From contig NZ_CP063195.1 of the NCBI RefSeq assembly GCF_028609885.1, positions 1,798,001-1,862,000 of the forward strand: a DNA stretch of 64,000 nt, read 5' to 3'. The notes under the pieces were generated by a model. The model had not been told where the DNA came from. It did no database searches and saw nothing but the letters and a program-made list of their open reading frames with translations. The DNA comes from Corynebacterium jeikeium (GTDB lineage Bacteria > Actinomycetota > Actinomycetes > Mycobacteriales > Mycobacteriaceae). Of this stretch, positions 1-64,000 are shown piece after piece. The translations under genes and the position numbers were made by a program. Each line of letters begins with the position of its first letter. The first letter of the stretch is position 1.

Positions 1-1
1 G

Positions 2-133
2 GCTATGCTCAACCGGCGGATCGTGGCCGAAGGGGCGCTGGAAGAGGTTCTGACAGCAGAGAACCTCGCGCGCACCTTCAGCACCAACACGGCGGACGCA
101 CAGCTGGTCGCTAGTGAGGAGGCGCAGCGATGA
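2..133 (+). CDS. Metal ABC transporter ATP-binding protein, C-terminal end (partial)
   Basis: The window opens inside this gene; the last 43 codons are visible. The tail (LNRRIVAEGALEEVLT, then ENLARTF) is what the C-terminus of manganese/zinc/iron ABC ATPases of the MntB/ZnuC type looks like. Its TGA overlaps the ATG of the permease gene by four bases (ATGA), so the two are translationally coupled subunits of one importer. The Walker motifs lie outside the window, so the call rests on the tail and the neighbour. Confidence 0.72.
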   Translation, partial: AMLNRRIVAEGALEEVLTAENLARTFSTNTADAQLVASEEAQR

Positions 134-987
134 GCACACTTTCGACTCTTTTCGACCCAATCCTGGTGCCCCTGAGCTACAGCTTCGTACAGCGGGCGGT
201 GCTCGCCGCCAGCGTGATGGCCGTGGTCGCGGGACTACTGAGCTGCTGGCTGATCTTGGTGGGCTGGTCACTGCTAGGCGATGCGGTCTCCCACGCCGTG
301 CTGCCCGGTGTGGTGCTGGCCTACATCACCGGAGCGCCCTTCGCCGTCGGTGCGATGCTGGCCGCACTCATCGCCGTCGGCCTGGTCGGCTCGGTAAAGG
401 AAAGAACCACCCTGCGGGAGGACACCTCCATCGGCATTGTCTTCACCACCTTCTTCGCCCTCGGACTAGTGCTTCTTTCTGTGACGCCTAGCGGCACGCA
501 CTTACAGGAGATCCTGTTCGGCAACCTGCTGGGCATAACGCAGTCCGCGCTGTGGCAGATCCTGGCCATTGGAGGCATCGCGTTTGTGGTGTTGCTGGCG
601 AATGCACGCACGTTTACTCTGTGGGCTTTTGACGCCGAACACTCCAGAACCATGGGCTTCAATACGAAGGCCATACGGTGGGCACTGTTGGCGTGCCTGG
701 CGTGCGTGGTGGTGGCCAGCGCCCAGGCCGTTGGCGTGATCTTGGTGGTAGCAATGCTGATTACCCCCGGCGCAACCGCTTACCTGTGGACGCGCCGCTT
801 CCGCCACATGCTGCTTATTGCCCCGTTGGTGGCGTGGGTCAGCTGCATCACGGGCATCCTGCTGAGCTTCAACGTAGACGTATCCACTGGCGGCACCATC
901 GTGCTGGTACAGTCGGCCATCTTCGGGCTGACGTACCTCTTCGCCCCACGTGAAGGCCTGGTACGCAGTTTTCTAACGCGGCGCTAG
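130..987 (+). CDS. Metal ABC transporter permease (ABC-3 / ZnuB-MntC family)
   Basis: A 285-residue membrane protein with about eight hydrophobic segments. It carries the family signature GDAVSHAVLPGVVLAY near residues 51-66 and a second conserved block around residues 185-225 (QAVGVILVVAMLITPGATA region). It would form the membrane channel for Mn2+, Zn2+ or Fe2+ import with the upstream ATPase. The metal cannot be told from sequence. The stop codon shares the tetranucleotide CTAG with the stop of the convergent mazG gene, so no space for a terminator exists between them. Confidence 0.9.
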   Translation: MSTLSTLFDPILVPLSYSFVQRAVLAASVMAVVAGLLSCWLILVGWSLLGDAVSHAVLPGVVLAYITGAPFAVGAMLAALIAVGLVGSVKERTTLREDTSIGIVFTTFFALGLVLLSVTPSGTHLQEILFGNLLGITQSALWQILAIGGIAFVVLLANARTFTLWAFDAEHSRTMGFNTKAIRWALLACLACVVVASAQAVGVILVVAMLITPGATAYLWTRRFRHMLLIAPLVAWVSCITGILLSFNVDVSTGGTIVLVQSAIFGLTYLFAPREGLVRSFLTRR

Positions 988-2318
988 TTGCCCTGCTGCT
1001 GGCTCCCTGGCTGCTGGGGGTTGGGATGCTGAGGCTTGTGCTGTTGGGACTGCAGCTTCTCGCGGAACGCCGCAACAGCATCGTGTAGGCGGCGCTCTGC
1101 CTCACCGGGGCTATCTAGCTCCAGGCCAACCATCGGGTAGCGGATGTCGGTCGGGATGTCCTTGTCTGGTAGCCCCAGCTGGCGCGCCTCAGCGATGACG
1201 GCCTCCGCGGCGGTCAAAGCGCTAGTGCCGGTCGAATCTGCGGCCGTAGCAACATTGCCACTAGGCGCGACGGAGTCGGAGGGACCTGCGGCGCCTGCAG
1301 GGCCTGCCGCTGCAGCGGGCGCGTGAACGGCTGGGAACTGCTCCGCGTGTGGTTCCTGGCGGGGCTGTACAGATTCGGCCTGCTTCTCGGCCGCCTTCTG
1401 CTCAGCTTCCTTTTTGGCCTCGCTGTAGCGCAGGTAGTCCTCACCGAAACTGCGGATCCGCTGGGCTTCCTCTTCCTTTTTGCCTTCCGCCCACAGGCGG
1501 TCCTGCTCCTGGCGCGGAACCTGGCGCTCGACCTCCTCAAACAGGTAGGGGGCGCGAGCGCGCAGCTTCGCCGAAAACGCCCCGGCCACGTGACCAATGT
1601 CGAAGGCGCCACGGCGGTTCGCGATCTCCGCGTGGAAAAGCACCTGCAGCAAAACATCCGACAGCTCGGCACATAGATCCTGCTCGATCCACTCCGGGCG
1701 CGTAGCTCCTTGACCTTCGCCCTCGGGCTTCCAGTTTTCCATCAGGTCGATAGTGCGCGCGAGCTCCTCAGTTTCCTCCCGCAGGAACTTCACCAGGCTG
1801 GCGTGGGTCATGGACTGCTCCCACTCCCCCTGGCGCAGAGCACGCGCCATTAGCGCCACCGCGTCCTCGATTTCATCCATCACGGAAGCCGGAACTTCGG
1901 TGCGCGTCGTGCGGCGCAGGCCGGCCACAGCCGCAGTGTGCTCGTCGGTCCCGACGATCTCGCCGTCCACCACGCCATCGCCCGAGTGGGTGATCTCGGC
2001 TGCGTCTTCCCCGTCGGTGGCGTCACTAACAGAAGAGCTACCGGCCTCCAGCTCGCGGGCAGGCTCCATGTGCACCTTGAGGCTCGGCGCGGTGATGAGC
2101 TCCTCACCAGCTTCGATGCGGTTAACGACAGCCTCGTTTTCCAGATCCGTCGTGACGATGATGTCGGACTCATCGACCGTGTGGCCGCCCAGATCCGCAA
2201 TAACCCAGCGGACGCGGATGGGCACCTCCTCCGTGTAGCAAACATCTCCACGAAGCAGATCGACGGCATCCACGGGAATCATCGCGGGGAAACGGGGATC
2301 TAGTAATACGACTGACAT
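984..2318 (-). CDS. mazG: Nucleoside triphosphate pyrophosphohydrolase MazG
   Basis: House-cleaning enzyme that hydrolyses (d)NTPs to NMP and pyrophosphate. I place the start at the ATG at 2318 (protein begins MSVVLLDPRFPAMIP); a longer open frame runs 22 codons further but lacks similarity. Residues about 1-130 are the N-terminal domain seen in actinobacterial MazG; the MazG helical domain follows at about 150-260, with the acidic metal-binding pattern (FLREETEELARTID and later CAELSDVLLQVLFHAE). The last 130 residues are Ala/Pro/Gln-rich low complexity, ending in a His-Gln-Pro tail, longer than in most homologues. It lies 25 bp after mfd and is probably cotranscribed with it. Confidence 0.86.
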   Translation of the reverse strand: MSVVLLDPRFPAMIPVDAVDLLRGDVCYTEEVPIRVRWVIADLGGHTVDESDIIVTTDLENEAVVNRIEAGEELITAPSLKVHMEPARELEAGSSSVSDATDGEDAAEITHSGDGVVDGEIVGTDEHTAAVAGLRRTTRTEVPASVMDEIEDAVALMARALRQGEWEQSMTHASLVKFLREETEELARTIDLMENWKPEGEGQGATRPEWIEQDLCAELSDVLLQVLFHAEIANRRGAFDIGHVAGAFSAKLRARAPYLFEEVERQVPRQEQDRLWAEGKKEEEAQRIRSFGEDYLRYSEAKKEAEQKAAEKQAESVQPRQEPHAEQFPAVHAPAAAAGPAGAAGPSDSVAPSGNVATAADSTGTSALTAAEAVIAEARQLGLPDKDIPTDIRYPMVGLELDSPGEAERRLHDAVAAFREKLQSQQHKPQHPNPQQPGSQQQGN

Positions 2319-2343
2319 GGCGGTTATTCTAGCGCGTCGGGGT

Positions 2344-5300
2344 TTAGGACGTGCCCTTATCCTTGCCTGAGCCCTTGTCGGCACCGCCGGCCATGTTGCG
2401 AATCGGAATGCCAGCCAGCTGCGTCAACGCATCGGCGCACCACTGCACCAGCTCCGTATCGCGCAGCGGAACCGCGCGCATGCCCTGACCGCGCTTCGGC
2501 GCCGGGATCAGCACAATCTTGGTCGTCGCGCGGTAATTCGCCGCGGGGAATAGGCGCTTCAGACGCACCTGGGTGGAATCCTGCAGCTCGATGGGGCTGA
2601 AACTAATCTTCGAACCCGTGGTCACCACCTCCGTGACCTGCAGGTCTCGGCACAGCAGGCGCAGGCGCGAGAGCACCGCGAGCATCTGGATCTGCTCCGG
2701 CGGCTTGCCGTAGCGGTCGTGCAGCTCCTCGAGCACCTTCTCGATCTGCTCCTCATCCTGCACCTCGGCGAACTTGCGGTAGGCCTCCAGGCGCAGGCGC
2801 TCCGATGCTATGTACTCGGCTGGGATGTGTGCATCCACCGGCAGGTCGATGCGGATCTCCTTCTTTTCCTCTTCTCGGCCGTCGACGGGCTTACCGTCTG
2901 CCATCGCGCGAAACGCCTCCACTGCTTCGCCCACCAAGCGGACGTAGAGGTCGAAACCTACTCCGGCGATGTGACCAGATTGCTCGGCGCCCAGCACGTT
3001 GCCAGCACCGCGCATCTCCAGGTCCTTCATGGCCACGGCCATGCCCGCGCCCAGGTCGTTGTTCTGGGCGATGGTCGTCAGCCGGTCGTAGGAGGTCTCG
3101 GTCAGCACCTCCCCCTTCGGGTATAGGAAGTAGGCGTAACCGCGCTCGCGGGAGCGCCCCACGCGGCCGCGCAGCTGATGCAGCTGGGACAGCCCCATGT
3201 GGTGGGCGTTCTCCACGATCAGGGTGTTGGCATTGGCGATATCCAGGCCTGTCTCCACAATGGTGGTGCACACCAGCACGTCGAACTCGCGATCCCAGAA
3301 GCCCTTCACCGTGGTTTCTAGCTGTTCCTCGCTCATCTGGCCGTGTGCGACCACCACGCGGGCCTCCGGTACCAGGCGGCGAATGTCCGCGGCGGTCTGC
3401 TCAATACTGCGGACCTTGTTGTGCACGTAGAACACCTGGCCGTCACGCAGTAGCTCGCGGCGGATAGCCGCAGCCACGTGCTTATCCTCCTGCGCACCCA
3501 CATACGTCAGCACGGGGTGACGATCCTCCGGCGGGGTGAGAATGGTCGACATCTCACGGATGCCCGCCATCGACATTTCCAGCGTGCGGGGAATCGGGGT
3601 CGCAGACATCGTCAGCACGTCCACGTGGGTGCGCAGCGACTTGATGTGCTCCTTGTGCTCCACACCGAAGCGCTGCTCCTCGTCCACGATGATCAGCCCC
3701 AGGTTCTTCCAATGCACGCCCGTCTGCAGCAGGCGGTGGGTACCGATCACGATGTCCACCGTGCCATCGGCCATGCCGGCGATGACCTTCTTGGATTCCG
3801 CCGGGGTGGTAAAGCGGGACAGCTCCTTGATAGTGGTGGGAAAGTCCTGCATGCGCTCGCTAAACGTGTTGTAGTGCTGCTGCGCCAGCAAGGTGGTCGG
3901 CACCAGCACGGCCACCTGCTTGCCGGACTGCACAGCCTTGAAAGCGGCACGCACCGCCACCTCGGTCTTGCCATAGCCCACGTCGCCGACGATCACGCGG
4001 TCCATCGGCACCGGCTTTTCCATGTCGGCCTTCACGGCCTCGATGGCGTTGTACTGATCCTCGGTTTCTGTGAAGGGGAAGGCATCTTCCATCTCCCGCT
4101 GCCAGGGCGTATCCGCGGCGAAGGCATAGCCCGGCGCGGCCTGGCGGCTGGCGTAGAGCTGCACCAACTCGCCCGCGATCTCACGTACAGCACCGCGGGC
4201 CTTGCGCTTGGTGTTCTTCCAATCCGCGCCACCCATCTTCGACAGCGCGGGCTTTTCCCCGCCGACGTAGCGCGACAGCATATCCAGCTGATCCATCGGC
4301 ACGTATAGCTGATCGCCCGGCCCGCCCCGCTTGCTGGGCGCGTACTCCAGCACCAGGTACTCACGGCGGGAGGCATCCGGCCCCTTGCCCACCGTGCGTT
4401 CCGTCATCTTCACGAACTTGCCTATGCCGTGGGAATCGTGCACCACCAGGTCGCCCGACTCCAGTGCCAGCGGATCCACGCGGTTGCGCTTCTTCGCGGG
4501 CTTGCGCTTGCCCGTGGCCTTCGCGTCCACGCGGTTGCCGGTCAGGTCCGTTTCCGTGAAGAACAGCAGGCTAGGGCGCTTGTCGTCCCCGGTGAAGGGG
4601 AACACCAGCCCCTCGTAAGCCACGGCGTGGTAGATGCTCACCTGGTGTGGCGCGGGCTCGTCGGCGGTGGTGTGTTTGGACTTCTTAATCCGCCCCAGGC
4701 CACGGCTGCCGCTGAGGTCCACACCGATCGCCTCGGCCGCGATGCCAGCTTCTTGGAAACGCCGCAGCATGCGGGCCGCCACGGCCGGGGTTGGGGCCGC
4801 GAAGGCCACCCGTCCACCGGATTCCACGCGCTTGCGGATGTCGCTCATCAGCGCACCGATGGCCTCCATCTCGCCGTGCGGTCGGGGCGCCGAGTCGTAG
4901 TTGAGCTCCAAAACATCGGAAGTGTCGGCGTCAAAATCCGCCATCCCGAGCGTAGACAACGTCCACCAGGGCCGCCCCAGCTTTTGCTGCACCTTCTGCA
5001 CCGCGTCGATCGAAAGATAAGCCACGCCCTCCATCGGCGCCGAGCCGCCCATTGCCGCAACGTCCCAACCGGCCTCAAGGAACTGCTGGCCCGTTTCGCG
5101 CAGGTCGTGAGCGCGGCGTTCGACTGCCGCGGGTGCCATCACCAGCGTGTGCGTACCTTCCGGCATGAGCTCCGGCAGTGCCACCAGCTCGGCCGTGTGC
5201 AGCGCCGGAATCAGCGATTCCATCCCCTGTACCTGGATTTTCTGGCTGATCTTGTCGAGGATCTCGGCCAACTCCGCGTTGCCGGCGTGCTCTTGGGCAA

Positions 5301-6075
5301 GGTTCTTGGCTTTTGACGCCACCTCGTCCGTCACAATCAATTCCCGGCATGCATAAACCATCACCTGGTCTGGCTCCACCCCGGGGATGGTCCGCTGGTC
5401 GCCAACGCTAAAGGCGCGAACTTCCGTGATCTCGTCGCCCCAGAAGTCCACGCGGACGGGCATCTCCTCGGTCGCGGGGAAGATATCCACGATGCCACCG
5501 CGAATAGCGAAGTGGCCGCGCTTGCCCACCACGTCCACGTGCGTATAACCGAGCTCTTGCAGCCGGTGAGTGAGGGAATCGAAGTCTATTTCCTCCCCCA
5601 CCTTCAACCGCACCGGGGTGACCTCACCCAGGTTCGACTGCACAGGCTGCACCGCCGCGCGGGTCGGAGCCACCACGACCTGCAGGTTCTCGTCGCCCTC
5701 GTGCAGGCGGCGCAGCACGCGCATACGGGTGGACACCGTCTCCACAGCCGGGGAAAGCTTCTCGTGCGGCAGAGTCTCCCACGACGGGAACAGCTCCACG
5801 CGATCCCCCAGCATGTAGCGCAACACTGTGGTGAGGTCCTGGGCTTGGCGCCCCGTGGCCGTCACCACCAGCAGCGGGGTACGCTGCGCCAGCGTGCCGA
5901 CCGCGAAAGGCCACGCACCCTCCGGGGCTTGCATGTGCAGGCCCCCCTCCCCCAGGTGCGTCATCATCCCGCGCAGTTTCCCGTCCTGCGCGGCGGCTTT
6001 CAGCAGCCCCGCCAGGCTGGGCGCCGGATTTGAAGTGCGGTTGGCGTTGGCTTTGGGCGTGGCTGTCTGACTCAT
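2344..6075 (-). CDS. mfd: Transcription-repair coupling factor Mfd
   Basis: ATP-dependent translocase that removes stalled RNA polymerase at lesions and recruits UvrA. The order is N-terminal UvrB-like module, CarD-like RNA polymerase-interaction domain ([13 protein letters not shown]), RecG-like helicase with Walker [16 protein letters not shown] box ([15 protein letters not shown]), motif with [11 protein letters not shown], and C-terminal TRCF domain. About 1243 residues, normal for the family. The chosen ATG at 6075 gives MSQTATPKA; a TTG two codons upstream (6081) sits 8 nt after GGAGG and could be the true start. The gene points away from tRNA-Gln and is followed by mazG. Confidence 0.95.
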
Positions 6076-6145
6076 GGCCAACAGTCTATCCTCCACTTCA
6101 CCCTGCGGTTTATGCGCCCGGTTGGGTGTGCTGTAAAGTGTTCGC

Positions 6146-6163
6146 TGCACATTAATATGTGCA
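6146..6163 (+). promoter_or_regulatory. tRNA-Gln promoter -10 region embedded in an 18-bp palindrome
   Basis: The arms TGCACAT and ATGTGCA flank TAAT and form a perfect dyad. The hexamer TAATAT (6153-6158) inside it is placed correctly to be the -10 box, about 7 bases before the 5' end of tRNA-Gln. No convincing -35 is seen. The dyad may be an operator or may be chance. Confidence 0.4.
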
Positions 6164-6165
6164 CT

Positions 6166-6237
6166 TCTCCCATGGTGTAATTGGCAACACTACGGTTTTT
6201 GGTACCGTCATTCTAGGTTCGAGTCCTGGTGGGAGAG
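6166..6237 (+). tRNA. tRNA-Gln (anticodon UUG)
   Basis: A full cloverleaf can be drawn: 7-bp acceptor (TCTCCCA with TGGGAGA), D-arm, 5-bp anticodon stem ACGGT/ACCGT closing a seven-base loop with TTG, and a T-arm with GGTTCGAGTCC. The discriminator base is G and CCA is not encoded. It reads codons CAA and probably CAG. Confidence 0.97.
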
Positions 6238-6266
6238 CTTTTTCTTTTGGAAGGGTGGGGCGATAC

Positions 6267-7649
6267 ATGTCCGGCAAGTCCAGCACAGATTCCAGTAGGT
6301 TCTGGCACACATTCACCACGAAATTCATCGGCACACCACCCAAGAGCGACCTGAAGCACGTCGAGGAAAACGCAGGCCGCTATTCCCTGGGCTTCGGCAC
6401 GCAGAACATCGGCGATCAAATCGTTTCCGCTAAGACGGTTCTGCCTTGGTTCCTGTCTGTAATCGCCGCCCCGGCGTGGATCATCCCGCTTCTGGTGCCG
6501 ATCCGTGAATCCGGTTCGATGCTGCCGCAGGCTCTGTTCCGCCCGTGGCTGCAGACGAAGACCTCACGGCTGGGTTTCATGCTGATCGGCACGCTTGGCC
6601 AGGCACTGGCATGCGCGATCATGGTCGCCGCCGCGCTTCTGACCAACGGGCTGCTGGCCGGACTGATCATCCTGTTCGCCCTCGCTCTGCTGTCCACCTG
6701 CCGCTCTTTGGTATCGCTGACCAGTAAGGACATCGCCGGGCGCACGGTTCCGAAGGGCTTCCGCGGGCGGCTGACCGGCTTTGCCACTACTTTGTCCGGC
6801 GCGGTGGCGATCCTGGTGGGTGTGGCCATTCAGGCCGCCCGCGGGGAGCTGACCCCTACCTTCTTCGCAATCCTTTTCGCCGTCGCCGCTGTGTCCTGGT
6901 TGGCCAGCGCATGGCTGTTTAAGGGGATCCGGGAAGGCGTCACTAAACAAGAAGAAAAAGACCTGCCGCAGGGCACGAACTACGTACGCGATGTGGTCGA
7001 CGACATCGTGGACCTCGTACGCTCTGACCGCAACTTTAGGCGCTTCGTGCTGGTGCGTTCGCTGCTACTGGCCTCCGCCCTGTCACCGACATTCCTGGTG
7101 ACGATGGCGAATCAACAGAGCGTGACGGAAGAATCCTCACTGGCCAGCGCCATTTTCACGGGTCTGGGAACGTTTGTGATCGCCTCTGGCGTGGCCTCGC
7201 TACTCGCCGGCAGGGTCTCGGGCTGGCTATCAGACGTGAGCTCCCGCAATACTCTGTCCGGCGCCGCACTACTGGCGACGGTCGTACTCATCATCACTGT
7301 GGCGTTGGGTTACGCTTCCTCGCTTAGTGACGCCCACACGTGGACCACCGCCCTGGTGTGGTGGCTACCCATCGCGTTCTTCATTATCTCGCTTGCCCAC
7401 GCAGCGATCAGGGTCGCCCGCTCCACCTACATCGTGGACATGGCAGAGGGCACGCAACGTACCCGCTATGTATCGGTGGCGAACACGCTGATGGGCGTGT
7501 TGCTGCTGATCGTGGGCGCGTTGACCAGTGTGCTGGCACTGTTTTCCCCGGAGGTCGCACTGGCTGCACTGGCGCTTTTCGGCCTGCTGGGCGCGATCCT
7601 GTCTAAGAGCTTGCCGGAGGTATCGGTGGGCAAAAACGAGATTTCTTAA
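6267..7649 (+). CDS. MFS-type membrane transporter
   Basis: A 460-residue integral membrane protein with about twelve hydrophobic segments. I place the start at the ATG at 6267 (MSGKSSTDSSRFW), after a purine-rich GGAAGGGTGGGG; the open frame upstream is the tRNA read as protein. The cytoplasmic loop pattern between the third to fifth helices (DIAGRTVPKGFRGRLTG) and the layout of two six-helix halves fit the major facilitator superfamily. Substrate unknown. It stands between tRNA-Gln and glmU with no clear functional partner. Confidence 0.83.
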   Translation: MSGKSSTDSSRFWHTFTTKFIGTPPKSDLKHVEENAGRYSLGFGTQNIGDQIVSAKTVLPWFLSVIAAPAWIIPLLVPIRESGSMLPQALFRPWLQTKTSRLGFMLIGTLGQALACAIMVAAALLTNGLLAGLIILFALALLSTCRSLVSLTSKDIAGRTVPKGFRGRLTGFATTLSGAVAILVGVAIQAARGELTPTFFAILFAVAAVSWLASAWLFKGIREGVTKQEEKDLPQGTNYVRDVVDDIVDLVRSDRNFRRFVLVRSLLLASALSPTFLVTMANQQSVTEESSLASAIFTGLGTFVIASGVASLLAGRVSGWLSDVSSRNTLSGAALLATVVLIITVALGYASSLSDAHTWTTALVWWLPIAFFIISLAHAAIRVARSTYIVDMAEGTQRTRYVSVANTLMGVLLLIVGALTSVLALFSPEVALAALALFGLLGAILSKSLPEVSVGKNEIS

Positions 7650-7737
7650 GCGCTCGCGGGCGACCCTCCCCGACTCGGCGGCGAAGCGACGCTATGCTGG
7701 AATTCGCTTTTAACCGAAAGTAAGGAATGCCAACAAC

Positions 7738-9255
7738 GTGACTGATGCTGCTCAGAACCCCGAAGCTCACCTAAAGGCCCAAGACAAGCCTGTGGCAGTG
7801 ATCGTGCTGGCCGCAGGGGCGGGCACGCGGATGAAGTCCACGACCCAAAAGACCCTGCACTCCATTGGCGGGCGCACCCTCCTTTCCCACAGCCTGCACG
7901 CCGCCGCTGGCATCGACCCCGCCCGCATCGTGGCTGTTATCGGCCATGGGCGGGAGCAAGTAGGACCGGCAGTAGCAGAGGTAGCCGAGCAACTGGGGCG
8001 CAGCATCGACACTGCAATCCAGGAGCAGCAGAACGGCACCGGCCACGCCGTACAGTGCGCAATGGAACAGCTGGAGGGCTTCGAAGGCACCGTTGTGGTT
8101 ACCAACGCGGACGTACCTCTACTTTCCCCGGAGACTCTGCAGGAACTTACTGCCACCCACGACGGCGCGAGCGTGACCGTGCTGTCCGTCAACCAGGACA
8201 ACCCCACCGGTTACGGCCGCATCCTGCGTACCAACGATGGCATGGTCACCGCCATCGTGGAGGAAAAGGACGCAACGGAGAAGCAGAAGGAAATCACTGA
8301 GGTCAACTCCGGTGTGTTCGCCTTCGACGCGGCTATCCTGCGCGACGGCTTGGCGCAGTTGAACACTGATAACGCCCAGGGCGAGCTATACCTGACGGAC
8401 GTGCTGAGCATCGCCCGCCGGGCGGGCCACCCCGTGCGCGCCCACATCGCCTCCGACGCTGCGGAACTAGCGGGCGTCAACGACCGCGTCCAGCTAGCCG
8501 CCGCCGGCGCCGAGCTCAACCGCCGCACCGTGACCGCCGCGATGCGAGGCGGGGCGACCATCGTAGATCCGGCGACAACTTGGATCGACGTGGATGTGCA
8601 GGTAGGCCAGGACGTCACTATCCTGCCGGGAACGCAGCTGCTAGGCACCACCACCATCGGTGATAACGCGCAGATCGGACCGGATACCACTCTAGAAAAC
8701 GTCAAGGTCGGCGAAGGCGCGCAGGTAGTCCGCACCCACGGCTTTGATTCCACCATCGGCCCGCGCGCCGAAGTAGGCCCCTTTACCTACATCCGCCCCG
8801 GCACGGTGCTGGGCGAAGAGGGCAAGCTCGGCGGCTTCGTCGAGGCGAAGAAGGCGAACATCGGGCGAGGCTCGAAGGTGCCCCACCTGACCTATGTCGG
8901 CGACGCGACGATCGGCGAATACTCCAACATCGGCGCCTCCAGCGTGTTCGTGAACTACGACGGTGTGAACAAGCACCACACCACCGTGGGCTCGCACGTG
9001 CGCACCGGATCCGATTCAATGTTCATCGCCCCGGTCGTGGTGGGCGATGGCGCCTACTCCGGAGCCGGTACCGTCATCAAGGAAGACGTGCCACCGGGCG
9101 CGCTGGTGGTCTCTGGTGGCAAGCAGCGCAACGTGGAGGGCTGGGTGGCTAAGAAGCGCCCCGGCACCCCAGCGGCAGAGGCCGGCGAGGCCGCAGCCAA
9201 GCGTGTGGCGGAAGGCGGTTCGCCTACGTCAACACCACAGGCAGACCAGGAGTAG
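7738..9255 (+). CDS. glmU: Bifunctional N-acetylglucosamine-1-phosphate uridyltransferase / glucosamine-1-phosphate acetyltransferase GlmU
   Basis: Makes UDP-GlcNAc for peptidoglycan. GTG start, with AAGGA upstream. Residues about 18-245 are the pyrophosphorylase domain with [20 protein letters not shown] and NADVPLL; residues about 265-470 form the left-handed beta-helix acetyltransferase with hexapeptide repeats and the [13 protein letters not shown] active-site region. The 505-residue length is slightly long because of an Ala/Glu-rich tail. A TATGCT hexamer about 45 bases upstream is a possible -10 box. Confidence 0.97.
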
Positions 9256-9277
9256 CAGACAGAAGCTACGCTCGTTT

Positions 9278-9307
9278 TTGTTGATATCTCTGAGCGCGAC
9301 CTAAAAT
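9278..9307 (+). promoter_or_regulatory. Probable promoter of prs
   Basis: TTGTTG (9278-9283) and TAAAAT (9302-9307) are spaced by 18 bases, about 60 bases before the GTG of prs. A short hairpin GTAGC/GCTAC followed by GCTCGTTTTTG (about 9252-9279) just before it may be the glmU terminator. Confidence 0.5.
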
Positions 9308-9366
9308 GGGGAGCGCCTGAATAAAAGTGAATAGTCCAGCTCTTCGACCGGAAGGTTAAAGCACAA

Positions 9367-10338
9367 GTGTCCACCACCCACTGGATCGACAATCAAAAGA
9401 ACCTGATGCTGTTTAGCGGCAGGGCTCATCCGGAATTGGGGGAGGCTGTTGCCCGCGAATTGGGCATCGAGGTCACTCCGACCACCGCCCGCGACTTCGC
9501 TAACGGCGAGATCTTCGTCCGCTTCGAAGAGTCCGTCCGCGGTTCCGATGCCTTCGTGCTGCAGTCCCACCCGCAGCCGCTGAATAACTGGCTGATGGAG
9601 CAGCTGATCATGATCGATGCACTAAAGCGTGGCTCCGCCAAGCGCATCACCGCGATCCTGCCCTTCTACCCCTACGCCCGCCAGGACAAGAAGCACCGCG
9701 GCCGCGAGCCGATCTCCGCCCGCCTGGTTGCCGACCTGCTGAAGACCGCCGGCGCGGACCGCATCGTCTCTGTCGATCTGCACACCGACCAGATCCAGGG
9801 CTTCTTCGACGGTCCGGTGGATCACATGCACGCCATGCCGATCCTGACCGACTATGTAAAGGCCAATTACAACCTGGACAACATCTGCGTGGTCTCCCCT
9901 GATGCCGGCCGCGTGAAGGTGGCCGAGAAGTGGGCCAACGTGCTGGGCGATGCCCCACTGGCGTTCATCCACAAGACCCGCGACGTTGACGTAGCCAACA
10001 AGGTCACCGCCAACCGCGTGGTCGGCGACGTGAAGGGCCGCACCTGCGTGCTGCTGGACGACATGATCGATACCGGTGGAACCATCGCCGGTGCCGTCGG
10101 CGTGCTGCGTGAGGCTGGTGCTGGCGACGTGATCATCGCCACCACCCACGGCGTATTCAGCGGCCCGGCACGCGAGCGCCTGAGCAGCTGCGGCGCCCGC
10201 GAGATCATCACTACCGATACCCTGCCACAGTCCACCGAGGGCTGGGATAACCTGACGGTTCTGCCCATCGCCCCGCTGGTGGCCAAGACCATTCACGAGA
10301 TCTTCGAGAATGGCTCCGTGACCACACTGTTTGAGTAG
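9367..10338 (+). CDS. prs: Ribose-phosphate pyrophosphokinase (PRPP synthetase)
   Basis: Converts ribose 5-phosphate and ATP to PRPP for nucleotide, His, Trp and decaprenyl-phosphoribose synthesis. 323 residues, standard length. Visible motifs: NGEIFVRFEESVRGSD near the N-terminus, the flexible loop YPYARQDKKHRGREP, DLHTDQIQGFF and the PRPP-binding loop DDMIDTGGT. GTG start at 9367, with GGAAGG 8 nt upstream. The glmU-prs order is conserved in actinobacteria. Confidence 0.97.
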   Translation: MSTTHWIDNQKNLMLFSGRAHPELGEAVARELGIEVTPTTARDFANGEIFVRFEESVRGSDAFVLQSHPQPLNNWLMEQLIMIDALKRGSAKRITAILPFYPYARQDKKHRGREPISARLVADLLKTAGADRIVSVDLHTDQIQGFFDGPVDHMHAMPILTDYVKANYNLDNICVVSPDAGRVKVAEKWANVLGDAPLAFIHKTRDVDVANKVTANRVVGDVKGRTCVLLDDMIDTGGTIAGAVGVLREAGAGDVIIATTHGVFSGPARERLSSCGAREIITTDTLPQSTEGWDNLTVLPIAPLVAKTIHEIFENGSVTTLFE

Positions 10339-10363
10339 TTTTAATCCCCGGTTGGGGGTGTGC

Positions 10364-10617
10364 TAACATACTTTCGAATCTCGGCGAGGGCTGAATTCTT
10401 ACCCAGAATTTGGCCGTTATCGGCGCGAAAAGCACACTCCCTCTACTTTTTGTGTGACGTAACCTTGAAAAGCGAGTCCGCTCGCGTGTGGGTGCGTGAC
10501 CAATAAACTGTGGGATGCATACACGCCGCGAGATATCGCGGCATTTTTTATGCCCGCGGTTGAAACGCAAGAGCGATTCAGAACAGATCTGAAGCACAAA
10601 AATTGAAGGAGAAAATC
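10364..10617 (+). promoter_or_regulatory. rplY promoter and long 5' leader
   Basis: An extended -10 box TGC-TAACAT (10361-10369) predicts a transcript starting near 10376, giving a leader of about 240 bases before the rplY start. The leader has several small hairpins and, near its 3' end, a Rho-independent terminator (separate entry), followed by a GC-rich segment that could compete with it. The layout is that of an attenuator. No ORF of note is inside. The promoter and the regulatory role are inference. Confidence 0.38.
10525..10549 (+). terminator. Intrinsic terminator in the rplY leader
   Basis: Stem GCCGCGA / TCGCGGC with a four-base loop GATA, followed after CA by six T. It lies between prs and rplY, 69 bases before the rplY start codon and downstream of the presumed rplY promoter, so it can end prs transcripts and also attenuate rplY. 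Confidence 0.68.
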
Positions 10618-11262
10618 ATGGCTGACATTACCCGCCTGAAGGGCGAGCTGCGCACCGAGTTCGGCAAGGGCGCTTCCCGCCGCCTGCGTCGCGACTTCCG
10701 CGTTCCGGCTGTTGTCTACGGCAACGACCTGGACCCGATGCACGTTCACGTGGACATCCTGGAGTTCCAGGCAATCCTGCGTAACGAGGGCGTGAACGCC
10801 GTTCTGGAGCTGGAGATCGAGGGCCAGGATCACCTGGTCATGATCAAGGCTGTGGACCAGAACGTGCTGACCCTGGACGTTGACCACGCTGACCTGCTGA
10901 ACGTTAAGCGCGGCGAAAAGGTTGAGGTTGACGTTCCAGTTGTCTTCACCGGTCAGGCTGCTCCGGGCGCCCTGGTCACCCAGGAGGCAGACGTCATCAC
11001 CATCCTGGCCGACGTTCTGAACATTCCGGAAGAGATCACCGTCGACGTCGAGGGCAAGGAAATCGGCGACCAGATTCTGGCTGGCGACCTGCAGATGCCG
11101 GGCAACGCATCCCTGGTCTCCGAGGAAGACACCCTGATCATCAACGTCGTGGAGCCGGAGGAAGAGGAACTGCCGGAGACGGACGAGGAGGGCGAAGGCG
11201 CCGAGGGCGAAGCTGCCGAGGCAGCCGAGGACGAGTCCGCAGAGGGCGAGTCCGAGGAGTAA
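10618..11262 (+). CDS. rplY: 50S ribosomal protein L25 (general stress protein Ctc type)
   Basis: Binds 5S rRNA in the central protuberance. Start at ATG 10618 because AAGGAG lies 6 nt upstream and the protein begins MADITRLKGELR as in the family. Residues 1-95 are the L25 domain, about 96-185 the C-terminal TL5/CTC beta domain, and the last 30 residues an acidic Glu/Ala-rich tail typical of actinobacterial L25. 214 residues. Confidence 0.95.
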   Translation: MADITRLKGELRTEFGKGASRRLRRDFRVPAVVYGNDLDPMHVHVDILEFQAILRNEGVNAVLELEIEGQDHLVMIKAVDQNVLTLDVDHADLLNVKRGEKVEVDVPVVFTGQAAPGALVTQEADVITILADVLNIPEEITVDVEGKEIGDQILAGDLQMPGNASLVSEEDTLIINVVEPEEEELPETDEEGEGAEGEAAEAAEDESAEGESEE

Positions 11263-11283
11263 TCCACTCCCCCTTCACTCACT

Positions 11284-11324
11284 GGGCCACACCGTGTGCA
11301 TTTTCGCACCGGGTGGCCCTTTTT
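11284..11324 (+). terminator. Rho-independent terminator of rplY
   Basis: GGGCCAC... pairs with ...GTGGCCC through a long GC-rich stem with loop ATTTTC, followed by five T. It lies 22 bases after the rplY stop. Confidence 0.87.
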
Positions 11325-11419
11325 GTTGCCCTTTTTATTGACGCCACCCCACGGCCGCGGGGGCTGTCCGGGTGGACAGTACAATTACCGTCAGTGAGTT
11401 AGAGAGAGGGCTGGAGACG

Positions 11420-12001
11420 GTGGCGTCACCAAACAAGAAACAACACACCAACAGCGACACGTGGCTAATCATCGGCCTGGGCAACCCCGGCGATAAATAC
11501 GCCAACACCAGGCACAACGTCGGACGAATGGTGATCGGCGAACTGCTGGATCGACAGGTACCGGCAGCCAGCCTGAGTACCCACAAGAAAACAAACACGG
11601 ACATCGCCGAGGTGAAGATCGCGGGGCGCAAGGTGGTGCTGGCGCAGCCGCGAACTTTCATGAATGTATCCGGCGGTCCGGTGCAGCAGCTGGCGGCGTT
11701 TTTCAAGATTCCGGCGGAGAACATCATCGTCGCCTACGACGACCTCGAGGGTGATCCGGGAGCAGTGAAGCTGCGACAGTCCGGTGGGGACAAGGGGCAT
11801 AACGGTCTGAAGTCCATTACGAAGTCGCTGGGGACGAAAGACTACTGGCGCTTGTCGTGTGGCATTGGTCGGCCGCCCGGACGCATGGATCCAGCGGCCT
11901 ATGTGTTGAAGCCCTTCCCCAAGTCAGAGGCAGCGGAAGTGGCGATCATGTGCGCCGACGCGGCCGACGAGGTTGAGCGCACCCTCGGTGTGGGAAACTA
12001 G
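11420..12001 (+). CDS. pth: Peptidyl-tRNA hydrolase, first copy
   Basis: Releases tRNA from prematurely dropped peptidyl-tRNA. Core motifs: GLGNPGDKYANTRHNVG with the catalytic His, the FMN motif with its conserved Asn, YDDLE with the catalytic Asp, and GHNGLKS. I chose GTG 11420 (193 residues) since GGAG precedes it; a GTG at 11372 would add 16 residues. The stop TAG shares its last base with the GTG of the second pth gene (TAGTG), so the two are coupled. Confidence 0.9.
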   Translation: MASPNKKQHTNSDTWLIIGLGNPGDKYANTRHNVGRMVIGELLDRQVPAASLSTHKKTNTDIAEVKIAGRKVVLAQPRTFMNVSGGPVQQLAAFFKIPAENIIVAYDDLEGDPGAVKLRQSGGDKGHNGLKSITKSLGTKDYWRLSCGIGRPPGRMDPAAYVLKPFPKSEAAEVAIMCADAADEVERTLGVGN

Positions 12002-12723
12002 TGGCTGTGTCTTTCCTCCAATCTCTGTTTTCCGTTTTCCGCAAGAAGTCTTCGCCACAGGAGCCTGCAACTACAACTGCAGGTGGCCCTGCAAAGCGAA
12101 CCAAGCTCACCGTCGGGGAGCTGCAAGAGTTCGCCCCTGAATGGATTGTGATCGGCCTGGGCAATCCCGGCGCCAAGTACGCGGACACCCGGCACAATAT
12201 CGGCTATTGGCCGATTGACCGCCTAGTTGAGCGGTATGAGGCCCAGTGGCTGCCGGTGGAGGGCCAGAAGGCTCATGCGGCGCTGATCACGGTGGAAGAA
12301 ACCCCCGTGCTGCTGCTCCGCTCCACGACCTACATGAATAACTCTGGTGAGGCTGTGGGGCCGCTGGCTTCCGCTTTGAGTCTGCCGGCGGAGCGGATCA
12401 TTGTCTGCCACGACGAGCTGGATATCGCCGCTGGGCAGGTCCGCATCAAGGATAAAGGTGGCGAGGGCGGCCACAATGGGCTGCGTTCAATGACGGCCGA
12501 ACTGGGCACTCAACACTACGTGCGCGTCCGCATGGGCATCGGTCGCCCGCCTAAGGGAACGTCAGTGATTGATTTTGTTCTGAGCCCGTTCGAAGAGGCA
12601 GACATCGACGCAGAGAACGGGTGGATGGAAAACACTCTTCGGGATTCGGTGGACTCAGTGACGCTCATCGTGAACAATGGCACAGACATTGCGCGAAACG
12701 ATATCCACACACGCAAGCACTAA
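12001..12723 (+). CDS. pth: Peptidyl-tRNA hydrolase, second copy
   Basis: A 240-residue paralogue of the preceding protein. It has all the catalytic motifs: GLGNPGAKYADTRHNIG, MNNSG, HDELD and GHNGLRS. It differs by a 40-residue N-terminal extension, Ser/Pro/Ala/Lys-rich. Two adjacent pth genes are known from Corynebacterium. Whether both are essential, or one has a special substrate set, cannot be judged here. The HDELD block is closer to the E. coli form than the YDDLE of copy one. Confidence 0.9.
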   Translation: MAVSFLQSLFSVFRKKSSPQEPATTTAGGPAKRTKLTVGELQEFAPEWIVIGLGNPGAKYADTRHNIGYWPIDRLVERYEAQWLPVEGQKAHAALITVEETPVLLLRSTTYMNNSGEAVGPLASALSLPAERIIVCHDELDIAAGQVRIKDKGGEGGHNGLRSMTAELGTQHYVRVRMGIGRPPKGTSVIDFVLSPFEEADIDAENGWMENTLRDSVDSVTLIVNNGTDIARNDIHTRKH

Positions 12724-12756
12724 TAAATGCTGCGGTGCAGGTAGCGCGCAGTAACG

Positions 12757-12798
12757 TCAATACTCGCGGGTTTTCGAGCTACCTAGCGTTAGTATTGA
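12757..12798. repeat. Inverted repeat upstream of the acyltransferase gene
   Basis: Perfect 8-bp arms TCAATACT and AGTATTGA enclose 26 bases, which add a CGC/GCG pairing. There is no T-run, so it is not an obvious intrinsic terminator. It lies 40 bases before the acyltransferase start and could be an operator or an mRNA stem. Confidence 0.5.
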
Positions 12799-12837
12799 TG
12801 AATCAATGCACGCGATCTTGCCTTTGGGAGATGCAAA

Positions 12838-15800
12838 GTGAAGCAGGTTTTTGGACTACTGCGCGCTGTTCGTAACGCACGAACTGGTTCCGCGAAGTCG
12901 TCCCCCGACCAGCAAAGACATCAGGAATCTGGTGCGTCTTCCGGGTCTTCTGTGCCTTCTAAGCCGTCTGCGGCTTCCAAGCCTTCCGAGGAAAAGAAGC
13001 CGGCTCCGGCGAAGCCAGAACCAAAAAAGACAGCTCCGGCGAAGCCCGCGCAGCAGGCCTCTGCACCGAAGAAGCCAGCCGAGGGAAAAACCTCTGAGGA
13101 GAAAAAGCCGGCTCCGGTAAAGCAGGAACCTAAAAAGGCAACCTCCAAGGAGCCCACTCGATCGCCAATCAAACTCTCCGCAGGCGGCCCACCCAAGGCT
13201 CCCTCCGCTCCGAAGCCACCGAAGGCTTCTTCCCAGAAGCAGGAGCCGCGGAAGGCTTCCACTGCCTCGCAGGATCCCAAGAAGTCCACTACGGCTGCGA
13301 AGGCCCTTAAAGCAGACAAGAACAAGAAGCAGACAAGTGCGCCTCCCAAGAAGAAAGCCGCTACTCCCCGACCAGCCGCGGCTGCTCCGGCCATCAAACT
13401 CGGTAACGTAGGCGCGCCGCCCGCTCCAGGGGTTGCACCTGGCGTGGCGCGAAAAGCACCTATACCCGCAAAGGCATCCGCCGCAAAGCCCGCACCCAAG
13501 CAGGCCGCCAAGCCGGTTTCCAAGGAGGCCGCCAAGCCGGTTGCCAAGGAGACGCCTGCAGCTAAGGCCACACCGCCTGCGAAACCAAAGCCTGAACAGA
13601 AACCGGCTCCCAAGAAGGCTCCCAAGAAGGCGACTCAGCCGAAGGCTGAGCAGAAGACGGTGCCCGTGCCAGCCGCGAAGCCTGTACCAAAGCCCGCACC
13701 CAAGCAGGTCGCAGAGTCCGCGCCCATACCGGTGCCCAAACAGGCGCCCGCTGCCAAGCAGGCACCGAAGCCAGTCGCCAAGGCTAAGCCGAAGACAGTG
13801 CCGCCAGCGGCGGAGAAGTCGGCGTCACAACCAAAGAAACAGCCCGAAGCGAAGCAGGTGACAACGGCACAACCTGCACCACAGCAGACCTCTGCCCCAC
13901 GCCGGAACAACGTGCCGGAAGCGCTGGCGATCCCGCCGGAAAACAAGACTGTCAAGAAGGATCGTCGCGCTCGCCTGCGCCAGGTGAAGGGGCTGGATGG
14001 CCTGCGCGGCCTCGCTGTGCTCGCCGTGGTGATTTACCACTTCTTCGGCGATATTCTGCCCGGCGGCTACCTGGGCGTGGACCTATTCTTCGTCCTGTCG
14101 GGATTCCTAATCACCTCACTGCTGGTGCGCGAGTACCGGGTAAGCAACACGATCAGCCTGAAGGACTTCTGGATCAGGCGATTCCGCCGAATTCTTCCCG
14201 CCGCGCTGGTCACGCTATTTATCGTCACCGCGATAGTCACCGCCATAGGTGGAGACATCGCCGTGGGCATCCGCGAGCAGTTCCTGGGCACGCTGTTCTT
14301 CGTCAATAACTGGACGCAGATCGCCACCTCCCAGTCTTATTTTGCGGAAAGCGAAATCCAGGTTTTCGCCCACTACTGGTCGCTGGCAGTCGAAGAGCAG
14401 TTCTACATCATCTGGCCGCTGGTAACACTTGGGATTTTCGTGTTCACCCAGCGGCGGCTGCGCCGCAGTCCACGCCGTATCCCGATGCTGGTCACGGCGG
14501 TGTTGGCTGTACTTTCCGCTGCGATCATGGCGCTGCTGTTTACCCCCGGTGAGGATCCGACGCGCGTCTACTACGGCACGGATACGCACGCTTTTGGCCT
14601 GCTCATCGGCGCTTTCCTCTCGCTGGCTGTCACCTCCACGCGCAACGACCCGCGGGTGGATTCCTGGCCGTCGGCAGGAAAGTTTGAGGCGCGGGCTGCG
14701 GGAGCGATCGGCGCCTTGGCGCTTGTCGGTTACGTCTTCCAGCTCTTGTTTATGGGCGACGACCTAGCGGTGACCTACCAGGGCGGCCTACTACTGACCA
14801 GTGTGCTGGGCGTGCTGATGATCTGGGGTGTGATCCGCGAAACCGGACCGCTGACGATAATCTTCCGCACCAATGTCATGCGTTGGCTCGGCCAACGTTC
14901 GTTCTCGCTGTACCTGTGGCACTGGCCGGTCATCATGATCCTGCGTGCTCTTTTTGACGCCGACGGTCACATGGACCACAAGTGGATTCTCGGACTGGTA
15001 GCGGTGCCGATCGCTCTGGTGATCTCCGAAATTTCCTACCAGCACGTGGAGAACCCCTTCCGCCGCCGCGGTTACAAGCAGACGTGGAAGGACTACTGGA
15101 GCTCCCGACCGACCTATCACGAGATCAACGAGGGCTTTAAGAAGGTCGCGTGGCCTGTCGTACCGCTACTCGTCGTAGCCTGTGCGGGCGGAGTGATCTA
15201 CGGCGTGGTGAACTCCAACGACAAGACCGCACTGGAGCAGGAACTGGACCAACTGCAGCGCATGAACCAGCAAGCCAACAAGGGCAATGCTCCCGCCCCA
15301 GCTACTCCACCGCCGCCGAAGGAAGAGAAGGCCGCGGCCGTGCAGGGCAAGGACATCACCGCAGTCGGTGACTCCGTGATGCTGGCCGCTAGCGAAGCGC
15401 TGAACACCAATTACCCGGGCATCTACATTGACGCGGATGTTTCCCGCCACTACACCGCCGGTATGGACGTAGTGCGGCAGCTGAACGATTCCGGCAAGTT
15501 GCGCAAGAACGTGTTCCTTGGCTTCGGCACCAACGGCCCGGCCTTCCCGGGCCAGTTGGAGGAGATGATTAACCTCATCGGTCCTGACCGCCAGATCTTC
15601 ATGGCTATGCCCTACGGCGATCGCGAGTGGATGGCACAGTCCCGCCAGGATGTGCTGGACGCAGCTAAGACCCACGACAACGTCTACATCGCAGACTGGT
15701 GTGGCCACGCCCAGGCACACCAAAACATGCTGTTTGAAGATGGAGTTCACCCAATGCCCGAGGGCGCGCAAGAATACGCGAAGGCCTTCGACGAGGCGCT

Positions 15801-15849
15801 GGCCCAGGCCGCAGACCATAAGAAGAAGACCACGACTACCTGCGCCTAA
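12838..15849 (+). CDS. Membrane O-acyltransferase of the OafA/OatA type with SGNH domain
   Basis: 1003 residues. Residues about 20-375 are a very unusual Lys/Pro/Ala-rich low-complexity segment with repeated KPAPK-like words. Residues about 385-745 are the acyltransferase-3 membrane domain with ten or so helices, starting LDGLRGLAVLAVVIYHFFG (conserved His) and FFVLSGFLIT. After a last membrane helix, residues about 835-1000 form an extracytoplasmic SGNH hydrolase-like domain with GDSV and the DGVHP (Asp-x-x-His) end motif. By family, it transfers acetyl groups across the membrane to an envelope polymer such as peptidoglycan or a glycolipid. GTG start, GGGAG upstream. The long cytosolic N-terminal tail is not part of the family core. 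Confidence 0.9.
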   Translation: MKQVFGLLRAVRNARTGSAKSSPDQQRHQESGASSGSSVPSKPSAASKPSEEKKPAPAKPEPKKTAPAKPAQQASAPKKPAEGKTSEEKKPAPVKQEPKKATSKEPTRSPIKLSAGGPPKAPSAPKPPKASSQKQEPRKASTASQDPKKSTTAAKALKADKNKKQTSAPPKKKAATPRPAAAAPAIKLGNVGAPPAPGVAPGVARKAPIPAKASAAKPAPKQAAKPVSKEAAKPVAKETPAAKATPPAKPKPEQKPAPKKAPKKATQPKAEQKTVPVPAAKPVPKPAPKQVAESAPIPVPKQAPAAKQAPKPVAKAKPKTVPPAAEKSASQPKKQPEAKQVTTAQPAPQQTSAPRRNNVPEALAIPPENKTVKKDRRARLRQVKGLDGLRGLAVLAVVIYHFFGDILPGGYLGVDLFFVLSGFLITSLLVREYRVSNTISLKDFWIRRFRRILPAALVTLFIVTAIVTAIGGDIAVGIREQFLGTLFFVNNWTQIATSQSYFAESEIQVFAHYWSLAVEEQFYIIWPLVTLGIFVFTQRRLRRSPRRIPMLVTAVLAVLSAAIMALLFTPGEDPTRVYYGTDTHAFGLLIGAFLSLAVTSTRNDPRVDSWPSAGKFEARAAGAIGALALVGYVFQLLFMGDDLAVTYQGGLLLTSVLGVLMIWGVIRETGPLTIIFRTNVMRWLGQRSFSLYLWHWPVIMILRALFDADGHMDHKWILGLVAVPIALVISEISYQHVENPFRRRGYKQTWKDYWSSRPTYHEINEGFKKVAWPVVPLLVVACAGGVIYGVVNSNDKTALEQELDQLQRMNQQANKGNAPAPATPPPPKEEKAAAVQGKDITAVGDSVMLAASEALNTNYPGIYIDADVSRHYTAGMDVVRQLNDSGKLRKNVFLGFGTNGPAFPGQLEEMINLIGPDRQIFMAMPYGDREWMAQSRQDVLDAAKTHDNVYIADWCGHAQAHQNMLFEDGVHPMPEGAQEYAKAFDEALAQAADHKKKTTTTCA

Positions 15850-15876
15850 TGCCCACCCGCTAGACTTGTGGGCATT
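15848..15876 (+). promoter_or_regulatory. Inverted repeat and possible -10 box abutting prfC start
   Basis: Perfect 9-bp arms AATGCCCAC and GTGGGCATT; the right arm ends immediately before the prfC ATG. Between the arms lies TAGACT (15861-15866), a good -10 hexamer 11 bases before the ATG, with no Shine-Dalgarno sequence. A leaderless or nearly leaderless prfC mRNA is suggested. Confidence 0.4.
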
Positions 15877-17523
15877 ATGAGTACAACCGCATCCGAAGCC
15901 TCGCGCCGCCGCACATTCGCCGTCATCGCCCACCCGGATGCCGGTAAATCCACCCTCACCGAGGCGCTCGCACTGCACGCCCACATGATCAAGGAAGCCG
16001 GCGCCGTGCACGGCAAGGCCGGTCGTAAGTCCACCGTCTCCGACTGGATGGACATGGAGAAAGACCGTGGTATTTCCATCGCCTCCTCCGCCTTGCAGTT
16101 TGAATACGCCCCGGAGGACCACGACGGCGAGCCCTTCATGATCAACCTAGTTGATACCCCGGGCCACGCGGACTTCTCGGAAGATACCTACCGAGTTCTT
16201 TCCGCCGTGGATGCTGCGGTGATGCTCATTGACGGCGCAAAGGGCCTGGAGCCGCAGACGCTGAAGCTGTTCCGCGTGTGCAAGGCCCGCGGTCTGCCGA
16301 TCGTTACCGTCGTGAACAAGTGGGACCGTCCGGGCCGCAGCCCGCTGGAGCTGGTGGACGAGATCGTCAACGAGATCCAGCTACAACCCACTCCCCTGTT
16401 CTGGCCCGTCGGCGAGGCCGGCGACTTCCGCGGATTGGCGCGTATCAACGACGACGGAGAGGCCGAGGAGTACATCCACTTCCTCCGCACGGCCGGTGGT
16501 TCGACGATCGCACCGGAGGAGCACTACACCCCGGAACAGGCCGTAGAGCGGGAAGAAGACGTATGGGAGACCGCCGCTGAAGAGGTCGAGCTGCTGGCTT
16601 CCGACGGCGCGCTACACGACCAGGAGCTGTTCCTGGAATGCACCACTTCCCCACTGATTTTCGCCTCCGCGATGCTGAACTTCGGCGTGCACCAGATTTT
16701 GGATACCCTCTGCGCTTTGGCGCCCGCCCCAGCGGGCCGCGATTCCGACCCGAAGGTGATCGAGGCCGCCGCGGGCGGAAACTCCGTCGCGGTGGACGAG
16801 CACCGCGACCCCACCGACGATTTCTCGGGCGTGGTGTTCAAGGTGCAGGCGGGCATGGACCGTAACCACCGGGACTCTCTGGCTTTCATGCGCGTGGTCT
16901 CCGGCGTATTCGAGCGTGGCATGCAGGTCACGCATGCGCAATCGGGTCGGTCTTTCTCTACAAAGTACGCACTGACCGTCTTCGGCCGCACCCGCGCCAC
17001 CGTGGATGCCGCCTACCCCGGCGATATCGTGGGTCTAGTCAACGCTGGTTCGCTCGCCCCTGGCGACACGATCTACGCCGGCAAGAAGGTACAGTTCCCG
17101 CCCATGCCGCAGTTCGCACCGGAGCACTTCCGCACACTGCGCGCGAAGTCGCTGGGCAAGTACAAGCAGTTCCGCAAGGCCCTCGAGCAGTTGGATTCCG
17201 AAGGCGTTGTGCAGATCCTGCGCAACGACGCGCGCGGTGACGCCAACCCCGTCATGGCCGCCGTCGGCCCGATGCAGTTTGAAGTTATGCAGGCTCGAAT
17301 GGACGTTGAGTACAACGTGGAGACCGTGGCCGACCCCGTCCCTTACTCTGTCGCTCGTCGTACTGACGCCGAGTCCGCGCCGGTACTGGCCAAGCAGCGA
17401 GGCGTGGAGATCTTCACCCGCACAGACGGGGAGCTAATTGCCCTATTCGGCGACAAGTGGAAACTAGCCTTCGTGGAGAAGGAACACCCGGAGCTGACGA
17501 TGGAGACGTTGGTCGCCGACTAG
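15877..17523 (+). CDS. prfC: Peptide chain release factor 3
   Basis: GTPase that recycles RF1/RF2 from the terminated ribosome. Motifs: P-loop AHPDAGKST, DTPGHADFSEDTYR (G3), NKWD (G4), then domain II and the C-terminal EF-G-like domain. 548 residues with the ATG at 15877 (a GTG three codons upstream is possible). It does not overlap the following MMPL unit, from which it is separated by an 84-base gap with a palindrome. Confidence 0.95.
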   Translation: MSTTASEASRRRTFAVIAHPDAGKSTLTEALALHAHMIKEAGAVHGKAGRKSTVSDWMDMEKDRGISIASSALQFEYAPEDHDGEPFMINLVDTPGHADFSEDTYRVLSAVDAAVMLIDGAKGLEPQTLKLFRVCKARGLPIVTVVNKWDRPGRSPLELVDEIVNEIQLQPTPLFWPVGEAGDFRGLARINDDGEAEEYIHFLRTAGGSTIAPEEHYTPEQAVEREEDVWETAAEEVELLASDGALHDQELFLECTTSPLIFASAMLNFGVHQILDTLCALAPAPAGRDSDPKVIEAAAGGNSVAVDEHRDPTDDFSGVVFKVQAGMDRNHRDSLAFMRVVSGVFERGMQVTHAQSGRSFSTKYALTVFGRTRATVDAAYPGDIVGLVNAGSLAPGDTIYAGKKVQFPPMPQFAPEHFRTLRAKSLGKYKQFRKALEQLDSEGVVQILRNDARGDANPVMAAVGPMQFEVMQARMDVEYNVETVADPVPYSVARRTDAESAPVLAKQRGVEIFTRTDGELIALFGDKWKLAFVEKEHPELTMETLVAD

Positions 17524-17553
17524 GTGGAGTAGCGATTCGTCGCGACCCCATCA

Positions 17554-17603
17554 AAAATATTTGCACAAGTCTTGCAACGTTTCGCAGACTGTGCAAATAT
17601 TTT
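17554..17603 (+). promoter_or_regulatory. 50-bp palindromic operator before the MMPL gene
   Basis: Perfect 14-bp arms, AAAATATTTGCACA and TGTGCAAATATTTT, are separated by 22 bases that continue the symmetry imperfectly (AGTC...GAC). It ends 4 bases before the MMPL start codon, where no Shine-Dalgarno sequence is seen. A bound repressor here would block both promoter and initiation. The TetR gene right after MMPL is the obvious candidate ligand. Confidence 0.7.
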
Positions 17604-17607
17604 GCGC

Positions 17608-20034
17608 ATGGCAAAATTCCTGTATCGAGTAGGCCGCTCCGCCTACTTCCACAAGTGGCGCTTCCTCGCCGTCTGGCTGATCGTGTTGATCGGCGTGGGC
17701 ACCGCCTCCGCACTGTTAACCAAACCCACCTCGCAGTCCTTCACCATCCCTGGACTGGAGTCCATCGAGACCCAGGACAGGATCAAGGAGGAATTCCCCA
17801 ACGGCGAAGACGCTGATCAGCTAGAGGCAGCCACGGGCAAGCTCGTGATCCAAGCCCCTGAAGGTCAGACTCTTGCCAAGGGCGAGGCTGCACAATCGAC
17901 CGAAGACATCCTTCAGGCGCTGCAAAAGCTCGATTTCCTGAAGGACAAGGAAAAGCTCGTCTCCCCCGTGCTGGCCAGCGAAGGCATGCACCAGCAAATG
18001 GCTCCCATGAAGCAAAAGCAGGGGATGCCGAAGGAGCAGATCACCTCCGACATCGCTGCTCTGAGCCCGCTGAGCTCCGACCAGCGCACTGGCACAATCG
18101 AGGTTTCCTTCGATGCGAAAACCGCAGCAGACGTGCCCGCCGAGGACGTACAAGAGTTCGAGGATGCGGTAAAGGACAACGCCGGCAACCTCAAGGTTGG
18201 GTGGAACGGTAACGCGTTCCAGCAGCCAGAAATGAGCATGGCCTCCGAAGCCATCGGTCTGGCCGTCGCCGCCATCGTTCTGATTGTTACCTTCGGCAGC
18301 CTTGTCGCCGCCGGCCTGCCGCTGCTTTCCGCAGTAATTGGCGTGGGCACTGGCATTGGCATCGTAATGGCTGCCACCTCCGTCACCGACAGCATCAACT
18401 CCATGACCCCCACCCTGGCCTCCATGATCGGCCTGGCCGTGGGCATCGACTACGCGCTGTTTATCCTCTCCCGCTTCCGCAATGAACTGGTCGCCCATGT
18501 AAATGGTCAGGATCTGGAGCCGAAGGAGCTGCAACAGAAGCTCAAGACGATTCCTGTCAAGGAACGCGCCCACCTAGCTGGCCTAGCCGTCGGCAAGGCA
18601 GGCTCGGCCGTGGTCTTCGCAGGCCTTACGGTGCTGATTGCACTGGCAGCACTATCCATCATTAACATTCCGTTCCTCACCGCGATGGCCTTGGCCGCCG
18701 CCGGAACCGTTGCCATCGCCGTGATCGTTGCAATCACTCTGCTGCCCGCCATCATGGGGCTCATTGGCACGAAGGTCTTCGCAGGTCGCGCACCTATAGT
18801 CAAGGCGCCGGACCCGGAAAACGAAAAGCCGACCATGGGGCTGAAGTGGGTGCGCATCATTCGCAAGAAGCCCGTCCTGTGGATGGTAGGCGCAGCAGTA
18901 TTGCTGATTCTGCTGGCCATCCCCGCGATGAACCTGCGCCTAGCAATGCCCTCTGATGGCTCTATGGCCAAGGGCACCCCCAACCGCGTGGCATACGAAA
19001 TGACAGAGGAGGGATTCGGACCGGGCCGCAATGCCCCGATGATTGCCCTGGTGGAGTACCCCGACCTCAATGACAAGGAAAAGGCTGCTGCTACCCAGCA
19101 GGCCGTTGCCACCCTCCAGAACACTGAAGGCGTGGAGAACGCCCAAGTAGTGCAGACCAACGGCGATCCGCGCAACCCGTCCGACCTGGGTACTGCAGCC
19201 CAGGTGTTTATCACCCCGTCCTACGGCGCAACGGATGCCCGTGCTGCCGATGTCCTTGAGCAGATGCGCGCCGAGGAAGCTGGATACAACGAGAAAACCG
19301 GCGCAACCTACGCCATCACCGGCGTTACCCCAATGTACGAGGACATTTCTCAGCGGCTTTCGGACGTCCTAATCCCCTACATTGCAATTGTCCTGGCGCT
19401 AGCATTCGTTCTGCTGATGATCGTCTTCCGCTCCATCTGGGTGCCGCTGATCGCAGCACTAGGCTTCGGCCTGTCGGTGGCCGCCACGTTCGGCGTCACC
19501 GTCGCACTGTGGCAAGAAGGCTTCGGCGGGATTATTGACGACCCGCAGCCCATCATTTCCTTCCTGCCCATCATGCTGATCGGTATTGTCTTCGGCCTGG
19601 CCATGGACTACCAGGTCTTCCTGGTCACCCGCATGCGCGAGGGCTGGGCGCACGGCAAGACCGCCGGCAATGCCACCGCCAACGGCTTCAAGCACGGCGC
19701 ACGAGTGGTCACTGCAGCCGCGCTCATCATGATTTCGGTCTTCGCCGCCTTCATGATGGCCGATGAGCCGTTTATTAAGGTGATGGGCTTTGCTTTGGCC
19801 ACTGCCGTGTTCTTTGACGCCTTCATCGTCCGCATGGTCTTCATTCCAGCGACCATGTTCCTACTGGACGAACATGCGTGGAAGTTCCCCAAGTGGCTGG
19901 GGAAGATCATTCCCACTGTCGATATCGAGGGCGAGAGCCTGGTTGGATTGAACGCTGACGGTAGCCGCACTCCGAATACACCTACCGAATCAGGTGAAGC
20001 AGATTCGCGAGACGCACAGGCCGGAGTAAAGTAA
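17608..20034 (+). CDS. MMPL-family (RND-like) transporter
   Basis: 808 residues, with two repeats of one helix, a large extracytoplasmic loop and five or six helices. The family signatures are GLAVGIDYALFILSRFR in the first half and GLAMDYQVFLVTRMREGW in the second (proton-relay Asp-Tyr pairs). Actinobacterial members export lipids, siderophores or drugs. The start at 17608 (MAKFLYRVGRSAYF) fits homologues; an in-frame ATG 36 bases upstream would lie inside the palindrome. It forms a unit with the TetR gene 20 bases downstream, so an efflux system with its own regulator is likely; the substrate is unknown. Confidence 0.9.
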   Translation: MAKFLYRVGRSAYFHKWRFLAVWLIVLIGVGTASALLTKPTSQSFTIPGLESIETQDRIKEEFPNGEDADQLEAATGKLVIQAPEGQTLAKGEAAQSTEDILQALQKLDFLKDKEKLVSPVLASEGMHQQMAPMKQKQGMPKEQITSDIAALSPLSSDQRTGTIEVSFDAKTAADVPAEDVQEFEDAVKDNAGNLKVGWNGNAFQQPEMSMASEAIGLAVAAIVLIVTFGSLVAAGLPLLSAVIGVGTGIGIVMAATSVTDSINSMTPTLASMIGLAVGIDYALFILSRFRNELVAHVNGQDLEPKELQQKLKTIPVKERAHLAGLAVGKAGSAVVFAGLTVLIALAALSIINIPFLTAMALAAAGTVAIAVIVAITLLPAIMGLIGTKVFAGRAPIVKAPDPENEKPTMGLKWVRIIRKKPVLWMVGAAVLLILLAIPAMNLRLAMPSDGSMAKGTPNRVAYEMTEEGFGPGRNAPMIALVEYPDLNDKEKAAATQQAVATLQNTEGVENAQVVQTNGDPRNPSDLGTAAQVFITPSYGATDARAADVLEQMRAEEAGYNEKTGATYAITGVTPMYEDISQRLSDVLIPYIAIVLALAFVLLMIVFRSIWVPLIAALGFGLSVAATFGVTVALWQEGFGGIIDDPQPIISFLPIMLIGIVFGLAMDYQVFLVTRMREGWAHGKTAGNATANGFKHGARVVTAAALIMISVFAAFMMADEPFIKVMGFALATAVFFDAFIVRMVFIPATMFLLDEHAWKFPKWLGKIIPTVDIEGESLVGLNADGSRTPNTPTESGEADSRDAQAGVK

Positions 20035-20054
20035 GGCGTCACTAAGGAAAGGTT

Positions 20055-20723
20055 GTGAAAGTGAGCTACGGAGGCGGAAGAAGCGTAGAGGCAGCAACGC
20101 CGAGCCTACGGGATCGCAAGAAGGCCGAAACCCGTGAGCGCATCGCCTATGCCGCCGTTGACTTACTAGTCAACGAGGGAGCGGAGAATGCTACCATCGC
20201 GAAGATCGCAGAAAGAGCTGATATTTCCCCGCGCACTTTTCACAACTATTTCCCTCATCGAGACGCTGCTTTACTATTCGCGCTTAATCAATTCGTTGAG
20301 CAAATGGTTGGCATGGTGGATACTGCACAGCCTGGGCAACAATTGATATCGATTGGCGAGAATATCGCGGTGGACTTCTTTAATCGAACGACGGGCAGCC
20401 CGAACATCATTCAAACCCTCTCCCGCCTTGCGGACCACTTACTCTCTATCCCCGCCCAAGCTCGTACAGAGCTTTTCACAGAGAACGATGGCTTTCCCCG
20501 CAATGCCGTGGAGTTCTTCTCTCCGCTCGTACAGGCGTTTCAGCGGTACAGCGAGCGCGAAGGTCGGACGCTCAACACCGCCCACGCGCTGTTGCTCATC
20601 AATTCGATCATGGTTGTACCCACAGTTTTCGTGGAGCTCAACGAAGGTGGGGAGCGTGCGGCGGAAGAAGAAATTCGAGACGCTTTCCAACTACTAGCGG
20701 GAGGGCTTTCGCAGCTCGGCTAG
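20055..20723 (+). CDS. TetR-family transcriptional regulator
   Basis: 222 residues. N-terminal HTH at about residues 18-70, with the signature ISPRTFHNYFPHRDAAL; the remainder is the ligand-binding helical domain. GTG start 20055 after AAGGAAAGG. It follows the MMPL gene in the same operon and probably represses it through the palindrome at 17554-17603 (inference). Fits the common layout of exporter plus TetR, here with the regulator second. Confidence 0.88.
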   Translation: MKVSYGGGRSVEAATPSLRDRKKAETRERIAYAAVDLLVNEGAENATIAKIAERADISPRTFHNYFPHRDAALLFALNQFVEQMVGMVDTAQPGQQLISIGENIAVDFFNRTTGSPNIIQTLSRLADHLLSIPAQARTELFTENDGFPRNAVEFFSPLVQAFQRYSEREGRTLNTAHALLLINSIMVVPTVFVELNEGGERAAEEEIRDAFQLLAGGLSQLG

Positions 20724-20743
20724 CTGAGAGGAGAAGCAATTAA

Positions 20744-20802
20744 ATTCCCAACCTCCATTTTGGGAATATCAGACTTGCTACGCTAGTCTGCATCGTACGA
20801 TG
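20744..20802 (+). promoter_or_regulatory. Cluster of three palindromes upstream of the second TetR gene
   Basis: Three consecutive dyads: ATTCCCAA...TTGGGAAT (20744-20767), CAGACT...AGTCTG (20770-20790), and the perfect 12-bp CATCGTACGATG (20791-20802). TTGGGA (20760) and TAGTCT (20784) could be -35/-10 with 18-base spacing, so two of the dyads overlap a likely promoter. They may be autoregulatory operators; the first may also end the preceding TetR transcript. Confidence 0.5.
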
Positions 20803-20849
20803 TCCATCCAATCGGATCATCTGGGCATATTGAAAGGTTTCTCACTCAC

Positions 20850-21599
20850 ATGTCATCGAGTTCGACGATCCCCGAGCCCTCCGCTTCCCGGCGCGAACAG
20901 AAGAAGGCCGAGACGAAGCAGAATCTCATCGAAGCCGCCATTGAGCTGTTTATCGGTTACGGACCGGAAGCTGCGACGGTTCAGGCAATTACCAAGCGGG
21001 CGGGCGTATCCACGCGCACATTCCACAACTACTTCGAGCGCCGCGACGATGTCTTCGCCTACTACCTTCACGAAGTCTTCGAGCATTTCGCATGCCGCAT
21101 CCGCGAGATTGCAGCAAACCGCCCCACCGGCGGCATCGTGGACATCATGCGCGATGCAATGTGGATCTACTGCTTCCCGCCGCACGGTGATCAGGGTGAT
21201 TCGGTCAGCCAGACGGGCTCGGCCGACTCGTCTGGATCGGCTGGCTCTGCCGGCTCTGCCGATATTTCCGAGTTGGTGGACCCCACCACACCGGACATCC
21301 GCAAGTTCAAGCCTCTGCTCATCATGCTGGAGAATCCGCAGGATAAGGGCAGCGGCGAACACCTGGATGTGGACCTACCTACCCTCACAGAACCTGGAAC
21401 CAAGGCGCTGTGCGATGTAGACCCCGACCTCTCCCCTTTCAAGGCATTCCTGTTGCTGGATGTTTCCTTCAGCATCGCCATGCGCGCCGTAGAGGCAGCT
21501 GCGGACGAGCGGCTATCCGGAGGCCTCAGCCCCCAGGAGCTCTACGACCAGGCCTTTGACATGCTGGCCCGCGTGGAGCGCACCGAGAACAACCAGTAG
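20850..21599 (+). CDS. TetR-family transcriptional regulator
   Basis: 249 residues, HTH at about residues 18-75 with the signature GVSTRTFHNYFERRDDV, strongly like the neighbour at 20055, so the two probably arose by duplication. A Ser/Gly/Ala linker (SGSAGSAGSA) at about residues 127-137 splits the ligand domain, which is odd for the family and may be a low-complexity insertion. ATG start after GAAAGG. Target unknown; the nearest gene on its right is pnuC, 54 bases away. Confidence 0.88.
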   Translation: MSSSSTIPEPSASRREQKKAETKQNLIEAAIELFIGYGPEAATVQAITKRAGVSTRTFHNYFERRDDVFAYYLHEVFEHFACRIREIAANRPTGGIVDIMRDAMWIYCFPPHGDQGDSVSQTGSADSSGSAGSAGSADISELVDPTTPDIRKFKPLLIMLENPQDKGSGEHLDVDLPTLTEPGTKALCDVDPDLSPFKAFLLLDVSFSIAMRAVEAAADERLSGGLSPQELYDQAFDMLARVERTENNQ

Positions 21600-21653
21600 T
21601 ACTCCCACCAAGAACCAAACCCGGTTTCCCTCCCCGAACCCCGATGGGGGAAG

Positions 21654-22373
21654 ATGGTCGTTGTGGAATCAGAGGGAATCTTTACAACACTGCTTAACGC
21701 AACGCTGGTCATCGGCGGCTACCCGATCCTCTGGCGCGAGATCATCGGCAATCTCTTCGGCTTAGCTTCCGCCGTCGGCGGGATGAAGCGCGTCGTATGG
21801 GCTTGGCCGGTGGGAATTGTCGGAAATATACTGCTGTTCACGGTATTCCTGGGCGGTCTCTTCCACACCCCGCAAGACCTGGACCTCTACGGCCAGGCGG
21901 GCCGCCAGGTGATGTTCCTCATCGTCTCGCTGTACGGCTGGTACCAGTGGAACCGGGCCCGCACCGCCGGCATGCGCGAACCCGATAACACTGACCCCTC
22001 CCGCTCCATCGTCAGCGAACCCGCCGCCGACAGCGCCGCAGTGCAGCCAAGTTGGGCCAGTACCAAGGAACGAATCGGCATGCTCACCTTCGCGGTGATC
22101 GGCACCATCGTTTTCGCCCTCGTCTTTGACGCGCTGGGTTCGTGGGGGCCATGGGCGGATGCCTGGATCTTCACCGGCTCCATCCTGGCCACGTTTGGCA
22201 TGGCTCGCGGCTGGACAGAGTTCTGGCTGATCTGGATCGGCGTGGATATTGTCGGCGTGCCCCTCCTGCTCGCCGCCGGCTACTACCCTTCCGCTGTGCT
22301 GTACCTCGTCTACGGCGCATTCGTGCTCTGGGGCTTCTTCGTGTGGCTGCGGGTGCAACGCACCGGGGATTAA
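21654..22373 (+). CDS. pnuC: Nicotinamide riboside transporter PnuC
   Basis: 239 residues, seven to eight hydrophobic segments. The motifs WAWPVGIVGNILLF and LYGWYQWNRAR are characteristic of PnuC, which takes up nicotinamide riboside for NAD synthesis by facilitated diffusion. A hydrophilic loop of about 40 residues divides the helices. GGGGGA immediately precedes the ATG. Its stop shares TTAA with the convergent gene at 22370. Confidence 0.88.
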   Translation: MVVVESEGIFTTLLNATLVIGGYPILWREIIGNLFGLASAVGGMKRVVWAWPVGIVGNILLFTVFLGGLFHTPQDLDLYGQAGRQVMFLIVSLYGWYQWNRARTAGMREPDNTDPSRSIVSEPAADSAAVQPSWASTKERIGMLTFAVIGTIVFALVFDALGSWGPWADAWIFTGSILATFGMARGWTEFWLIWIGVDIVGVPLLLAAGYYPSAVLYLVYGAFVLWGFFVWLRVQRTGD

Positions 22374-23449
22374 GCCAGCAGCGCCCGCCATTTCTCCACA
22401 TCCACGTCTGCCGTGGTCGCCGGGTCGAACTGCGCACTGTGGTCCTTGTGCTCCAGCACGGCGCGTACCCCTTCGATGAAGTTCGGCCCCCGGCGAAGCT
22501 CCCCGCCTACCTTGAATTCCATGTCCAGAGCCTCGCGTAGCGTTGCGCTCTCCGCGCGGCGGAACAGCTCCACCGTGGCCACGAGGCTCTCCGGGTTGGC
22601 CCCCTCCAGCGAATCGGTCACTTTGGTTATAAACTGCGCCAATTCGGCGTCCGAAACAGAGCCCGCATCCCGCACGATCCGGGCTTCGATATCTACCCAA
22701 GTACCCTCAGCGAAGGTCCGCTCGATCCACTCCACATGCTGCTGCAACGTAGAGGTGGGCTCGTCCAACTCCTGCGGATCCAGCGCATTAGACCGCAGCA
22801 CCTCTGGAAGGTCACCACAGTGCAAATCCGACTCGAATGCATGCACATCCGCCACCAGGTTCGTGGCCAGCCCGGTGTACAACATGTCCGCAGGGCTTAG
22901 GCGCCAGCCCGTGGTGGCGATGAAAAGCCCCACTGCGGGCGAGCAATCCAGGTGCGTCAGCCGGTAAGACATTCCTACGTCGGGCACAAAACCGATCGCG
23001 GCCTCCGGCATAGCCCCCAGGGTGCGCGGAGTGACCACGCGGTGCGAGCCATGCATAGAAATGCCCATACCTCCGCCCATAACAATGCCCTCTAGCAGCG
23101 CAATGACGGGCTTGTTTATCTGCGACAAGCGCTCGTTGAGGTCGTACTCTTCCTCGAAGAAGGAATCCCCAAAGCGGTACATGCGCTTCATGTCGCGCAT
23201 CCGCACATAGCGCACGTCCCCACCCGCGCAGAAGGCCCTGTCGGAGGAAGACTTGATCACGATGAACCGAATCCAGTCGTCATCAGCCCATTTATCGACC
23301 GCCTCGCGGATCAGACGGATCATCTCGACACTCAAGGAGTTGAGAGCTTTGGGGCGGTTCAGCTCGATTACCCCGACGTGACCTGCAACAACGGCGGTCA
23401 CTTCCGCGTTCGGGTCGTACGTCGGGTGCTTCCTTCTCTTGTCAGCCAT
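22370..23449 (-). CDS. Enoyl-CoA hydratase/isomerase family, 3-hydroxyisobutyryl-CoA hydrolase-like
   Basis: 359 residues of crotonase fold. ELNRPKALNSLS at about residue 30, the oxyanion segment CAGGDVRYV, and EGIVMGGGMGISMHG; then MPEAAIGFVPDVGMSY with the catalytic Glu-Asp typical of 3-hydroxyisobutyryl-CoA hydrolases. That group acts in valine breakdown. The length (about 360) also fits this group rather than plain enoyl-CoA hydratases (about 260). The alternative is a general enoyl-CoA hydratase. Alone on this strand; no other valine genes nearby. Confidence 0.85.
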   Translation of the reverse strand: MADKRRKHPTYDPNAEVTAVVAGHVGVIELNRPKALNSLSVEMIRLIREAVDKWADDDWIRFIVIKSSSDRAFCAGGDVRYVRMRDMKRMYRFGDSFFEEEYDLNERLSQINKPVIALLEGIVMGGGMGISMHGSHRVVTPRTLGAMPEAAIGFVPDVGMSYRLTHLDCSPAVGLFIATTGWRLSPADMLYTGLATNLVADVHAFESDLHCGDLPEVLRSNALDPQELDEPTSTLQQHVEWIERTFAEGTWVDIEARIVRDAGSVSDAELAQFITKVTDSLEGANPESLVATVELFRRAESATLREALDMEFKVGGELRRGPNFIEGVRAVLEHKDHSAQFDPATTADVDVEKWRALLA

Positions 23450-23503
23450 GTCACCATAATTACAGGAACGACAAGGAAGTGCAGCCTAAATTGAATCTAA
23501 GTC

Positions 23504-24484
23504 CTACTTAGACTTCTTATCCTTCTTGGACTTCTTACTCTTCTTCTTTTTGTCGCTCTTTTTCTTTGTGGACGCCGCAGCTCCCTTACCGTCGCCCTTC
23601 GACCCCTTCTTGGAGTTCCCCTCGGACGCACCTTCCTTGGCCTGCTTGGCTTCCTTAGCTTGCTTCTTCAGCAGATCCTTTTCCAGCAGCTTTGCCACAT
23701 CAGGTACGTAGCGGAACTGGGTGCGCGGCGGGCGCTCGTAGCTGGAATCGGATGCCGGTCGCTCCGGAATCTTTGGCACGCTCTTTTCCACGTACTCCCA
23801 GGGGATCGTGTTCAGCAGGTGGTTGATCACGTTGATGCGGGAACGCTTTTTATCCTCGGACTCCACGGTGTACCACGGAGCGGACGGGATGTCGGTGTGC
23901 ACAAACATCTCATCCTTCGCACGGGAGTAGTCTTCCCAGCGGGTAATGGACTGCAAGTCCATCGGGGACAGCTTCCACTGGCGCAGCGGGTCGGACTGGC
24001 GGGACTGGAAGCGACGGATCTGCTCTTCGTCGGACACAGAGAACCAGTACTTGCGCAGGATAATGCCATCCTCAACCAACAGGCGCTCGAAGATAGGAGC
24101 CTGGTGCAGGAAGCGGCGGTATTCCTGGGTGGTGCAGAAGCCCATCACGCGTTCCACGCCAGCGCGGTTGTACCAGGAGCGGTCAAAGATGACGATCTCT
24201 CCGGCGGTGGGCAGCTTCTCAATGTAGCGCTGGAAGTACCACTGGCCCTTCTCGCGCGAGCTGGGAGCCGGCAGAGCCTCAATGCGGCAGACGCGCGGGC
24301 TGAGGTACTGGGTGATGCGCTTGATCGCGGAGCCCTTACCCGCAGCATCGCGCCCCTCCATCACGATGACGATGCGGGCTCCGGTTTCCACCACCCACTG
24401 CTGCAATTCGACGAGTTCAGCTTGGAGCCTTTTGAGCTCCTTTTCGTAGGCCTGTTTGTCCAGCTTGGGAAGTCTATCGCTCAT
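23504..24484 (-). CDS. ppk2: Polyphosphate kinase 2
   Basis: 326 residues from the ATG at 24484; an upstream start would add eight residues. Class I PPK2: Walker A VMEGRDAAGKGS, Walker B FDRSWYNRAGVERVMGF and the lid region between. It makes GTP/ATP from NDP and polyphosphate. After residue 270 the protein becomes a Lys/Ser/Gly-rich tail of about 55 residues, with runs such as KKKKSKKSKKDKKSK; PPK2 enzymes normally end near 290-300. Lys-rich tails can bind or be modified by polyphosphate (inference). Confidence 0.92.
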   Translation of the reverse strand: MSDRLPKLDKQAYEKELKRLQAELVELQQWVVETGARIVIVMEGRDAAGKGSAIKRITQYLSPRVCRIEALPAPSSREKGQWYFQRYIEKLPTAGEIVIFDRSWYNRAGVERVMGFCTTQEYRRFLHQAPIFERLLVEDGIILRKYWFSVSDEEQIRRFQSRQSDPLRQWKLSPMDLQSITRWEDYSRAKDEMFVHTDIPSAPWYTVESEDKKRSRINVINHLLNTIPWEYVEKSVPKIPERPASDSSYERPPRTQFRYVPDVAKLLEKDLLKKQAKEAKQAKEGASEGNSKKGSKGDGKGAAASTKKKSDKKKKSKKSKKDKKSK

Positions 24485-24594
24485 TGTTCCAAGTTTAGTT
24501 CTTCGCAAGCCGAACGCCTAATGATTTCTTAGCTTTTGAGCTTTGACGAGCCTGGGCGAGAGCAACCCCACCAGTGATGGAATAATTAGCCTTT

Positions 24595-25866
24595 ATGCAA
24601 ACAACGGAAGCCGCTTTGCCACGATTGGAAAACTTCAGGCACCTCAAGTTCAGCCTCCCCGTTAAAATTGCGCTGAGCGTACTGCTGGTGCTTTCCGTTC
24701 TGCCGAAGATCTTCAACAGTCGCGGCTTCCACTACAACCTGGATCTGGACGTCTACCGGGTGGGAGCCCAGCGAGTCCTGGACGGCCAAGAGCTCTACAG
24801 CGGCCACTTCCACATCATCGGCGACACGTACCTGCCGTTTACGTACCCGCCGATTTCAGCCGTATTGTTTACTCCCCTGGCTGTGATGCCCTACCACCTG
24901 GCCGCCGTTTTGTTGGTTTGCGCCACGGTAGCCGTCACCTGGTGGGTTCTCGCCCACACTGTGCATTCTGCAGCACGCCTGGACCGCTCCTCTGCCGGGT
25001 GGGTGTCGGTAGTCCTCACCGCAGTGCTGATCCACTTGAGCCCCATTCACACCACCCTCGCCTACGGGCAGATCAATGTTCTGCTGATGGGCATGGTCTT
25101 TGCCGATGCGCTTGTGGTTCCGCGCCGTTATCGCGGCCTGCTCACGGGTGCTGCGGTTGCTATCAAATTGACGCCCGCAGTCTTCGGCCTGTGGTTCCTT
25201 CTGCGCAAGGACTGGGGTTCCATCCTGCGCATGGGCGCAGGCACGGTCGGCACCACAGCTCTAGCGTGGCTAATTCTGCCTCGCGATTCTTTGGAGTATT
25301 GGACACACACGCTGCGCGAAACCGGACGTATCGGCAACCACGAATACGCTCTGAACCAGAGCATTAACGGTCTGCTGTACCGTTTCGGCCTGCGGACGGA
25401 TGACTCTTCCAGTTTGTTGTGGGTACTGCTGGTGTGCGTTTCGCTGGCAGTCATCGCCTTCATCATGATCAAGCTTATGCAGGTACAGGCGCCAATCGTC
25501 GCGCTGTGTGTCAATTCCCTGTTTGCACTGCTGGCCAGCCCAGTCTCCTGGAACCACCACTGGTCGTGGGCTCCGGTGCTGCTAGTAGCTCTAGCCTGCT
25601 ACGCGATTGCTAACCCCACTTCCCCATTGGCCTCTCCGCGCTGGCTATGGGTTTCCCTGGTTGTCCTGGGATTCGCCGCCTTCGCCTTCGAGCCCACCGC
25701 TTTCGTTCCCTTCCAAGAACAGCGCGAGCTCGAATGGAATGCCTGGCAGGCGCTGCTGGGCAACTCCTACCTGTGGTGGACCATCCTGGCCCTGCTGGTG
25801 ATGGCGATTCGGCTAGCGCTTTACCGCGACAAAACTCCCGCCTCTGGGGCGAGCTCTGCCGCTTAA
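24595..25866 (+). CDS. GT87-family polyprenyl-phosphate-dependent mannosyltransferase
   Basis: 423 residues with about ten membrane helices. The Asp-rich loop between the first two helices (FHYNLDLDVYR) holds the likely catalytic Asp of the GT87/DUF2029 group. In Corynebacterium and Mycobacterium such enzymes use decaprenyl-phosphomannose to add alpha-1,2-mannose to lipomannan, lipoarabinomannan or PIMs. The extracytoplasmic and C-terminal parts are shorter than in MptA/MptB. The gene is divergent from ppk2, with TAATTA about 10 bases before the ATG as a possible -10 of a leaderless mRNA. Confidence 0.87.
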   Translation: MQTTEAALPRLENFRHLKFSLPVKIALSVLLVLSVLPKIFNSRGFHYNLDLDVYRVGAQRVLDGQELYSGHFHIIGDTYLPFTYPPISAVLFTPLAVMPYHLAAVLLVCATVAVTWWVLAHTVHSAARLDRSSAGWVSVVLTAVLIHLSPIHTTLAYGQINVLLMGMVFADALVVPRRYRGLLTGAAVAIKLTPAVFGLWFLLRKDWGSILRMGAGTVGTTALAWLILPRDSLEYWTHTLRETGRIGNHEYALNQSINGLLYRFGLRTDDSSSLLWVLLVCVSLAVIAFIMIKLMQVQAPIVALCVNSLFALLASPVSWNHHWSWAPVLLVALACYAIANPTSPLASPRWLWVSLVVLGFAAFAFEPTAFVPFQEQRELEWNAWQALLGNSYLWWTILALLVMAIRLALYRDKTPASGASSAA

Positions 25867-25881
25867 GGGGCTTTAACCCCT
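25866..25881. terminator. Hairpin between convergent GT87 and sdaA genes
   Basis: AGGGG and CCCCT enclose CTTTAA. It lies in the 20-base gap between two convergent stop codons, so it could serve both strands, but the T-run is poor on each. Confidence 0.32.
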
Positions 25882-25886
25882 CACTC

Positions 25887-27368
25887 CTAGCACTCCGGCA
25901 CGTTGACGGAGACGTTCGTCGCCAACCCGCCGCCGGCCGTTTCCTTGTATTTTTCGGACATGTCCCTGCCGGTCTGCCGCATGGTCTCGATGACCTCATC
26001 AAGGGTGACGTGATGGTCCCCGTCGCCGCGCATCGCCATCTTGGCGGCGTTGATGGCTTTACCGGCGCTGATAGCGTTTCTTTCGATACACGGGATCTGC
26101 ACCAAGCCGCCGATAGGGTCACAGGTGAGCCCCAGCGAGTGCTCCATCGCAATCTCCGCCGCGTTCGCAACCTGTCGCGGCGATCCGCCCAGCACCTCCG
26201 CCAGCCCGGCGGCGGCCATGGAGGCCGCGGAGCCGACCTCGCCCTGGCAGCCAACTTCTGCACCGGAGATGCTGGCTCGCTCCTTGTATAGCGAACCAAC
26301 CGCGCCCGCGGCCAGCAGGAAGCGCCGGTTCACCTCGAACGGATCCTGCTTACCCGCGGGCGTGAACTCGCGGGCATAGAAAAGCACGGCGGGGATGATG
26401 CCCGCAGCACCATTCGTCGGCGCGGTGACTACCCGTCCGCCGGCTGCGTTTTCTTCGTTCACCGCTAAGGCAATCAGGTTTACCCAGTCCTCGGAGAACT
26501 CCGCCGTACGGTGCGGATCTTCCTCCATCAACTGGTCGTACCAACGCTTCGCGCGTCGACGAACCATCAGGGCCCCTGGCAGCACCCCGCCGAAGGTGAC
26601 GCCCCGCTTGGCGCAATCCTGCATGGCCTGAGCAATTGCATCCAGGTTTGCGTCGATCTGCTCGTCTGTGCGCAGCGACTGCTCGCAGCGCCGCTGCACC
26701 TCACCCAAACTGATGCCCGCGTGTTCCGCCAGGGAAATCAGTTTGTCGCCAGACTCGAACAGCCATTGCCCGCTGAGCTCGTCCAGGGTGGGAACTTCCT
26801 CTTCTGTGCGGATGAAGCCACCACCGATGGAGTAATAGGTCTGCTTCAGCGGCTCAGGTAGGCCGCTGACCACGAATGTCATGGCATTCGTGTGTATCGA
26901 TCGTCGCACGGTCGGCCGCAGCACAATGTCCTCGAACCCGCAGGTGACCGGCATGCTCTTATCGCCCGCAAGATAAATGGTGCGGGTCTGACGGATCTCG
27001 TCCAGACGAGATTGCATGTAGTCCGGATCTACCTGCGCCGGGTCGGCACCGTCCAGGCCCAGCAGGCAGGCCCCCAGCGTGCCGTGGCCGGCACCCGTAG
27101 CCGCCAACGAGCCATAGAGGACGACGCTGATGCTCAGCGAGTGTTCCCCCTCATCGGGCAAGCTCACCACGTCCGCTAGCTTGTCGGAACCCAGCGGAAG
27201 CAACCCCTCCTCAGTTGCTGAGTCGGCGGCGCGGGGAGACGCGGCGTCATCCCCCAAGAAAGCCTTGACCCGGCGCGCGAAGGACAGTCCCGCGCGCATC
27301 GGCCCGACGGTGTGCGAAGAAGACGGACCCACACCGATCTGGAAGAGGTCGAAAACGCTGACAGTCAT
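25887..27368 (-). CDS. sdaA: L-serine ammonia-lyase (single-chain, iron-sulfur)
   Basis: Deaminates serine to pyruvate and ammonia. 493 residues, with the beta domain ([16 protein letters not shown]) first and the alpha domain second. The three cluster cysteines are visible in [25 protein letters not shown] and IPCIERN, in the pattern of the [4Fe-4S] enzymes; the fourth ligand is probably the C-terminal Cys (NVPEC, last residue). A Cys as final residue is seen in type II serine dehydratases. Stands alone. Confidence 0.95.
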
Positions 27369-27412
27369 AGTGGTGTTAAGGGGGTGGGGTTAAGGGGGAG
27401 CGAGACTAAGGG

Positions 27413-27742
27413 CTAGTTATCCTCGACGCGGAACTCGGCCATGCGGTCCCACTCGGTCTTGCCTGGGATCTTCGTGTTGATGATCTCCGGGGTTTCCAGC
27501 AAGTACTTCGGCATCTCGTCGCAGGCGCGCTTGAAGTGCTCGGACTCAACGTGGGCGACGTCGGCATCGTCCTGGAAAGCCTCGATCAGCAGGTACTCGT
27601 TTGCGTTCTCCGGATCGCGGAACCAGTCGAAAATTATATTGCCTCCCTCGGCGCGAGTAGCCTCGGTGAACCAGGAAACCTCCTGCAGGAAGTTGTCGGC
27701 AAACTCGGGGCGGACCTTGTACTTAACGTTGATAAGGATCAT
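27413..27742 (-). CDS. Antibiotic-biosynthesis-monooxygenase (ABM) domain protein, quinol-monooxygenase-like
   Basis: 109 residues, one ABM ferredoxin-like fold with the typical KYKVRPEFADNF start and HVESEHFK. Members oxidise quinols or aldehyde-type compounds without cofactor, or degrade haem. The role here is unknown. No Shine-Dalgarno sequence is seen; TACCAT 7 bases upstream is a possible -10 of a leaderless transcript. It is the last host gene before the prophage. Confidence 0.77.
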   Translation of the reverse strand: MILINVKYKVRPEFADNFLQEVSWFTEATRAEGGNIIFDWFRDPENANEYLLIEAFQDDADVAHVESEHFKRACDEMPKYLLETPEIINTKIPGKTEWDRMAEFRVEDN

Positions 27743-27925
27743 TTTTTTGATGGTAGTTGGTGTTCTGGTGGTTCGCTATTTTCGCTGTTCGCGGGCATGA
27801 CGCTAGTGTCATTGGTGACGATTATGCCGGGGCTATCGGGGCGCGTGCGGGATCTTTGCGGGATCGCGAGGGCGCGCCCGTCTCCGTCGTGGCAGGGGAT
27901 ACCAGATCAGGGACGCCTAGAAACG
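27743..27925. other. Host-prophage junction region without genes
   Basis: I see no credible gene between the ABM gene and the phage terminator. It includes a palindromic TGACGCTAGTGTCA stretch near 27798-27811. The left attachment site probably lies here, but no core repeat can be recognised without the other end. Confidence 0.4.
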
Positions 27926-27978
27926 CAAAAAAGACCCCCACCACGGGAGCCAAAAGGCTCAACCAATGGTGAGGGTCT
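27926..27978 (-). terminator. Strong terminator at the end of the prophage late operon
   Basis: On the minus strand AGACCCTCACCA pairs with TGGTGGGGGTCT (one mismatch), with a nested GAGCC/GGCTC stem inside, followed by six T. It ends transcription out of the lysis genes before host DNA. Confidence 0.83.
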
Positions 27979-28051
27979 ATGGGGGATCGCTGCAGGGGGT
28001 GGAGGGCGCTTTCGTCGGCGGGGCACGCCCTCTTGCAGCACGGTCAGTCTA

Positions 28052-28420
28052 TCAAAGGTTCTTCAGATCGTCCCGAATCTCCTCGGGAATATCCAAACGA
28101 TGGTTCGGGTGGTCGCGCAGCCACCGACGGATCGTCTCAAGCGCCGCGCGATACCGCGCTTTCAGGTCAGCCAACTGCTGCTTGACAGTGCGCATGTCCG
28201 CTTGCAACTCCTCGATCTGCTGCTGCTGCCCCTCCAACCGCTCATCCGCATACGCTTTCGTCTCCGCTAAGAGCTTCGACCACTCATCAGCGCGAGTGGT
28301 CACCTCCGCCGCTTTCTCCTGCGACCTCGACGAGGCGCGCTGCCCCATCAGGGTAAAAAACCCACCCACTAGCGCGACCGCAACAGTGCCCAGCACTGTA
28401 AAGAGCGCGTTCATGTCCAT
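28052..28420 (-). CDS. Phage membrane-anchored coiled-coil protein (lysis region)
   Basis: 122 residues with the ATG at 28420, which overlaps the preceding stop (TGATG); a GTG one codon earlier also exists. One N-terminal membrane helix (LFTVLGTVAVALVGGFFTLMG) is followed by a Gln/Glu/Lys/Ala coiled coil at residues 30-95. Not recognised by family; could be a holin-associated or spanin-like component by location, or an accessory membrane protein. Confidence 0.75.
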   Translation of the reverse strand: MDMNALFTVLGTVAVALVGGFFTLMGQRASSRSQEKAAEVTTRADEWSKLLAETKAYADERLEGQQQQIEELQADMRTVKQQLADLKARYRAALETIRRWLRDHPNHRLDIPEEIRDDLKNL

Positions 28421-28827
28421 CACGCCTCCTCATCAATGCGCACCTCTGTAGCTCGACCTCGCCCGAAAGCCCACAAAATAAGGGCGCAGATCAGGTAGTA
28501 GGATAGTGCGCTCACCCAGGCGCGGGGCAGTTGCTCGTCGAAAAACTGGCCAGCCATGAAGCTAGTTCCCCACGCCGCGTGAATGCCAACCACCAGCCCC
28601 ACACACGTCGGCATGAGCTTAGAGGACAGCGTCGCCACAAGGCAGATCAGGCCAATGCCGATCCATACGACGCTCCACACGGACGGTTGGAAAACGCTTT
28701 CTAGGTAGTGTGCTGCGCGTCGATCCTGATTGACAAAGCCGGGCATGTATGAGATGCCGCGCGCGATGGTGGCGATGCCAACTATGAGTAGTCCTGCCGC
28801 GTCGGTTGCCCACCAGGTGCGGCTCAT
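28420..28827 (-). CDS. Phage four-helix membrane protein (holin or accessory)
   Basis: 135 residues with four hydrophobic segments (about 9-25, 48-66, 73-95, 103-122). Its start overlaps the stop of the upstream gene by four bases. Position next to the endolysin gene suggests a role in lysis or superinfection control; I do not recognise a family. Confidence 0.75.
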   Translation of the reverse strand: MSRTWWATDAAGLLIVGIATIARGISYMPGFVNQDRRAAHYLESVFQPSVWSVVWIGIGLICLVATLSSKLMPTCVGLVVGIHAAWGTSFMAGQFFDEQLPRAWVSALSYYLICALILWAFGRGRATEVRIDEEA

Positions 28828-29186
28828 GAGTCTAGCCCTGGGTATGCGCCCTCGATCTCCGGCTCTACCTCTGGTGCTGCGTGGCGTGGCTCATAGCTCG
28901 CCTGCTGCTGGTAGGTCTGCGCCGCCGCCGCGATAGTAGGGAGCGCCTGGAGCGCTGCTACGAGGTCAAGTCCAGCCAGGGGTGCCTGGTCAGGAGCCTT
29001 GGGTAGGTTGGCTGCTGCCGTGCCGCCTGTGATCGCCGCGCCCGCGCCCGCGAGGGTGCCTAGCAAGGCGGCGATGTCGCCGTACCCTAGCGTGGTGGCG
29101 ACTACGGCTGCGATACCTACTAGCGCTGCGAGGATGTAGATGATGAGGCGTACCCACGCCATTGGGGATAGCTTCTGCGGGGTCAT
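28824..29186 (-). CDS. Putative holin
   Basis: 120 residues; two hydrophobic helices at about 12-35 and 38-58 with a short turn, then a hydrophilic Ala/Glu/Pro tail. This size and topology next to the endolysin is that of an actinophage holin, which would form the membrane lesion that starts lysis. The stop of the endolysin gene abuts its start. Sequence similarity to named holins is not obvious to me. Confidence 0.7.
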   Translation of the reverse strand: MTPQKLSPMAWVRLIIYILAALVGIAAVVATTLGYGDIAALLGTLAGAGAAITGGTAAANLPKAPDQAPLAGLDLVAALQALPTIAAAAQTYQQQASYEPRHAAPEVEPEIEGAYPGLDS

Positions 29187-30533
29187 TTAGTGCTCCTTTG
29201 CGATGTTGTCGATCTTCTGCTCTAGCTGGTTGAGCTTCTGCAGGATGAGGTAGGCGTGTGCGTCGGTGTTGTATAGAGCGTCGCGCGGGGTCATGGTGAC
29301 CTTGGAGCCGGGAACGCGCGACTTGTAGCGTCGATTAATCTGGTCAAAATCTGTCATGTCGTTACCCTTCTGTGGTTGTGGTTTGCCCGGTTTAGCCGGG
29401 GTGGCCTTAGACTTGGTGCCGTAGAACAGCTCCCTTAGCTGCTCCTTGGTGCCCCTAAAGGCGTTAATGTCCACGGAAAAGCCCGCGACCTGCGCGTTTG
29501 AACCGAACTGCCACAGGCTCGGCTTTTGGTTACCTAGCGGGTAGCCCCACTGTCGGTGGTTGTTTCCGGGGTAAATATCGCGGGGCTTACCGGCCGGGTT
29601 GCGCCCATAGGCCGCGACCCAGAACTTGCCGAACTCATGCGAATCCGGTTCCCCCGGGCGAATCCGCCCCTCCCAATAGGGCACGTAAGAGTACGCACCA
29701 ATGACGCGCACCCCGTGGCGCTCGAACTCGCGCTTACACGCCCTAATGTGATCCACATGCAGGCCGGCGTTGGTTTCAACGTCAATCCACATAGGCCGCT
29801 TCTTCGACCCCATGACCTGCAACGACGCTTGCACCTGCGCCGCCACACTCGTGCCCTCACTGGGGTTACGTAGGTAGTGATAAGCCGCCGTAACCAATCC
29901 CGCGCTTTCCGCGTCCGCTAGGTGCGACTGGTACGCGCGGTCTTTGTACGTGCCGTCGGTTGTGCGGATAATCGCAAAATCGATACCCTCCCGCGCGGCC
30001 TGCTTCAAGCTCATTCCGTTTTGAAAATAACTAATATCGACCCCGTACAGCGTGCCCATCGGGCTACCTCCCTTAGGTTTAGGCTTAGGTACAGCGCCGG
30101 GGTAATCCGCGTTAGCCAACCACGTTTCAGGGTCAACCCTGCGCCCGCCATAGCCGTACTCCCAGATGGTTAGGTGCAAATGAGCGCCAGTAGATTGCCC
30201 ATTGGAGCCGATATATCCAATCACCTGCCCCTTACGCACCTTGTCCCCCACTTTGAGGCCGGTAGCGAAAGCGTTCCACATGTGCCCATACTCGGAACAG
30301 CCCCCGCCGACGCTGGCCGGGTGGTCGATAACGATCCACTGCCCATACCCTCTGGCCGCGCCAATGTATTGAACGGTGCCGTCAGCGACGGCGTGGAATG
30401 GTGTGCCGTCTGGTGCTGCGAAGTCGGTGCCGGAGTGGTTCTCTGGCCTGCCGGTAACGGGGTTAATCCTCCCTGCGAAGCGGCTGGTTATTCTAATTTT
30501 GTTGCGTGGTAGCGGCCAAGATCGGTTAGCCAT
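29187..30533 (-). CDS. Endolysin with M23 peptidase and GH25 muramidase domains
   Basis: 448 residues from ATG 30533, which has GAAAGG 6 bases upstream. Residues about 30-130 form a zinc M23 peptidase with HSGTDF (His-x3-Asp) and HLHLTIW (His-x-His). Residues about 150-365 form a GH25 lysozyme with GVDISYFQ, the DVET acidic pair region and QFGSNA...DINAF. The C-terminal 60 residues are linker plus a short helical region. It would cut both peptide and glycan parts of peptidoglycan. No lipolytic LysB is seen, although the host probably has a mycolic acid layer. Confidence 0.92.
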   Translation of the reverse strand: MANRSWPLPRNKIRITSRFAGRINPVTGRPENHSGTDFAAPDGTPFHAVADGTVQYIGAARGYGQWIVIDHPASVGGGCSEYGHMWNAFATGLKVGDKVRKGQVIGYIGSNGQSTGAHLHLTIWEYGYGGRRVDPETWLANADYPGAVPKPKPKGGSPMGTLYGVDISYFQNGMSLKQAAREGIDFAIIRTTDGTYKDRAYQSHLADAESAGLVTAAYHYLRNPSEGTSVAAQVQASLQVMGSKKRPMWIDVETNAGLHVDHIRACKREFERHGVRVIGAYSYVPYWEGRIRPGEPDSHEFGKFWVAAYGRNPAGKPRDIYPGNNHRQWGYPLGNQKPSLWQFGSNAQVAGFSVDINAFRGTKEQLRELFYGTKSKATPAKPGKPQPQKGNDMTDFDQINRRYKSRVPGSKVTMTPRDALYNTDAHAYLILQKLNQLEQKIDNIAKEH

Positions 30534-30556
30534 TTCGCGCCTTTCTTGCATGAGTA

Positions 30557-30606
30557 AACCCCCGCCGGAAAGCGGGGGTTGTTAGATGTTGTTAGATGTT
30601 GTTAGA
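30557..30606 (-). terminator. Hairpin and tandem decanucleotide repeat before the endolysin gene
   Basis: A 9-bp stem AACCCCCGC/GCGGGGGTT with loop of six lies between the preceding CBM-like gene and the endolysin gene. Next to it the 10-base unit GTTAGATGTT is repeated about 2.5 times (30581-30606), each with an in-frame-independent TAA on the minus strand. The T-run (TTT) is weak; it could be a partial terminator or an mRNA stability stem. Confidence 0.5.
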
Positions 30607-31204
30607 CCTTTTGCCACAGGGCGGGCACTGCGGGCGGCTCCCACCCTGCCTGTGTGGTGTGCCCTTGGATCACCTCGTAGGTTGCGCCTTGGTGTGTGTA
30701 GCGTTCGCCGGGTTTGACGGTGGTGTTCGGCTTCCATTCTGGGGTGGCCGGTTCCGTCTCGTCGGCGGGGTTATCCTCCGTAGGCTCGTCCGGCTGTTCG
30801 CCCGTCTCCGGTTCCGGCTTGTCCTCCGTAACCTCCACCCAGTAACGCTCGTCAATACCAGGTGACCCCGGCTCCCACACATTAAGCTGCGTGCGCGTCT
30901 TGTCCAGCACGTCACGCCACGTCTTACCGCCGTTAGTAGCCAGGTCGCCGTAGTAGAAATGAGTTGCCGTGTCCAGCGGGTGCCACGGCTTCCACGGGCG
31001 CACCTTAGTATCCGCCTTCGCCGGTGGTTTCAGCTTCACGTCCTTCTCCGCCAGCCGTTCCGTCACCTCCGCGACCACTTCTTCCTTCGCCTCACGCGCC
31101 GCCTCCTCCACGGCGGGTAGTGCTGCGCGGCGTTTACGCTCGTCGGCTAGTGCCTGTTGCAGGTCGAGTAGCTGGTCTTCGGAGTACGTTGTTAGGTCAA
31201 TCAT
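30602..31204 (-). CDS. Phage protein with C-terminal chitin-binding-like (CBM5/12) module
   Basis: 200 residues. An N-terminal coiled coil (residues 5-55) is followed by two aromatic modules; the last 45 residues contain the pattern W...Y.HQGATYEV..., ending in PALWQKV, as in CBM5/12. The middle has an acidic linker. It lies between tail-fibre genes and endolysin; a carbohydrate-binding tail tip or host-binding protein is inferred. Confidence 0.65.
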   Translation of the reverse strand: MIDLTTYSEDQLLDLQQALADERKRRAALPAVEEAAREAKEEVVAEVTERLAEKDVKLKPPAKADTKVRPWKPWHPLDTATHFYYGDLATNGGKTWRDVLDKTRTQLNVWEPGSPGIDERYWVEVTEDKPEPETGEQPDEPTEDNPADETEPATPEWKPNTTVKPGERYTHQGATYEVIQGHTTQAGWEPPAVPALWQKV

Positions 31205-31251
31205 GGTTGCCTTTCTGTGTGTTCTGGCTTGTTGCGTTGTTGGTTGCCTGG

Positions 31252-32424
31252 TTAGGTTTTCGGCCAGCGGTAGATAACCACCATGCCGCCGACCTTGCCG
31301 TTGCTACCGCTTGATCCGCTCGTCGGCGGTATGAGGTTGGCTGGGTCTCCCTGGGAGCCACCGGAGCCACCGGAACCACCGGCACCTAGCGCGTCGGCGG
31401 TTTCCCCAAACGCGGACGGTGTAGGCCGGGTAGTCGCCCCGTTCGTGGTGTACGCACCTAACGACGTATGGCCGCCCAGTGCGCCGGCTTCGCCGGTTTC
31501 ACCGTTCATGAAGCCACTTGAGCCGTACCTTCCGCCCTTGCCGCCTGCGCCGACGCGTAGCGTCCCGCTACGCGGGGGGTTAGTGACTCGCACGCCAACA
31601 CCGTTACGCCCAGACGAACCGGACGAACCGGCAGAGGTGTTGCTTCCGCCTTGGCCACCCTGACCGCCTTGGCCGCCCTGGTATAGCCACATGGCTATTT
31701 CTGCACCGGGTAGCGCTTCCGACCATTCGCCGGACTTCGTTACCGTTTCTACCCACACGTTCGTGGATAGTCGCGCGCGGAACGCCGGCAAGCTAGTGAC
31801 CTCGTTCTTGTAGCCCGACCAGTCGTAAGCCACGACTGACACGTCGCCGGACGATGTGATCAGCGTCGAACCAGAATTGAACACGTTTTCCGACAATGCA
31901 AAAGCGCCACCGTTCGTCGCCGTTTCCACCCCCACGCCGTCCACAAACGTGCGCATACGGTAGCCATACCAGTCGTCGTAAGTGTTGAGTAGCACCCAGT
32001 GGTAGCCGCCCGGCCATGATGTCGTATAGTCCAGAACCGCCTTTCGGTCGCCGTAGGACTCGCAACGGAGTTTCCCGCCCTGCGTTGTCATGCGTAGAGC
32101 GATACGGTCGCCCTGCTGCCACGTCACCTGCGCGTTATCCCCGATATACGCCCACAGCTTTGTCTGCCGAAAACTCGAATTGAGGTTTAGGGTAAACCTG
32201 TAGTTTTCGCCCTGGTCTAGAATCTTTGCCGCCCGGTTACCCGATGCGAACGTGCCCGCCTCGTTTTGCATTACGTACAGCGTCGCTGCTTCTACCCCGA
32301 GTATCTGCTGCAAGCGTCGTGGCGCGGACGACCACACTAGCGACGTGCCCGCGTACACGGCAGATATGGGCGCGCCGCCCACGTAAATCTCTTTAACCCC
32401 GCTGGTTCCAATACTGATAGGCAC
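31252..32424 (-). CDS. Phage minor tail / fibre protein with Gly-rich tip
   Basis: 390 residues. The N-terminal 60 residues form a tail-attachment-like module; the middle has a lectin-like beta-rich domain (residues 70-225); the C-terminal 150 residues are extremely Gly/Ser-rich with GGQGGQGGQGG repeats. Gly-rich tips are known in phage adhesins, where they form polyglycine-II sandwiches that bind the receptor. Start codon ATG at 32424. By order it follows the collagen-like fibre. Confidence 0.77.
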   Translation of the reverse strand: MPISIGTSGVKEIYVGGAPISAVYAGTSLVWSSAPRRLQQILGVEAATLYVMQNEAGTFASGNRAAKILDQGENYRFTLNLNSSFRQTKLWAYIGDNAQVTWQQGDRIALRMTTQGGKLRCESYGDRKAVLDYTTSWPGGYHWVLLNTYDDWYGYRMRTFVDGVGVETATNGGAFALSENVFNSGSTLITSSGDVSVVAYDWSGYKNEVTSLPAFRARLSTNVWVETVTKSGEWSEALPGAEIAMWLYQGGQGGQGGQGGSNTSAGSSGSSGRNGVGVRVTNPPRSGTLRVGAGGKGGRYGSSGFMNGETGEAGALGGHTSLGAYTTNGATTRPTPSAFGETADALGAGGSGGSGGSQGDPANLIPPTSGSSGSNGKVGGMVVIYRWPKT

Positions 32425-32427
32425 GCC

Positions 32428-33888
32428 CTACTCCTTCACGAACGTGATGGTGTTCGACGCGGTGCCGGACGGCGGGGCGGACGATGCCACACGTAGCTCA
32501 AACGCACCCTTGGTTAAGTGCGTATCCATAATCTCGGTCAGAGAGCTACTCATGGAATCCACATACCCCTTCGTCGCCGCGTGTCCGGCACTCGTGGGGG
32601 TGGCGAACTGCGCCCGCCCGGCACTATCGCGGGACACCAGAGTGTTGCCCGTTGCTGCGCTCGTGTGACTATTAGGCGCGTTCGTCACGTCCGCCAGAGT
32701 GTGCTTATGAGACTCCGGCGGGTATGTCTCGGGCTTCCCGCTGATCGCGCCCCACGTGGTGGCCCCAGACTCGCCAGGGTCGCCCTTGTCGCCCGGTTCT
32801 CCTTGTGGGCCAGGATCGCCCTGGTCGCCCTTATACCCGCGCGGGCCACGGTCGCCCTTCACACCCTGCGGACCAGTTAGCGACGGGCTGGTCTTGCCAT
32901 TTACTGTCAGCTTATCGCCGTCCCAGGACGTAGAACTAGCGATGTTCGCCGCCCGGTCAGCGTCAGCTTTAGCGGCCGTGGCGGACTTGTCGGCGTTCGT
33001 CGCGCTAGTTGCGGCCTTACCCGCGTCGGTTTTAGCGGCACTCGCGCTAGACGCCGCCGCACTTGCGGACTTACCCGCCGCATCAGCAGCCCCCTTAGCC
33101 GCGTCAGCACTACCCTTCGCGGCACTAGCGGACGAACCGGCACTATCGGCGCTGGACTTCGCGCGGTCAGCATCGGCCTTAGCTGCCTTAGCGGAGCTAT
33201 ACGCGTTAGACGCGGACGAAACAGCGGAATTAGCGGAGTCCTTCGCCGCGCCCGCCGACTCGGTAGCCGCCTGCGCACTCGCCGTCGCGGACTCACTAGC
33301 CGACTTAGCGGAATTAGCGAAACTCGAGGCGTCAGACCTGGACTTGTCGGCAGCGGTCGCGGAGCCATCAGCAGCAGACGCGGACTTACCCGCATTATCG
33401 GCGCTAATCTTCGCAGCGGACGCAGACCCGGCAGCAGCCGTAGCCGACTTACCGGCAGCGTCAGCGGAACCCTTCGCCTTGTCGGCCTCCGCCTTCGCGG
33501 ACTTCGCGGAGCTGTCAGCCGTAGCCAACGACGCGCGCGCCTCATCGATCCACGCGCCGAAATCACGCCGCAGCTCGTCCAGCGCGTCACGCTCCAAATC
33601 ACCCGCAGCCTCCGCCGCACGAATACATGCTTCCAACGACGCTGTACCAGATTCGGGGACGATCAGCTCCACCGTCTCACCAGGCAGACCACTAGATACC
33701 GCCACCAGCACACACGCGCCAGGCAAGAGTTCTAGATCGACTTTCCCATCAAAAACCGGCCTACGGTCATTAGCGGTCATCAGCCAGCCACCGGACACAG
33801 GCCGCGCCGTCTTCGAGCGCACCCACACCTCCGTAACGGCTTCAGCCGTACCTGTAATGATCTTCAGATCACCTTGAACACGCGTCAT
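32428..33888 (-). CDS. Collagen-like phage tail fibre protein
   Basis: 486 residues. ATG at 33888, with AGGAG 8 bases upstream; a TTG two codons earlier is weaker. N-terminal 110 residues form a beta-rich attachment domain; residues about 115-320 are alanine-rich heptads (AKSADSA-like repeats) making a long trimeric coiled coil; residues about 340-380 contain about twelve Gly-X-Y triplets (GPQGVKGDRGPRGYKGDQGD and more); the rest is a head domain with GYVDSM. Likely a trimeric side or central fibre. Confidence 0.88.
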   Translation of the reverse strand: MTRVQGDLKIITGTAEAVTEVWVRSKTARPVSGGWLMTANDRRPVFDGKVDLELLPGACVLVAVSSGLPGETVELIVPESGTASLEACIRAAEAAGDLERDALDELRRDFGAWIDEARASLATADSSAKSAKAEADKAKGSADAAGKSATAAAGSASAAKISADNAGKSASAADGSATAADKSRSDASSFANSAKSASESATASAQAATESAGAAKDSANSAVSSASNAYSSAKAAKADADRAKSSADSAGSSASAAKGSADAAKGAADAAGKSASAAASSASAAKTDAGKAATSATNADKSATAAKADADRAANIASSTSWDGDKLTVNGKTSPSLTGPQGVKGDRGPRGYKGDQGDPGPQGEPGDKGDPGESGATTWGAISGKPETYPPESHKHTLADVTNAPNSHTSAATGNTLVSRDSAGRAQFATPTSAGHAATKGYVDSMSSSLTEIMDTHLTKGAFELRVASSAPPSGTASNTITFVKE

Positions 33889-33899
33889 TTTCAAAACTC

Positions 33900-35195
33900 C
33901 TAAACAAGCCTCGGAACTGTCAAAATCACAATCTGCCGAATGCCAACCAGAGCAACCGGCTTATAGAAAAATCTTCGATCACCATCGTCACGGATCTGGG
34001 CAAAACGGATCTCCGTTCCGCCATCGTTTCCGAAGCCATTCATGTTCGACATGAGCATCACTGCGTCGCCCTCCCATGTGCCCCGCGCAACAATTGTCGC
34101 GCCACGGTCAAGAGATGCCTTATCTCCCTCAATCCGAAACAGCCCATCCGGGGTGTCATATGGCGCATGCAGCCACTGACTTTGGTGGGCGAATGTCAGC
34201 TTCGGACGTAGCCGGTTCTCGCGCTTCTCGGCCAAAGCGAGGTCTTCCTGCGCCTTAATCGCAACCGCATTAGCCTCCGTAGCCAGCCGGTTAGCCTCGG
34301 CCAGCTCGTCCTGCTGCTTATCGACCTTCTCCTGCAGCTCCCAGCGTTTAGTGTTCGCCGCAATGTACGCCGGGATTAGTCCCTGGTCAGCAGCGCCACC
34401 CTCATTGTTTTCCTGCAGCTGCCGATTCAACCGCTGCAAGTCAGCCATCACAGTAGGGATCGTCGCACCACCACCAGACAAGGCTTCAGCAAGTTTCTTC
34501 GCCTTGCCGTCAGCGTCATCAGCCGTCGCCTGCGCAGCAACCGCCTTAGAATCAGCCACACGAGCAGACTCACCAGCAGCATCAGCAGACGACTGCGCCG
34601 CCACCACACGCTCCGACAACCCCGCCAAATCACGCCGATCCTCAACCAACACCCGATGAATCGTCGCATTAGCAGCGAGTAGCGCATCCTCATCAGACAC
34701 CAACTGACCACCCACATGCACACGCCAATCCACAATCGAGTGATCTGACACAATCGGCTCAATCCGCGTCACACGCATGGGCACGACCATCCCCCAAATC
34801 TCCACGTCGACGAGATCGCCAACCTGGAAATGCTGCAGGGGAACCCAGTCTCCTAGGCCTGCGAGTGTGATGTCGGATTCCAGGAAAAACTCGCCACTCG
34901 TGCGCTTAGCGGCCTCGTCTAGAACCTGCTCCACATCAGACGCAGGGGCAGGCGCTCCCTTAGCCGTAATGCTCACATCAGCGCGCACGAACCGGCGGAA
35001 CATCCCACCCACGCGCTTCTCGCTGTTCAGTGCTGCGACATAGCCCAGCTCGTTACCTGGCGCAGACGGAGTGAAAATACCATCCATCTCCGCACCCTCA
35101 GGCAGAGTGATGCTCACCTTGCCGAAAGCGGTTGATGCCAGCGACCGGAGCACGGTCACCTGCGGGGACTCCGCGATTAGATACGGCCTACGCAT
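33900..35195 (-). CDS. Phage minor tail protein (baseplate/tip)
   Basis: 431 residues. The N-terminal 160 residues form a beta-rich attachment region; residues 190-330 are an Ala/Asp/Glu coiled coil; the C-terminal 100 residues form a beta domain. Overlaps the upstream gene by eight bases. I recognise no enzyme motif; its order suggests a tail-tip component. Confidence 0.78.
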   Translation of the reverse strand: MRRPYLIAESPQVTVLRSLASTAFGKVSITLPEGAEMDGIFTPSAPGNELGYVAALNSEKRVGGMFRRFVRADVSITAKGAPAPASDVEQVLDEAAKRTSGEFFLESDITLAGLGDWVPLQHFQVGDLVDVEIWGMVVPMRVTRIEPIVSDHSIVDWRVHVGGQLVSDEDALLAANATIHRVLVEDRRDLAGLSERVVAAQSSADAAGESARVADSKAVAAQATADDADGKAKKLAEALSGGGATIPTVMADLQRLNRQLQENNEGGAADQGLIPAYIAANTKRWELQEKVDKQQDELAEANRLATEANAVAIKAQEDLALAEKRENRLRPKLTFAHQSQWLHAPYDTPDGLFRIEGDKASLDRGATIVARGTWEGDAVMLMSNMNGFGNDGGTEIRFAQIRDDGDRRFFYKPVALVGIRQIVILTVPRLV

Positions 35196-36162
35196 TAGTG
35201 ACCTCCTTCACTGTTAGCACGACCATCGCATGAGGAAAGCTCCGGTACCCCAGGGTGCGTTTCGGCTCGCCCTGCGACGGCGAAATATCCACCTCATCCG
35301 GCTTCATAGCCGACGTTGCTTGATTCCAACACCGCACCGGAGGATCACCCGGCCACCACACACGAGCACCCAAGATCACGCCAGCGTTCTTCGCCTGCGC
35401 CGCCACCGTCTCCCACAGGAAACCGTCCCGCGCCTCCAACGAAATCACCGGCGAGTTATCAACCTCCGGTACTTCCACAACGTGGTAGGGATCATCAACC
35501 CAGCGAGTACCGTCAGGATCGGATTGGGACATCATCGCCGCGTCTAGCGACTCCTGCGCCAATCGCCTAATGACGAACCCTGCCTTGCCGTTCTTCCATG
35601 TGAAATACGTCTTCGTCGACAGCTCAATCTTCGCCCACTTACGCGGAGTCTTAAACGGGATACCGGACAAATCCGTCTTGGCCTCGTATGGTCGTGCAGC
35701 CCACCACGCGGACGGCCACGACACAGCAGGAACCGTATGCCACACGTCCATCACACTCAGCGCATGGATCGTCACCGTGGAAGGCACACCCGCACTATCT
35801 GGATCATCAGCCGTGCAGTGCGTGATAGTCCCCCCGCGACGAACCACACCATCCTCGCCAGGGAACACGGCTAGTAGCATGTAGTCTCCCTCGGCCACGG
35901 GGATACGCCCGGACGGGTCGAAATCACGAATCGAATCAGTTACCAGCAGCTCAGCAACCCGCGTAACCGCACCAGCCACATCGCGGGCTGGGAACGTGAT
36001 CGCCAGGTCTGCCGACTCCATCCACTGATCCGGAGTTTGAGAATCAACGGGGGCAGGGAGTGTGAAAAGCGGATTACCGTCAGCGTCACCCACGCCGTAG
36101 TACCTACCTTGGGTATCAATGATGTAGTTAACGTGACGCTGCCAAGAATCCCAGTCAATCAT
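35188..36162 (-). CDS. Phage minor tail protein, ReqiPepy6 Gp37-like
   Basis: 324 residues, Trp-rich with an RDGFLWETVAAQAKNAG helix and the WWAARPY pattern of Gp37-like siphovirus tail proteins of Gram-positive phages. Start ATG at 36162 with GGAGG 4 bases upstream. It sits just after the HNH cassette. Confidence 0.75.
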   Translation of the reverse strand: MIDWDSWQRHVNYIIDTQGRYYGVGDADGNPLFTLPAPVDSQTPDQWMESADLAITFPARDVAGAVTRVAELLVTDSIRDFDPSGRIPVAEGDYMLLAVFPGEDGVVRRGGTITHCTADDPDSAGVPSTVTIHALSVMDVWHTVPAVSWPSAWWAARPYEAKTDLSGIPFKTPRKWAKIELSTKTYFTWKNGKAGFVIRRLAQESLDAAMMSQSDPDGTRWVDDPYHVVEVPEVDNSPVISLEARDGFLWETVAAQAKNAGVILGARVWWPGDPPVRCWNQATSAMKPDEVDISPSQGEPKRTLGYRSFPHAMVVLTVKEVTNA

Positions 36163-36176
36163 TATGCCTCCAATGG

Positions 36177-36204
36177 AAAAGGCCCCCGATGAAAATCGGA
36201 GGCC
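36177..36204 (-). terminator. Terminator after the HNH gene
   Basis: On the minus strand GGCCTCCGAT and ATCGGGGGCC pair (one mismatch) over a TTTC loop, followed by four T. It separates the HNH gene from the tail gene at 36162. Confidence 0.72.
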
Positions 36205-36221
36205 ACATCGTTTACTTATCC

Positions 36222-36830
36222 CTACGCAACAGACATGATCTGCTCGTAGTAAGAATCTGAAATCTTCTGCATGTCACCAGAAATATCTAACCCTTTGCGA
36301 TTGCGTGCATGACTTATTTTGGTTCGAGCACGGGCGCATGCCAGACAATCCCGGTGACCCCTTTTCGCGGTTGATTTAACAAGGTTAGGATTGACTAGCT
36401 CATGACCGTTCAAGCAGTGAGATTTACTCACTGCCCAGTGATTTCCGGCCTTTACTATGTCGTAGTTGTTATCGCTGGACGTGCCCCAACTCAAATTAGT
36501 TAGATGTGGGTTGGTCCGAACCGAATCGGCGTGAAGCGTCTCCATTCCGGCAGGGCACTCACCGACAAAAGTTGTCAGAACAAGCTGGTGAATCTGTTTC
36601 CGAATTCCCCGACGGTCACGATAAAGGGTTACCGATGGGTAACCGTTCACATTGAGATGTTGCTTAAGGTTTGTTTCAGGTGCAATGTGCCTTTGCCCGT
36701 TGCGGGTCGGCAGTTCACGCCTTAAGCTCTTGATTCGACCGCAAGTTGATATGCGGTAGAAACCTTCGTACCCCGGAACATCCGCCCACTTCTCGTCAGC
36801 ACACCCAGGGCAAGGTGTATAGTTACCCAT
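36222..36830 (-). CDS. HNH homing-type endonuclease with NUMOD4 motif
   Basis: 202 residues from the ATG at 36830, which has AAGGAG 10 bases upstream. The NUMOD4 motif (W-x-DVPGYEGFYRIS...GRIKSLRR) is at residues about 14-40, the HNH_3 part (IHQLVLTTFVGECPAGME, HADSVRTNPHLTNLSWGT) at about 80-125, and a zinc-finger-like region with CLNGHELV and CLACARAR near residues 140-175. It interrupts the tail operon between the distal tail and Gp37-like genes and looks like a free-standing homing cassette. Confidence 0.87.
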   Translation of the reverse strand: MGNYTPCPGCADEKWADVPGYEGFYRISTCGRIKSLRRELPTRNGQRHIAPETNLKQHLNVNGYPSVTLYRDRRGIRKQIHQLVLTTFVGECPAGMETLHADSVRTNPHLTNLSWGTSSDNNYDIVKAGNHWAVSKSHCLNGHELVNPNLVKSTAKRGHRDCLACARARTKISHARNRKGLDISGDMQKISDSYYEQIMSVA

Positions 36831-36861
36831 GCCATCATCACTCCTTACAGTGATCTTGGTA

Positions 36862-36909
36862 GCCCCGTAGCGATGGCCGTCGCTGCGGGGCCTTTCAGTA
36901 CCTATTATA
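36862..36909 (-). promoter_or_regulatory. Promoter and leader hairpin of the HNH gene
   Basis: A perfect TATAAT (minus strand 36909-36904) gives a start near 36897, about 67 bases before the HNH start. A stem GCCCCG.AGCGA / TCGCT.CGGGGC (36862-36891) lies in the leader and could sequester or stabilise the mRNA. No clear -35. Confidence 0.55.
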
Positions 36910-36934
36910 CACCTCACAAAGATTCAGTTAGTCA

Positions 36935-36964
36935 TAAAAAAGGAGGAGGCGGTACCACACCTCC
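36935..36964 (-). terminator. Terminator before the HNH cassette
   Basis: On the minus strand GGAGG and CCTCC enclose ten bases including GGTACC, then TCCTTTTTTA. It ends transcription coming from the distal-tail gene, or at least reduces it. Confidence 0.65.
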
Positions 36965-36985
36965 GAATGCTTAAAGTCCCATTTT

Positions 36986-37720
36986 TTAGCCCCACGGGTC
37001 GGCCACCATCAGCCACCACTCCAGACGAGCACCATCAGGCAACACCCACGTACCAGACTTGCCAGGTGGCACGCCCTCCGAAACAGCGCCATCAAGACGC
37101 AACCTCGACGAGTCTAGGTCAATCGTCGTGCGCTCCTTCACACTAGGCAGCGTGAAAGTAGCGCCAGACGGGCTAGTAACCCGCCCACCATTGCCCTCGT
37201 AGACAATCCGGGGGTATATGAGGGTATCCCCGGCATTCGTCACAGTGACGCTTCCCCGCCCGGTCTGCACATCAGTACGAGCCAAACCATCACGACACAC
37301 CACCGGGACTTTCAGTGTCTCCTGAGTGCGCCGGGACATATCCACCGGCACGCCAGGCAACGCACCATCCACCACCGAATCAAATACCAGAGTGTTCAGT
37401 GGGTGGTCGCCCTCAATCTCAATCATGCACGGGTTATCCCACGTCGCCTGGGACCAGCCACGACGAAGGCGCGCATACACCTCCGCTAGCTCCTCGCCGG
37501 TCTCTGTCTGCAGGTAGAACTCAAGCTCGGTCTGGATCGCCCCAAACCTGCGCCTACCCGGCAGCACACCAGCACCACCGGGGACAGCCAAATCAGACCT
37601 GGACACGTTAGCTTTGAGCGTCTCTAGCGCACCATATGGGGACAACACCGGCGAATCAGCCGGAGTACCAGTCAATCTAAACCGATCCCCCAGACTCGTT
37701 CGCAAAAACACATCTAGCAC
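36986..37720 (-). CDS. Distal tail protein (Dit-like)
   Basis: 244 residues. Starts at the GTG 37720, with AGGAG 11 bases upstream; one base separates it from the tape-measure stop. The RRRFGAIQTELEFYLQTETGE region and C-terminal beta-sandwich are as in siphovirus distal tail proteins, which form the hub between the tube and the tail tip. Family assignment is by position and gross shape. Confidence 0.72.
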   Translation of the reverse strand: MLDVFLRTSLGDRFRLTGTPADSPVLSPYGALETLKANVSRSDLAVPGGAGVLPGRRRFGAIQTELEFYLQTETGEELAEVYARLRRGWSQATWDNPCMIEIEGDHPLNTLVFDSVVDGALPGVPVDMSRRTQETLKVPVVCRDGLARTDVQTGRGSVTVTNAGDTLIYPRIVYEGNGGRVTSPSGATFTLPSVKERTTIDLDSSRLRLDGAVSEGVPPGKSGTWVLPDGARLEWWLMVADPWG

Positions 37721-37721
37721 G

Positions 37722-40700
37722 CTAGATCAGCTCCTTTCGACGAACAGCCACGTCAGACGCAGACACAACCGTCCTCACGCGCACGTTAGACCCGCTGGTC
37801 ACGCGCTTCAGCAGCTCATCGACCTCATCAGCCGTATACATATTCTCCCCACTCATGTGGATCGTGTACTCGCGTTGCACCCGATCGCGCGCCCCCGAAT
37901 ACTTCGGATCAAGCTTCCAATCCACACCAAACTTGCCCGCAGCATCAGCATTAGCCTTAGCCGCACGCAGGTAATCACCACGGATCTTCTCATTCCCCTT
38001 AGCGAAAGCATCCGCAGAATGATCAAGGGACTTCACCGCATACTCAAGACCCTTGATTGTCTCCTCAAGCGGGGTGACCTTCTCGTATAGATCGATCTCA
38101 GATCGGAAATCCTCAACCTCACGAGCCTGATCGCGGATCGAATCCTTGGCCTCGTAGATCGGCTTCAGCGACTCATTGACCTTAAGCGCGGTCTCCGCCT
38201 CCACCAGGCGGGGCAGCTGCGAGCGGATAACATCCATCGGGTCGCCACCACGCCACGCAACCGCACCCATCTGGGAAAACAGTCGCTGCATGTCCACATC
38301 ATCCAGCGTGATGCCGGACTCGGCCAGGACAGCATCCAAAGCCTTCTGCAGCGTCTCACGCTGGGCAAGCTGGCCACGGTATTCGTTAGCGAAACTGCCC
38401 TGCGCGCCCAACTGATAGCCCCAGCGCCCCAGAACATTCTTCCTAAGCGCCTTATCAGCCTCGAACATCTCAACCAGCAGCTTCGATGCCTGCGCGCCGC
38501 CCTGCGCCTCCACGAGATCAACACCGGCGACCTTCGCGGACATGCGGATCAGGCGCTCCTGCGCGACCAACAAATCCTGCTGGTTGCGAGCATTCTCGCG
38601 GGTCGCCTTAGCCAGCGCAGCCTCAGCCTGGATCTGCTCCACACGCGCCTGCAGCTCCCCACGGAGCGCCTGCGCCCGCGCCTGCTCATAGCGGAACAGG
38701 GCACTAATCGCAGTATCAGACCACTGCTCAAGCACACCCTCAGCCTCCAAGGCAGCAAAGGACAGGTACGTATCCCAATCCTCATGCAGCCCCATCAGCT
38801 TCAACTGCGCCGCCACAGCACCCTTACGAATCTCCTCATCCAGCTCCATACGGGCGCGCGCCACGGCAAGCTCACCCTCAGCAGCCGCGACCAGACGATC
38901 CTGCTGCGCCACACGAAGCTTAAACTCCGCGTCACGCTGCGCATTCGCGCTCCGCACCAACTCCTGCTGCAGTTTCGCCGCGTTATGCTGCAGCTCCACA
39001 ACCAACTTCGAGTAGGCGGCGATAGCCTCCCACGAATCAGCGACAGCCTGGCGAGACGCCAGCTGCACCTTGTAGATCCGCTCCACCAGCTCCTTAATCA
39101 TATCCACAAAGAATCTGACCAGGTCAATGCCAGTTTTCAGGTACTCGATAGCCATGCCCGCAGAAATACCAGCGGGTCCAGTCAGCGCAGCCATACCGGA
39201 CAATTGGTGCGCCACGCCACCCAGGCCGTTATCAGACGCGAGCTTCGCGGCACTACGGAAAGAGTCATCCAGCCCCGGCAGCAGATCGTGAAGCGGCATG
39301 TCCAGATTACGCACGGACTCTATGCGAGCCTGCGCCAGCTCTGCCTCAGCCTTCGCCACATCATCCGTGGACTTCTTCACGTCCTCGGAGCGCTTCTTCT
39401 CTGCCTCAGACTGCTTCTTCTGCGTCTCCTTACGGATCTTCGCTAGGCTCTTCTCGGCCTTAGCGATCTTGTCTGGCTTGCCGTCCTTGCGGGCGTCAGC
39501 CAGCGCCTTCTCAGCCTCCTTGATCTTCTCACTGGATTCTTTCTTGGCATCCTTGACAGCCGTTGCCGCTTCGCCCTTATCGGACTTCACGCTGCTTAGA
39601 GACTTCCGCGCCTCTGCCAGCGCCTTTTCCTTTTCGGCAATATTCGCCAGTCGGGAGGCCTGCGCCTCACGCGCATCCAACAACCCCTTCTCGGCGGATA
39701 GGAGCTTTTCGGTGATCTTCTGGATATTCTCGCCGCCGAGCATGCCCACGATCTCACCAAAGCGCCCCGCCAGCGCACGCGCCGTAACACCCTCACGGGT
39801 GGAGGGATCGGCGACCTTAGCCATGTGCTTCTCGAAAGCATTAACCTGCTTCGCCTGCACCATCGCCCAGTCCTTGATAGCGGGGACGAGCTTGCCCAGC
39901 TCCACGAAACCGCGGGACAGTACGCCCCACTGCTGGTTAGTGAGAACAGGTTCAGGTTTACCGGACTTATTGACCGCCACCTCACCGTGCTTCAGCCAAC
40001 CACCACGGTCATACAGTTTCGCACTCATCAAGTTGGCCAAATCGACGATACCGCCAGAGGCATAACCGGCACGGGTAGGCCACACAGCACCAGGACCACC
40101 GTAACGCTGCTTCGTCCACAAAACACCAGCCGTCAGGTTCGTTACCGGATCAAAACGATCATCCGGCAACCCCTCAAACGCCTGCGGATTCGCAGCACGA
40201 ACACCACGATACGTAGGCTCAATCACCTGCAAAAGACCACCAGAAGGTGTGCCCTTCGCCGCGTTAGAGTCCCAATTGTTCACCGCACGCGGGTTACCCG
40301 AGGACTCGATATCAATCTGCTTCAGCATGATATCGAGGTACTCCTCGCCATATCCAGCACGACGCAGAGCCTCACGAGCAGCATCCGCCCACTGAGACGC
40401 AGGACGAGCACCGCCACCGCCACCGCCCATCAGAGACGAGCCGAACTTCTTCGCCTTCTCAGCGATGAAATCCCACATCTTCTGGGACGCGGTCTTCAGG
40501 AACGCACCAGGCACATCAGAGAACCAAGAGCCGTTACCCTCGCCATCAAACTTGGCGATCTTATTGATAACGGCATCCCACGCCTTCTTTACGAGACTAA
40601 AGACGCTGGTAGCGGAGCTAACGGCAGACCCCATAGCGCCAGCAAAACCAACGCCAATGTCAGCCAGCGACTTCGACGCATCAAACTTCACGGGGCCATT

Positions 40701-43700
40701 CGTAGCCCAGTGAACGTGGTTCTGGTGGCCAGCATTAGTGCCAGCGCCGAAGTTAATCGGGTTGCCGTGCTTCAGATTCTGCCAGCCATCAAGCGGCCAG
40801 TGGATCAACTCCGCAGACGAGGGGAAAACCTTGTAGATCGCCCGCGCCAGCGCCTTCGACTCGCTAGACGGACGCTGCGTTTTATAGGTTGCCGGGTTCT
40901 GCCAGTCAGTAGCCTTCTGCGCACTGTAGTCATGGTACGAGCCAGGCTCGCTACGGGACGCAGAGGTCAGGTTGAAAACACCAGGGAAAAAGTGCCCCAC
41001 GAATTCGCCGTGTGACCGCTGCACAGCAGACAGCGCGCCAGCAAGGTTAGTGAATCCACCCTTGGCGAAATTGCCTAGGTCAAGCACGCCGCCAGTGGCG
41101 AAATGGCTCCGGCGCAGCTGGTTTTCCACACCATTTTTGCCACCCTGACGAGCAGCAGCGTTGATACGGTCAACCCAATCCTTACCCAGCGCCTTAGTCG
41201 CCTCAGGTCGCAGGATCGCCTCACCACCGGACAGGCCAATCCGCATACCCGTGCGAGGCTCCACAAACGTATACGGGTCACGCCCAGGGGTATATCCAGG
41301 CAGCACACCACCAGTGTTGAAGTTGATCTTCACCGGGGCGGGAGCCTTTAGGCCAGGGATGAATTTTGTCACGGCGTTAACGGCCTTCAATATGCCGTTA
41401 TTCCAGACCGTATTGACCACAAAACGTACCGGCTTAGCTGCGGCTTCCTTCAGGCCATCCCAGATTTTTCCAATAGCGTCGACGGTTTTAGAAAACCAAT
41501 CTTTCAGGGTATCTAGCCCGTCGCGCAATCCCTTGAAAGTTGGCTTGACCAGCTTATCCGCTACCCACTGGATGCCTTTACCCAGGTTATCCCACGCGGG
41601 CTTAATGACCCGCTCCCAAGCAAATTTGAAAGCGTCACCCACTAGCGAAACTCCGCGCTTGATATTTCCGAAAGTGGGGGAAATGAGTTTCCCCCAAACC
41701 CACTTCACGAAAGCACCGAAAGCCTCAAGGGTAGGGCGAATAATCGAATTGTAAATAATCGAAATACGCCCACCGGTTTGCCCAAATTGATCAGCAATCC
41801 AATTAAATACCGGCCTCAGCGCATTCTCCCACAGCCAAGTAGCAGCGACAGACAGTGCATCCCAGACCGGCTTTATGACGTTCTCCCACGTCCAAGCGAT
41901 CCCAGCGCCCATAGCCTGGAAAGATTCTCCGATCTGCTTAAACGTCGGCTGCAGTACGTTCTCCCACAGCCAAGTAGCAGCGGCAGATAGGGCATCCCAC
42001 GCAACCTTAATGACGGTCTCCCACTGCGAGAAAATAGTCCCCGCAGTAGTCGTAAACGCATCAGAAATGAAACCAAAAACGGGTTGCAGGATATTTTGCC
42101 ACAACCATGTAGCAGCATCAGAAAAAGCCTGGAAAACCGGCTGCACATAGGTCGCCCAGCCATTAGAAACACCAGTCGTCAGACCATCCCAAGCGATCCG
42201 AATAAGCTGCCAAGCCTGAGAGGCCTTCTCGCCGATCCAATCAAAAATAGGGACGAAAGTGTCTTTCAGCCACTGCCATGCGGCATTAAACGCATCCATC
42301 AGGGATTGCCAGACCTCGCGCCCCTTTTCCGTCTTAGTGAAAAAGACAGCCAACCCAGCCGCAACCGCAGCAATAGCCGTCACAATCAGGAAAATCGGAT
42401 TAGCATTCATCACCAGGTTCAACGCGGTCTGTGCAGCCGTCTGTGCCTTAGTGACAGCGGTCAGACTCGTGAACCACTTCAACAGACCGCCAGCAGCCGC
42501 GATCTTCGCCTGGATAGCCAGCAGCCCATACGCAGCAGCCAGAGTGCCAACCACAGCAGCCAACGGCTTAATCCACGCCTCATTCTTCTGCAGCCACTCC
42601 CCGAAGTCCTTAAAAGCCGGGACGAGCTTGTCAGTAACCCACGAAGACAGGCCAGCCATAGCGCGGGAAGCGAAGTCAAGTGCCGGAACCATGAGGTTGA
42701 ACACCGCAGTCGCCACAGGCTCAATCGCCAGCATCGCCTTCAGCTTGAAATTATCCCACTTCTCCGCAAAGTCGGCGGTCTCCTCAGCAACACCACCAAT
42801 CGTGTCACCAGACGCCCCAATCGAATCCATGAAATCGTCATACTCAAACTTCCCCGACTTCACAGCAGCGACAAAACCAGCGCCACCCTTAGCGCCGAAA
42901 ATCTTATTCGCAAGATCAATCGCCTCCATGTCCTTACCGGACTTGGACAGCTCATCGATCTTCTGGATCGTACCCCACAACGCCTTCTCAGGCTCTTTAC
43001 CTTCCTTGGCGAACACGCTCAGCGCCTTAGTCATAGACCCCAGAGTCTTCTCAGAGTCCAGACCAGCCTTGTCTAATGCGCCCAGCAGGCCAGCGGACTC
43101 ATTCAGACCGAAGCCAAACTGCTGCAGCGCCGGACCGGACTTCGACAGGTTGTCTGTGATCTCAGTGATAGACCGGCCAGTCGCCTGCGAAATACGGAAA
43201 AGATCATCCATCGCAGCAGGCGCAGCCTCACCCTTAATGCCGAACTGCTGCAGCGCGCCGGTCACCTTGTTGATGTCAGCGTCGATACCCATGCCCTGCA
43301 GTTGCTGGAACTGGGTAGTCAGCTTCTCCAACGGCTCGCCCGTAACACCCAAGCGCGTATTCAGGTCAGCCAGGGTCGTGCCGATCTCCGCAATATCCCC
43401 ACCAACACCAATCGAATTCTGCGCGACATTACGCAGGGACTGCTGTAGCCCCTCAAAAGCCGCACCAGACGCACCAGTACCCACACGGATAGTGTCGTAA
43501 GCGTCATCGAAAGACGCGCCAAGCTCATACGCAGCCTTACCGAGACTACCGATAGCACCAATCGCAGCACCAACACCAACCGCAATCTTGCCAATAGACT
43601 TCTTAAAGCTCTTGGCCTTCTCGTCACCATCACCCAGCGCGTCAGTGGTCTTGTCGATCCCCTTAGCCGCGTCTTCCTGCGCCTTCTTCAGCTTGCCGGA

Positions 43701-44159
43701 AGTATCAGACAGATCTTTCTGCTGATCTTCATACTTCTTCGCAGCGGCCTTAGCGTCGCCCTCAGCGGTCGCCAGATCAGTAGTGGCTTTGAGCACCTTG
43801 CCCTTGGCCTTCTCGACCTTCGCCAGCTCCGCAGTACCGGAATTCCCGGAGGCTACAGCCTTCTGGTACTTCTCCTCAGCAGCCTGCAACTCAAGCGTGA
43901 CAACCTTCAGATCCTGCTTCTTCTGCTCCTGCTTCGCCGTCGCCGCCTCAGAATCCCTAGCGAACTTCGCCAGCTTCGACTCAGAAGCCTTCACCTGCCG
44001 CTCAAGATTCGACACAGCGCTATCAAGCTCGCCGGTAATCGACTTACCAGCACGCTTACCAGCCTCCTTCGCAGGCTTCTCCAAACGCTCCGCGAACGCC
44101 TTCGACATGCCCTTGAAAACAGGCATGACAGGAACAGCAACAAAACCTAAATCCGCCAC
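37722..44159 (-). CDS. Tape measure protein with two peptidoglycan-hydrolase domains
   Basis: 2145 residues. N-terminal 180 residues are coiled coil (K/A/E-rich), then a tape-measure domain to about residue 480, two hydrophobic segments at about 525-605, and a Trp-rich 35-40-residue repeat (W-x-NV-x-PVWDALS-AATWLWEN) between about 620 and 900. Near residues 1060-1145 the pattern YHDYSAQKATDW ... NHVHW resembles LAS-type (M15) zinc peptidases; near 1250-1360 ESSGNPRAVNNWDSNA...GGLLQV is a soluble lytic transglycosylase. A Lys/Ala/Glu coiled coil at about 1490-1620 and a C-terminal helical part follow. It sets tail length and probably opens the wall. Confidence 0.95.
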   Translation of the reverse strand: MADLGFVAVPVMPVFKGMSKAFAERLEKPAKEAGKRAGKSITGELDSAVSNLERQVKASESKLAKFARDSEAATAKQEQKKQDLKVVTLELQAAEEKYQKAVASGNSGTAELAKVEKAKGKVLKATTDLATAEGDAKAAAKKYEDQQKDLSDTSGKLKKAQEDAAKGIDKTTDALGDGDEKAKSFKKSIGKIAVGVGAAIGAIGSLGKAAYELGASFDDAYDTIRVGTGASGAAFEGLQQSLRNVAQNSIGVGGDIAEIGTTLADLNTRLGVTGEPLEKLTTQFQQLQGMGIDADINKVTGALQQFGIKGEAAPAAMDDLFRISQATGRSITEITDNLSKSGPALQQFGFGLNESAGLLGALDKAGLDSEKTLGSMTKALSVFAKEGKEPEKALWGTIQKIDELSKSGKDMEAIDLANKIFGAKGGAGFVAAVKSGKFEYDDFMDSIGASGDTIGGVAEETADFAEKWDNFKLKAMLAIEPVATAVFNLMVPALDFASRAMAGLSSWVTDKLVPAFKDFGEWLQKNEAWIKPLAAVVGTLAAAYGLLAIQAKIAAAGGLLKWFTSLTAVTKAQTAAQTALNLVMNANPIFLIVTAIAAVAAGLAVFFTKTEKGREVWQSLMDAFNAAWQWLKDTFVPIFDWIGEKASQAWQLIRIAWDGLTTGVSNGWATYVQPVFQAFSDAATWLWQNILQPVFGFISDAFTTTAGTIFSQWETVIKVAWDALSAAATWLWENVLQPTFKQIGESFQAMGAGIAWTWENVIKPVWDALSVAATWLWENALRPVFNWIADQFGQTGGRISIIYNSIIRPTLEAFGAFVKWVWGKLISPTFGNIKRGVSLVGDAFKFAWERVIKPAWDNLGKGIQWVADKLVKPTFKGLRDGLDTLKDWFSKTVDAIGKIWDGLKEAAAKPVRFVVNTVWNNGILKAVNAVTKFIPGLKAPAPVKINFNTGGVLPGYTPGRDPYTFVEPRTGMRIGLSGGEAILRPEATKALGKDWVDRINAAARQGGKNGVENQLRRSHFATGGVLDLGNFAKGGFTNLAGALSAVQRSHGEFVGHFFPGVFNLTSASRSEPGSYHDYSAQKATDWQNPATYKTQRPSSESKALARAIYKVFPSSAELIHWPLDGWQNLKHGNPINFGAGTNAGHQNHVHWATNGPVKFDASKSLADIGVGFAGAMGSAVSSATSVFSLVKKAWDAVINKIAKFDGEGNGSWFSDVPGAFLKTASQKMWDFIAEKAKKFGSSLMGGGGGGARPASQWADAAREALRRAGYGEEYLDIMLKQIDIESSGNPRAVNNWDSNAAKGTPSGGLLQVIEPTYRGVRAANPQAFEGLPDDRFDPVTNLTAGVLWTKQRYGGPGAVWPTRAGYASGGIVDLANLMSAKLYDRGGWLKHGEVAVNKSGKPEPVLTNQQWGVLSRGFVELGKLVPAIKDWAMVQAKQVNAFEKHMAKVADPSTREGVTARALAGRFGEIVGMLGGENIQKITEKLLSAEKGLLDAREAQASRLANIAEKEKALAEARKSLSSVKSDKGEAATAVKDAKKESSEKIKEAEKALADARKDGKPDKIAKAEKSLAKIRKETQKKQSEAEKKRSEDVKKSTDDVAKAEAELAQARIESVRNLDMPLHDLLPGLDDSFRSAAKLASDNGLGGVAHQLSGMAALTGPAGISAGMAIEYLKTGIDLVRFFVDMIKELVERIYKVQLASRQAVADSWEAIAAYSKLVVELQHNAAKLQQELVRSANAQRDAEFKLRVAQQDRLVAAAEGELAVARARMELDEEIRKGAVAAQLKLMGLHEDWDTYLSFAALEAEGVLEQWSDTAISALFRYEQARAQALRGELQARVEQIQAEAALAKATRENARNQQDLLVAQERLIRMSAKVAGVDLVEAQGGAQASKLLVEMFEADKALRKNVLGRWGYQLGAQGSFANEYRGQLAQRETLQKALDAVLAESGITLDDVDMQRLFSQMGAVAWRGGDPMDVIRSQLPRLVEAETALKVNESLKPIYEAKDSIRDQAREVEDFRSEIDLYEKVTPLEETIKGLEYAVKSLDHSADAFAKGNEKIRGDYLRAAKANADAAGKFGVDWKLDPKYSGARDRVQREYTIHMSGENMYTADEVDELLKRVTSGSNVRVRTVVSASDVAVRRKELI

Positions 44160-44180
44160 GACAATCCCCTCTAAAAACTG

Positions 44181-44795
44181 TTAATCTACTTGCCGACTGC
44201 GCGCCATAATGCGGGCACGTTTCGCCTCTTCCTCGCGCTGCTTCTCCACATCCTTCTCCAGCTCCTCCGGCGACCACAGGAACCTGTGCAAGTCGTCCTT
44301 ATCCGATAGGTACTGAGCAATGCCGATAGCTGCCTTATCTGCAGGGAGAATCCCCATATACGCAGCGCCGATACGCGACTCAGGACGATCAAACAAATCC
44401 TCCACGATCAGCGCCACGCGACGAGAAGACAGCCCCCCTTCGGGATCGAGCCAGTCACGCACATCCAACCCCACCCGCAGCAGATCAACCTCAAGATCCT
44501 CCACATGCTCCAAAGCATGAACGAGGATCCCTAGTCGGCGCATCGACAAACCAACGGCACCCAGATAGGCCTCAAACAGCTCGTCAATACGCTGGCTAAA
44601 CGGGTCAGCTAGGGTCAGTCGCATCTGCGAATCCTGGTCAAAAATACGACGAATAAGCCCCGGGCTATCCAGAACCTTGACAAGGTTTTCAGCCCCCATC
44701 CACATGGGATCGAATCGGGCTCGCAGCTCCTCCCCCTGGAATTGAAAAACTACCCACGCATCGGGCGAGTCAGCGAGGATCGCCCGTAACGCCAC
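44181..44795 (-). CDS. Tail assembly chaperone, second ORF (gpGT-like)
   Basis: 204 residues, with charged C-terminus (EELEKDVEKQREEEAKRAR). Its GTG overlaps the stop of the preceding gene by one base (TAGTG). In most siphophages this ORF is made only as a -1 frameshift fusion with the first; here a TAG two codons before the GTG closes the frame, so a fusion would require slippage at the final codons, and no slippery heptamer is seen. Termination-reinitiation is more likely. Position before the tape measure supports the role. Confidence 0.77.
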   Translation of the reverse strand: MALRAILADSPDAWVVFQFQGEELRARFDPMWMGAENLVKVLDSPGLIRRIFDQDSQMRLTLADPFSQRIDELFEAYLGAVGLSMRRLGILVHALEHVEDLEVDLLRVGLDVRDWLDPEGGLSSRRVALIVEDLFDRPESRIGAAYMGILPADKAAIGIAQYLSDKDDLHRFLWSPEELEKDVEKQREEEAKRARIMARSRQVD

Positions 44796-45148
44796 TAGCT
44801 ATCCTCGGAGAACTCCTGACCACGGCTAATCACGCCAGGCAGAACGTCCTCAATATCATCCAGGGTCGCGCCCGCCCAATCCAGGAAGCGGCGAGTGCGA
44901 GTAGTGAGAGTAGCCATGATGATGGCCGGTCCATTCCCCTCAGCCAGCAGCAGACCGTAAGATGCCGGGAGCTTCCGCTTATCAACGATCACCTCAATGT
45001 CCACTTCCGCGCCGTTACCCAGCTCCACACCGTATTCGGTGTAAATACCGTCAGCGAACACCGGCTCCCTCTTCTCACCGTTACCGTCTACGACGTCAAC
45101 ATCTGCGTTAGTGGTCTTTGCAACACTCGTGGTCTTCTTAGTGGCCAT
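44795..45148 (-). CDS. Tail assembly chaperone, first ORF (gpG-like)
   Basis: 117 residues from ATG 45148, with AGGAG upstream (AGGAGAACCATC). Begins MATKKTTSVAKTT; the body has TEYGVELGNGAEVDIEVIVDKRKL. The place between major tail protein and tape measure identifies it as the first chaperone. Its leader has a CGAACCA/AGAACCA heptamer repeated about three times. Confidence 0.75.
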   Translation of the reverse strand: MATKKTTSVAKTTNADVDVVDGNGEKREPVFADGIYTEYGVELGNGAEVDIEVIVDKRKLPASYGLLLAEGNGPAIIMATLTTRTRRFLDWAGATLDDIEDVLPGVISRGQEFSEDS

Positions 45149-45180
45149 GATGGTTCTCCTGGTTCTTGGTTCGTGGTTCG

Positions 45181-45228
45181 AAAAAGGAGGGCGGAGCATG
45201 ACCCGAACCAATAAAGTCATGCTCGCCC
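45181..45228 (-). terminator. Strong intrinsic terminator between major tail protein and chaperones
   Basis: On the minus strand GGGCGAGCATGAC pairs with GTCATGCTCCGCCC (one bulge) over a 13-base loop, followed by TCCTTTTT. It would keep the major tail protein much more abundant than the chaperones and tape measure. Confidence 0.85.
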
Positions 45229-45231
45229 AGC

Positions 45232-45277
45232 GCGGGCAGGGGGAATCGAACCCCCAACCTCAGCAACCATTACCCGC
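45232..45277 (-). other. tRNA-like acceptor/T-arm minihelix
   Basis: Minus-strand GCGGGTA pairs with TGCCCGC (7 bp, one GU) and encloses GGGGGTTCGATTCCCCC, a perfect consensus T-arm; the 15 bases between carry no D- or anticodon arm. The geometry is that of a tRNA minihelix, or of the 3' end of a tRNA. A full tRNA cannot be drawn. Two copies of CACCCCCGAGG (45277-45287, 45292-45302) lie next to it. Confidence 0.5.
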
Positions 45278-45327
45278 ACCCCCGAGGACGTCACCCCCGA
45301 GGCGTGTTTACCGACGTACCAAACTGT

Positions 45328-45443
45328 CTAGACGCCTGTTGCCGGAGACTCTGCCTCCGGCTGCGTATCGACACCAGGGGTGCTCTCCCCATCGGAGGCC
45401 GGCGTGCTATCGCCGTTGTTATCCGATGGGGTTACTGTTCCCC
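45328..45443 (-). other. Open -1 reading frame: C-terminal extension of the major tail protein
   Basis: After slippage at the GGG codon the -1 frame reads 37 codons to a TAG at 45328: begins GTVTPSDNNGDSTPASDG, and is rich in Pro, Ser, Thr, Asp and Glu. The fused protein would be 283 residues. Its composition is that of a flexible exposed tail segment rather than an Ig-like domain. Confidence 0.72.
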
Positions 45444-45444
45444 C
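45387..45444 (-). promoter_or_regulatory. Programmed -1 frameshift signal in the major tail protein gene
   Basis: On the minus strand TCG GGG GAA CAG TAA ends the zero frame. The heptamer G GGG GAA (45444-45438) allows the glycine tRNA to re-pair fully at -1. Six bases later begins a perfect 10-bp stem CCCCATCGGA / TCCGATGGGG (45387-45431) whose loop holds a second 5-bp stem CGGCG/CGCCG. The spacing and strength are ideal for -1 frameshifting, and the -1 frame stays open past the stop. Confidence 0.75.
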
Positions 45445-46178
45445 GATGCTGCCTTGCCTTCGTCCTTGATCTCGTGCAGGGTCACACCGTCATCGTCAGT
45501 GTCCTTCACCGGCACATAGCCAGTCAGACCGGAAGCGGAGCCGTCCGGAGTGAACGCCTTACCTGCCTCAACCTGCTTCTGTAGATCAGCGATGGTCTTA
45601 AAGACCTTCGGCTTAACCTCACGCACGGAACCATCCTCGTCAACCTTGTAGAAACGCTGCTCAAACATCAGCTCGTCATCGCCGTTTTCGTAGTCGATGG
45701 CGAGGGAGCGCGGCTGCGGATCAGTACCGTAGGTGCGATCCTGCACAGACAGCAGGGCAGGCTTACGGGAGACCTTGATCTCCACAACACCGGACTGGTA
45801 CTTGTACACGCGGGCGACCATGGCCTTCGCAACCTGACTGGTGTGCGCCAGGTACAGAACACCGTCCTTCTCCGTAGTATCCGGCCACTCAATGTGGCGC
45901 AGAACAGCAGTGCCAGGGATCAGGTCGACCGTGCCGGTAACAGCACCAGCAGTGAAGCTGGTTGCGGACTGGCCACCAGTGAGGTTGGTCTTGTTGCTGG
46001 TCACCTCACGGGTCTCGCCATGAGTAGAGTCGGTAGGCTCCACACCAGCGGAGTGCCACGGGCCAACGAAAGTGCCCGTATCAATATCAACGTGGGCTGC
46101 ATCCTCGTCAAAGCAGAAGAGGACCTCACGGTCCTCAAGCACCTTCACATTCAGCCCTACTGCGCGGTTCTGAGACAT
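45432..46178 (-). CDS. Major tail protein (tube subunit)
   Basis: 248 residues, ATG at 46178 after a purine-rich GAGAGGGG. N-terminal MSQNRAVGLNVKVLEDREVLFCFD and a beta-rich body with a hydrophilic C-terminus (DGVTLHEIKDEGKAASGEQ), as in siphovirus tube proteins. Followed by a frameshift signal and strong terminator, and preceded by a hairpin. The most abundant tail protein; probably made in a minor longer form as well. Confidence 0.86.
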   Translation of the reverse strand: MSQNRAVGLNVKVLEDREVLFCFDEDAAHVDIDTGTFVGPWHSAGVEPTDSTHGETREVTSNKTNLTGGQSATSFTAGAVTGTVDLIPGTAVLRHIEWPDTTEKDGVLYLAHTSQVAKAMVARVYKYQSGVVEIKVSRKPALLSVQDRTYGTDPQPRSLAIDYENGDDELMFEQRFYKVDEDGSVREVKPKVFKTIADLQKQVEAGKAFTPDGSASGLTGYVPVKDTDDDGVTLHEIKDEGKAASGEQ

Positions 46179-46216
46179 AGGTTTTTCCCCTCTCGAAAAG
46201 GAATAGAAATGATTGA

Positions 46217-46242
46217 AGCCGCCAGTGGTTTTACTGACGGCT
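46217..46242 (-). promoter_or_regulatory. Hairpin in the leader of the major tail protein gene
   Basis: Arms AGCCG-CAGT and ACTG-CGGCT (10 positions, one mismatch) enclose GGTTTT between the tail terminator gene and the tube gene. No strong T-run; it may be an mRNA 5' stability stem. Confidence 0.45.
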
Positions 46243-46255
46243 GGAAACTAGATTG

Positions 46256-46672
46256 TTAGAGGTTTGCGAAGAGTCTGCCGATTCCGACCGACACACTCAT
46301 AGTGGAGACAAACCCCGTGGGCTGGAAACTGGGTCCCACCCCAAAAAACGACGACTGACGGCGACTAACCCCCAAACCAATCCCCGTAATGCCCTGGGTG
46401 AGTGCTGTGTACAGATTCCGCCCCAGGGCACGCACCTGCTGTTGGTCAGGACCGTACACACTTACCCGTACTAGGTCGCGGGTATGCGCTGCTCCATCTG
46501 CTTGCTGAGTATCTTCCGCCACGACAACGGCAATGCCGTCTGTGTGGCAGTTATACCCATCAGGCAGTTGGTATTGGTGCAACATGTCCTGATCAGTGTC
46601 GGGGAACAGGCGGGAAACATGGCGGAAGGTTACGACCACTGGGTCAGGTGTGAAGCCGGCGCTAGGAGACAT
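46256..46672 (-). CDS. Tail terminator/completion protein (putative)
   Basis: 138 residues; starts with MSPSAGFTPDPVVVTFRHVS; VYGPDQQQVRALGRNL region as in tail-terminator-like small proteins. Overlaps the preceding gene by 11 bases. Position just before the tube gene fits. Function by position only. Confidence 0.6.
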   Translation of the reverse strand: MSPSAGFTPDPVVVTFRHVSRLFPDTDQDMLHQYQLPDGYNCHTDGIAVVVAEDTQQADGAAHTRDLVRVSVYGPDQQQVRALGRNLYTALTQGITGIGLGVSRRQSSFFGVGPSFQPTGFVSTMSVSVGIGRLFANL

Positions 46673-46967
46673 CCTGCACCGCCCTCGTCACAAACCCCGT
46701 CTGCGCCTGTTTCATCACAGCGCCGGGGTGCCGTACGGTAACGACCGCAAGCGGGCGACCATCAGCCTGTGACTCCACAGGGGTCACCAGAATCGTATGC
46801 TCTGGGGCTTTCTCCAAGCGTGCACGCTGACTATCGCTAATCTTATTGACCTTCGGCCAGCGCATCTCCATGTAGTCACGCAGCTTCTCCGCACGATCAT
46901 TTACTGCTTTACGCACGTGAGGCTGCTGTGCCATCTGCTTAAAGATGGCGTCCATGTTAAGCGACAT
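46662..46967 (-). CDS. Head-tail neck protein (HK97 gp10-like, putative)
   Basis: 101 residues. Short helical N-terminus (MDAIFKQMAQQPHVRKAV), then a small beta domain with HPGAVMKQAQTGFVTRAV. Size and order fit the gp10-type neck protein. Called by position. Confidence 0.58.
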   Translation of the reverse strand: MSLNMDAIFKQMAQQPHVRKAVNDRAEKLRDYMEMRWPKVNKISDSQRARLEKAPEHTILVTPVESQADGRPLAVVTVRHPGAVMKQAQTGFVTRAVQDVS

Positions 46968-47325
46968 CGCCGCTCACCTCCCCACGCTCCACAATGAAAA
47001 CGACCTTCGGCTGGTGCCAGGAAACCGCAGGACGACGGCCAACGCTGTAATCAAAAGACATACGCTGCTGCACCGTGAAATCCTCACCACGCACCTCAAC
47101 GACGTCACCATCGGCAACGCGAGTTCCTGCCGGGGCGATGATCTGCAGGCGTTCCATGTCGCCATGTACAAAGTCGTTCCCCTTGATGACCTGGTCGCCA
47201 GCGGGAGACACAATGCAATGCTCCACGAGTATCCCTGGCGCGTACTGTGGCCGACCTCGCCGGTCCCGCCCTACCAGCGCTCCTCTGATAGTGATTGGTT
47301 CCCCAGCTTGGTCTGGACGTATCAC
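46957..47325 (-). CDS. Head-tail adaptor/stopper protein (putative)
   Basis: 122 residues with GTG start at 47325, overlapping the preceding stop in GTGA. A longer frame to 47388 exists but would overlap the upstream gene by 66 bases. SH3-like beta protein (RVADGDVVEVRGEDFTVQQ). Called a head-tail connector by position and shape. Confidence 0.65.
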   Translation of the reverse strand: MIRPDQAGEPITIRGALVGRDRRGRPQYAPGILVEHCIVSPAGDQVIKGNDFVHGDMERLQIIAPAGTRVADGDVVEVRGEDFTVQQRMSFDYSVGRRPAVSWHQPKVVFIVERGEVSGDVA

Positions 47326-47747
47326 GGCGACCACCTCTCCGGCCAACGACGAGGACGAGGAAACCGCCCCCGCGCGCCACGCTGCCACAACCCCAGCAAC
47401 TTCAGCAGCTCATCGGTGAGCTTCACCCCACCCCACGAGACCGAATCAACATCGGAGAACGTCACCGAATCTGACTGTGGCCCCGTGGTGGATGACACCG
47501 ATCGCATGCCGGCGTTGCTGCCAACCATCGTGGCCGCGGACACCATCTCTAGCACCACGCGCCGGGCTGCCGCCTCCATCCACGGGACTGTCTCGAGTTC
47601 CGCGTGGAAGTCTCGCCCGGCGCGCAGGAACGCTACCTCGATCAACTCCACCGCGTCATCGATCAACACTCCAAGGCGTTCCATCTCATCTTCGGTCAGT
47701 TCACGAGGTAGGCGGTCGGCCACATACTCGGCGTCAATCTCAAGCAT
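47322..47747 (-). CDS. Head-tail connector, Gp19/Gp15/Gp42-like
   Basis: 141 residues, mostly helical. The patterns MLEIDAEYVADRLPREL, then WMEAAARRVVLEM and a SWGG motif are as in the Gp19/Gp15 connector family of Gram-positive siphophages. Confidence 0.78.
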   Translation of the reverse strand: MLEIDAEYVADRLPRELTEDEMERLGVLIDDAVELIEVAFLRAGRDFHAELETVPWMEAAARRVVLEMVSAATMVGSNAGMRSVSSTTGPQSDSVTFSDVDSVSWGGVKLTDELLKLLGLWQRGARGRFPRPRRWPERWSP

Positions 47748-47767
47748 GTTGTACCTCCCTCTTCCTT

Positions 47768-48097
47768 CTAGCGGGTAGCTGCGATGATGTCCTTCTTAGA
47801 CAGCCCCTTGGTGACGATGCCTTGCGTCTCTGCGTACTTGCGCCACTCGTCGATCGACGCGGCGCGCGCCGGGCGCGGCATGTCGCCAGCTGGCTTAGCG
47901 CCCGTCGTTGGCTTCGCCTCCGGAACTACCGTCGGCTTCGGCTCCGGCTTGGATGCCGGCTTCCCTTCCGACGGATCAGCTACCGCGCCACAGGACTCAA
48001 GCCACTGCGCCGTCGCCTCATCCACCTCGACAACAGTCCCTGGTGGATACACAATGTCCTCCGGACTCCAAAACTTTGCCAGTGTGACCTTGGGCAT
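47768..48097 (-). CDS. Small phage head protein with C-terminal SAP/HeH-like motif
   Basis: 109 residues. Pro/Lys-rich linker in the middle; last 28 residues (SIDEWRKYAETQGIVTKGLSKK) match the helix-extension-helix fold that binds nucleic acid or head proteins. ATG overlaps the capsid stop by one base (TAATG). Often found right after capsid genes. Confidence 0.68.
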   Translation of the reverse strand: MPKVTLAKFWSPEDIVYPPGTVVEVDEATAQWLESCGAVADPSEGKPASKPEPKPTVVPEAKPTTGAKPAGDMPRPARAASIDEWRKYAETQGIVTKGLSKKDIIAATR

Positions 48098-49041
48098 TAG
48101 GCAATCCCGGTCAGCTTCACAACGGCCTTCGGGTTATCAACCGCAATGGCGCGCTTGCGCACCAGGTCGGAGCGCCAGGACATGGTGGGGCCACCCAGGT
48201 CAGACTGGCCGCCCTCGGAGTACAGAGGCGTAGCGGTCAGCGGCATCGTATCCGACTTGAAGCCAACGCCCTGCGCCTCGAAAATGTACGCCGTGCCCGG
48301 CTCAATCAGACGAGAAGTAGCAACACGAAGCGTGCCGAACAGTTCAGTATTCCGCAGACCGCCGAAGATGGAATCACCATTCTGGTCAAGGAATACTGGG
48401 TTATCCAGGGCGGCGTTGCCGATGTAGTACTTCTGCATAGCCTCGTTGCGCACCAGCTTCGTGTAGGACGCCGGGTGCAGCAGGATTGTGTTCGGCTCGT
48501 AGTCGAACTGACGGTTTACATCACCGTCGTTCGCAGCCTGCACCATCTCCACAGCATCGAACAGATCCTTCACCGGATCGCCACCAGTCCACGGCGCGGA
48601 TACTTGCAGCTCCGGAACCTTTGCCGACTCAAAAACGCCAAGGACAGCGTTAATGCCGTGGCGGATGACAGTCTTTTCCAGAGCCTGGATGTGACGGTCT
48701 ACCTGGTCAACCTTGTTCTCTTTCTTCATCTCGTACGAGATGCGGATAGCCTCACCGGACTTGATGCCGTATGCGGCGCGCAGCGGCCCCAGCTCCGGGG
48801 CAGACACTGGGATTTCGCCGAACTCGGCGATCTCCTCAGCATCATCAGCAAGATACAGACCGGCGGCTTCACGGAATGCCACAACACCCTTGTTGTCCTC
48901 AGCCTGGCGGAAGAACAGGTCCTCTAGGAACTGCCCCTGCAGGCCATCAATCACACGCTGTGGAATGAAGGTTGGGTCTGCCATCATTTCGGATACGGTC
49001 AGCTTCGGACCGTCGTAGGCGCTAGTAATGAGATCACTCAT
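48097..49041 (-). CDS. Major capsid protein (HK97 fold)
   Basis: 314 residues. The N-arm (MSDLITSAYDGPKLTVSEMM), the EFGEIP segment, the long spine-helix region and the LLHPASYTKLVR/IFEAQGVGF blocks are those of actinophage capsid proteins of the HK97 type. Follows a decoration protein gene. Confidence 0.92.
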   Translation of the reverse strand: MSDLITSAYDGPKLTVSEMMADPTFIPQRVIDGLQGQFLEDLFFRQAEDNKGVVAFREAAGLYLADDAEEIAEFGEIPVSAPELGPLRAAYGIKSGEAIRISYEMKKENKVDQVDRHIQALEKTVIRHGINAVLGVFESAKVPELQVSAPWTGGDPVKDLFDAVEMVQAANDGDVNRQFDYEPNTILLHPASYTKLVRNEAMQKYYIGNAALDNPVFLDQNGDSIFGGLRNTELFGTLRVATSRLIEPGTAYIFEAQGVGFKSDTMPLTATPLYSEGGQSDLGGPTMSWRSDLVRKRAIAVDNPKAVVKLTGIA

Positions 49042-49071
49042 TATGTTTTCTCCTTCTCAAAAGTTGTGGGG

Positions 49072-49488
49072 TTAGCCCGCCGCTGCCGGGGCAACGACTG
49101 GGATTACGAGGGTTGTCTTAACGGTCTTGCCAGCACCCGTGCGGGCGGCAACACCCACAAGCAGAGACCCGGAGGCGGACACCTTGCCGTCGGCGGCGGC
49201 GTACACCGGCGCGCCCTGCTTAATCGCCGCAGCATCCCCATCAACTTCGAGTGGGACGGTGGCCGGTCCGATGTGCACTGCAACGATGTTCGGCGCATCA
49301 AGTGCCAGGGTGTTCGACGGCTGGGTCTCCTTCTCGGCGAATGCATTCTCGGTGACCGCACCGAACACCGGGCCAGCGGCGTCGGCGTGCTTTACACCGT
49401 TCTCGCCGACCTGGACGAGTCGGAACTTGGTTACGTCTGCTTCGGCCTTGTAGCTGATGGGGCCGGAGCGGAAAGTGGGATTCGGCAT
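49072..49488 (-). CDS. Head decoration protein (DUF2190-like)
   Basis: 138 residues, Ala/Gly/Val-rich beta protein (AVTENAFAEKE..., AAAIKQGAPVYAAADGKVSA). The size and place just upstream of the capsid gene fit the small decoration proteins that bind the outer capsid. Confidence 0.8.
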   Translation of the reverse strand: MPNPTFRSGPISYKAEADVTKFRLVQVGENGVKHADAAGPVFGAVTENAFAEKETQPSNTLALDAPNIVAVHIGPATVPLEVDGDAAAIKQGAPVYAAADGKVSASGSLLVGVAARTGAGKTVKTTLVIPVVAPAAAG

Positions 49489-49500
49489 TATTTCTTCTCC

Positions 49501-50271
49501 TTAGTGAAAGTTCTTGCGGGAAAGAAAGCCGACCTTGTCGGCCTTCGCGGACAGATTCTTAGACGGCTCCTGCTCGGTGTCCTTGCCGTAGCCGATCTCC
49601 GCGCGCGGGATGGTGCCAGCCGGGTTGGACCCGTAGATGTCGCGGGCGGCCTCCGGGTCACGCTTCATCGCGGCAATCGCCTTCGTGCGGCGGGCTGCAG
49701 AGATACGGCCTTCCTTGACCCAGCTGTCTACCTCGGCGACAAGGGCGGCTTCCTTCTGCTCCTCCATCGCCTTCCAACCGTGCTGTGCAGCGGCCTTAAG
49801 CTCTGCGTAGGTCTCCGAGTCCAGCGTGATCGTGTCACCACCCGAAACAGGCGCGGCTGGCGCTGGATCTTCGCCCGTCTCTTCCTCTGTGTCAGTAGCG
49901 GCGGCCTTCACCATCACTGGGACGATCAGTTCAACCGGAGCGTCCCCGCCGTTAGCTGTAACGGTGAACTCAACCGTGGTGTCAGGCTCTACGTTCGCTG
50001 GTGCGGTCACCTTCAGCACGCCGGTATCCTCGACGACCTCCCCAGCCCAACCATCCGGCACCTCAGTCACCTCAAAGGTCACACCAGCGGGAACCTCACC
50101 GACCGGCGCGACCTCAACCGCACCCGTCGGCACCACCGTCGTGTCCTCCGGGTATGCCAGATCAATCGTGGCGGTCACGGTGACCTCTTCATTAAAAAAG
50201 CCGGAGAGTGCGTTCTGCACGTCCTCCGGCGACTTGCCCAGCTCCTTGGCGAGCTGATTCAAGATACTCAT
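49501..50271 (-). CDS. Nested scaffold protein from internal start in the protease gene
   Basis: ATG at 50271, in frame with the protease gene, preceded at 5 bases by GGAG (GGAGACAAG). The 256-residue product begins MSILNQLAKELGKSPED and contains the Ig-like and scaffold parts without the protease. The layout recalls the lambda C/Nu3 nested genes. Confidence 0.6.
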   Translation of the reverse strand: MSILNQLAKELGKSPEDVQNALSGFFNEEVTVTATIDLAYPEDTTVVPTGAVEVAPVGEVPAGVTFEVTEVPDGWAGEVVEDTGVLKVTAPANVEPDTTVEFTVTANGGDAPVELIVPVMVKAAATDTEEETGEDPAPAAPVSGGDTITLDSETYAELKAAAQHGWKAMEEQKEAALVAEVDSWVKEGRISAARRTKAIAAMKRDPEAARDIYGSNPAGTIPRAEIGYGKDTEQEPSKNLSAKADKVGFLSRKNFH

Positions 50272-50922
50272 CTTGTCTCCAATCTGCCCATCACTGGGCG
50301 TAGTAGAAATGTCCCCCGATACCGACCGGGAGACAGGCGGCGGCGGAGCCGCAGCCCGGTTAGCGAACTTGAAACGCCGCTTCGCCAACGACGCCGACGG
50401 CTCCGGCGCGGACGACTTCTCAGCCACAATTCCATCCGCCAACCCAGCGGCCACAGCCTCCTCGGCGGTGTACCAGGTCTCTGCGCTCATCGCGTCCAAC
50501 CAGTCCTGCACCTCACCACCGGCCTTACCGGCGTAGATAGCGGCCAGCTTGTTGTCCTGGCGCTCAAGGTCTCCCAATGTCTTGCGAACATCATCCGCAT
50601 TACCCTCAGCCAAAGTCCACGCACGATGCAGCATCATCTCCGATGACTTCCGCATGAGAACACGGTCAGCACCACCAACCGCAATAAACGACGCGGCAGA
50701 CGCGGCCAGCGATTCCACAATCACCGTGACCTCACCATCGTGGTTCTTCAGGGCCGTCATGATATCCACGCCTTCGTAGACATCACCGCCACCAGATGAG
50801 ATACGTACAGTGACATCACCGGAGATTTCGGAGAGTTGAGCCATCACCGACTTCGCAGTAATCGCATTCTCAGGCTCCCAAAAATCCGGCCCAATCGGCC
50901 CATACATCAAAATCTCGTTCAT
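49501..50922 (-). CDS. ClpP-like head maturation protease fused to Ig-like domain and scaffold
   Basis: 473 residues. Residues 1-175 form a ClpP-like serine protease: ISSGGGDVYEG, catalytic Ser in ESLAASAASFIA, and His in MLHRAW. Residues 218 onward hold an internal start. About 240-345 is an Ig/Rib-like beta domain (YPEDTTVVPTGAVEV, then PDTTVEFTVTANG), uncommon inside such fusions. The remaining helical part (EARR-type AARRTKAIAAMKRDPEAARD) is scaffold-like. Starts with ATG overlapping the portal stop by four bases. Confidence 0.88.
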   Translation of the reverse strand: MNEILMYGPIGPDFWEPENAITAKSVMAQLSEISGDVTVRISSGGGDVYEGVDIMTALKNHDGEVTVIVESLAASAASFIAVGGADRVLMRKSSEMMLHRAWTLAEGNADDVRKTLGDLERQDNKLAAIYAGKAGGEVQDWLDAMSAETWYTAEEAVAAGLADGIVAEKSSAPEPSASLAKRRFKFANRAAAPPPPVSRSVSGDISTTPSDGQIGDKMSILNQLAKELGKSPEDVQNALSGFFNEEVTVTATIDLAYPEDTTVVPTGAVEVAPVGEVPAGVTFEVTEVPDGWAGEVVEDTGVLKVTAPANVEPDTTVEFTVTANGGDAPVELIVPVMVKAAATDTEEETGEDPAPAAPVSGGDTITLDSETYAELKAAAQHGWKAMEEQKEAALVAEVDSWVKEGRISAARRTKAIAAMKRDPEAARDIYGSNPAGTIPRAEIGYGKDTEQEPSKNLSAKADKVGFLSRKNFH

Positions 50923-52445
50923 GCTCCACCTTTCAATCGCGCCACCTTGGCTAAGAGCTCAGCGTTCAAATCAAGTGCTGCGTTGTACCGCTTTTCAAGT
51001 TCAAATCGACGTTCAATGTCAGCGAGGGCGGGCGCCAATGGTTCCCCGGTGCCGGAACCTCCCGTCACTGGCTCGCGGTACGCGTCGAACGACTCCGCCG
51101 CATCAGGCGCGGGCTTCGACTCTTCAACAGAGGCAACATCAGTAGGAACTTCATCCTGGGGACTCAGCGTGACGCCCATTTCTTCCTCAAGGCGTTGACG
51201 CTGCTTCTTCGACTCCAAAGCATCAGTAAGCTTCTGCTTCGGCGGCAGCGTGTACCGGCGACGCAAATCCTCTTCCAAATCCTTATCGCTCAGGATCAGG
51301 CCAGCGTTCTTCAAGTTCGCTAGATCAGCTGCACTGATCTCCTTCTTGGATGCAATTGGGTCGAATGAGATGCGAGGCACCAGTCCGGTGTGCTCTGGAA
51401 ATGCGACCCGCACCAAGTCCTCCACGATGTGCTGTGTCGCCACATCCGCTACCCATTCCGCGGTGGTCTGCAGCGATTGGATGAACAGGTCGGATTGGGT
51501 CTCCGCTAGTGCGTAGGAGCCTCCCTTGCCCTCGAGGTTCAGGAAGTGCGCCAACACCGACTTCGCAATCATGCTGTCGTGGTAATTAATCGCCTCACGT
51601 GGGCTAACTAGCTGACCCGAGGTGCCCAGCAGCTGCAACTTCGCCCCAGCCGGGATAGAAGCCCCCGAATGCTCGCCAGCGCGGAACCCCTCAACGATGA
51701 CCTGGCCATCCTCGAGGTCTTTATCCGGATCCATCGCCACATCGGAACCCGTGTACACGGGCACTCCCATGCCGTTACGGTCTAACGTGTTCAATTCAAG
51801 ACGCAGCAACGAATCGCGCAGTTTCCAGTGCTTATACGCAGGACGCAGAACAGACTTACCTGTCCACTGCGCCCCCTCATCATCGAAAACATACGCAACC
51901 AGACGATCAACGGGAATACTCCGCGCCTCGCCCTGCCGATGCCTCCCCGTGATGGCAGTCTGTCGGATCGACTCCAACCCGCCATCGTCGGCGACCTTAA
52001 TCCGATCGATCGTGCCCGGCCACCGCGGCGCGAGCTTCACCAAATGCTCACGCCCATCCAACCCCGGCTCATACACTTGCTCAAAGAACATATGGCCGAA
52101 CTGCAGCGCCTTCAACGCTTGCTCAAGGTGCTTCTCCCACGACACACGGCCCGTGCGCGGCGCGAACGGCTTATTCGGGTCCTCACCCTTCGCCCGCAAA
52201 CGCAGATCCTCACACACCGCCCCCACAATCTCATCCGGCGCGCCGTTCGGCTCCACAAACCACGTCGCGCGGCGAATCGGCAGGGTCACCGCACGAAGCA
52301 CGGACGTCACCTGCGCGTCCTCGCGCCCCATCTTCGCGAACACCTTCGCGGAGTGCGGGAACCGCAGTTCCCAATTATCATCCGCAAGCGCATAGTTACG
52401 GGTAGCCCGCGCATGGCCAACCTCACGCACATTCAAACCAGCCAT
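50919..52445 (-). CDS. Portal protein, Mu gp29-like (DUF935)
   Basis: 508 residues. Starts at ATG 52445, 8 bases after AGGAGG; a GTG upstream is too near the SD. Features RKMGREDAQVTSVLRAVTLP-type helix (MGREDAQVTSVLRAVTLPI) and FVEPNGAP, then the crown helices and a disordered Glu/Pro C-terminus. The dodecameric ring where DNA enters the head. Confidence 0.9.
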   Translation of the reverse strand: MAGLNVREVGHARATRNYALADDNWELRFPHSAKVFAKMGREDAQVTSVLRAVTLPIRRATWFVEPNGAPDEIVGAVCEDLRLRAKGEDPNKPFAPRTGRVSWEKHLEQALKALQFGHMFFEQVYEPGLDGREHLVKLAPRWPGTIDRIKVADDGGLESIRQTAITGRHRQGEARSIPVDRLVAYVFDDEGAQWTGKSVLRPAYKHWKLRDSLLRLELNTLDRNGMGVPVYTGSDVAMDPDKDLEDGQVIVEGFRAGEHSGASIPAGAKLQLLGTSGQLVSPREAINYHDSMIAKSVLAHFLNLEGKGGSYALAETQSDLFIQSLQTTAEWVADVATQHIVEDLVRVAFPEHTGLVPRISFDPIASKKEISAADLANLKNAGLILSDKDLEEDLRRRYTLPPKQKLTDALESKKQRQRLEEEMGVTLSPQDEVPTDVASVEESKPAPDAAESFDAYREPVTGGSGTGEPLAPALADIERRFELEKRYNAALDLNAELLAKVARLKGGA

Positions 52446-52457
52446 GCTGGCCACCTC

Positions 52458-54011
52458 CTAGAAACTCATCTCAGACACACGACGCTGCTTCTTCACCGCC
52501 CGTGCCGAGCTCACATAATGACGCTTACGCTTAACCTCAACCTCGCCATCCCCCACCCCGAACTCCTGCAACCCCCATACGGCCAACGTTGCGGCCACCA
52601 GGACAGTCACATCCCCGGAGTATCGGTCAAGGCTGCGATACCGGCCATTCTTCGACCGCTCCTGCGCCACCCCCAACGCATCAAGCCACCGCTGCGCCCC
52701 GTCATGCACGATCCGCTTCTCCGCCCACAAACGCAGAAACAGCTCATAAGCCTTCGACACCTGCCCACCGCTCAACAGCTCCGGCTCCACCCCCACACCC
52801 CGCAGCGGCTCCACCATCGTGGAACACTGCCCTGATGGATCAAGCACCACAGCAACAGGATCATTCAATTCCACAGTGCTGCCGACCTTCTCAACGACAA
52901 CACTGCGATCGAACTCTTCATAAGGAGCCAGCGACAAAAACAACCGATCCCCCCACTGGGCAGCAGACACCACACCGACCGCTTCACCATCAGGGGTGAC
53001 ATCCACAGCCACACATGAATCCCCCAACGACGCCGGCATCAACTCCGACGCGGCAGACCAATCAGACAGATCAACAATCGGAACAAAGTCACTAACCTCG
53101 TCACCGTCACGTGGTACCCATTCTCCCTGCCCCAACGTCTCCACCAGAAACGGATCCAATAGCGCTTCTGAAGTGCGAGCTGACGCGGCCTCCGAACGAA
53201 CCTCATCCAACTGCACACCGGGGCGCGGCTCATTCACCAACGACGGGTTTGCCTTCGCCCACGTTGCCTCATCAAACGGATCATCATCCGGTTCCCGGCA
53301 CCATTCCTTGAACAGCATGCCGTCAGACCCGTCAGAAGCCGCCCACCGCTTCGCCGAGAAGATCGCACCATGGAAATGCTCCCGCGTGTTCACCGGAGAC
53401 GAGATAAACACCTTCTGTGCATTAGGCCGCGCCTTCGTCGTATTATTCATCGCCGCGTAAACCTCATTCGGCAGGTCAAAACACTCATCGAAGATCAGCC
53501 AGTCGAACGACAGGCCACGACCAGTCTTCTTTGTACGCGTCCGATAGTAGATCTTCGCCTTATTTGGAAACTTAATCGCATCTTTGCCATTACCCATCAC
53601 GGGGCGAGGCGAAACACCCGGGTGCTCGTCCTCCCACCACTCCATGAGCGCCGGGTTTGCTTCGATAACATCCCAAAGACGGTCGCGGGCATCCATCGCA
53701 GTATCCAAGAAGTGTGCCGAATGCATAATGCGCTCCGCGCCACACAGGTAAATGGCTACAAGCTCAAGAGCGACAAGAACCTCACCCTTGCCGTTCTGGC
53801 GGGCAAGAGACACAACGACCTCACGAGACGCCCACATACCCTCATCGGTCTGCAATAACGAGTCGCGCAGCAGCTCTTCTTGCCAGGGATACAGATTAAG
53901 GCCTGCCCAACGGACAAACTCACACGCCTTGCTGGCAAACTCAGTGTCACCGGCAGGGACATGTTGGTGCGTTGGCGTCTGGCACCCAATCAACCACTCC
54001 GGCTTACCCAC
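52458..54011 (-). CDS. Terminase large subunit
   Basis: 517 residues. ATPase: Walker A-like SLARQNGKGE, Walker B WLIFDECF. Nuclease part with Asp residues in AVDVTP and VLDPSG, and the last Asp near GDVTVLVAA. Packs DNA into the head using ATP and cuts it. Preceded by the small subunit. Confidence 0.94.
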   Translation of the reverse strand: MGKPEWLIGCQTPTHQHVPAGDTEFASKACEFVRWAGLNLYPWQEELLRDSLLQTDEGMWASREVVVSLARQNGKGEVLVALELVAIYLCGAERIMHSAHFLDTAMDARDRLWDVIEANPALMEWWEDEHPGVSPRPVMGNGKDAIKFPNKAKIYYRTRTKKTGRGLSFDWLIFDECFDLPNEVYAAMNNTTKARPNAQKVFISSPVNTREHFHGAIFSAKRWAASDGSDGMLFKEWCREPDDDPFDEATWAKANPSLVNEPRPGVQLDEVRSEAASARTSEALLDPFLVETLGQGEWVPRDGDEVSDFVPIVDLSDWSAASELMPASLGDSCVAVDVTPDGEAVGVVSAAQWGDRLFLSLAPYEEFDRSVVVEKVGSTVELNDPVAVVLDPSGQCSTMVEPLRGVGVEPELLSGGQVSKAYELFLRLWAEKRIVHDGAQRWLDALGVAQERSKNGRYRSLDRYSGDVTVLVAATLAVWGLQEFGVGDGEVEVKRKRHYVSSARAVKKQRRVSEMSF

Positions 54012-54036
54012 CAGACACCTCCGATCACCAAAATGA

Positions 54037-54360
54037 CTACTTCACGAGCTTGAAACCACCGAACTTATCCACGTTGGCACCCGAAACATGGCCACCATCC
54101 GCAGGACGCACCCCAAACAGATCCGGGCGCTCCTTCACCCAACCGCGGATCTCAGCCGACGCCATACGCTCAACCTTCACCGCCGGATGCTCGACCGGAT
54201 CCCCCGACCCCTTATCCACAACAGCCCCCTCGGCGGCAATAATCTCCCGCGCCTCCTGCACTCTTTCGATCAACTGAGCGACAATCGTCACTGCGCGGGA
54301 ATCAAACTCCGAAAGCTCACGATCGCCCGCTAACGCCTTAACCAATCCAGAATGACTCAA
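54037..54360 (-). CDS. Terminase small subunit (putative)
   Basis: 107 residues with a helical N-terminal region (ELSEFDSRAVTIVAQLIERVQEAREI) and a Pro/Asp-rich tail. Small terminase by position before terL; the HTH is not clear. Confidence 0.55.
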   Translation of the reverse strand: MSHSGLVKALAGDRELSEFDSRAVTIVAQLIERVQEAREIIAAEGAVVDKGSGDPVEHPAVKVERMASAEIRGWVKERPDLFGVRPADGGHVSGANVDKFGGFKLVK

Positions 54361-54514
54361 AACCTACCTCCATCCCTAAAAGCTCGCGAGAACCACGAAA
54401 CAAGCCGAAAAACGTCATGACCAGTGGAGAGAGAGACGCCTTGCCTGCAGGCCGAGCGGGAGGGTGTCAACGCGCCACCCGCCTAAGAATTCAGGCCCGG
54501 GTCTTAATCACTGT
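54361..54514. other. Non-coding gap between HNH and terminase genes; candidate packaging site
   Basis: No gene is seen. It holds a perfect GCCTGCAGGC palindrome (about 54453), GC-rich runs and short inverted words (GGGAGGGTGTCAACGCGCCACCC). In HNH-terminase phages the cos or pac site often lies here. Confidence 0.4.
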
Positions 54515-54847
54515 TCACGCCCAGGCGAAACCATTCCCCGCGGGCTGATCTTCCACTTTCTTCTTCGGTTTATCCCAGGCTCCGCCTCTGCGGTTGCAGT
54601 ATCGGTGTAGCAGCCTGGTCGCTCTGGTCGCCTGTTTGTTTCTAGCGTATTTCAGCGCGCTTCCTGGCCCGTGGTCAGCTTCTAGTGCTGCGTGGTCGAA
54701 GTTGCGTTCAGCGTCTTTGTACATTGGTTGGCCGCATTCGGGGCATGGGGTGCCGTCTTTGTGTTGGGCGAGTAGTCGTCGGCGTTGCCTTTGGTGTGGT
54801 GTTCCGTATCCGCGTTGCGTGGTTGTTTTCCGTGTTTTCGGAGGCAT
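54515..54847 (-). CDS. HNH endonuclease next to terminase
   Basis: 110 residues from ATG 54847; a GTG at 54862 would lengthen by five. HNH motif: zinc ribbon CPECGQPM, then LEADHGPGSA and RLLHRYCNRRGG. Phage HNH proteins beside terminase are often part of cos cleavage. Confidence 0.86.
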   Translation of the reverse strand: MPPKTRKTTTQRGYGTPHQRQRRRLLAQHKDGTPCPECGQPMYKDAERNFDHAALEADHGPGSALKYARNKQATRATRLLHRYCNRRGGAWDKPKKKVEDQPAGNGFAWA

Positions 54848-54881
54848 AGAGGTTTGGTGCACCTCCGGTTTTGCGTATGAG

Positions 54882-54915
54882 AAAACCCCACAACCTCGGG
54901 TGGTGAGGTTATGGG
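54882..54915 (-). terminator. Terminator upstream of the HNH gene
   Basis: On the minus strand CCCATAACCTC pairs with GAGGTTGTGGG (one mismatch), loop of seven, then GGTTTTC. It separates the HTH gene from the HNH-terminase operon. Confidence 0.62.
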
Positions 54916-54964
54916 ATTACAGGCTTTACGCACGTAAGTGTACCACGAATATGGACATCTGGTG

Positions 54965-55513
54965 TTATGTGTCGGTGATTTCTTTTGTGCGGTATTTGGT
55001 TTTGCCGTTTTCGATGTAGGCGGTGACGTGGTGGCGTTTGCACCATTTGCGTATTGCGTCTGGGGTTTTGCCTAGTGCTCGGCCTATCTCGTCGGCTGTG
55101 GCGTAGTCCGGCAGCTTCACTGCGTGTGGGGCTTGTGGGTGGATGTGGTGACGGAGTTCTGCCTCAAGGTCACGAAGCTCTGCTTCTAGGTCTTCGTACC
55201 ACGTGAGGTTCTGGAGTCTCGCTCGGTGGCGGTAGAGCCAGGCTGCCCAGTAGTTGCCGACTTGTGTGTTGTGCGGGATGAGGATGTGTAGGTCTTCGGA
55301 GGTGTTGGTGGCGAGTTCTCTAAGTCGGGTTTGGGTGTCGAGTAGGTAGTCGAGTTGTGTGTCGTTGGTGGGGCTTGATGGTCCTGTGGTGGTGTGGCGT
55401 ACGCCGGTTTGGCTGGTGCGGGCTGCGTGGTAGCGGTTTTCCCAGATTTCTGTTTGGAGGTGGTGGAGGTGGTTGGCGAGGTGGCGGAGTGTAGTGGGGA
55501 GGTCGGTGGTCAT
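54965..55513 (-). CDS. Phage HTH DNA-binding protein (possible late regulator)
   Basis: 182 residues. The C-terminal 50 hold a HTH (ATADEIGRALGKTPDAIRKW). Residues 90-125 form a coiled coil with Glu/Leu repeats (EDLEAELRDLEAELRHH). No N-terminal enzyme is recognised. Its place at the head of the terminase region, divergent from the plus-strand island, suggests it controls one or both. Confidence 0.72.
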   Translation of the reverse strand: MTTDLPTTLRHLANHLHHLQTEIWENRYHAARTSQTGVRHTTTGPSSPTNDTQLDYLLDTQTRLRELATNTSEDLHILIPHNTQVGNYWAAWLYRHRARLQNLTWYEDLEAELRDLEAELRHHIHPQAPHAVKLPDYATADEIGRALGKTPDAIRKWCKRHHVTAYIENGKTKYRTKEITDT

Positions 55514-55543
55514 GTAGTGTTGGTCTCTTTTCTTGTGTGTGGC

Positions 55544-55573
55544 TTGGCGTCTACATATCTAGTGCTGTATACT
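55544..55573 (+). promoter_or_regulatory. Promoter of the plus-strand prophage island
   Basis: TTGGCG (55544-55549), 18 bases, then TATACT (55568-55573). Transcription would start near 55580, exactly at the foot of a hairpin. Confidence 0.65.
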
Positions 55574-55579
55574 GGTGTT

Positions 55580-55604
55580 AGTGAGCAAGAGAGTCTCGCT
55601 CACT
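55580..55604 (+). promoter_or_regulatory. 5'-end stem-loop of the island mRNA
   Basis: AGTGAGC and GCTCACT pair, and inside AGA/TCT, with one A-C mismatch and a GAG loop. It begins about 6 bases after the -10 box, so it caps the mRNA 5' end, and lies just before the GGAGAGG ribosome site. Confidence 0.65.
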
Positions 55605-55619
55605 GGAGAGGAAGAGATT

Positions 55620-55718
55620 ATGTCGCTAGAGATAATCGCCACTCTCGCGGTCACGGCATTCGCCGGAATCCCTGGATGGGTAGACCTCATCCTGAGATGG
55701 AGGAACCGCAAGAAGTAA
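55620..55718 (+). CDS. Small hairpin-bracketed membrane peptide (32 aa)
   Basis: MSLEIIATLAVTAFAGIPGW, then VDLILRWRNRKK: one membrane helix with a short positive tail. Preceded by GGAGAGG 8 bases upstream. Its shape is like that of the Ldr/Fst type I toxins (TM helix, Pro near the middle, Trp-Arg-Arg-Lys tail). It is too short for standard gene finders. Not recognised by sequence; toxin, excluder or other moron role is inference. Confidence 0.65.
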   Translation: MSLEIIATLAVTAFAGIPGWVDLILRWRNRKK

Positions 55719-55761
55719 AGCCCCTGCTCCTGGATACCGAAACTATCCAGGGGCAAGGGCT
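55719..55761 (+). repeat. Long hairpin after the small membrane peptide
   Basis: Eighteen pairing positions with one mismatch and one G-T (CCTGGATA/TATCCAGG core) over a seven-base loop, starting one base after the stop codon. No T-run, so it is not an intrinsic terminator; it probably protects or regulates the mRNA, or separates it from the next gene. Confidence 0.7.
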
Positions 55762-55792
55762 CCCTCTCACCTTACATTCAAAGGAGTCGATC

Positions 55793-55963
55793 ATGAACCT
55801 CGCTAGCCTCGCGTTACTGCTCAGATACATAGCTTTCGTCATTCTCCTTGCCCTGCTGGTGAAGCTGGGCGCGTCTGCCCCGGTGTTGGCGTTGGCTGTC
55901 TTGTTCGTTGCTGCCACTGCCGTTGTGGATGCTCTGAACCGCCGCGTGGATAGGGCAAGGTGA
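55793..55963 (+). CDS. Small phage membrane protein (56 aa)
   Basis: Two hydrophobic segments (LASLALLLRYIAFVILLALLV and VLALAVLFVAATAVVDAL), with positive ends. AAGGAG 6 bases before the ATG. Second gene of the plus-strand island; unknown function. Confidence 0.65.
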   Translation: MNLASLALLLRYIAFVILLALLVKLGASAPVLALAVLFVAATAVVDALNRRVDRAR

Positions 55964-55969
55964 TCTGGG

Positions 55970-56185
55970 ATGCGGATTGTGGCGGTTGATCTGGATTCTG
56001 GACGGCATTTGTGGACGGCTGCGCAGTGTGCCGACTATTGCGGTGTAACTAAGCCAACGTTTACTGCGTATGCGGCGCGTGGCACTGCGCCTAGTCCGTG
56101 TGGTCATTTCGATGGGCGGACTCCCGTGTGGGATGCGGAGGAGGTTCGGGCATGGCAGGGGTCGCGTCCGTCTCATCGGCGTTAG
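55970..56185 (+). CDS. Small HTH protein (excisionase/MerR-like) on the plus strand
   Basis: 71 residues, WTAAQCADYCGVTKPTFTAY forms an HTH of the excisionase type with a Trp near the end of the domain. Six bases after the previous stop. Could regulate the island or the divergent operon. Confidence 0.7.
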   Translation: MRIVAVDLDSGRHLWTAAQCADYCGVTKPTFTAYAARGTAPSPCGHFDGRTPVWDAEEVRAWQGSRPSHRR

Positions 56186-56269
56186 TCTCGACCGAATGAG
56201 TTTTCCCTTTGCTCCCACCTGGCCGTATTCCGAGCCCATCACGGAAGCATTCGCTGCCTAGACCTTTGG

Positions 56270-56461
56270 CTATGTGTGTGGGATTTTGTTGGCTTCGATG
56301 TGCGGGGTGTGGTCGCTAGTGATGGTGTCGAGCATGTCCCTGGCGATCCCTTCGGCTTCGTATTCGCTGTGCGCTTCGACGTAGGCGGTGTAGGTGACAG
56401 TGATCTCGTACTCGTGCCAGTTGTTGTAGCGGTCGATTTGTTGCATGAGTGGGTCGGGCAT
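56270..56461 (-). CDS. Small phage protein, unknown
   Basis: 63 residues (MPDPLMQQIDRYNNWHEYEI), acidic, not recognised. Its start overlaps the previous stop (TAATG). Convergent with the plus-strand HTH gene. Confidence 0.65.
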   Translation of the reverse strand: MPDPLMQQIDRYNNWHEYEITVTYTAYVEAHSEYEAEGIARDMLDTITSDHTPHIEANKIPHT

Positions 56462-56748
56462 TACTCCTCTTCTTTCGGGTCGAGTGGGTGTGTGTCTCCG
56501 TATTCGTCCACTATCTGTAGATCACAGTGTGGGTGTTGCATCAGGAATGTTCGGAGTGTGTTGGTGAATTGGCTGCCGTAGTCGGTTTCGTAGCCGAGGT
56601 ATCCGTTCTGGTGTGCGCGGTAGAGGATTTGGCGCCAGTTGATCTCCTCGCGGATGCGGGGTAGGTCGCGGAGGTGCTGGCCTACCTCATGGGGGCTTTG
56701 TAGTGGCGGGGTGTGGCTGTTGCATTGGAGGTAGAGGTAGGTGCTCAC
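56461..56748 (-). CDS. Phage protein, unknown
   Basis: 95 residues, acidic C-terminus (PLDPKEEE). Not recognised. Overlaps the upstream gene by four bases (ATGA), part of the early operon. Confidence 0.68.
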   Translation of the reverse strand: MSTYLYLQCNSHTPPLQSPHEVGQHLRDLPRIREEINWRQILYRAHQNGYLGYETDYGSQFTNTLRTFLMQHPHCDLQIVDEYGDTHPLDPKEEE

Positions 56749-57131
56749 TGCGCTTCCTGTCTGTAGTGGTGTGCGAGTAGCGCGAGGGCGAGGGGTTTCA
56801 GTTCGTCATCGTGGATGAAAATAACCTCCTCGACCCCTTGGGCTGTACATTCGATGATTATTTGCTCGCCCCAGCGGTGGAGCATGATCGGCTTTTCTTC
56901 CTTCTCCATGCAAGCTGGAAGCGGGACAACTGTGTTATCCCTTGGCAGCACGATTTCCACGGTGCGTGCCATACGGTCTGCGTAGGCGAGGGCTTCGGCG
57001 TGGGTGGGGAAACTGTATTTCGGCGATCTGTATTGCCAGTTGCGTTCTGGTGCTCCGATCCACGGGTCGTCGCCGTGCGCTTCCATTGTGCGGTCGCGCC
57101 AGACTTTCCAGCGTTTATGTTTGGTGGTCAT
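56745..57131 (-). CDS. Phage protein, unknown
   Basis: 128 residues, Trp-rich N-terminus (KHKRWKVWRDRTMEAHGDD). Not recognised. Overlaps the upstream stop by 17 bases. Confidence 0.7.
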   Translation of the reverse strand: MTTKHKRWKVWRDRTMEAHGDDPWIGAPERNWQYRSPKYSFPTHAEALAYADRMARTVEIVLPRDNTVVPLPACMEKEEKPIMLHRWGEQIIIECTAQGVEEVIFIHDDELKPLALALLAHHYRQEAQ

Positions 57132-57315
57132 GGTTTACTTCTTTCCGGTTGTTAGGGGTTGGGCGGTATTTCCACAGGTACGGGCTGTCCATTGGTGAGA
57201 ATGTTGGTCCGGTGAGTTGTCTGCGTTCTACGGTGCGTAGCCACCGCCAGCCGTGCTGTTCAGTACGTACTGGACGCCACGCGAACCAGCGGTGCCACGG
57301 TCCGGTAATGGTCAT
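57115..57315 (-). CDS. Small Trp-rich phage protein, unknown
   Basis: 66 residues, Trp/Arg-rich (MTITGPWHRWFAWRPVRTEQ). ATG overlaps the stop of the gene at 57312 (ATGA). Not recognised. Confidence 0.6.
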   Translation of the reverse strand: MTITGPWHRWFAWRPVRTEQHGWRWLRTVERRQLTGPTFSPMDSPYLWKYRPTPNNRKEVNHDHQT

Positions 57316-57488
57316 TGCTCTGCCTGTTCTGCCTGGTCGGCGTCTCTCGTTAGCCTGTACCAGTAGTCCGATACCAGCAACCCTTCTTCGTATAGCGCTA
57401 TGACTGTACGGATTGCGGCGGCGCGGTCGGTTACGTTGTTGCTTATTACGGCCTCCGCTATCTCTAGCGCTCTGTTATAGACGTGCAT
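57312..57488 (-). CDS. Small phage protein, unknown (58 aa)
   Basis: 58 residues beginning MHVYNRALEIAEAV, helical with Glu/Gln-rich end. Stop overlaps the next start in ATGA, which supports that it is real. Not recognised. Preceded by a GTGAG motif 5 bases before the ATG. Confidence 0.65.
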   Translation of the reverse strand: MHVYNRALEIAEAVISNNVTDRAAAIRTVIALYEEGLLVSDYWYRLTRDADQAEQAEQ

Positions 57489-57530
57489 GTTTTCTCACTT
57501 TCGTGACCTGTGGTTTCGTAGTTTGGTTTT

Positions 57531-57577
57531 CAAAGTGTGAATTGAAACTGTCAAACTGTTAGCGGTTTCGCACTTTG
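57531..57577. repeat. Nested inverted repeat in the early operon
   Basis: CAAAGTG/CACTTTG outer arms and GAAAC/GTTTC inner arms, in the 90-base gap between two genes. A TTGACA sequence on the minus strand lies in the loop. It could be an operator with a promoter or an mRNA stem. Confidence 0.5.
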
Positions 57578-57579
57578 TT

Positions 57580-58257
57580 TTATGAATTAGCTGGGCTGGT
57601 TCCCCATCCGTGGCGGAGAACCTGGCGGGTGGTTCCGGAGAGCATCACGTCGTCGGTGATGGCGCCCCTCTGCTCCCACACATAGGGTTTGTGTGTCCAC
57701 GGGTCTTCGCCCGGTTTAGCGACAATACTTCCTTCGGGTAGTGCTCCGTATTCTTTTTCTGTGGTGACGGTTTCTGGGGTGTCGTGTGGGCGGGCGGGAA
57801 TGAGCGGGGTGATGAGGGTGACTTCGTTGTCGCTCCATGCGCGCACGCCCCCCTCGTTGTTTTCGCCGGTTATCCATAAACCTGTGGATTCCTTGACCGC
57901 TGGGGCGTTCGTCGTGCTGAAGTCACCTTCGTCTGCGTCGATTAGCCACGCTTCGCCTACGGGTACGTCCTGCGGGCGGGTGGTTTGGTCTGGGAATTCG
58001 AGGTCGTCGATATTCACGGTGCGCGAGTATGTCCCGTTTGTTGAGATGCTGCTTAGGTACACGATCTGAATGAGGCCGTTGTGTGACTTATCGTCAGCGA
58101 TAAGAACGTCGCCATATTCCGGGTGTTTTGCCCATCGGCCTAGTAGCCCGGTGGTGGGTTGCGCGTGGTTGATCTGGTCTTCCAGCTGTTCGATCCGCTC
58201 CGCGAGGGCTTTAGCCTGCTGTTGTAGCTCTTCCAAGCGCTTATGGTTGCTGGTCAT
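57580..58257 (-). CDS. Phage protein with N-terminal coiled coil, unknown
   Basis: 225 residues. Coiled coil at 5-32 (KRLEELQQQAKALAERIEQL), then a beta-rich acidic region. Not recognised. Start overlaps the upstream stop by four bases. Confidence 0.72.
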   Translation of the reverse strand: MTSNHKRLEELQQQAKALAERIEQLEDQINHAQPTTGLLGRWAKHPEYGDVLIADDKSHNGLIQIVYLSSISTNGTYSRTVNIDDLEFPDQTTRPQDVPVGEAWLIDADEGDFSTTNAPAVKESTGLWITGENNEGGVRAWSDNEVTLITPLIPARPHDTPETVTTEKEYGALPEGSIVAKPGEDPWTHKPYVWEQRGAITDDVMLSGTTRQVLRHGWGTSPANS

Positions 58258-58520
58258 CGAGCGTCCTCCTTCATGGCTTCGGCTTCTTCCACGGCTGCGA
58301 GGAGGGCGAGGGCTACGCGGCGGGCTTCGTTGTAGTCGAGTGCTAGTTCTTCGCCCTCATGCGTATCCACGTAGATGGTGCCCCGGCTGCGGTTGTGGGC
58401 GACGGCTCCGTCGTTGTCGATGTCGCCCTCAATTTCGATGGAGTGGCCGGTGAACCAAGCGCTGTAGGTGCGGCGGCTCGTTGTGGGCGCGGGTAGTTCG
58501 TAGGTTTTACTGATGGTCAT
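58254..58520 (-). CDS. Phage protein, unknown
   Basis: 88 residues, mixed, with a helical C-terminus (NEARRVALALLAAVEEAEAM). Four-base overlaps on both sides, so it lies in a tight operon. Not recognised. Confidence 0.7.
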   Translation of the reverse strand: MTISKTYELPAPTTSRRTYSAWFTGHSIEIEGDIDNDGAVAHNRSRGTIYVDTHEGEELALDYNEARRVALALLAAVEEAEAMKEDAR

Positions 58521-58732
58521 GGGGTGTCCTCCTTAGGCTCTGGTCGGTAGATCGGTGCTGAATCGTCGGGTTCGTACAGGTCGTAGTAGGTGACACTGTT
58601 CTCGCCTGGATCGGGTGCGATGAGCCCAGCGACATGTAGCTGGTGCACGAGCTCAAATAGGCTTTCGCCCACCTCGTCCATGTAGGCTGCGATGTCGATT
58701 GCGCGGTCGAAATTGGTTACTGGGCGGCTCAT
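58517..58732 (-). CDS. Phage protein, unknown
   Basis: 71 residues, helical N-terminus (AIDIAAYMDEVGESLFELV), acidic end. Four-base overlap with RusA-like gene. Not recognised. Confidence 0.68.
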   Translation of the reverse strand: MSRPVTNFDRAIDIAAYMDEVGESLFELVHQLHVAGLIAPDPGENSVTYYDLYEPDDSAPIYRPEPKEDTP

Positions 58733-59160
58733 GCTGCGCCCTCCATGAATGGAGTGATGGTGATGTGTGCGCCTGTTTTCTCGCCCGGTGCTGCGCGACG
58801 CTTGGAGCCTGTTAGGCGGACTATCTGTGAGTCGTCGGCGTAAGCGATGCCGGTCAGTGCGTCGTTGACGGCGCGAAGCATTTTGTCCAGGTCAGGCTTT
58901 TGCACCATGGGTGGCGCCGGTTTATCGCGCATGGCTTTAGTGCGTGGCATGACGAAATGCACGGCTACCGTCACGGCACCGTCGATGGGTCGCTTGCAGA
59001 CGAATCGGGCAACTTGTGAGACAGTGTCGCGCCATGGCTTGACCTTCTTGGAGGACTCCACAAGCACGATCTTCTGCCCGCGTCGGTAGGCGTTCTTTGA
59101 GCCCTGCGGCGCAGCAATTCCCGGCACGAAAAAGGTCAGATCAGAAAGGCGGGTTTCCAT
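58729..59160 (-). CDS. RusA-family Holliday-junction resolvase
   Basis: 143 residues from ATG 59160, with GGGAG 6 bases upstream, inside the end of the SSB gene. Features GIAAPQGSKNAYRRG and the catalytic Asp region KPDLDKMLRAVNDALTGIAY, then DDSQI. Cuts branched DNA in phage replication/packaging. Confidence 0.9.
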   Translation of the reverse strand: METRLSDLTFFVPGIAAPQGSKNAYRRGQKIVLVESSKKVKPWRDTVSQVARFVCKRPIDGAVTVAVHFVMPRTKAMRDKPAPPMVQKPDLDKMLRAVNDALTGIAYADDSQIVRLTGSKRRAAPGEKTGAHITITPFMEGAA

Positions 59161-59632
59161 CGTTGTCTCCCTGCTGGTTGGCGGGCTGGTCGGCGAATGG
59201 GTCGGCCTGCTGTTGTCCGAATCCCGCCTGGCTGTCCTGCTGGCTGAAGCCGTTCTGCTGCTGGTTGCCCTGCTGGTTCGTCGTGGCCTTCTGCACACCT
59301 GCGACTGCCCAGCGCAGATCAGGCGCTACAGAGTCGGCGGTCATTTTGATCTGCAGCTGCTCGCCGCTAGGTGACTGCCATGCGGTCGGTCGCACCTTGC
59401 CCGCGACGGTGACGCGCGTGCCCTTCTTGAGGCTGTGCGCAACATTGGCGGCCAGGGTGCCGAAGCAGGACACCTTGACGGCGATGACGGGTGTGTCTTG
59501 CCACTGTCCGGTGGCGTTGTTTTTCTCCCGCTCGCTCCACAGAACGGTGAGCCCTGCCCAGGGTTGGCCGTCCGCGTTGTGCTGCAGCACGGGATCGCTG
59601 GCGAGGTTGCCGGTTACGGTCATGTGGGTCAT
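59141..59632 (-). CDS. Single-stranded DNA-binding protein
   Basis: 163 residues, ATG with AAGGAG 8 bases upstream. OB-fold to residue 105 (VTGNLASDPVLQ, LKKGTRVTVAGKVR), then a Gln-rich linker and the acidic tip DGNPPF, the usual partner-binding end of SSBs. Confidence 0.93.
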   Translation of the reverse strand: MTHMTVTGNLASDPVLQHNADGQPWAGLTVLWSEREKNNATGQWQDTPVIAVKVSCFGTLAANVAHSLKKGTRVTVAGKVRPTAWQSPSGEQLQIKMTADSVAPDLRWAVAGVQKATTNQQGNQQQNGFSQQDSQAGFGQQQADPFADQPANQQGDNDGNPPF

Positions 59633-59637
59633 TTTTT

Positions 59638-60177
59638 CTACTCCTTGGTGCTTGGTTGGTCTTGGTTGGCGTCAGATTCGCTCTGGTTGGCGTCTCTCGC
59701 GGGTTTTCCTGGCTCTAGTACCCACTTGTTCGCAAAGCGCTTCTTCGTCGCCTCTACGGCCTTCTGGTCGACGTTCCCGGCTCGCTGGCATAGCTCTGGG
59801 GATCGCCCATCGGCAGTGAGTCCCATCTGCAGGTGCCGTTGCTGCTCGCGTTTCTGCCTGATCTGCTCCCGGACTTGCCGGTAATCGGGGTCAGCGGATA
59901 GCTCCTCATTGGCGCGCCACACCGCCTGACGGAACAGAGAGGGCGTGATCTGCCGGTCGCCGTCATGGGTGCGGGTGATCCACAGCGCGGCTTCCTGGAA
60001 CACGCGAGCTGGGAGGTGTGTCCTGGCGACCACGTCGGCATAGACGGTGGCAACGACGCGGGTCTGGTGATCGTCATCCATGCGGGGCATGTGCTGTGGC
60101 AGCGCAGCCTTGAGGATCGAGATCACCTTGAATGCGATCTTCAGCGCTTGCTCGTCGGTCATGCTTCGAGTTGCCAT
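59638..60177 (-). CDS. Phage replication-associated protein, unknown family
   Basis: 179 residues. ATG 60177 has a strong GGAGG 7 bases upstream; an ATG five codons later overlaps the preceding stop. Helical, with Glu/Gln/Arg-rich region (QKREQQRHLQ). By place between initiator-like protein and SSB, a helicase loader is possible, but no ATPase motif is seen. Confidence 0.72.
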   Translation of the reverse strand: MATRSMTDEQALKIAFKVISILKAALPQHMPRMDDDHQTRVVATVYADVVARTHLPARVFQEAALWITRTHDGDRQITPSLFRQAVWRANEELSADPDYRQVREQIRQKREQQRHLQMGLTADGRSPELCQRAGNVDQKAVEATKKRFANKWVLEPGKPARDANQSESDANQDQPSTKE

Positions 60178-61043
60178 TGCAGCACCTCCGCTTCTACGAC
60201 TTCAGGCTCACTCCCCTTGCCGAAGAAACGATCCTCAAGCGCTTCAGGTGTGAATCGGTTCCTGGGGACTGCGACTGGGGTGTCGTTTTCGTCGATTGCC
60301 TCCCAGCGACGATCCTTGAGCCACTTGTGCGGGTGGGGGATGTAGCGGGCATCGTCCACTCCGGGGTTGTCCGCATAGACGGCTGTGAGGCGGAGCAGCT
60401 CTTCGGGGTCGATGGTTTTGGTTGCTTCGCGCCATTGCTTCGCCGCGTCCTTCTTCGAGGCATTGCGTCGGCGTGGGTAGGTCTTCCACCAATCCTCGAA
60501 TGCGGGCGGATACTCGCTCGGTCGCGCGTCCGACCTTCGGGCGGACGAGTCCGAACTCGGTTCGGACGATATATATTCCTGTTCCCTTTCCCTGTTCCCT
60601 TTCCCTGTTCCTAGGGGTGTTTTTCCTTGCGGAGACACTGAAGTTCCTTCATTGCTACTAAACCGCTGGTCAGGGGTAGAATCCGGGTCATCTGGCGCTG
60701 GGAATTTCGGGTTCGCGCGCCGTTGAGGCTTTTGGTGGTCGTCCCAGCTAGGAATGTTGTAAAAAGTACGCCCACGGTGCTTGTAAACGTCGATTCCGAA
60801 GCCGTCCACAACTTCCTTGCAAAGACACTGAAATTCCTTGCCTTGCCTCTGAAGTTCAGAGTCGAGCCATTGATCCTCTTCCGGGAAAGCAAAAGCGCGG
60901 AGCTGAAGCATGTTCATCTCTCCGCGCCCGTGGTCATCGGCAAGGCACCACATGGCCACATAAAGAAGCCTTGCCGTATGTGAGACGCTGGCCGTATCTG
61001 GCGATGTGAAAAACTCGGGCTTAATGGTTCTGATTCGAGCCAT
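60159..61043 (-). CDS. Replisome organiser / phage replication initiation protein (putative)
   Basis: 294 residues from ATG 61043, with GGAGG 6 bases upstream. N-terminal winged-helix-like region (RTIKPEFFTSPDTASVSHTARLL-type start: IRTIKPEFFTSPDTASVSHT), middle linker rich in Ser/Asp, C-terminal DnaD-like helices with WWKTYPRRRNASKKDA. Typical of phage replisome organisers. Confidence 0.78.
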   Translation of the reverse strand: MARIRTIKPEFFTSPDTASVSHTARLLYVAMWCLADDHGRGEMNMLQLRAFAFPEEDQWLDSELQRQGKEFQCLCKEVVDGFGIDVYKHRGRTFYNIPSWDDHQKPQRRANPKFPAPDDPDSTPDQRFSSNEGTSVSPQGKTPLGTGKGNREREQEYISSEPSSDSSARRSDARPSEYPPAFEDWWKTYPRRRNASKKDAAKQWREATKTIDPEELLRLTAVYADNPGVDDARYIPHPHKWLKDRRWEAIDENDTPVAVPRNRFTPEALEDRFFGKGSEPEVVEAEVLQWQLEA

Positions 61044-61350
61044 CTTCTTCCTCCTTCCTATAAACCCCTCGGTAGTATTTCGGCGGCCAGGTGACCTCGT
61101 CCCGGCCACGAATCAACAAACCCCGCTCGTAAGACCAAGCGGGGTTAGCGTGAACGTATGTATGGCAGGCGCTACAGACGGCGATCAAGTTATCCTCCGT
61201 GTGTCCGCCGCCTTGTGATCTCATCTTGCGGTGATGCAGGTGCTGGGCTTGCCAAGCGCAAGCGCCGGGGATCATCGCCTCACAGGCGCCCTCGGCTCGG
61301 TCGAGAACCGCGTTAGCGACTGCAGGAGGCATTGCCTTACGCTTGCCCAT
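61021..61350 (-). CDS. HNH endonuclease in the recombination module
   Basis: 109 residues from ATG 61350, with GGGAG 5 bases upstream. HNH: CEAMIPGACAWQAQHLHHRK, then NLIAVCSACHTYVHANP. Overlaps the previous gene by 14 bases. The long frame to 61584 is not coding. Confidence 0.87.
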   Translation of the reverse strand: MGKRKAMPPAVANAVLDRAEGACEAMIPGACAWQAQHLHHRKMRSQGGGHTEDNLIAVCSACHTYVHANPAWSYERGLLIRGRDEVTWPPKYYRGVYRKEEEDGSNQNH

Positions 61351-61690
61351 GACCACTCCCGGCATACGCCTGACGGATTCCAGCCGCCATGGTCTGTAGT
61401 GCGGACTGCTCGCCCATGACGGCGCGTAGTGTGTCCTTCGCTCGCTTGTGCGCCACATCGGCCACATCGCGGGCTGCGCGCTTCTCCTCGGTCGAAACCT
61501 CCGCCTTGGCTTCCTTGTCCTTAATGCTACCCTCGGCTGCCAGGTAGGCCATGGCATAAGCGTTCTTGTATTCGCGCTCTGCATCGAGGTAGTCCGCGTA
61601 AGCCTTTGAGACGACCTCCACGCCCTTATAGATGCGCTCGTTTGTGGTGCGCAGGTCGCGTTCGATCTGGACGGGGTTAAGAGGCTCCAT
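61337..61690 (-). CDS. Phage protein, unknown, in recombination module
   Basis: 117 residues, helical, Ala/Glu/Lys-rich (DYLDAEREYKNAYAMAYLA). Not recognised. GGAG four bases upstream. Overlaps ERF by 14 bases. Confidence 0.7.
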   Translation of the reverse strand: MEPLNPVQIERDLRTTNERIYKGVEVVSKAYADYLDAEREYKNAYAMAYLAAEGSIKDKEAKAEVSTEEKRAARDVADVAHKRAKDTLRAVMGEQSALQTMAAGIRQAYAGSGHGQA

Positions 61691-62252
61691 TGAGCTCCGC
61701 CTTAAGTTCGCTTACCCGGTTAGCTACCTGCTTAGCGAGGCCTAGCTGTTGCGCCTGCCCCCACTTCTCACGCAATCGCTCAATGTCCGTCTCCTTATTG
61801 ACTGCATCGAGGAACTTCTGCTGCTTCGACGAAAGCGAGATTTCATAAGTGTAGCTATCAGGGTCTGGCTCGTTCGTTGGCAGGCAAAACGCCTGCAAGA
61901 ACAGGGTGCGAAGCGCTACGCTCATAGCCTTAGCTGTGGCCTTATCTCCCGAATCAAAAGACTCCGCCGCGACCTTGCTATCGAAGTGCGAGCCGTCAGG
62001 GCCAAACCATCGGTAGGTGACGATAAGGTCAATAGTCTTAGCAACACTGCTCCGCGTCTGCTTCTCGCCCTGCGTCGCTTCAATGTCGATCGGCACGCAG
62101 CGCAGCCCGTGGGAGCGCATAGAAGGGCCGAAAATCTGCATTACGTCATCAATGCCACGGAACTTGAAGCCTTGATGGCTGTTGCTTTGATTCTTTCCGA
62201 GGCTAGTCACGTCATTCATGACGGCCTGCATTGCTTGATGAACATCAGTCAT
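61677..62252 (-). CDS. ERF-family single-strand annealing protein
   Basis: 191 residues from ATG 62252 (MTDVHQAMQAVMNDV), with AAGGAG 8 bases upstream. Contains FKFRGIDDVMQIFGP and AKAMSVALRTLFLQAF, the ERF signature. Pairs single strands during phage recombination; partner of the exonuclease next to it. Confidence 0.9.
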   Translation of the reverse strand: MTDVHQAMQAVMNDVTSLGKNQSNSHQGFKFRGIDDVMQIFGPSMRSHGLRCVPIDIEATQGEKQTRSSVAKTIDLIVTYRWFGPDGSHFDSKVAAESFDSGDKATAKAMSVALRTLFLQAFCLPTNEPDPDSYTYEISLSSKQQKFLDAVNKETDIERLREKWGQAQQLGLAKQVANRVSELKAELNGAS

Positions 62253-63135
62253 TGTTGTGCTCCTTCTCGAATGTAAGACGCAAGCTGGGCTTCGTTTCCT
62301 TCTCAACCGTGTACTCGTCTGCCAGGTCGGCATGATCTTTGCGGAACCTCTTGGAATCGAAGGTCTTGCGCACACTCGGCTTCGTCATCGTCACCAGGCC
62401 AATGCTGGGATACTCCCAACTGCCCGGCTCGTCACCGATGGCATGCATGATCTGTGCTCGCAGCTCGTTAATCTCCGCCTCGATACCGGCTTTCATGTCG
62501 GTGAGCTTCTTGATCTGCGCGAGCTCGAAGGACACGTCCGGGCGCTCGGGGTTCTTGCCTTCGAGCCACTTGTGGGCGAAGTCCACTAGCTCTTTGATGC
62601 GCTTCTCATTGCGCCGAATGACGCAGCTGCGCACCTCGCCAGGCTTGAACTCCTCACCCTCGATTACGTACGGCTCCCAGGCGAACAGGCACTCGTCCGC
62701 ATCGGTCACATACAGCTGTACCTGCACCTGGTCGTAGTACACGGCGGGAATATCCCCGTCGCCCCAGTCACGGTGGGCGCCAACGGTCTTGATCTCGCCG
62801 ATGAGCTCCATTGGTTGCCCCTCGCGCCAGTCACGATCGACCATGTCCGGTGTTGCACCGATCAGGCCGGCATCGTCCACCCACAGGTCGTCGTTGGCCT
62901 CGAGGCTCGAGTCGATCTCTAGTCGAACATGTTTAGCGATAACCGGCTCGCGTTCCTTGCCCCACTCGGTGTATCGGTTGCCGGTGAAGTTTTGCTTGCC
63001 GGTGCGCTTTTCTTCGCGCAGCTCGCGGGCGTATTTAGGCGACCGGATCGCCCTAGCAATTTCCGTAGCCGTGATAACCTCACGGCGTTGCTCCAGCCAC
63101 TCTTCGGTGTCGAAGCTAATTAGGCGTTGCGGCAT
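62245..63135 (-). CDS. YqaJ-like viral exonuclease/recombinase
   Basis: 296 residues from ATG 63135. The active-site region has ITATEIARAI, GNRYTEWGKERE, then PDMVD and GEIKTVG (Asp/Glu-x-Lys of PD-(D/E)XK), and the YYDQVQVQLYV segment. 5'-3' exonuclease partner of ERF. Confidence 0.9.
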   Translation of the reverse strand: MPQRLISFDTEEWLEQRREVITATEIARAIRSPKYARELREEKRTGKQNFTGNRYTEWGKEREPVIAKHVRLEIDSSLEANDDLWVDDAGLIGATPDMVDRDWREGQPMELIGEIKTVGAHRDWGDGDIPAVYYDQVQVQLYVTDADECLFAWEPYVIEGEEFKPGEVRSCVIRRNEKRIKELVDFAHKWLEGKNPERPDVSFELAQIKKLTDMKAGIEAEINELRAQIMHAIGDEPGSWEYPSIGLVTMTKPSVRKTFDSKRFRKDHADLADEYTVEKETKPSLRLTFEKEHNND

Positions 63136-63416
63136 GGTGGCAACGCTCCTTTCTCTTCTATAAGGCGCCTTGCCTCGTTCTCTGCCTCGTAGATGAAATT
63201 GATGTCCAGCCCGAGGCGGGTAACGAGCTTGTCTAGCGTGGAAATAAACATTGTGTTGCGACGCGATACGGGGTTGCAGCACTCATTGAGCTGGGCTGGC
63301 GAAATCCCCGTGAGCTCCACAATCAGATCGCTGCCCAGGCGGTCGCGCTTAGCAGCTAGTGCAGCCTGTAGCCCGGACGGGATCGGCACTTGCTTAATCT
63401 CGCGCACTTTGGTCAC
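63120..63416 (-). CDS. Small XRE-like HTH protein
   Basis: 98 residues, GTG start in a GTGA overlap. HTH-like region DLIVELTGISPAQLNECCN. May regulate the early operon. Overlaps YqaJ gene by 16 bases. Confidence 0.65.
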   Translation of the reverse strand: MTKVREIKQVPIPSGLQAALAAKRDRLGSDLIVELTGISPAQLNECCNPVSRRNTMFISTLDKLVTRLGLDINFIYEAENEARRLIEEKGALPPCRNA

Positions 63417-63706
63417 CTGATCTCGTTCGCTAGTGCGTCCAGGTGATTACAGATCGCACGCTGCGACCGGGTCGCCTCCCGAACCTTCTTCCGTAGCCGG
63501 TCGGCGGCCATGCCTGGGCGCGGGTGATTCGCTCGGCTTAGCTGCTGCTGCAACTCGCGGTTACGGTCACGCAGGCGTGGAAGCCGGTGTAGTAATTCAG
63601 CCGTATAAGCAGCCAGCGGGTCGTCCGTCTTCAGCAGCTGGGAATGTGTCGCGGAAATCAGGCGATCCAGCTTCATCTCCGCGAGCTGGGTCTCTAGGTC
63701 TTTCAA
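63413..63706 (-). CDS. Small phage coiled-coil protein, unknown
   Basis: 97 residues with TTG start (63706); the longer frame overlaps the next gene. Helical, Arg/Leu/Gln-rich (LLHRLPRLRDRNRELQQQ). Not recognised; start uncertain. Confidence 0.55.
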   Translation of the reverse strand: MKDLETQLAEMKLDRLISATHSQLLKTDDPLAAYTAELLHRLPRLRDRNRELQQQLSRANHPRPGMAADRLRKKVREATRSQRAICNHLDALANEIR

Positions 63707-63717
63707 TGGTGGTCTTT

Positions 63718-63837
63718 CTAGGTCAGCAGGATTACGCAGATCAGGATCACGCCCATGCCCACGGCAAAACCGAGGGAGAACCAAAACGGCGGGGGTGGGG
63801 TCGAATCGTCGTGGTCATACGGGTCAATCAGGGGCAT
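63718..63837 (-). CDS. Small membrane protein (39 aa)
   Basis: Begins MPLIDPYDHDDSTPPPP; one membrane helix at 18-38. ATG overlaps the stop of the gene at 63837 (TAATG). Not recognised. Confidence 0.58.
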   Translation of the reverse strand: MPLIDPYDHDDSTPPPPFWFSLGFAVGMGVILICVILLT

Positions 63838-63992
63838 TAGACCAACAACTTTCCGAGATGCCAGGCGATCAGCAGGATCGTGCCCGCGAACGCGATAGCA
63901 GCCAAAGATGCTGCGATCATGTCGAACAAGGTCACCCTCTGCTCATCATTGAGCTGGTAGGGAACCGCGTCATCGACGTAATCATCGTCCAT
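63837..63992 (-). CDS. Small membrane protein, possibly partial (51 aa)
   Basis: MDDDYVDDAVPYQLNDEQ, then one membrane helix (AASLAAIAFAGTILLIAWHL). GGAG directly before the ATG is too close, and the frame is open to the window end, so the true start may lie beyond 64000. Confidence 0.55.
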   Translation of the reverse strand: MDDDYVDDAVPYQLNDEQRVTLFDMIAASLAAIAFAGTILLIAWHLGKLLV

Positions 63993-64000
63993 CTCCAGCC

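Follow-up and report, generated by a model that had tools for sequence, protein, structure and literature searches.

Results

A tail-tube gene with a probable recoding signal at its 3′ end

The window, the whole 64,000-nucleotide stretch of Corynebacterium jeikeium DNA analysed here, carries on its minus strand the tail genes of a prophage, with the gene under study followed by two genes in chaperone position and a tape measure gene (Table 1). The predicted structure of its zero-frame product matches phage tail-tube proteins, which supports its assignment as a tail-tube protein, while Pfam, PHROGs and the PDB gave no identifying sequence match. The earlier note had called it the major tail protein; the fold backs this reading where Pfam and PHROGs are silent. 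The tail operon also contains an HNH endonuclease of the homing type with NUMOD4 (36222–36917, minus strand).

Table 1. Features of the tube gene and its putative recoding region (window coordinates).
Feature	Coordinates	Strand	Remarks
Major tail (tube) protein gene	45432..46178	minus	Zero frame, 248 aa
Tube gene zero-frame end		minus	TCG GGG GAA CAG TAA; C-terminus ...ASGEQ-stop
Slippery heptamer G GGG GAA	45438..45444	minus	GGG and GAA are zero-frame codons, in phase
Spacer CAGTAA, 6 nt	45432..45437	minus	Contains the zero-frame stop TAA, 45434-45432
Presumed stimulatory hairpin, two-tier	45387..45431	minus	Outer stem, internal loop, inner stem
Outer stem, 10 bp	45431-45422 / 45396-45387	minus	CCCCATCGGA / TCCGATGGGG; Watson-Crick 10/10
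Inner stem, 5 bp	45415-45411 / 45404-45400	minus	CGGCG/CGCCG
−1 frame extension, 36 added residues	45328..45438	minus	TVTPSDNNGDSTPASDGESTPGVDTQPEAESPATGV; from translation and codon score; stop TAG 45330-45328
First tail-assembly-chaperone-position gene (TAC1), 117 aa	44795..45148	minus	Between tube and tape measure, like CL31 genes annotated tail assembly chaperone
Second chaperone-position gene, 204 aa	44181..44795	minus	Overlaps the TAC1 stop as TAGTG
Tape measure protein gene	37722..44159	minus	PHROG 8927, E 4e-171

The 3′ end of the tube gene has the layout described in the earlier note: a G GGG GAA heptamer, six bases, then a perfect 10-bp stem with an inner stem, and the zero-frame stop within the spacer. 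Both the coordinates and the fold agree with that description. The hairpin has a folding energy of −28.0 kcal/mol (shuffle mean −13.3 kcal/mol, z −5.7, equalled by 0 of 200 shuffles) and starts exactly 6 nt after the heptamer. A perfect 10-bp stem 4–9 nt downstream was found for 7 of 1238 heptamers in 236,410 bases, counted on both strands and in any phase over the window and 28 loci, several of which overlap; these seven are the window site, its counterpart in locus L014 and five at three distinct places. At arbitrary positions such a stem occurred 128 times in 66,578. Reading the sequence, we saw no U-tract after the hairpin, and no CCC adjoins the stop in the last codons (GGG GAA CAG TAA) as it would at a +1 CCC-stop site.

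The signal in two relatives

L014 is a Corynebacterium prophage with a tube protein 90% identical to that of the window. The 17 nt GGGGGAACAGTAACCCC are identical in both, with heptamer, spacer and stop all kept. Within the outer stem, three of the ten pairs are altered on both sides, seven are unchanged and none is broken; within the inner stem, four of the five pairs are unchanged and the fifth falls in an alignment gap. The resulting L014 stem comprises 11 bp of other sequence (−32.8 kcal/mol, z −4.1), and the −1 frame is open, with a composition similar to that of the window.

L017, an IMG/VR contig whose tube protein is 57% identical, ends in GAG GGA AAC TAG. Its heptamer is G GGA AAC, its 6-nt spacer holds the stop TAG, its −1 frame is open, and its two-tier hairpin (−37.6 kcal/mol, z −3.4, with 1 of 200 shuffles as good) has one T-T mismatch in the outer stem. 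The hairpin starts 6 nt after the heptamer in all three loci. As regards signal position only, the heptamer ends one codon 5′ of the stop in the window and L014, and immediately 5′ of it in L017. By eye, an internal Shine-Dalgarno sequence 5′ of the heptamer is present in L014 (GAGGAGG), weaker in the window and not clear in L017.

The window, L014 and L017 thus share the elements of a −1 cassette: a heptamer in phase, a downstream structure and a coding-like −1 frame. Comparing the stem in related prophages, a check named in the earlier note, showed that L014 keeps the signal with compensatory changes and that L017 has an equivalent. At the level of sequence, these findings speak for a programmed −1 frameshift where the tube gene ends.

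The −1 frame and its peptide

In the window the −1 frame is open from GGA to TAG. Tandem slippage would append 36 residues to residue 247, giving the 283-residue form that had been predicted. Openness alone is not rare, as 37% of single-base shuffles of the extension keep the frame open. Codon-usage scores per codon in the −1, 0 and +1 frames were 0.08, −0.66 and −0.84 for the window, 0.18, −0.55 and −1.19 for L014, and 0.28, −0.52 and −1.01 for L017. Only the −1 frame scores positive in each; no other frame has a codon use like that of the phage's own genes.

The three extensions (36 residues in the window, 41 in L014 and 35 in L017) are rich in Pro, Ser, Thr, Gly, Asp and Glu, so that the Pro/Ser/Thr/Asp/Glu-rich character first described for the window is seen in all three. 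Pro, Ser, Thr and Gly make up 36–57%, there are two or three residues from the set FILMVWY, and Lys and Arg together number 0, 0 and 1, the one being the re-paired slip codon AAA. This bias was matched by 0, 0 and 1 of 20,000 single-base shuffles, respectively. The extensions of the window and L014 hardly align, and selection at the peptide level therefore shows itself in nothing but composition and codon use. At 283, 290 and 292 aa, the extended proteins sit inside the range of homologues that are long in frame (257–345 aa). With 35–41 residues, the extensions are too short for an Ig-like or FN3 decoration, which takes 87 residues in SPP1.

Virion glycosylation is described in mycobacteriophages (PMC12363180). 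Pfam scans of 20 ORFs of the window, beyond which the prophage extends, found no phage glycosyltransferase for a Ser/Thr-rich tail; the single GT87 match (24595–25866) lies among host-like genes left of the prophage.

Tube-gene ends in the wider family

DNA comparison gave no match among 50,697 phage records and none among plasmids, and protein comparison with the phage records gave two distant matches, phi16 and CL31. As a single query the window tube protein found no IMG/VR relative; alignments A1 and A3 recovered 10 and 9 loci there, in partly overlapping sets. Within the genus, matches at E 1e-3 came from 13 of 201 genomes and matches at E 1e-20 from 11 of 242. When the search was widened to the family (E 1e-15) and the class (E 1e-10), profile A3 matched 2 of 401 and 1 of 394 genomes, all from the same genus. 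The 17-nt GGGGGAACAGTAACCCC occurred in one IMG/VR contig only (L016), which we rejected as a carrier of the site because the match is a chance one inside an unrelated gene.

We surveyed 24 non-identical tube-gene ends, some closely related; L016 was excluded, as was L013, which had no match at E 1e-3. Three of the ends (the window, L002/L014 and L017) have a heptamer in frame no more than 25 codons before the stop, always in the last codons, so that support at the DNA level comes from three loci in two clades. The expectation that close relatives would retain the signal was borne out by L014; the more distant L017 has a counterpart with another heptamer, and the other 21 loci do not keep the signal. 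Sixteen of these 21 encode a longer protein in frame. The other five are short, with neither a heptamer nor a long in-frame tail (L008, 55% identical; L010, L026, L027 and L028, 37–42%), so members of the wider family can do without a tail.

A protein search returned 77 homologues, divided by their length after a conserved G-x-A-F motif into 51 long and 26 short. By eye, the long ones mostly have Pro/Ser/Thr/Asp/Glu-rich ends, and seven (P0014, P0028, P0030, P0049, P0057, P0058 and P0062) have a conserved domain of about 85 residues. We also noted by eye, in P0018, P0019, P0022 and P0074, an in-frame end motif DxDGDGxPD...VQ (DxDGDGxxD-like) that resembles calcium-binding repeats; these ends had no Pfam match at E 0.01.

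Short homologues tend to stop in a characteristic way. Ends in GE, GEQ/GES, GN or P occur in 21 of 26 short but 2 of 51 long proteins (Fisher p 3e-12, a descriptive value only, since the classes were set after viewing the data and the proteins are related). GE and GN are the residues spelled by the known slip sites. Eleven of the 26 short homologues end in proline (P0008, P0013, P0017, P0020, P0023, P0025, P0027, P0055, P0060, P0064 and P0070), and such ends perhaps match the +1 shift at CCC-stop described for SPP1, Listeria and 936 phages. The other short homologues are represented by protein sequences, so their slip sites are guesses from terminal residues; −1 sites are predicted in this way for P0001–P0004, P0007, P0024, P0032, P0042, P0076 and P0077.

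A tree of the tube core, with the extension omitted, had 93 rows (77 proteins, the window and 15 loci; L007, L010–L012, L026–L028 and L033 were left out), and 36 of its 89 inner branches were weak. On this quick tree, at least ten changes separate long from slip-type short proteins, with six other short rows uncounted. Sisters can differ in state: P0024 ends in ...GTEGN and P0036, 91% identical in the alignment, continues in frame; likewise P0004 ends in ...GES and P0005 and P0006 continue in frame.

The chaperone genes

Long-tailed phages are described as widely forming a G/GT fusion by −1 frameshifting (PMC5009743), and GGGGGAA was proposed as the shift site in the chaperone genes of phi16 (PMC5506516). 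In phi16, CL31, L011 and L026 we found GGGGGAA close to where the first chaperone gene stops; in phi16 and CL31 the site reads GGG GAA NNN TAA, the same layout as at the window's tube gene. Thus, whereas G/GT systems (gp14A of phi16, actinophages) have the heptamer in the chaperone gene, the window has it in the tube gene. The first chaperone gene of the window, L014 and L017 contains no slippery heptamer anywhere. It ends in a TAG that overlaps the GTG of the next gene, whose frame is closed immediately before that start, in the window one codon upstream, so a G/GT-type fusion is not expected in the window. From these reading frames, the usual chaperone frameshift seems to be absent from this subgroup. 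Because its cousins have the heptamer in the chaperone gene and the subgroup has none there, the same heptamer appears to serve the tube gene here. There was no simple exchange between the two sites, since L005, L006, L007, L008, L020 and L025 have the same closed overlap without a tube heptamer. Across the loci the chaperone gene was assigned automatically, wrongly in L010 and L037 at least, and in L017 by hand.

Other elements between the tube and chaperone genes

In many loci (L003, L006–L008, L010, L012, L017, L023, L025–L028 and L032; weakly in the window, 45149–45231), a segment ahead of the first chaperone gene, mostly located in the loop of a hairpin, has complementarity to the ribosome-binding site that immediately precedes the start codon; GTGGTGATTCC and GGAATCACC-ATG are one such pair. 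In several loci it is also complementary to a nearby downstream segment. Its sequence varies between phages, with complementarity kept. The complementarity beats shuffles at p ≤0.01 in 13 of 18 regions, some of them closely related and one (L009) with a doubtful start; it was not above shuffles in the window, L014, L005 (which has G:U pairs), L009 and L037. As judged from pairing, the segment may be a switch for chaperone translation.

tRNA-like pieces also lie between the tube and chaperone genes in the window (45232–45277, minus strand), L014 (about 5895–5940), L003, L004, L009, L018 and L032. A full tRNA-Ile is present in L018/L030 and a tRNA-Asp call in L032/L033. Rfam tRNA matches in L003, L004 and L009 are short; by eye, the anticodon arm is much reduced or missing in L004 and L009, and the window and L014 have only an acceptor-like and T-arm-like remnant (by eye). 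These pieces are possibly a processing signal within the late operon.

Discussion

Mechanism and alternatives

The sequence data make it highly likely that the tube gene ends in a programmed −1 site, which would yield a main 248-residue form and a minor 283-residue form with a flexible acidic tail. Comparison supports the slip site, the hairpin, the coding-like −1 frame, their conservation and the tube fold. From this layout we infer production of the extended form and its presence in virions, as well as its shift efficiency, surface position and function. Ribosomes with GGG in the P site and GAA in the A site would be paused by the two-tier hairpin 6 nt downstream, and a fraction would slip back by one base, their tRNAs re-pairing with GGG and GGA; Glu-tRNA on GGA needs one G:U pair. 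Slipped ribosomes would bypass TAA and add 36 residues up to TAG. The minor form would have the same tube domain and a Pro/Ser/Thr-rich acidic C-terminal tail projecting outside the tail tube. In most relatives, 51 of the 77 homologues, a longer C-terminus is in frame and would be present on every subunit; the window's group seems to ration it by recoding.

What is the tail for? It is most likely a brush with a weak role at the cell surface or in solubility or repulsion, and not a structural part. One alternative is that the site works and the extension has no function, being a side effect that is tolerated where translation is limited or paused at the tube gene end. The rapid divergence of the extensions and the lack of a long tail in L008, L010 and L026–L028 would fit, as would the reported dispensability in the laboratory of the frameshifted FN3 extension of SPP1 (PMC8718954, PMC6316719). 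We consider this rather unlikely, as comparable tails occur in frame in most homologues and the state changes at least ten times on the tree, which together suggest that the tail itself is kept. By analogy with the dispensable SPP1 form, it is probably an accessory surface feature.

Decay of a former in-frame tail by a recent indel, leaving the −1 frame as a relic beside an incidental hairpin, would fit the longer in-frame C-terminus of most homologues, and L003/L022 do appear, by eye, to retain out of frame what is left of a longer C-terminal domain. It is very unlikely, because despite 10% protein divergence L014 shares the slip site and spacer exactly, shows compensatory changes in the stem and keeps the frame open, L017 has the same layout with a different heptamer, and L003 itself lacks a heptamer. 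Still less probable is that the hairpin is an mRNA element (for 3′ end stability, processing or attenuation between the tube and chaperone genes) and the −1 frame open by chance: hairpins shortly after the tube stop are common among relatives and the same intergenic stretch holds further structured elements, but the hairpin lacks a following U-tract, the heptamer spacing is exactly 6 nt in three of three loci, codon use in the −1 frame is coding-like, and almost no shuffle reproduced its composition (0, 0 and 1 of 20,000). We give almost no credence to transcriptional slippage on the G5 run, in which some mRNAs gain an extra G and would encode a similar extended protein, as G5 is short compared with known slippage runs, a conserved hairpin at a fixed ribosomal spacing would not be expected, and GGGAAAC of L017 has no run of this type.

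Relation to known recoded proteins

Programmed −1 frameshifting in the window would not be the first recoding of a tube gene; extended tube proteins of this kind are already known, and the present case is therefore a variant. Phage T7 also makes a minor extended structural protein, by a −1 shift in gene 10A/10B, in another host and from another protein. The T7 extension is described as not Ig-like (PMC5009743). −1 frameshifts in head and tail proteins are likewise described for Lactobacillus phage A2 (PMC5009743); its host differs, as may the tail protein concerned.

SPP1 makes a short main form and an extended minor form of its tube protein (gp17.1 and gp17.1*) from one gene, present at 3:1 in tails (PMC6316719, PMC8718954). 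The window is like SPP1 in having its putative recoding signal in the last codons of the tube gene. In contrast, the described SPP1 shift is +1 at CCC UAA and adds 87 residues with an FN3 domain, while that of the window would be −1 at G GGG GAA with a hairpin and add 36 low-complexity, acidic residues. The frameshifted MTP-TpeX of the 936 group was detected in virions of PhiC0139 by Western blot and immunogold labelling (PMC4759559), and tsh of Listeria phages PSA, A118 and A500 is extended by programmed frameshifting at the stop (PMC5009743). Both are described as +1 shifts, at CCC-UAG and CCC-UGA, in contrast to −1 in the window, and the TpeX extension is large, with a carbohydrate-binding domain predicted in it, rather than a short tail. 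The earlier note had cited lactococcal p2 and PSA as precedents. PSA does have a frameshift-extended tube protein, but its mechanism, like that of SPP1 and 936 TpeX, is given as +1 at CCC-stop (PMC5009743, PMC6316719, PMC4759559). The grouping in PMC6669499 places p2 with the longer MTPs, apart from the frameshifted group.

In the SEA-PHAGES actinophage frameshift set, GGGGGAA is listed as the sole heptamer of the ‘fivetwo’ motif class, found in every one of its thousand motifs, and G:U re-pairing on GGA is discussed there (PMC10885494). What would be new here is a −1 heptamer with a hairpin in a tube gene, an extension that is short and acidic, and a repeated change between in-frame and recoded states. 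Titles and abstract openings, from a collection covering few subscription journals, contained no recoded tube gene in a Corynebacterium phage.

Implications

A broader proposal, which we regard as possible but put forward tentatively, is that this family of Corynebacterium siphophages keeps a flexible tail and uses its dose as an evolutionary dial, with repeated switching between in-frame and recoded states, independent slip devices (−1 GGGGGAA, −1 GGGAAAC and perhaps +1 CCC-stop) and a chaperone frameshift missing in one subgroup. As sister phages have the same tube domain with a similar tail in frame or apparently behind a frameshift, the dose of tail decoration is directly comparable, which makes a testable case for why phages produce two tube proteins. 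The data also suggest that annotation of corynephage tube genes may omit a C-terminal part, and that the use of GGGGGAA in actinophages extends beyond chaperone genes.
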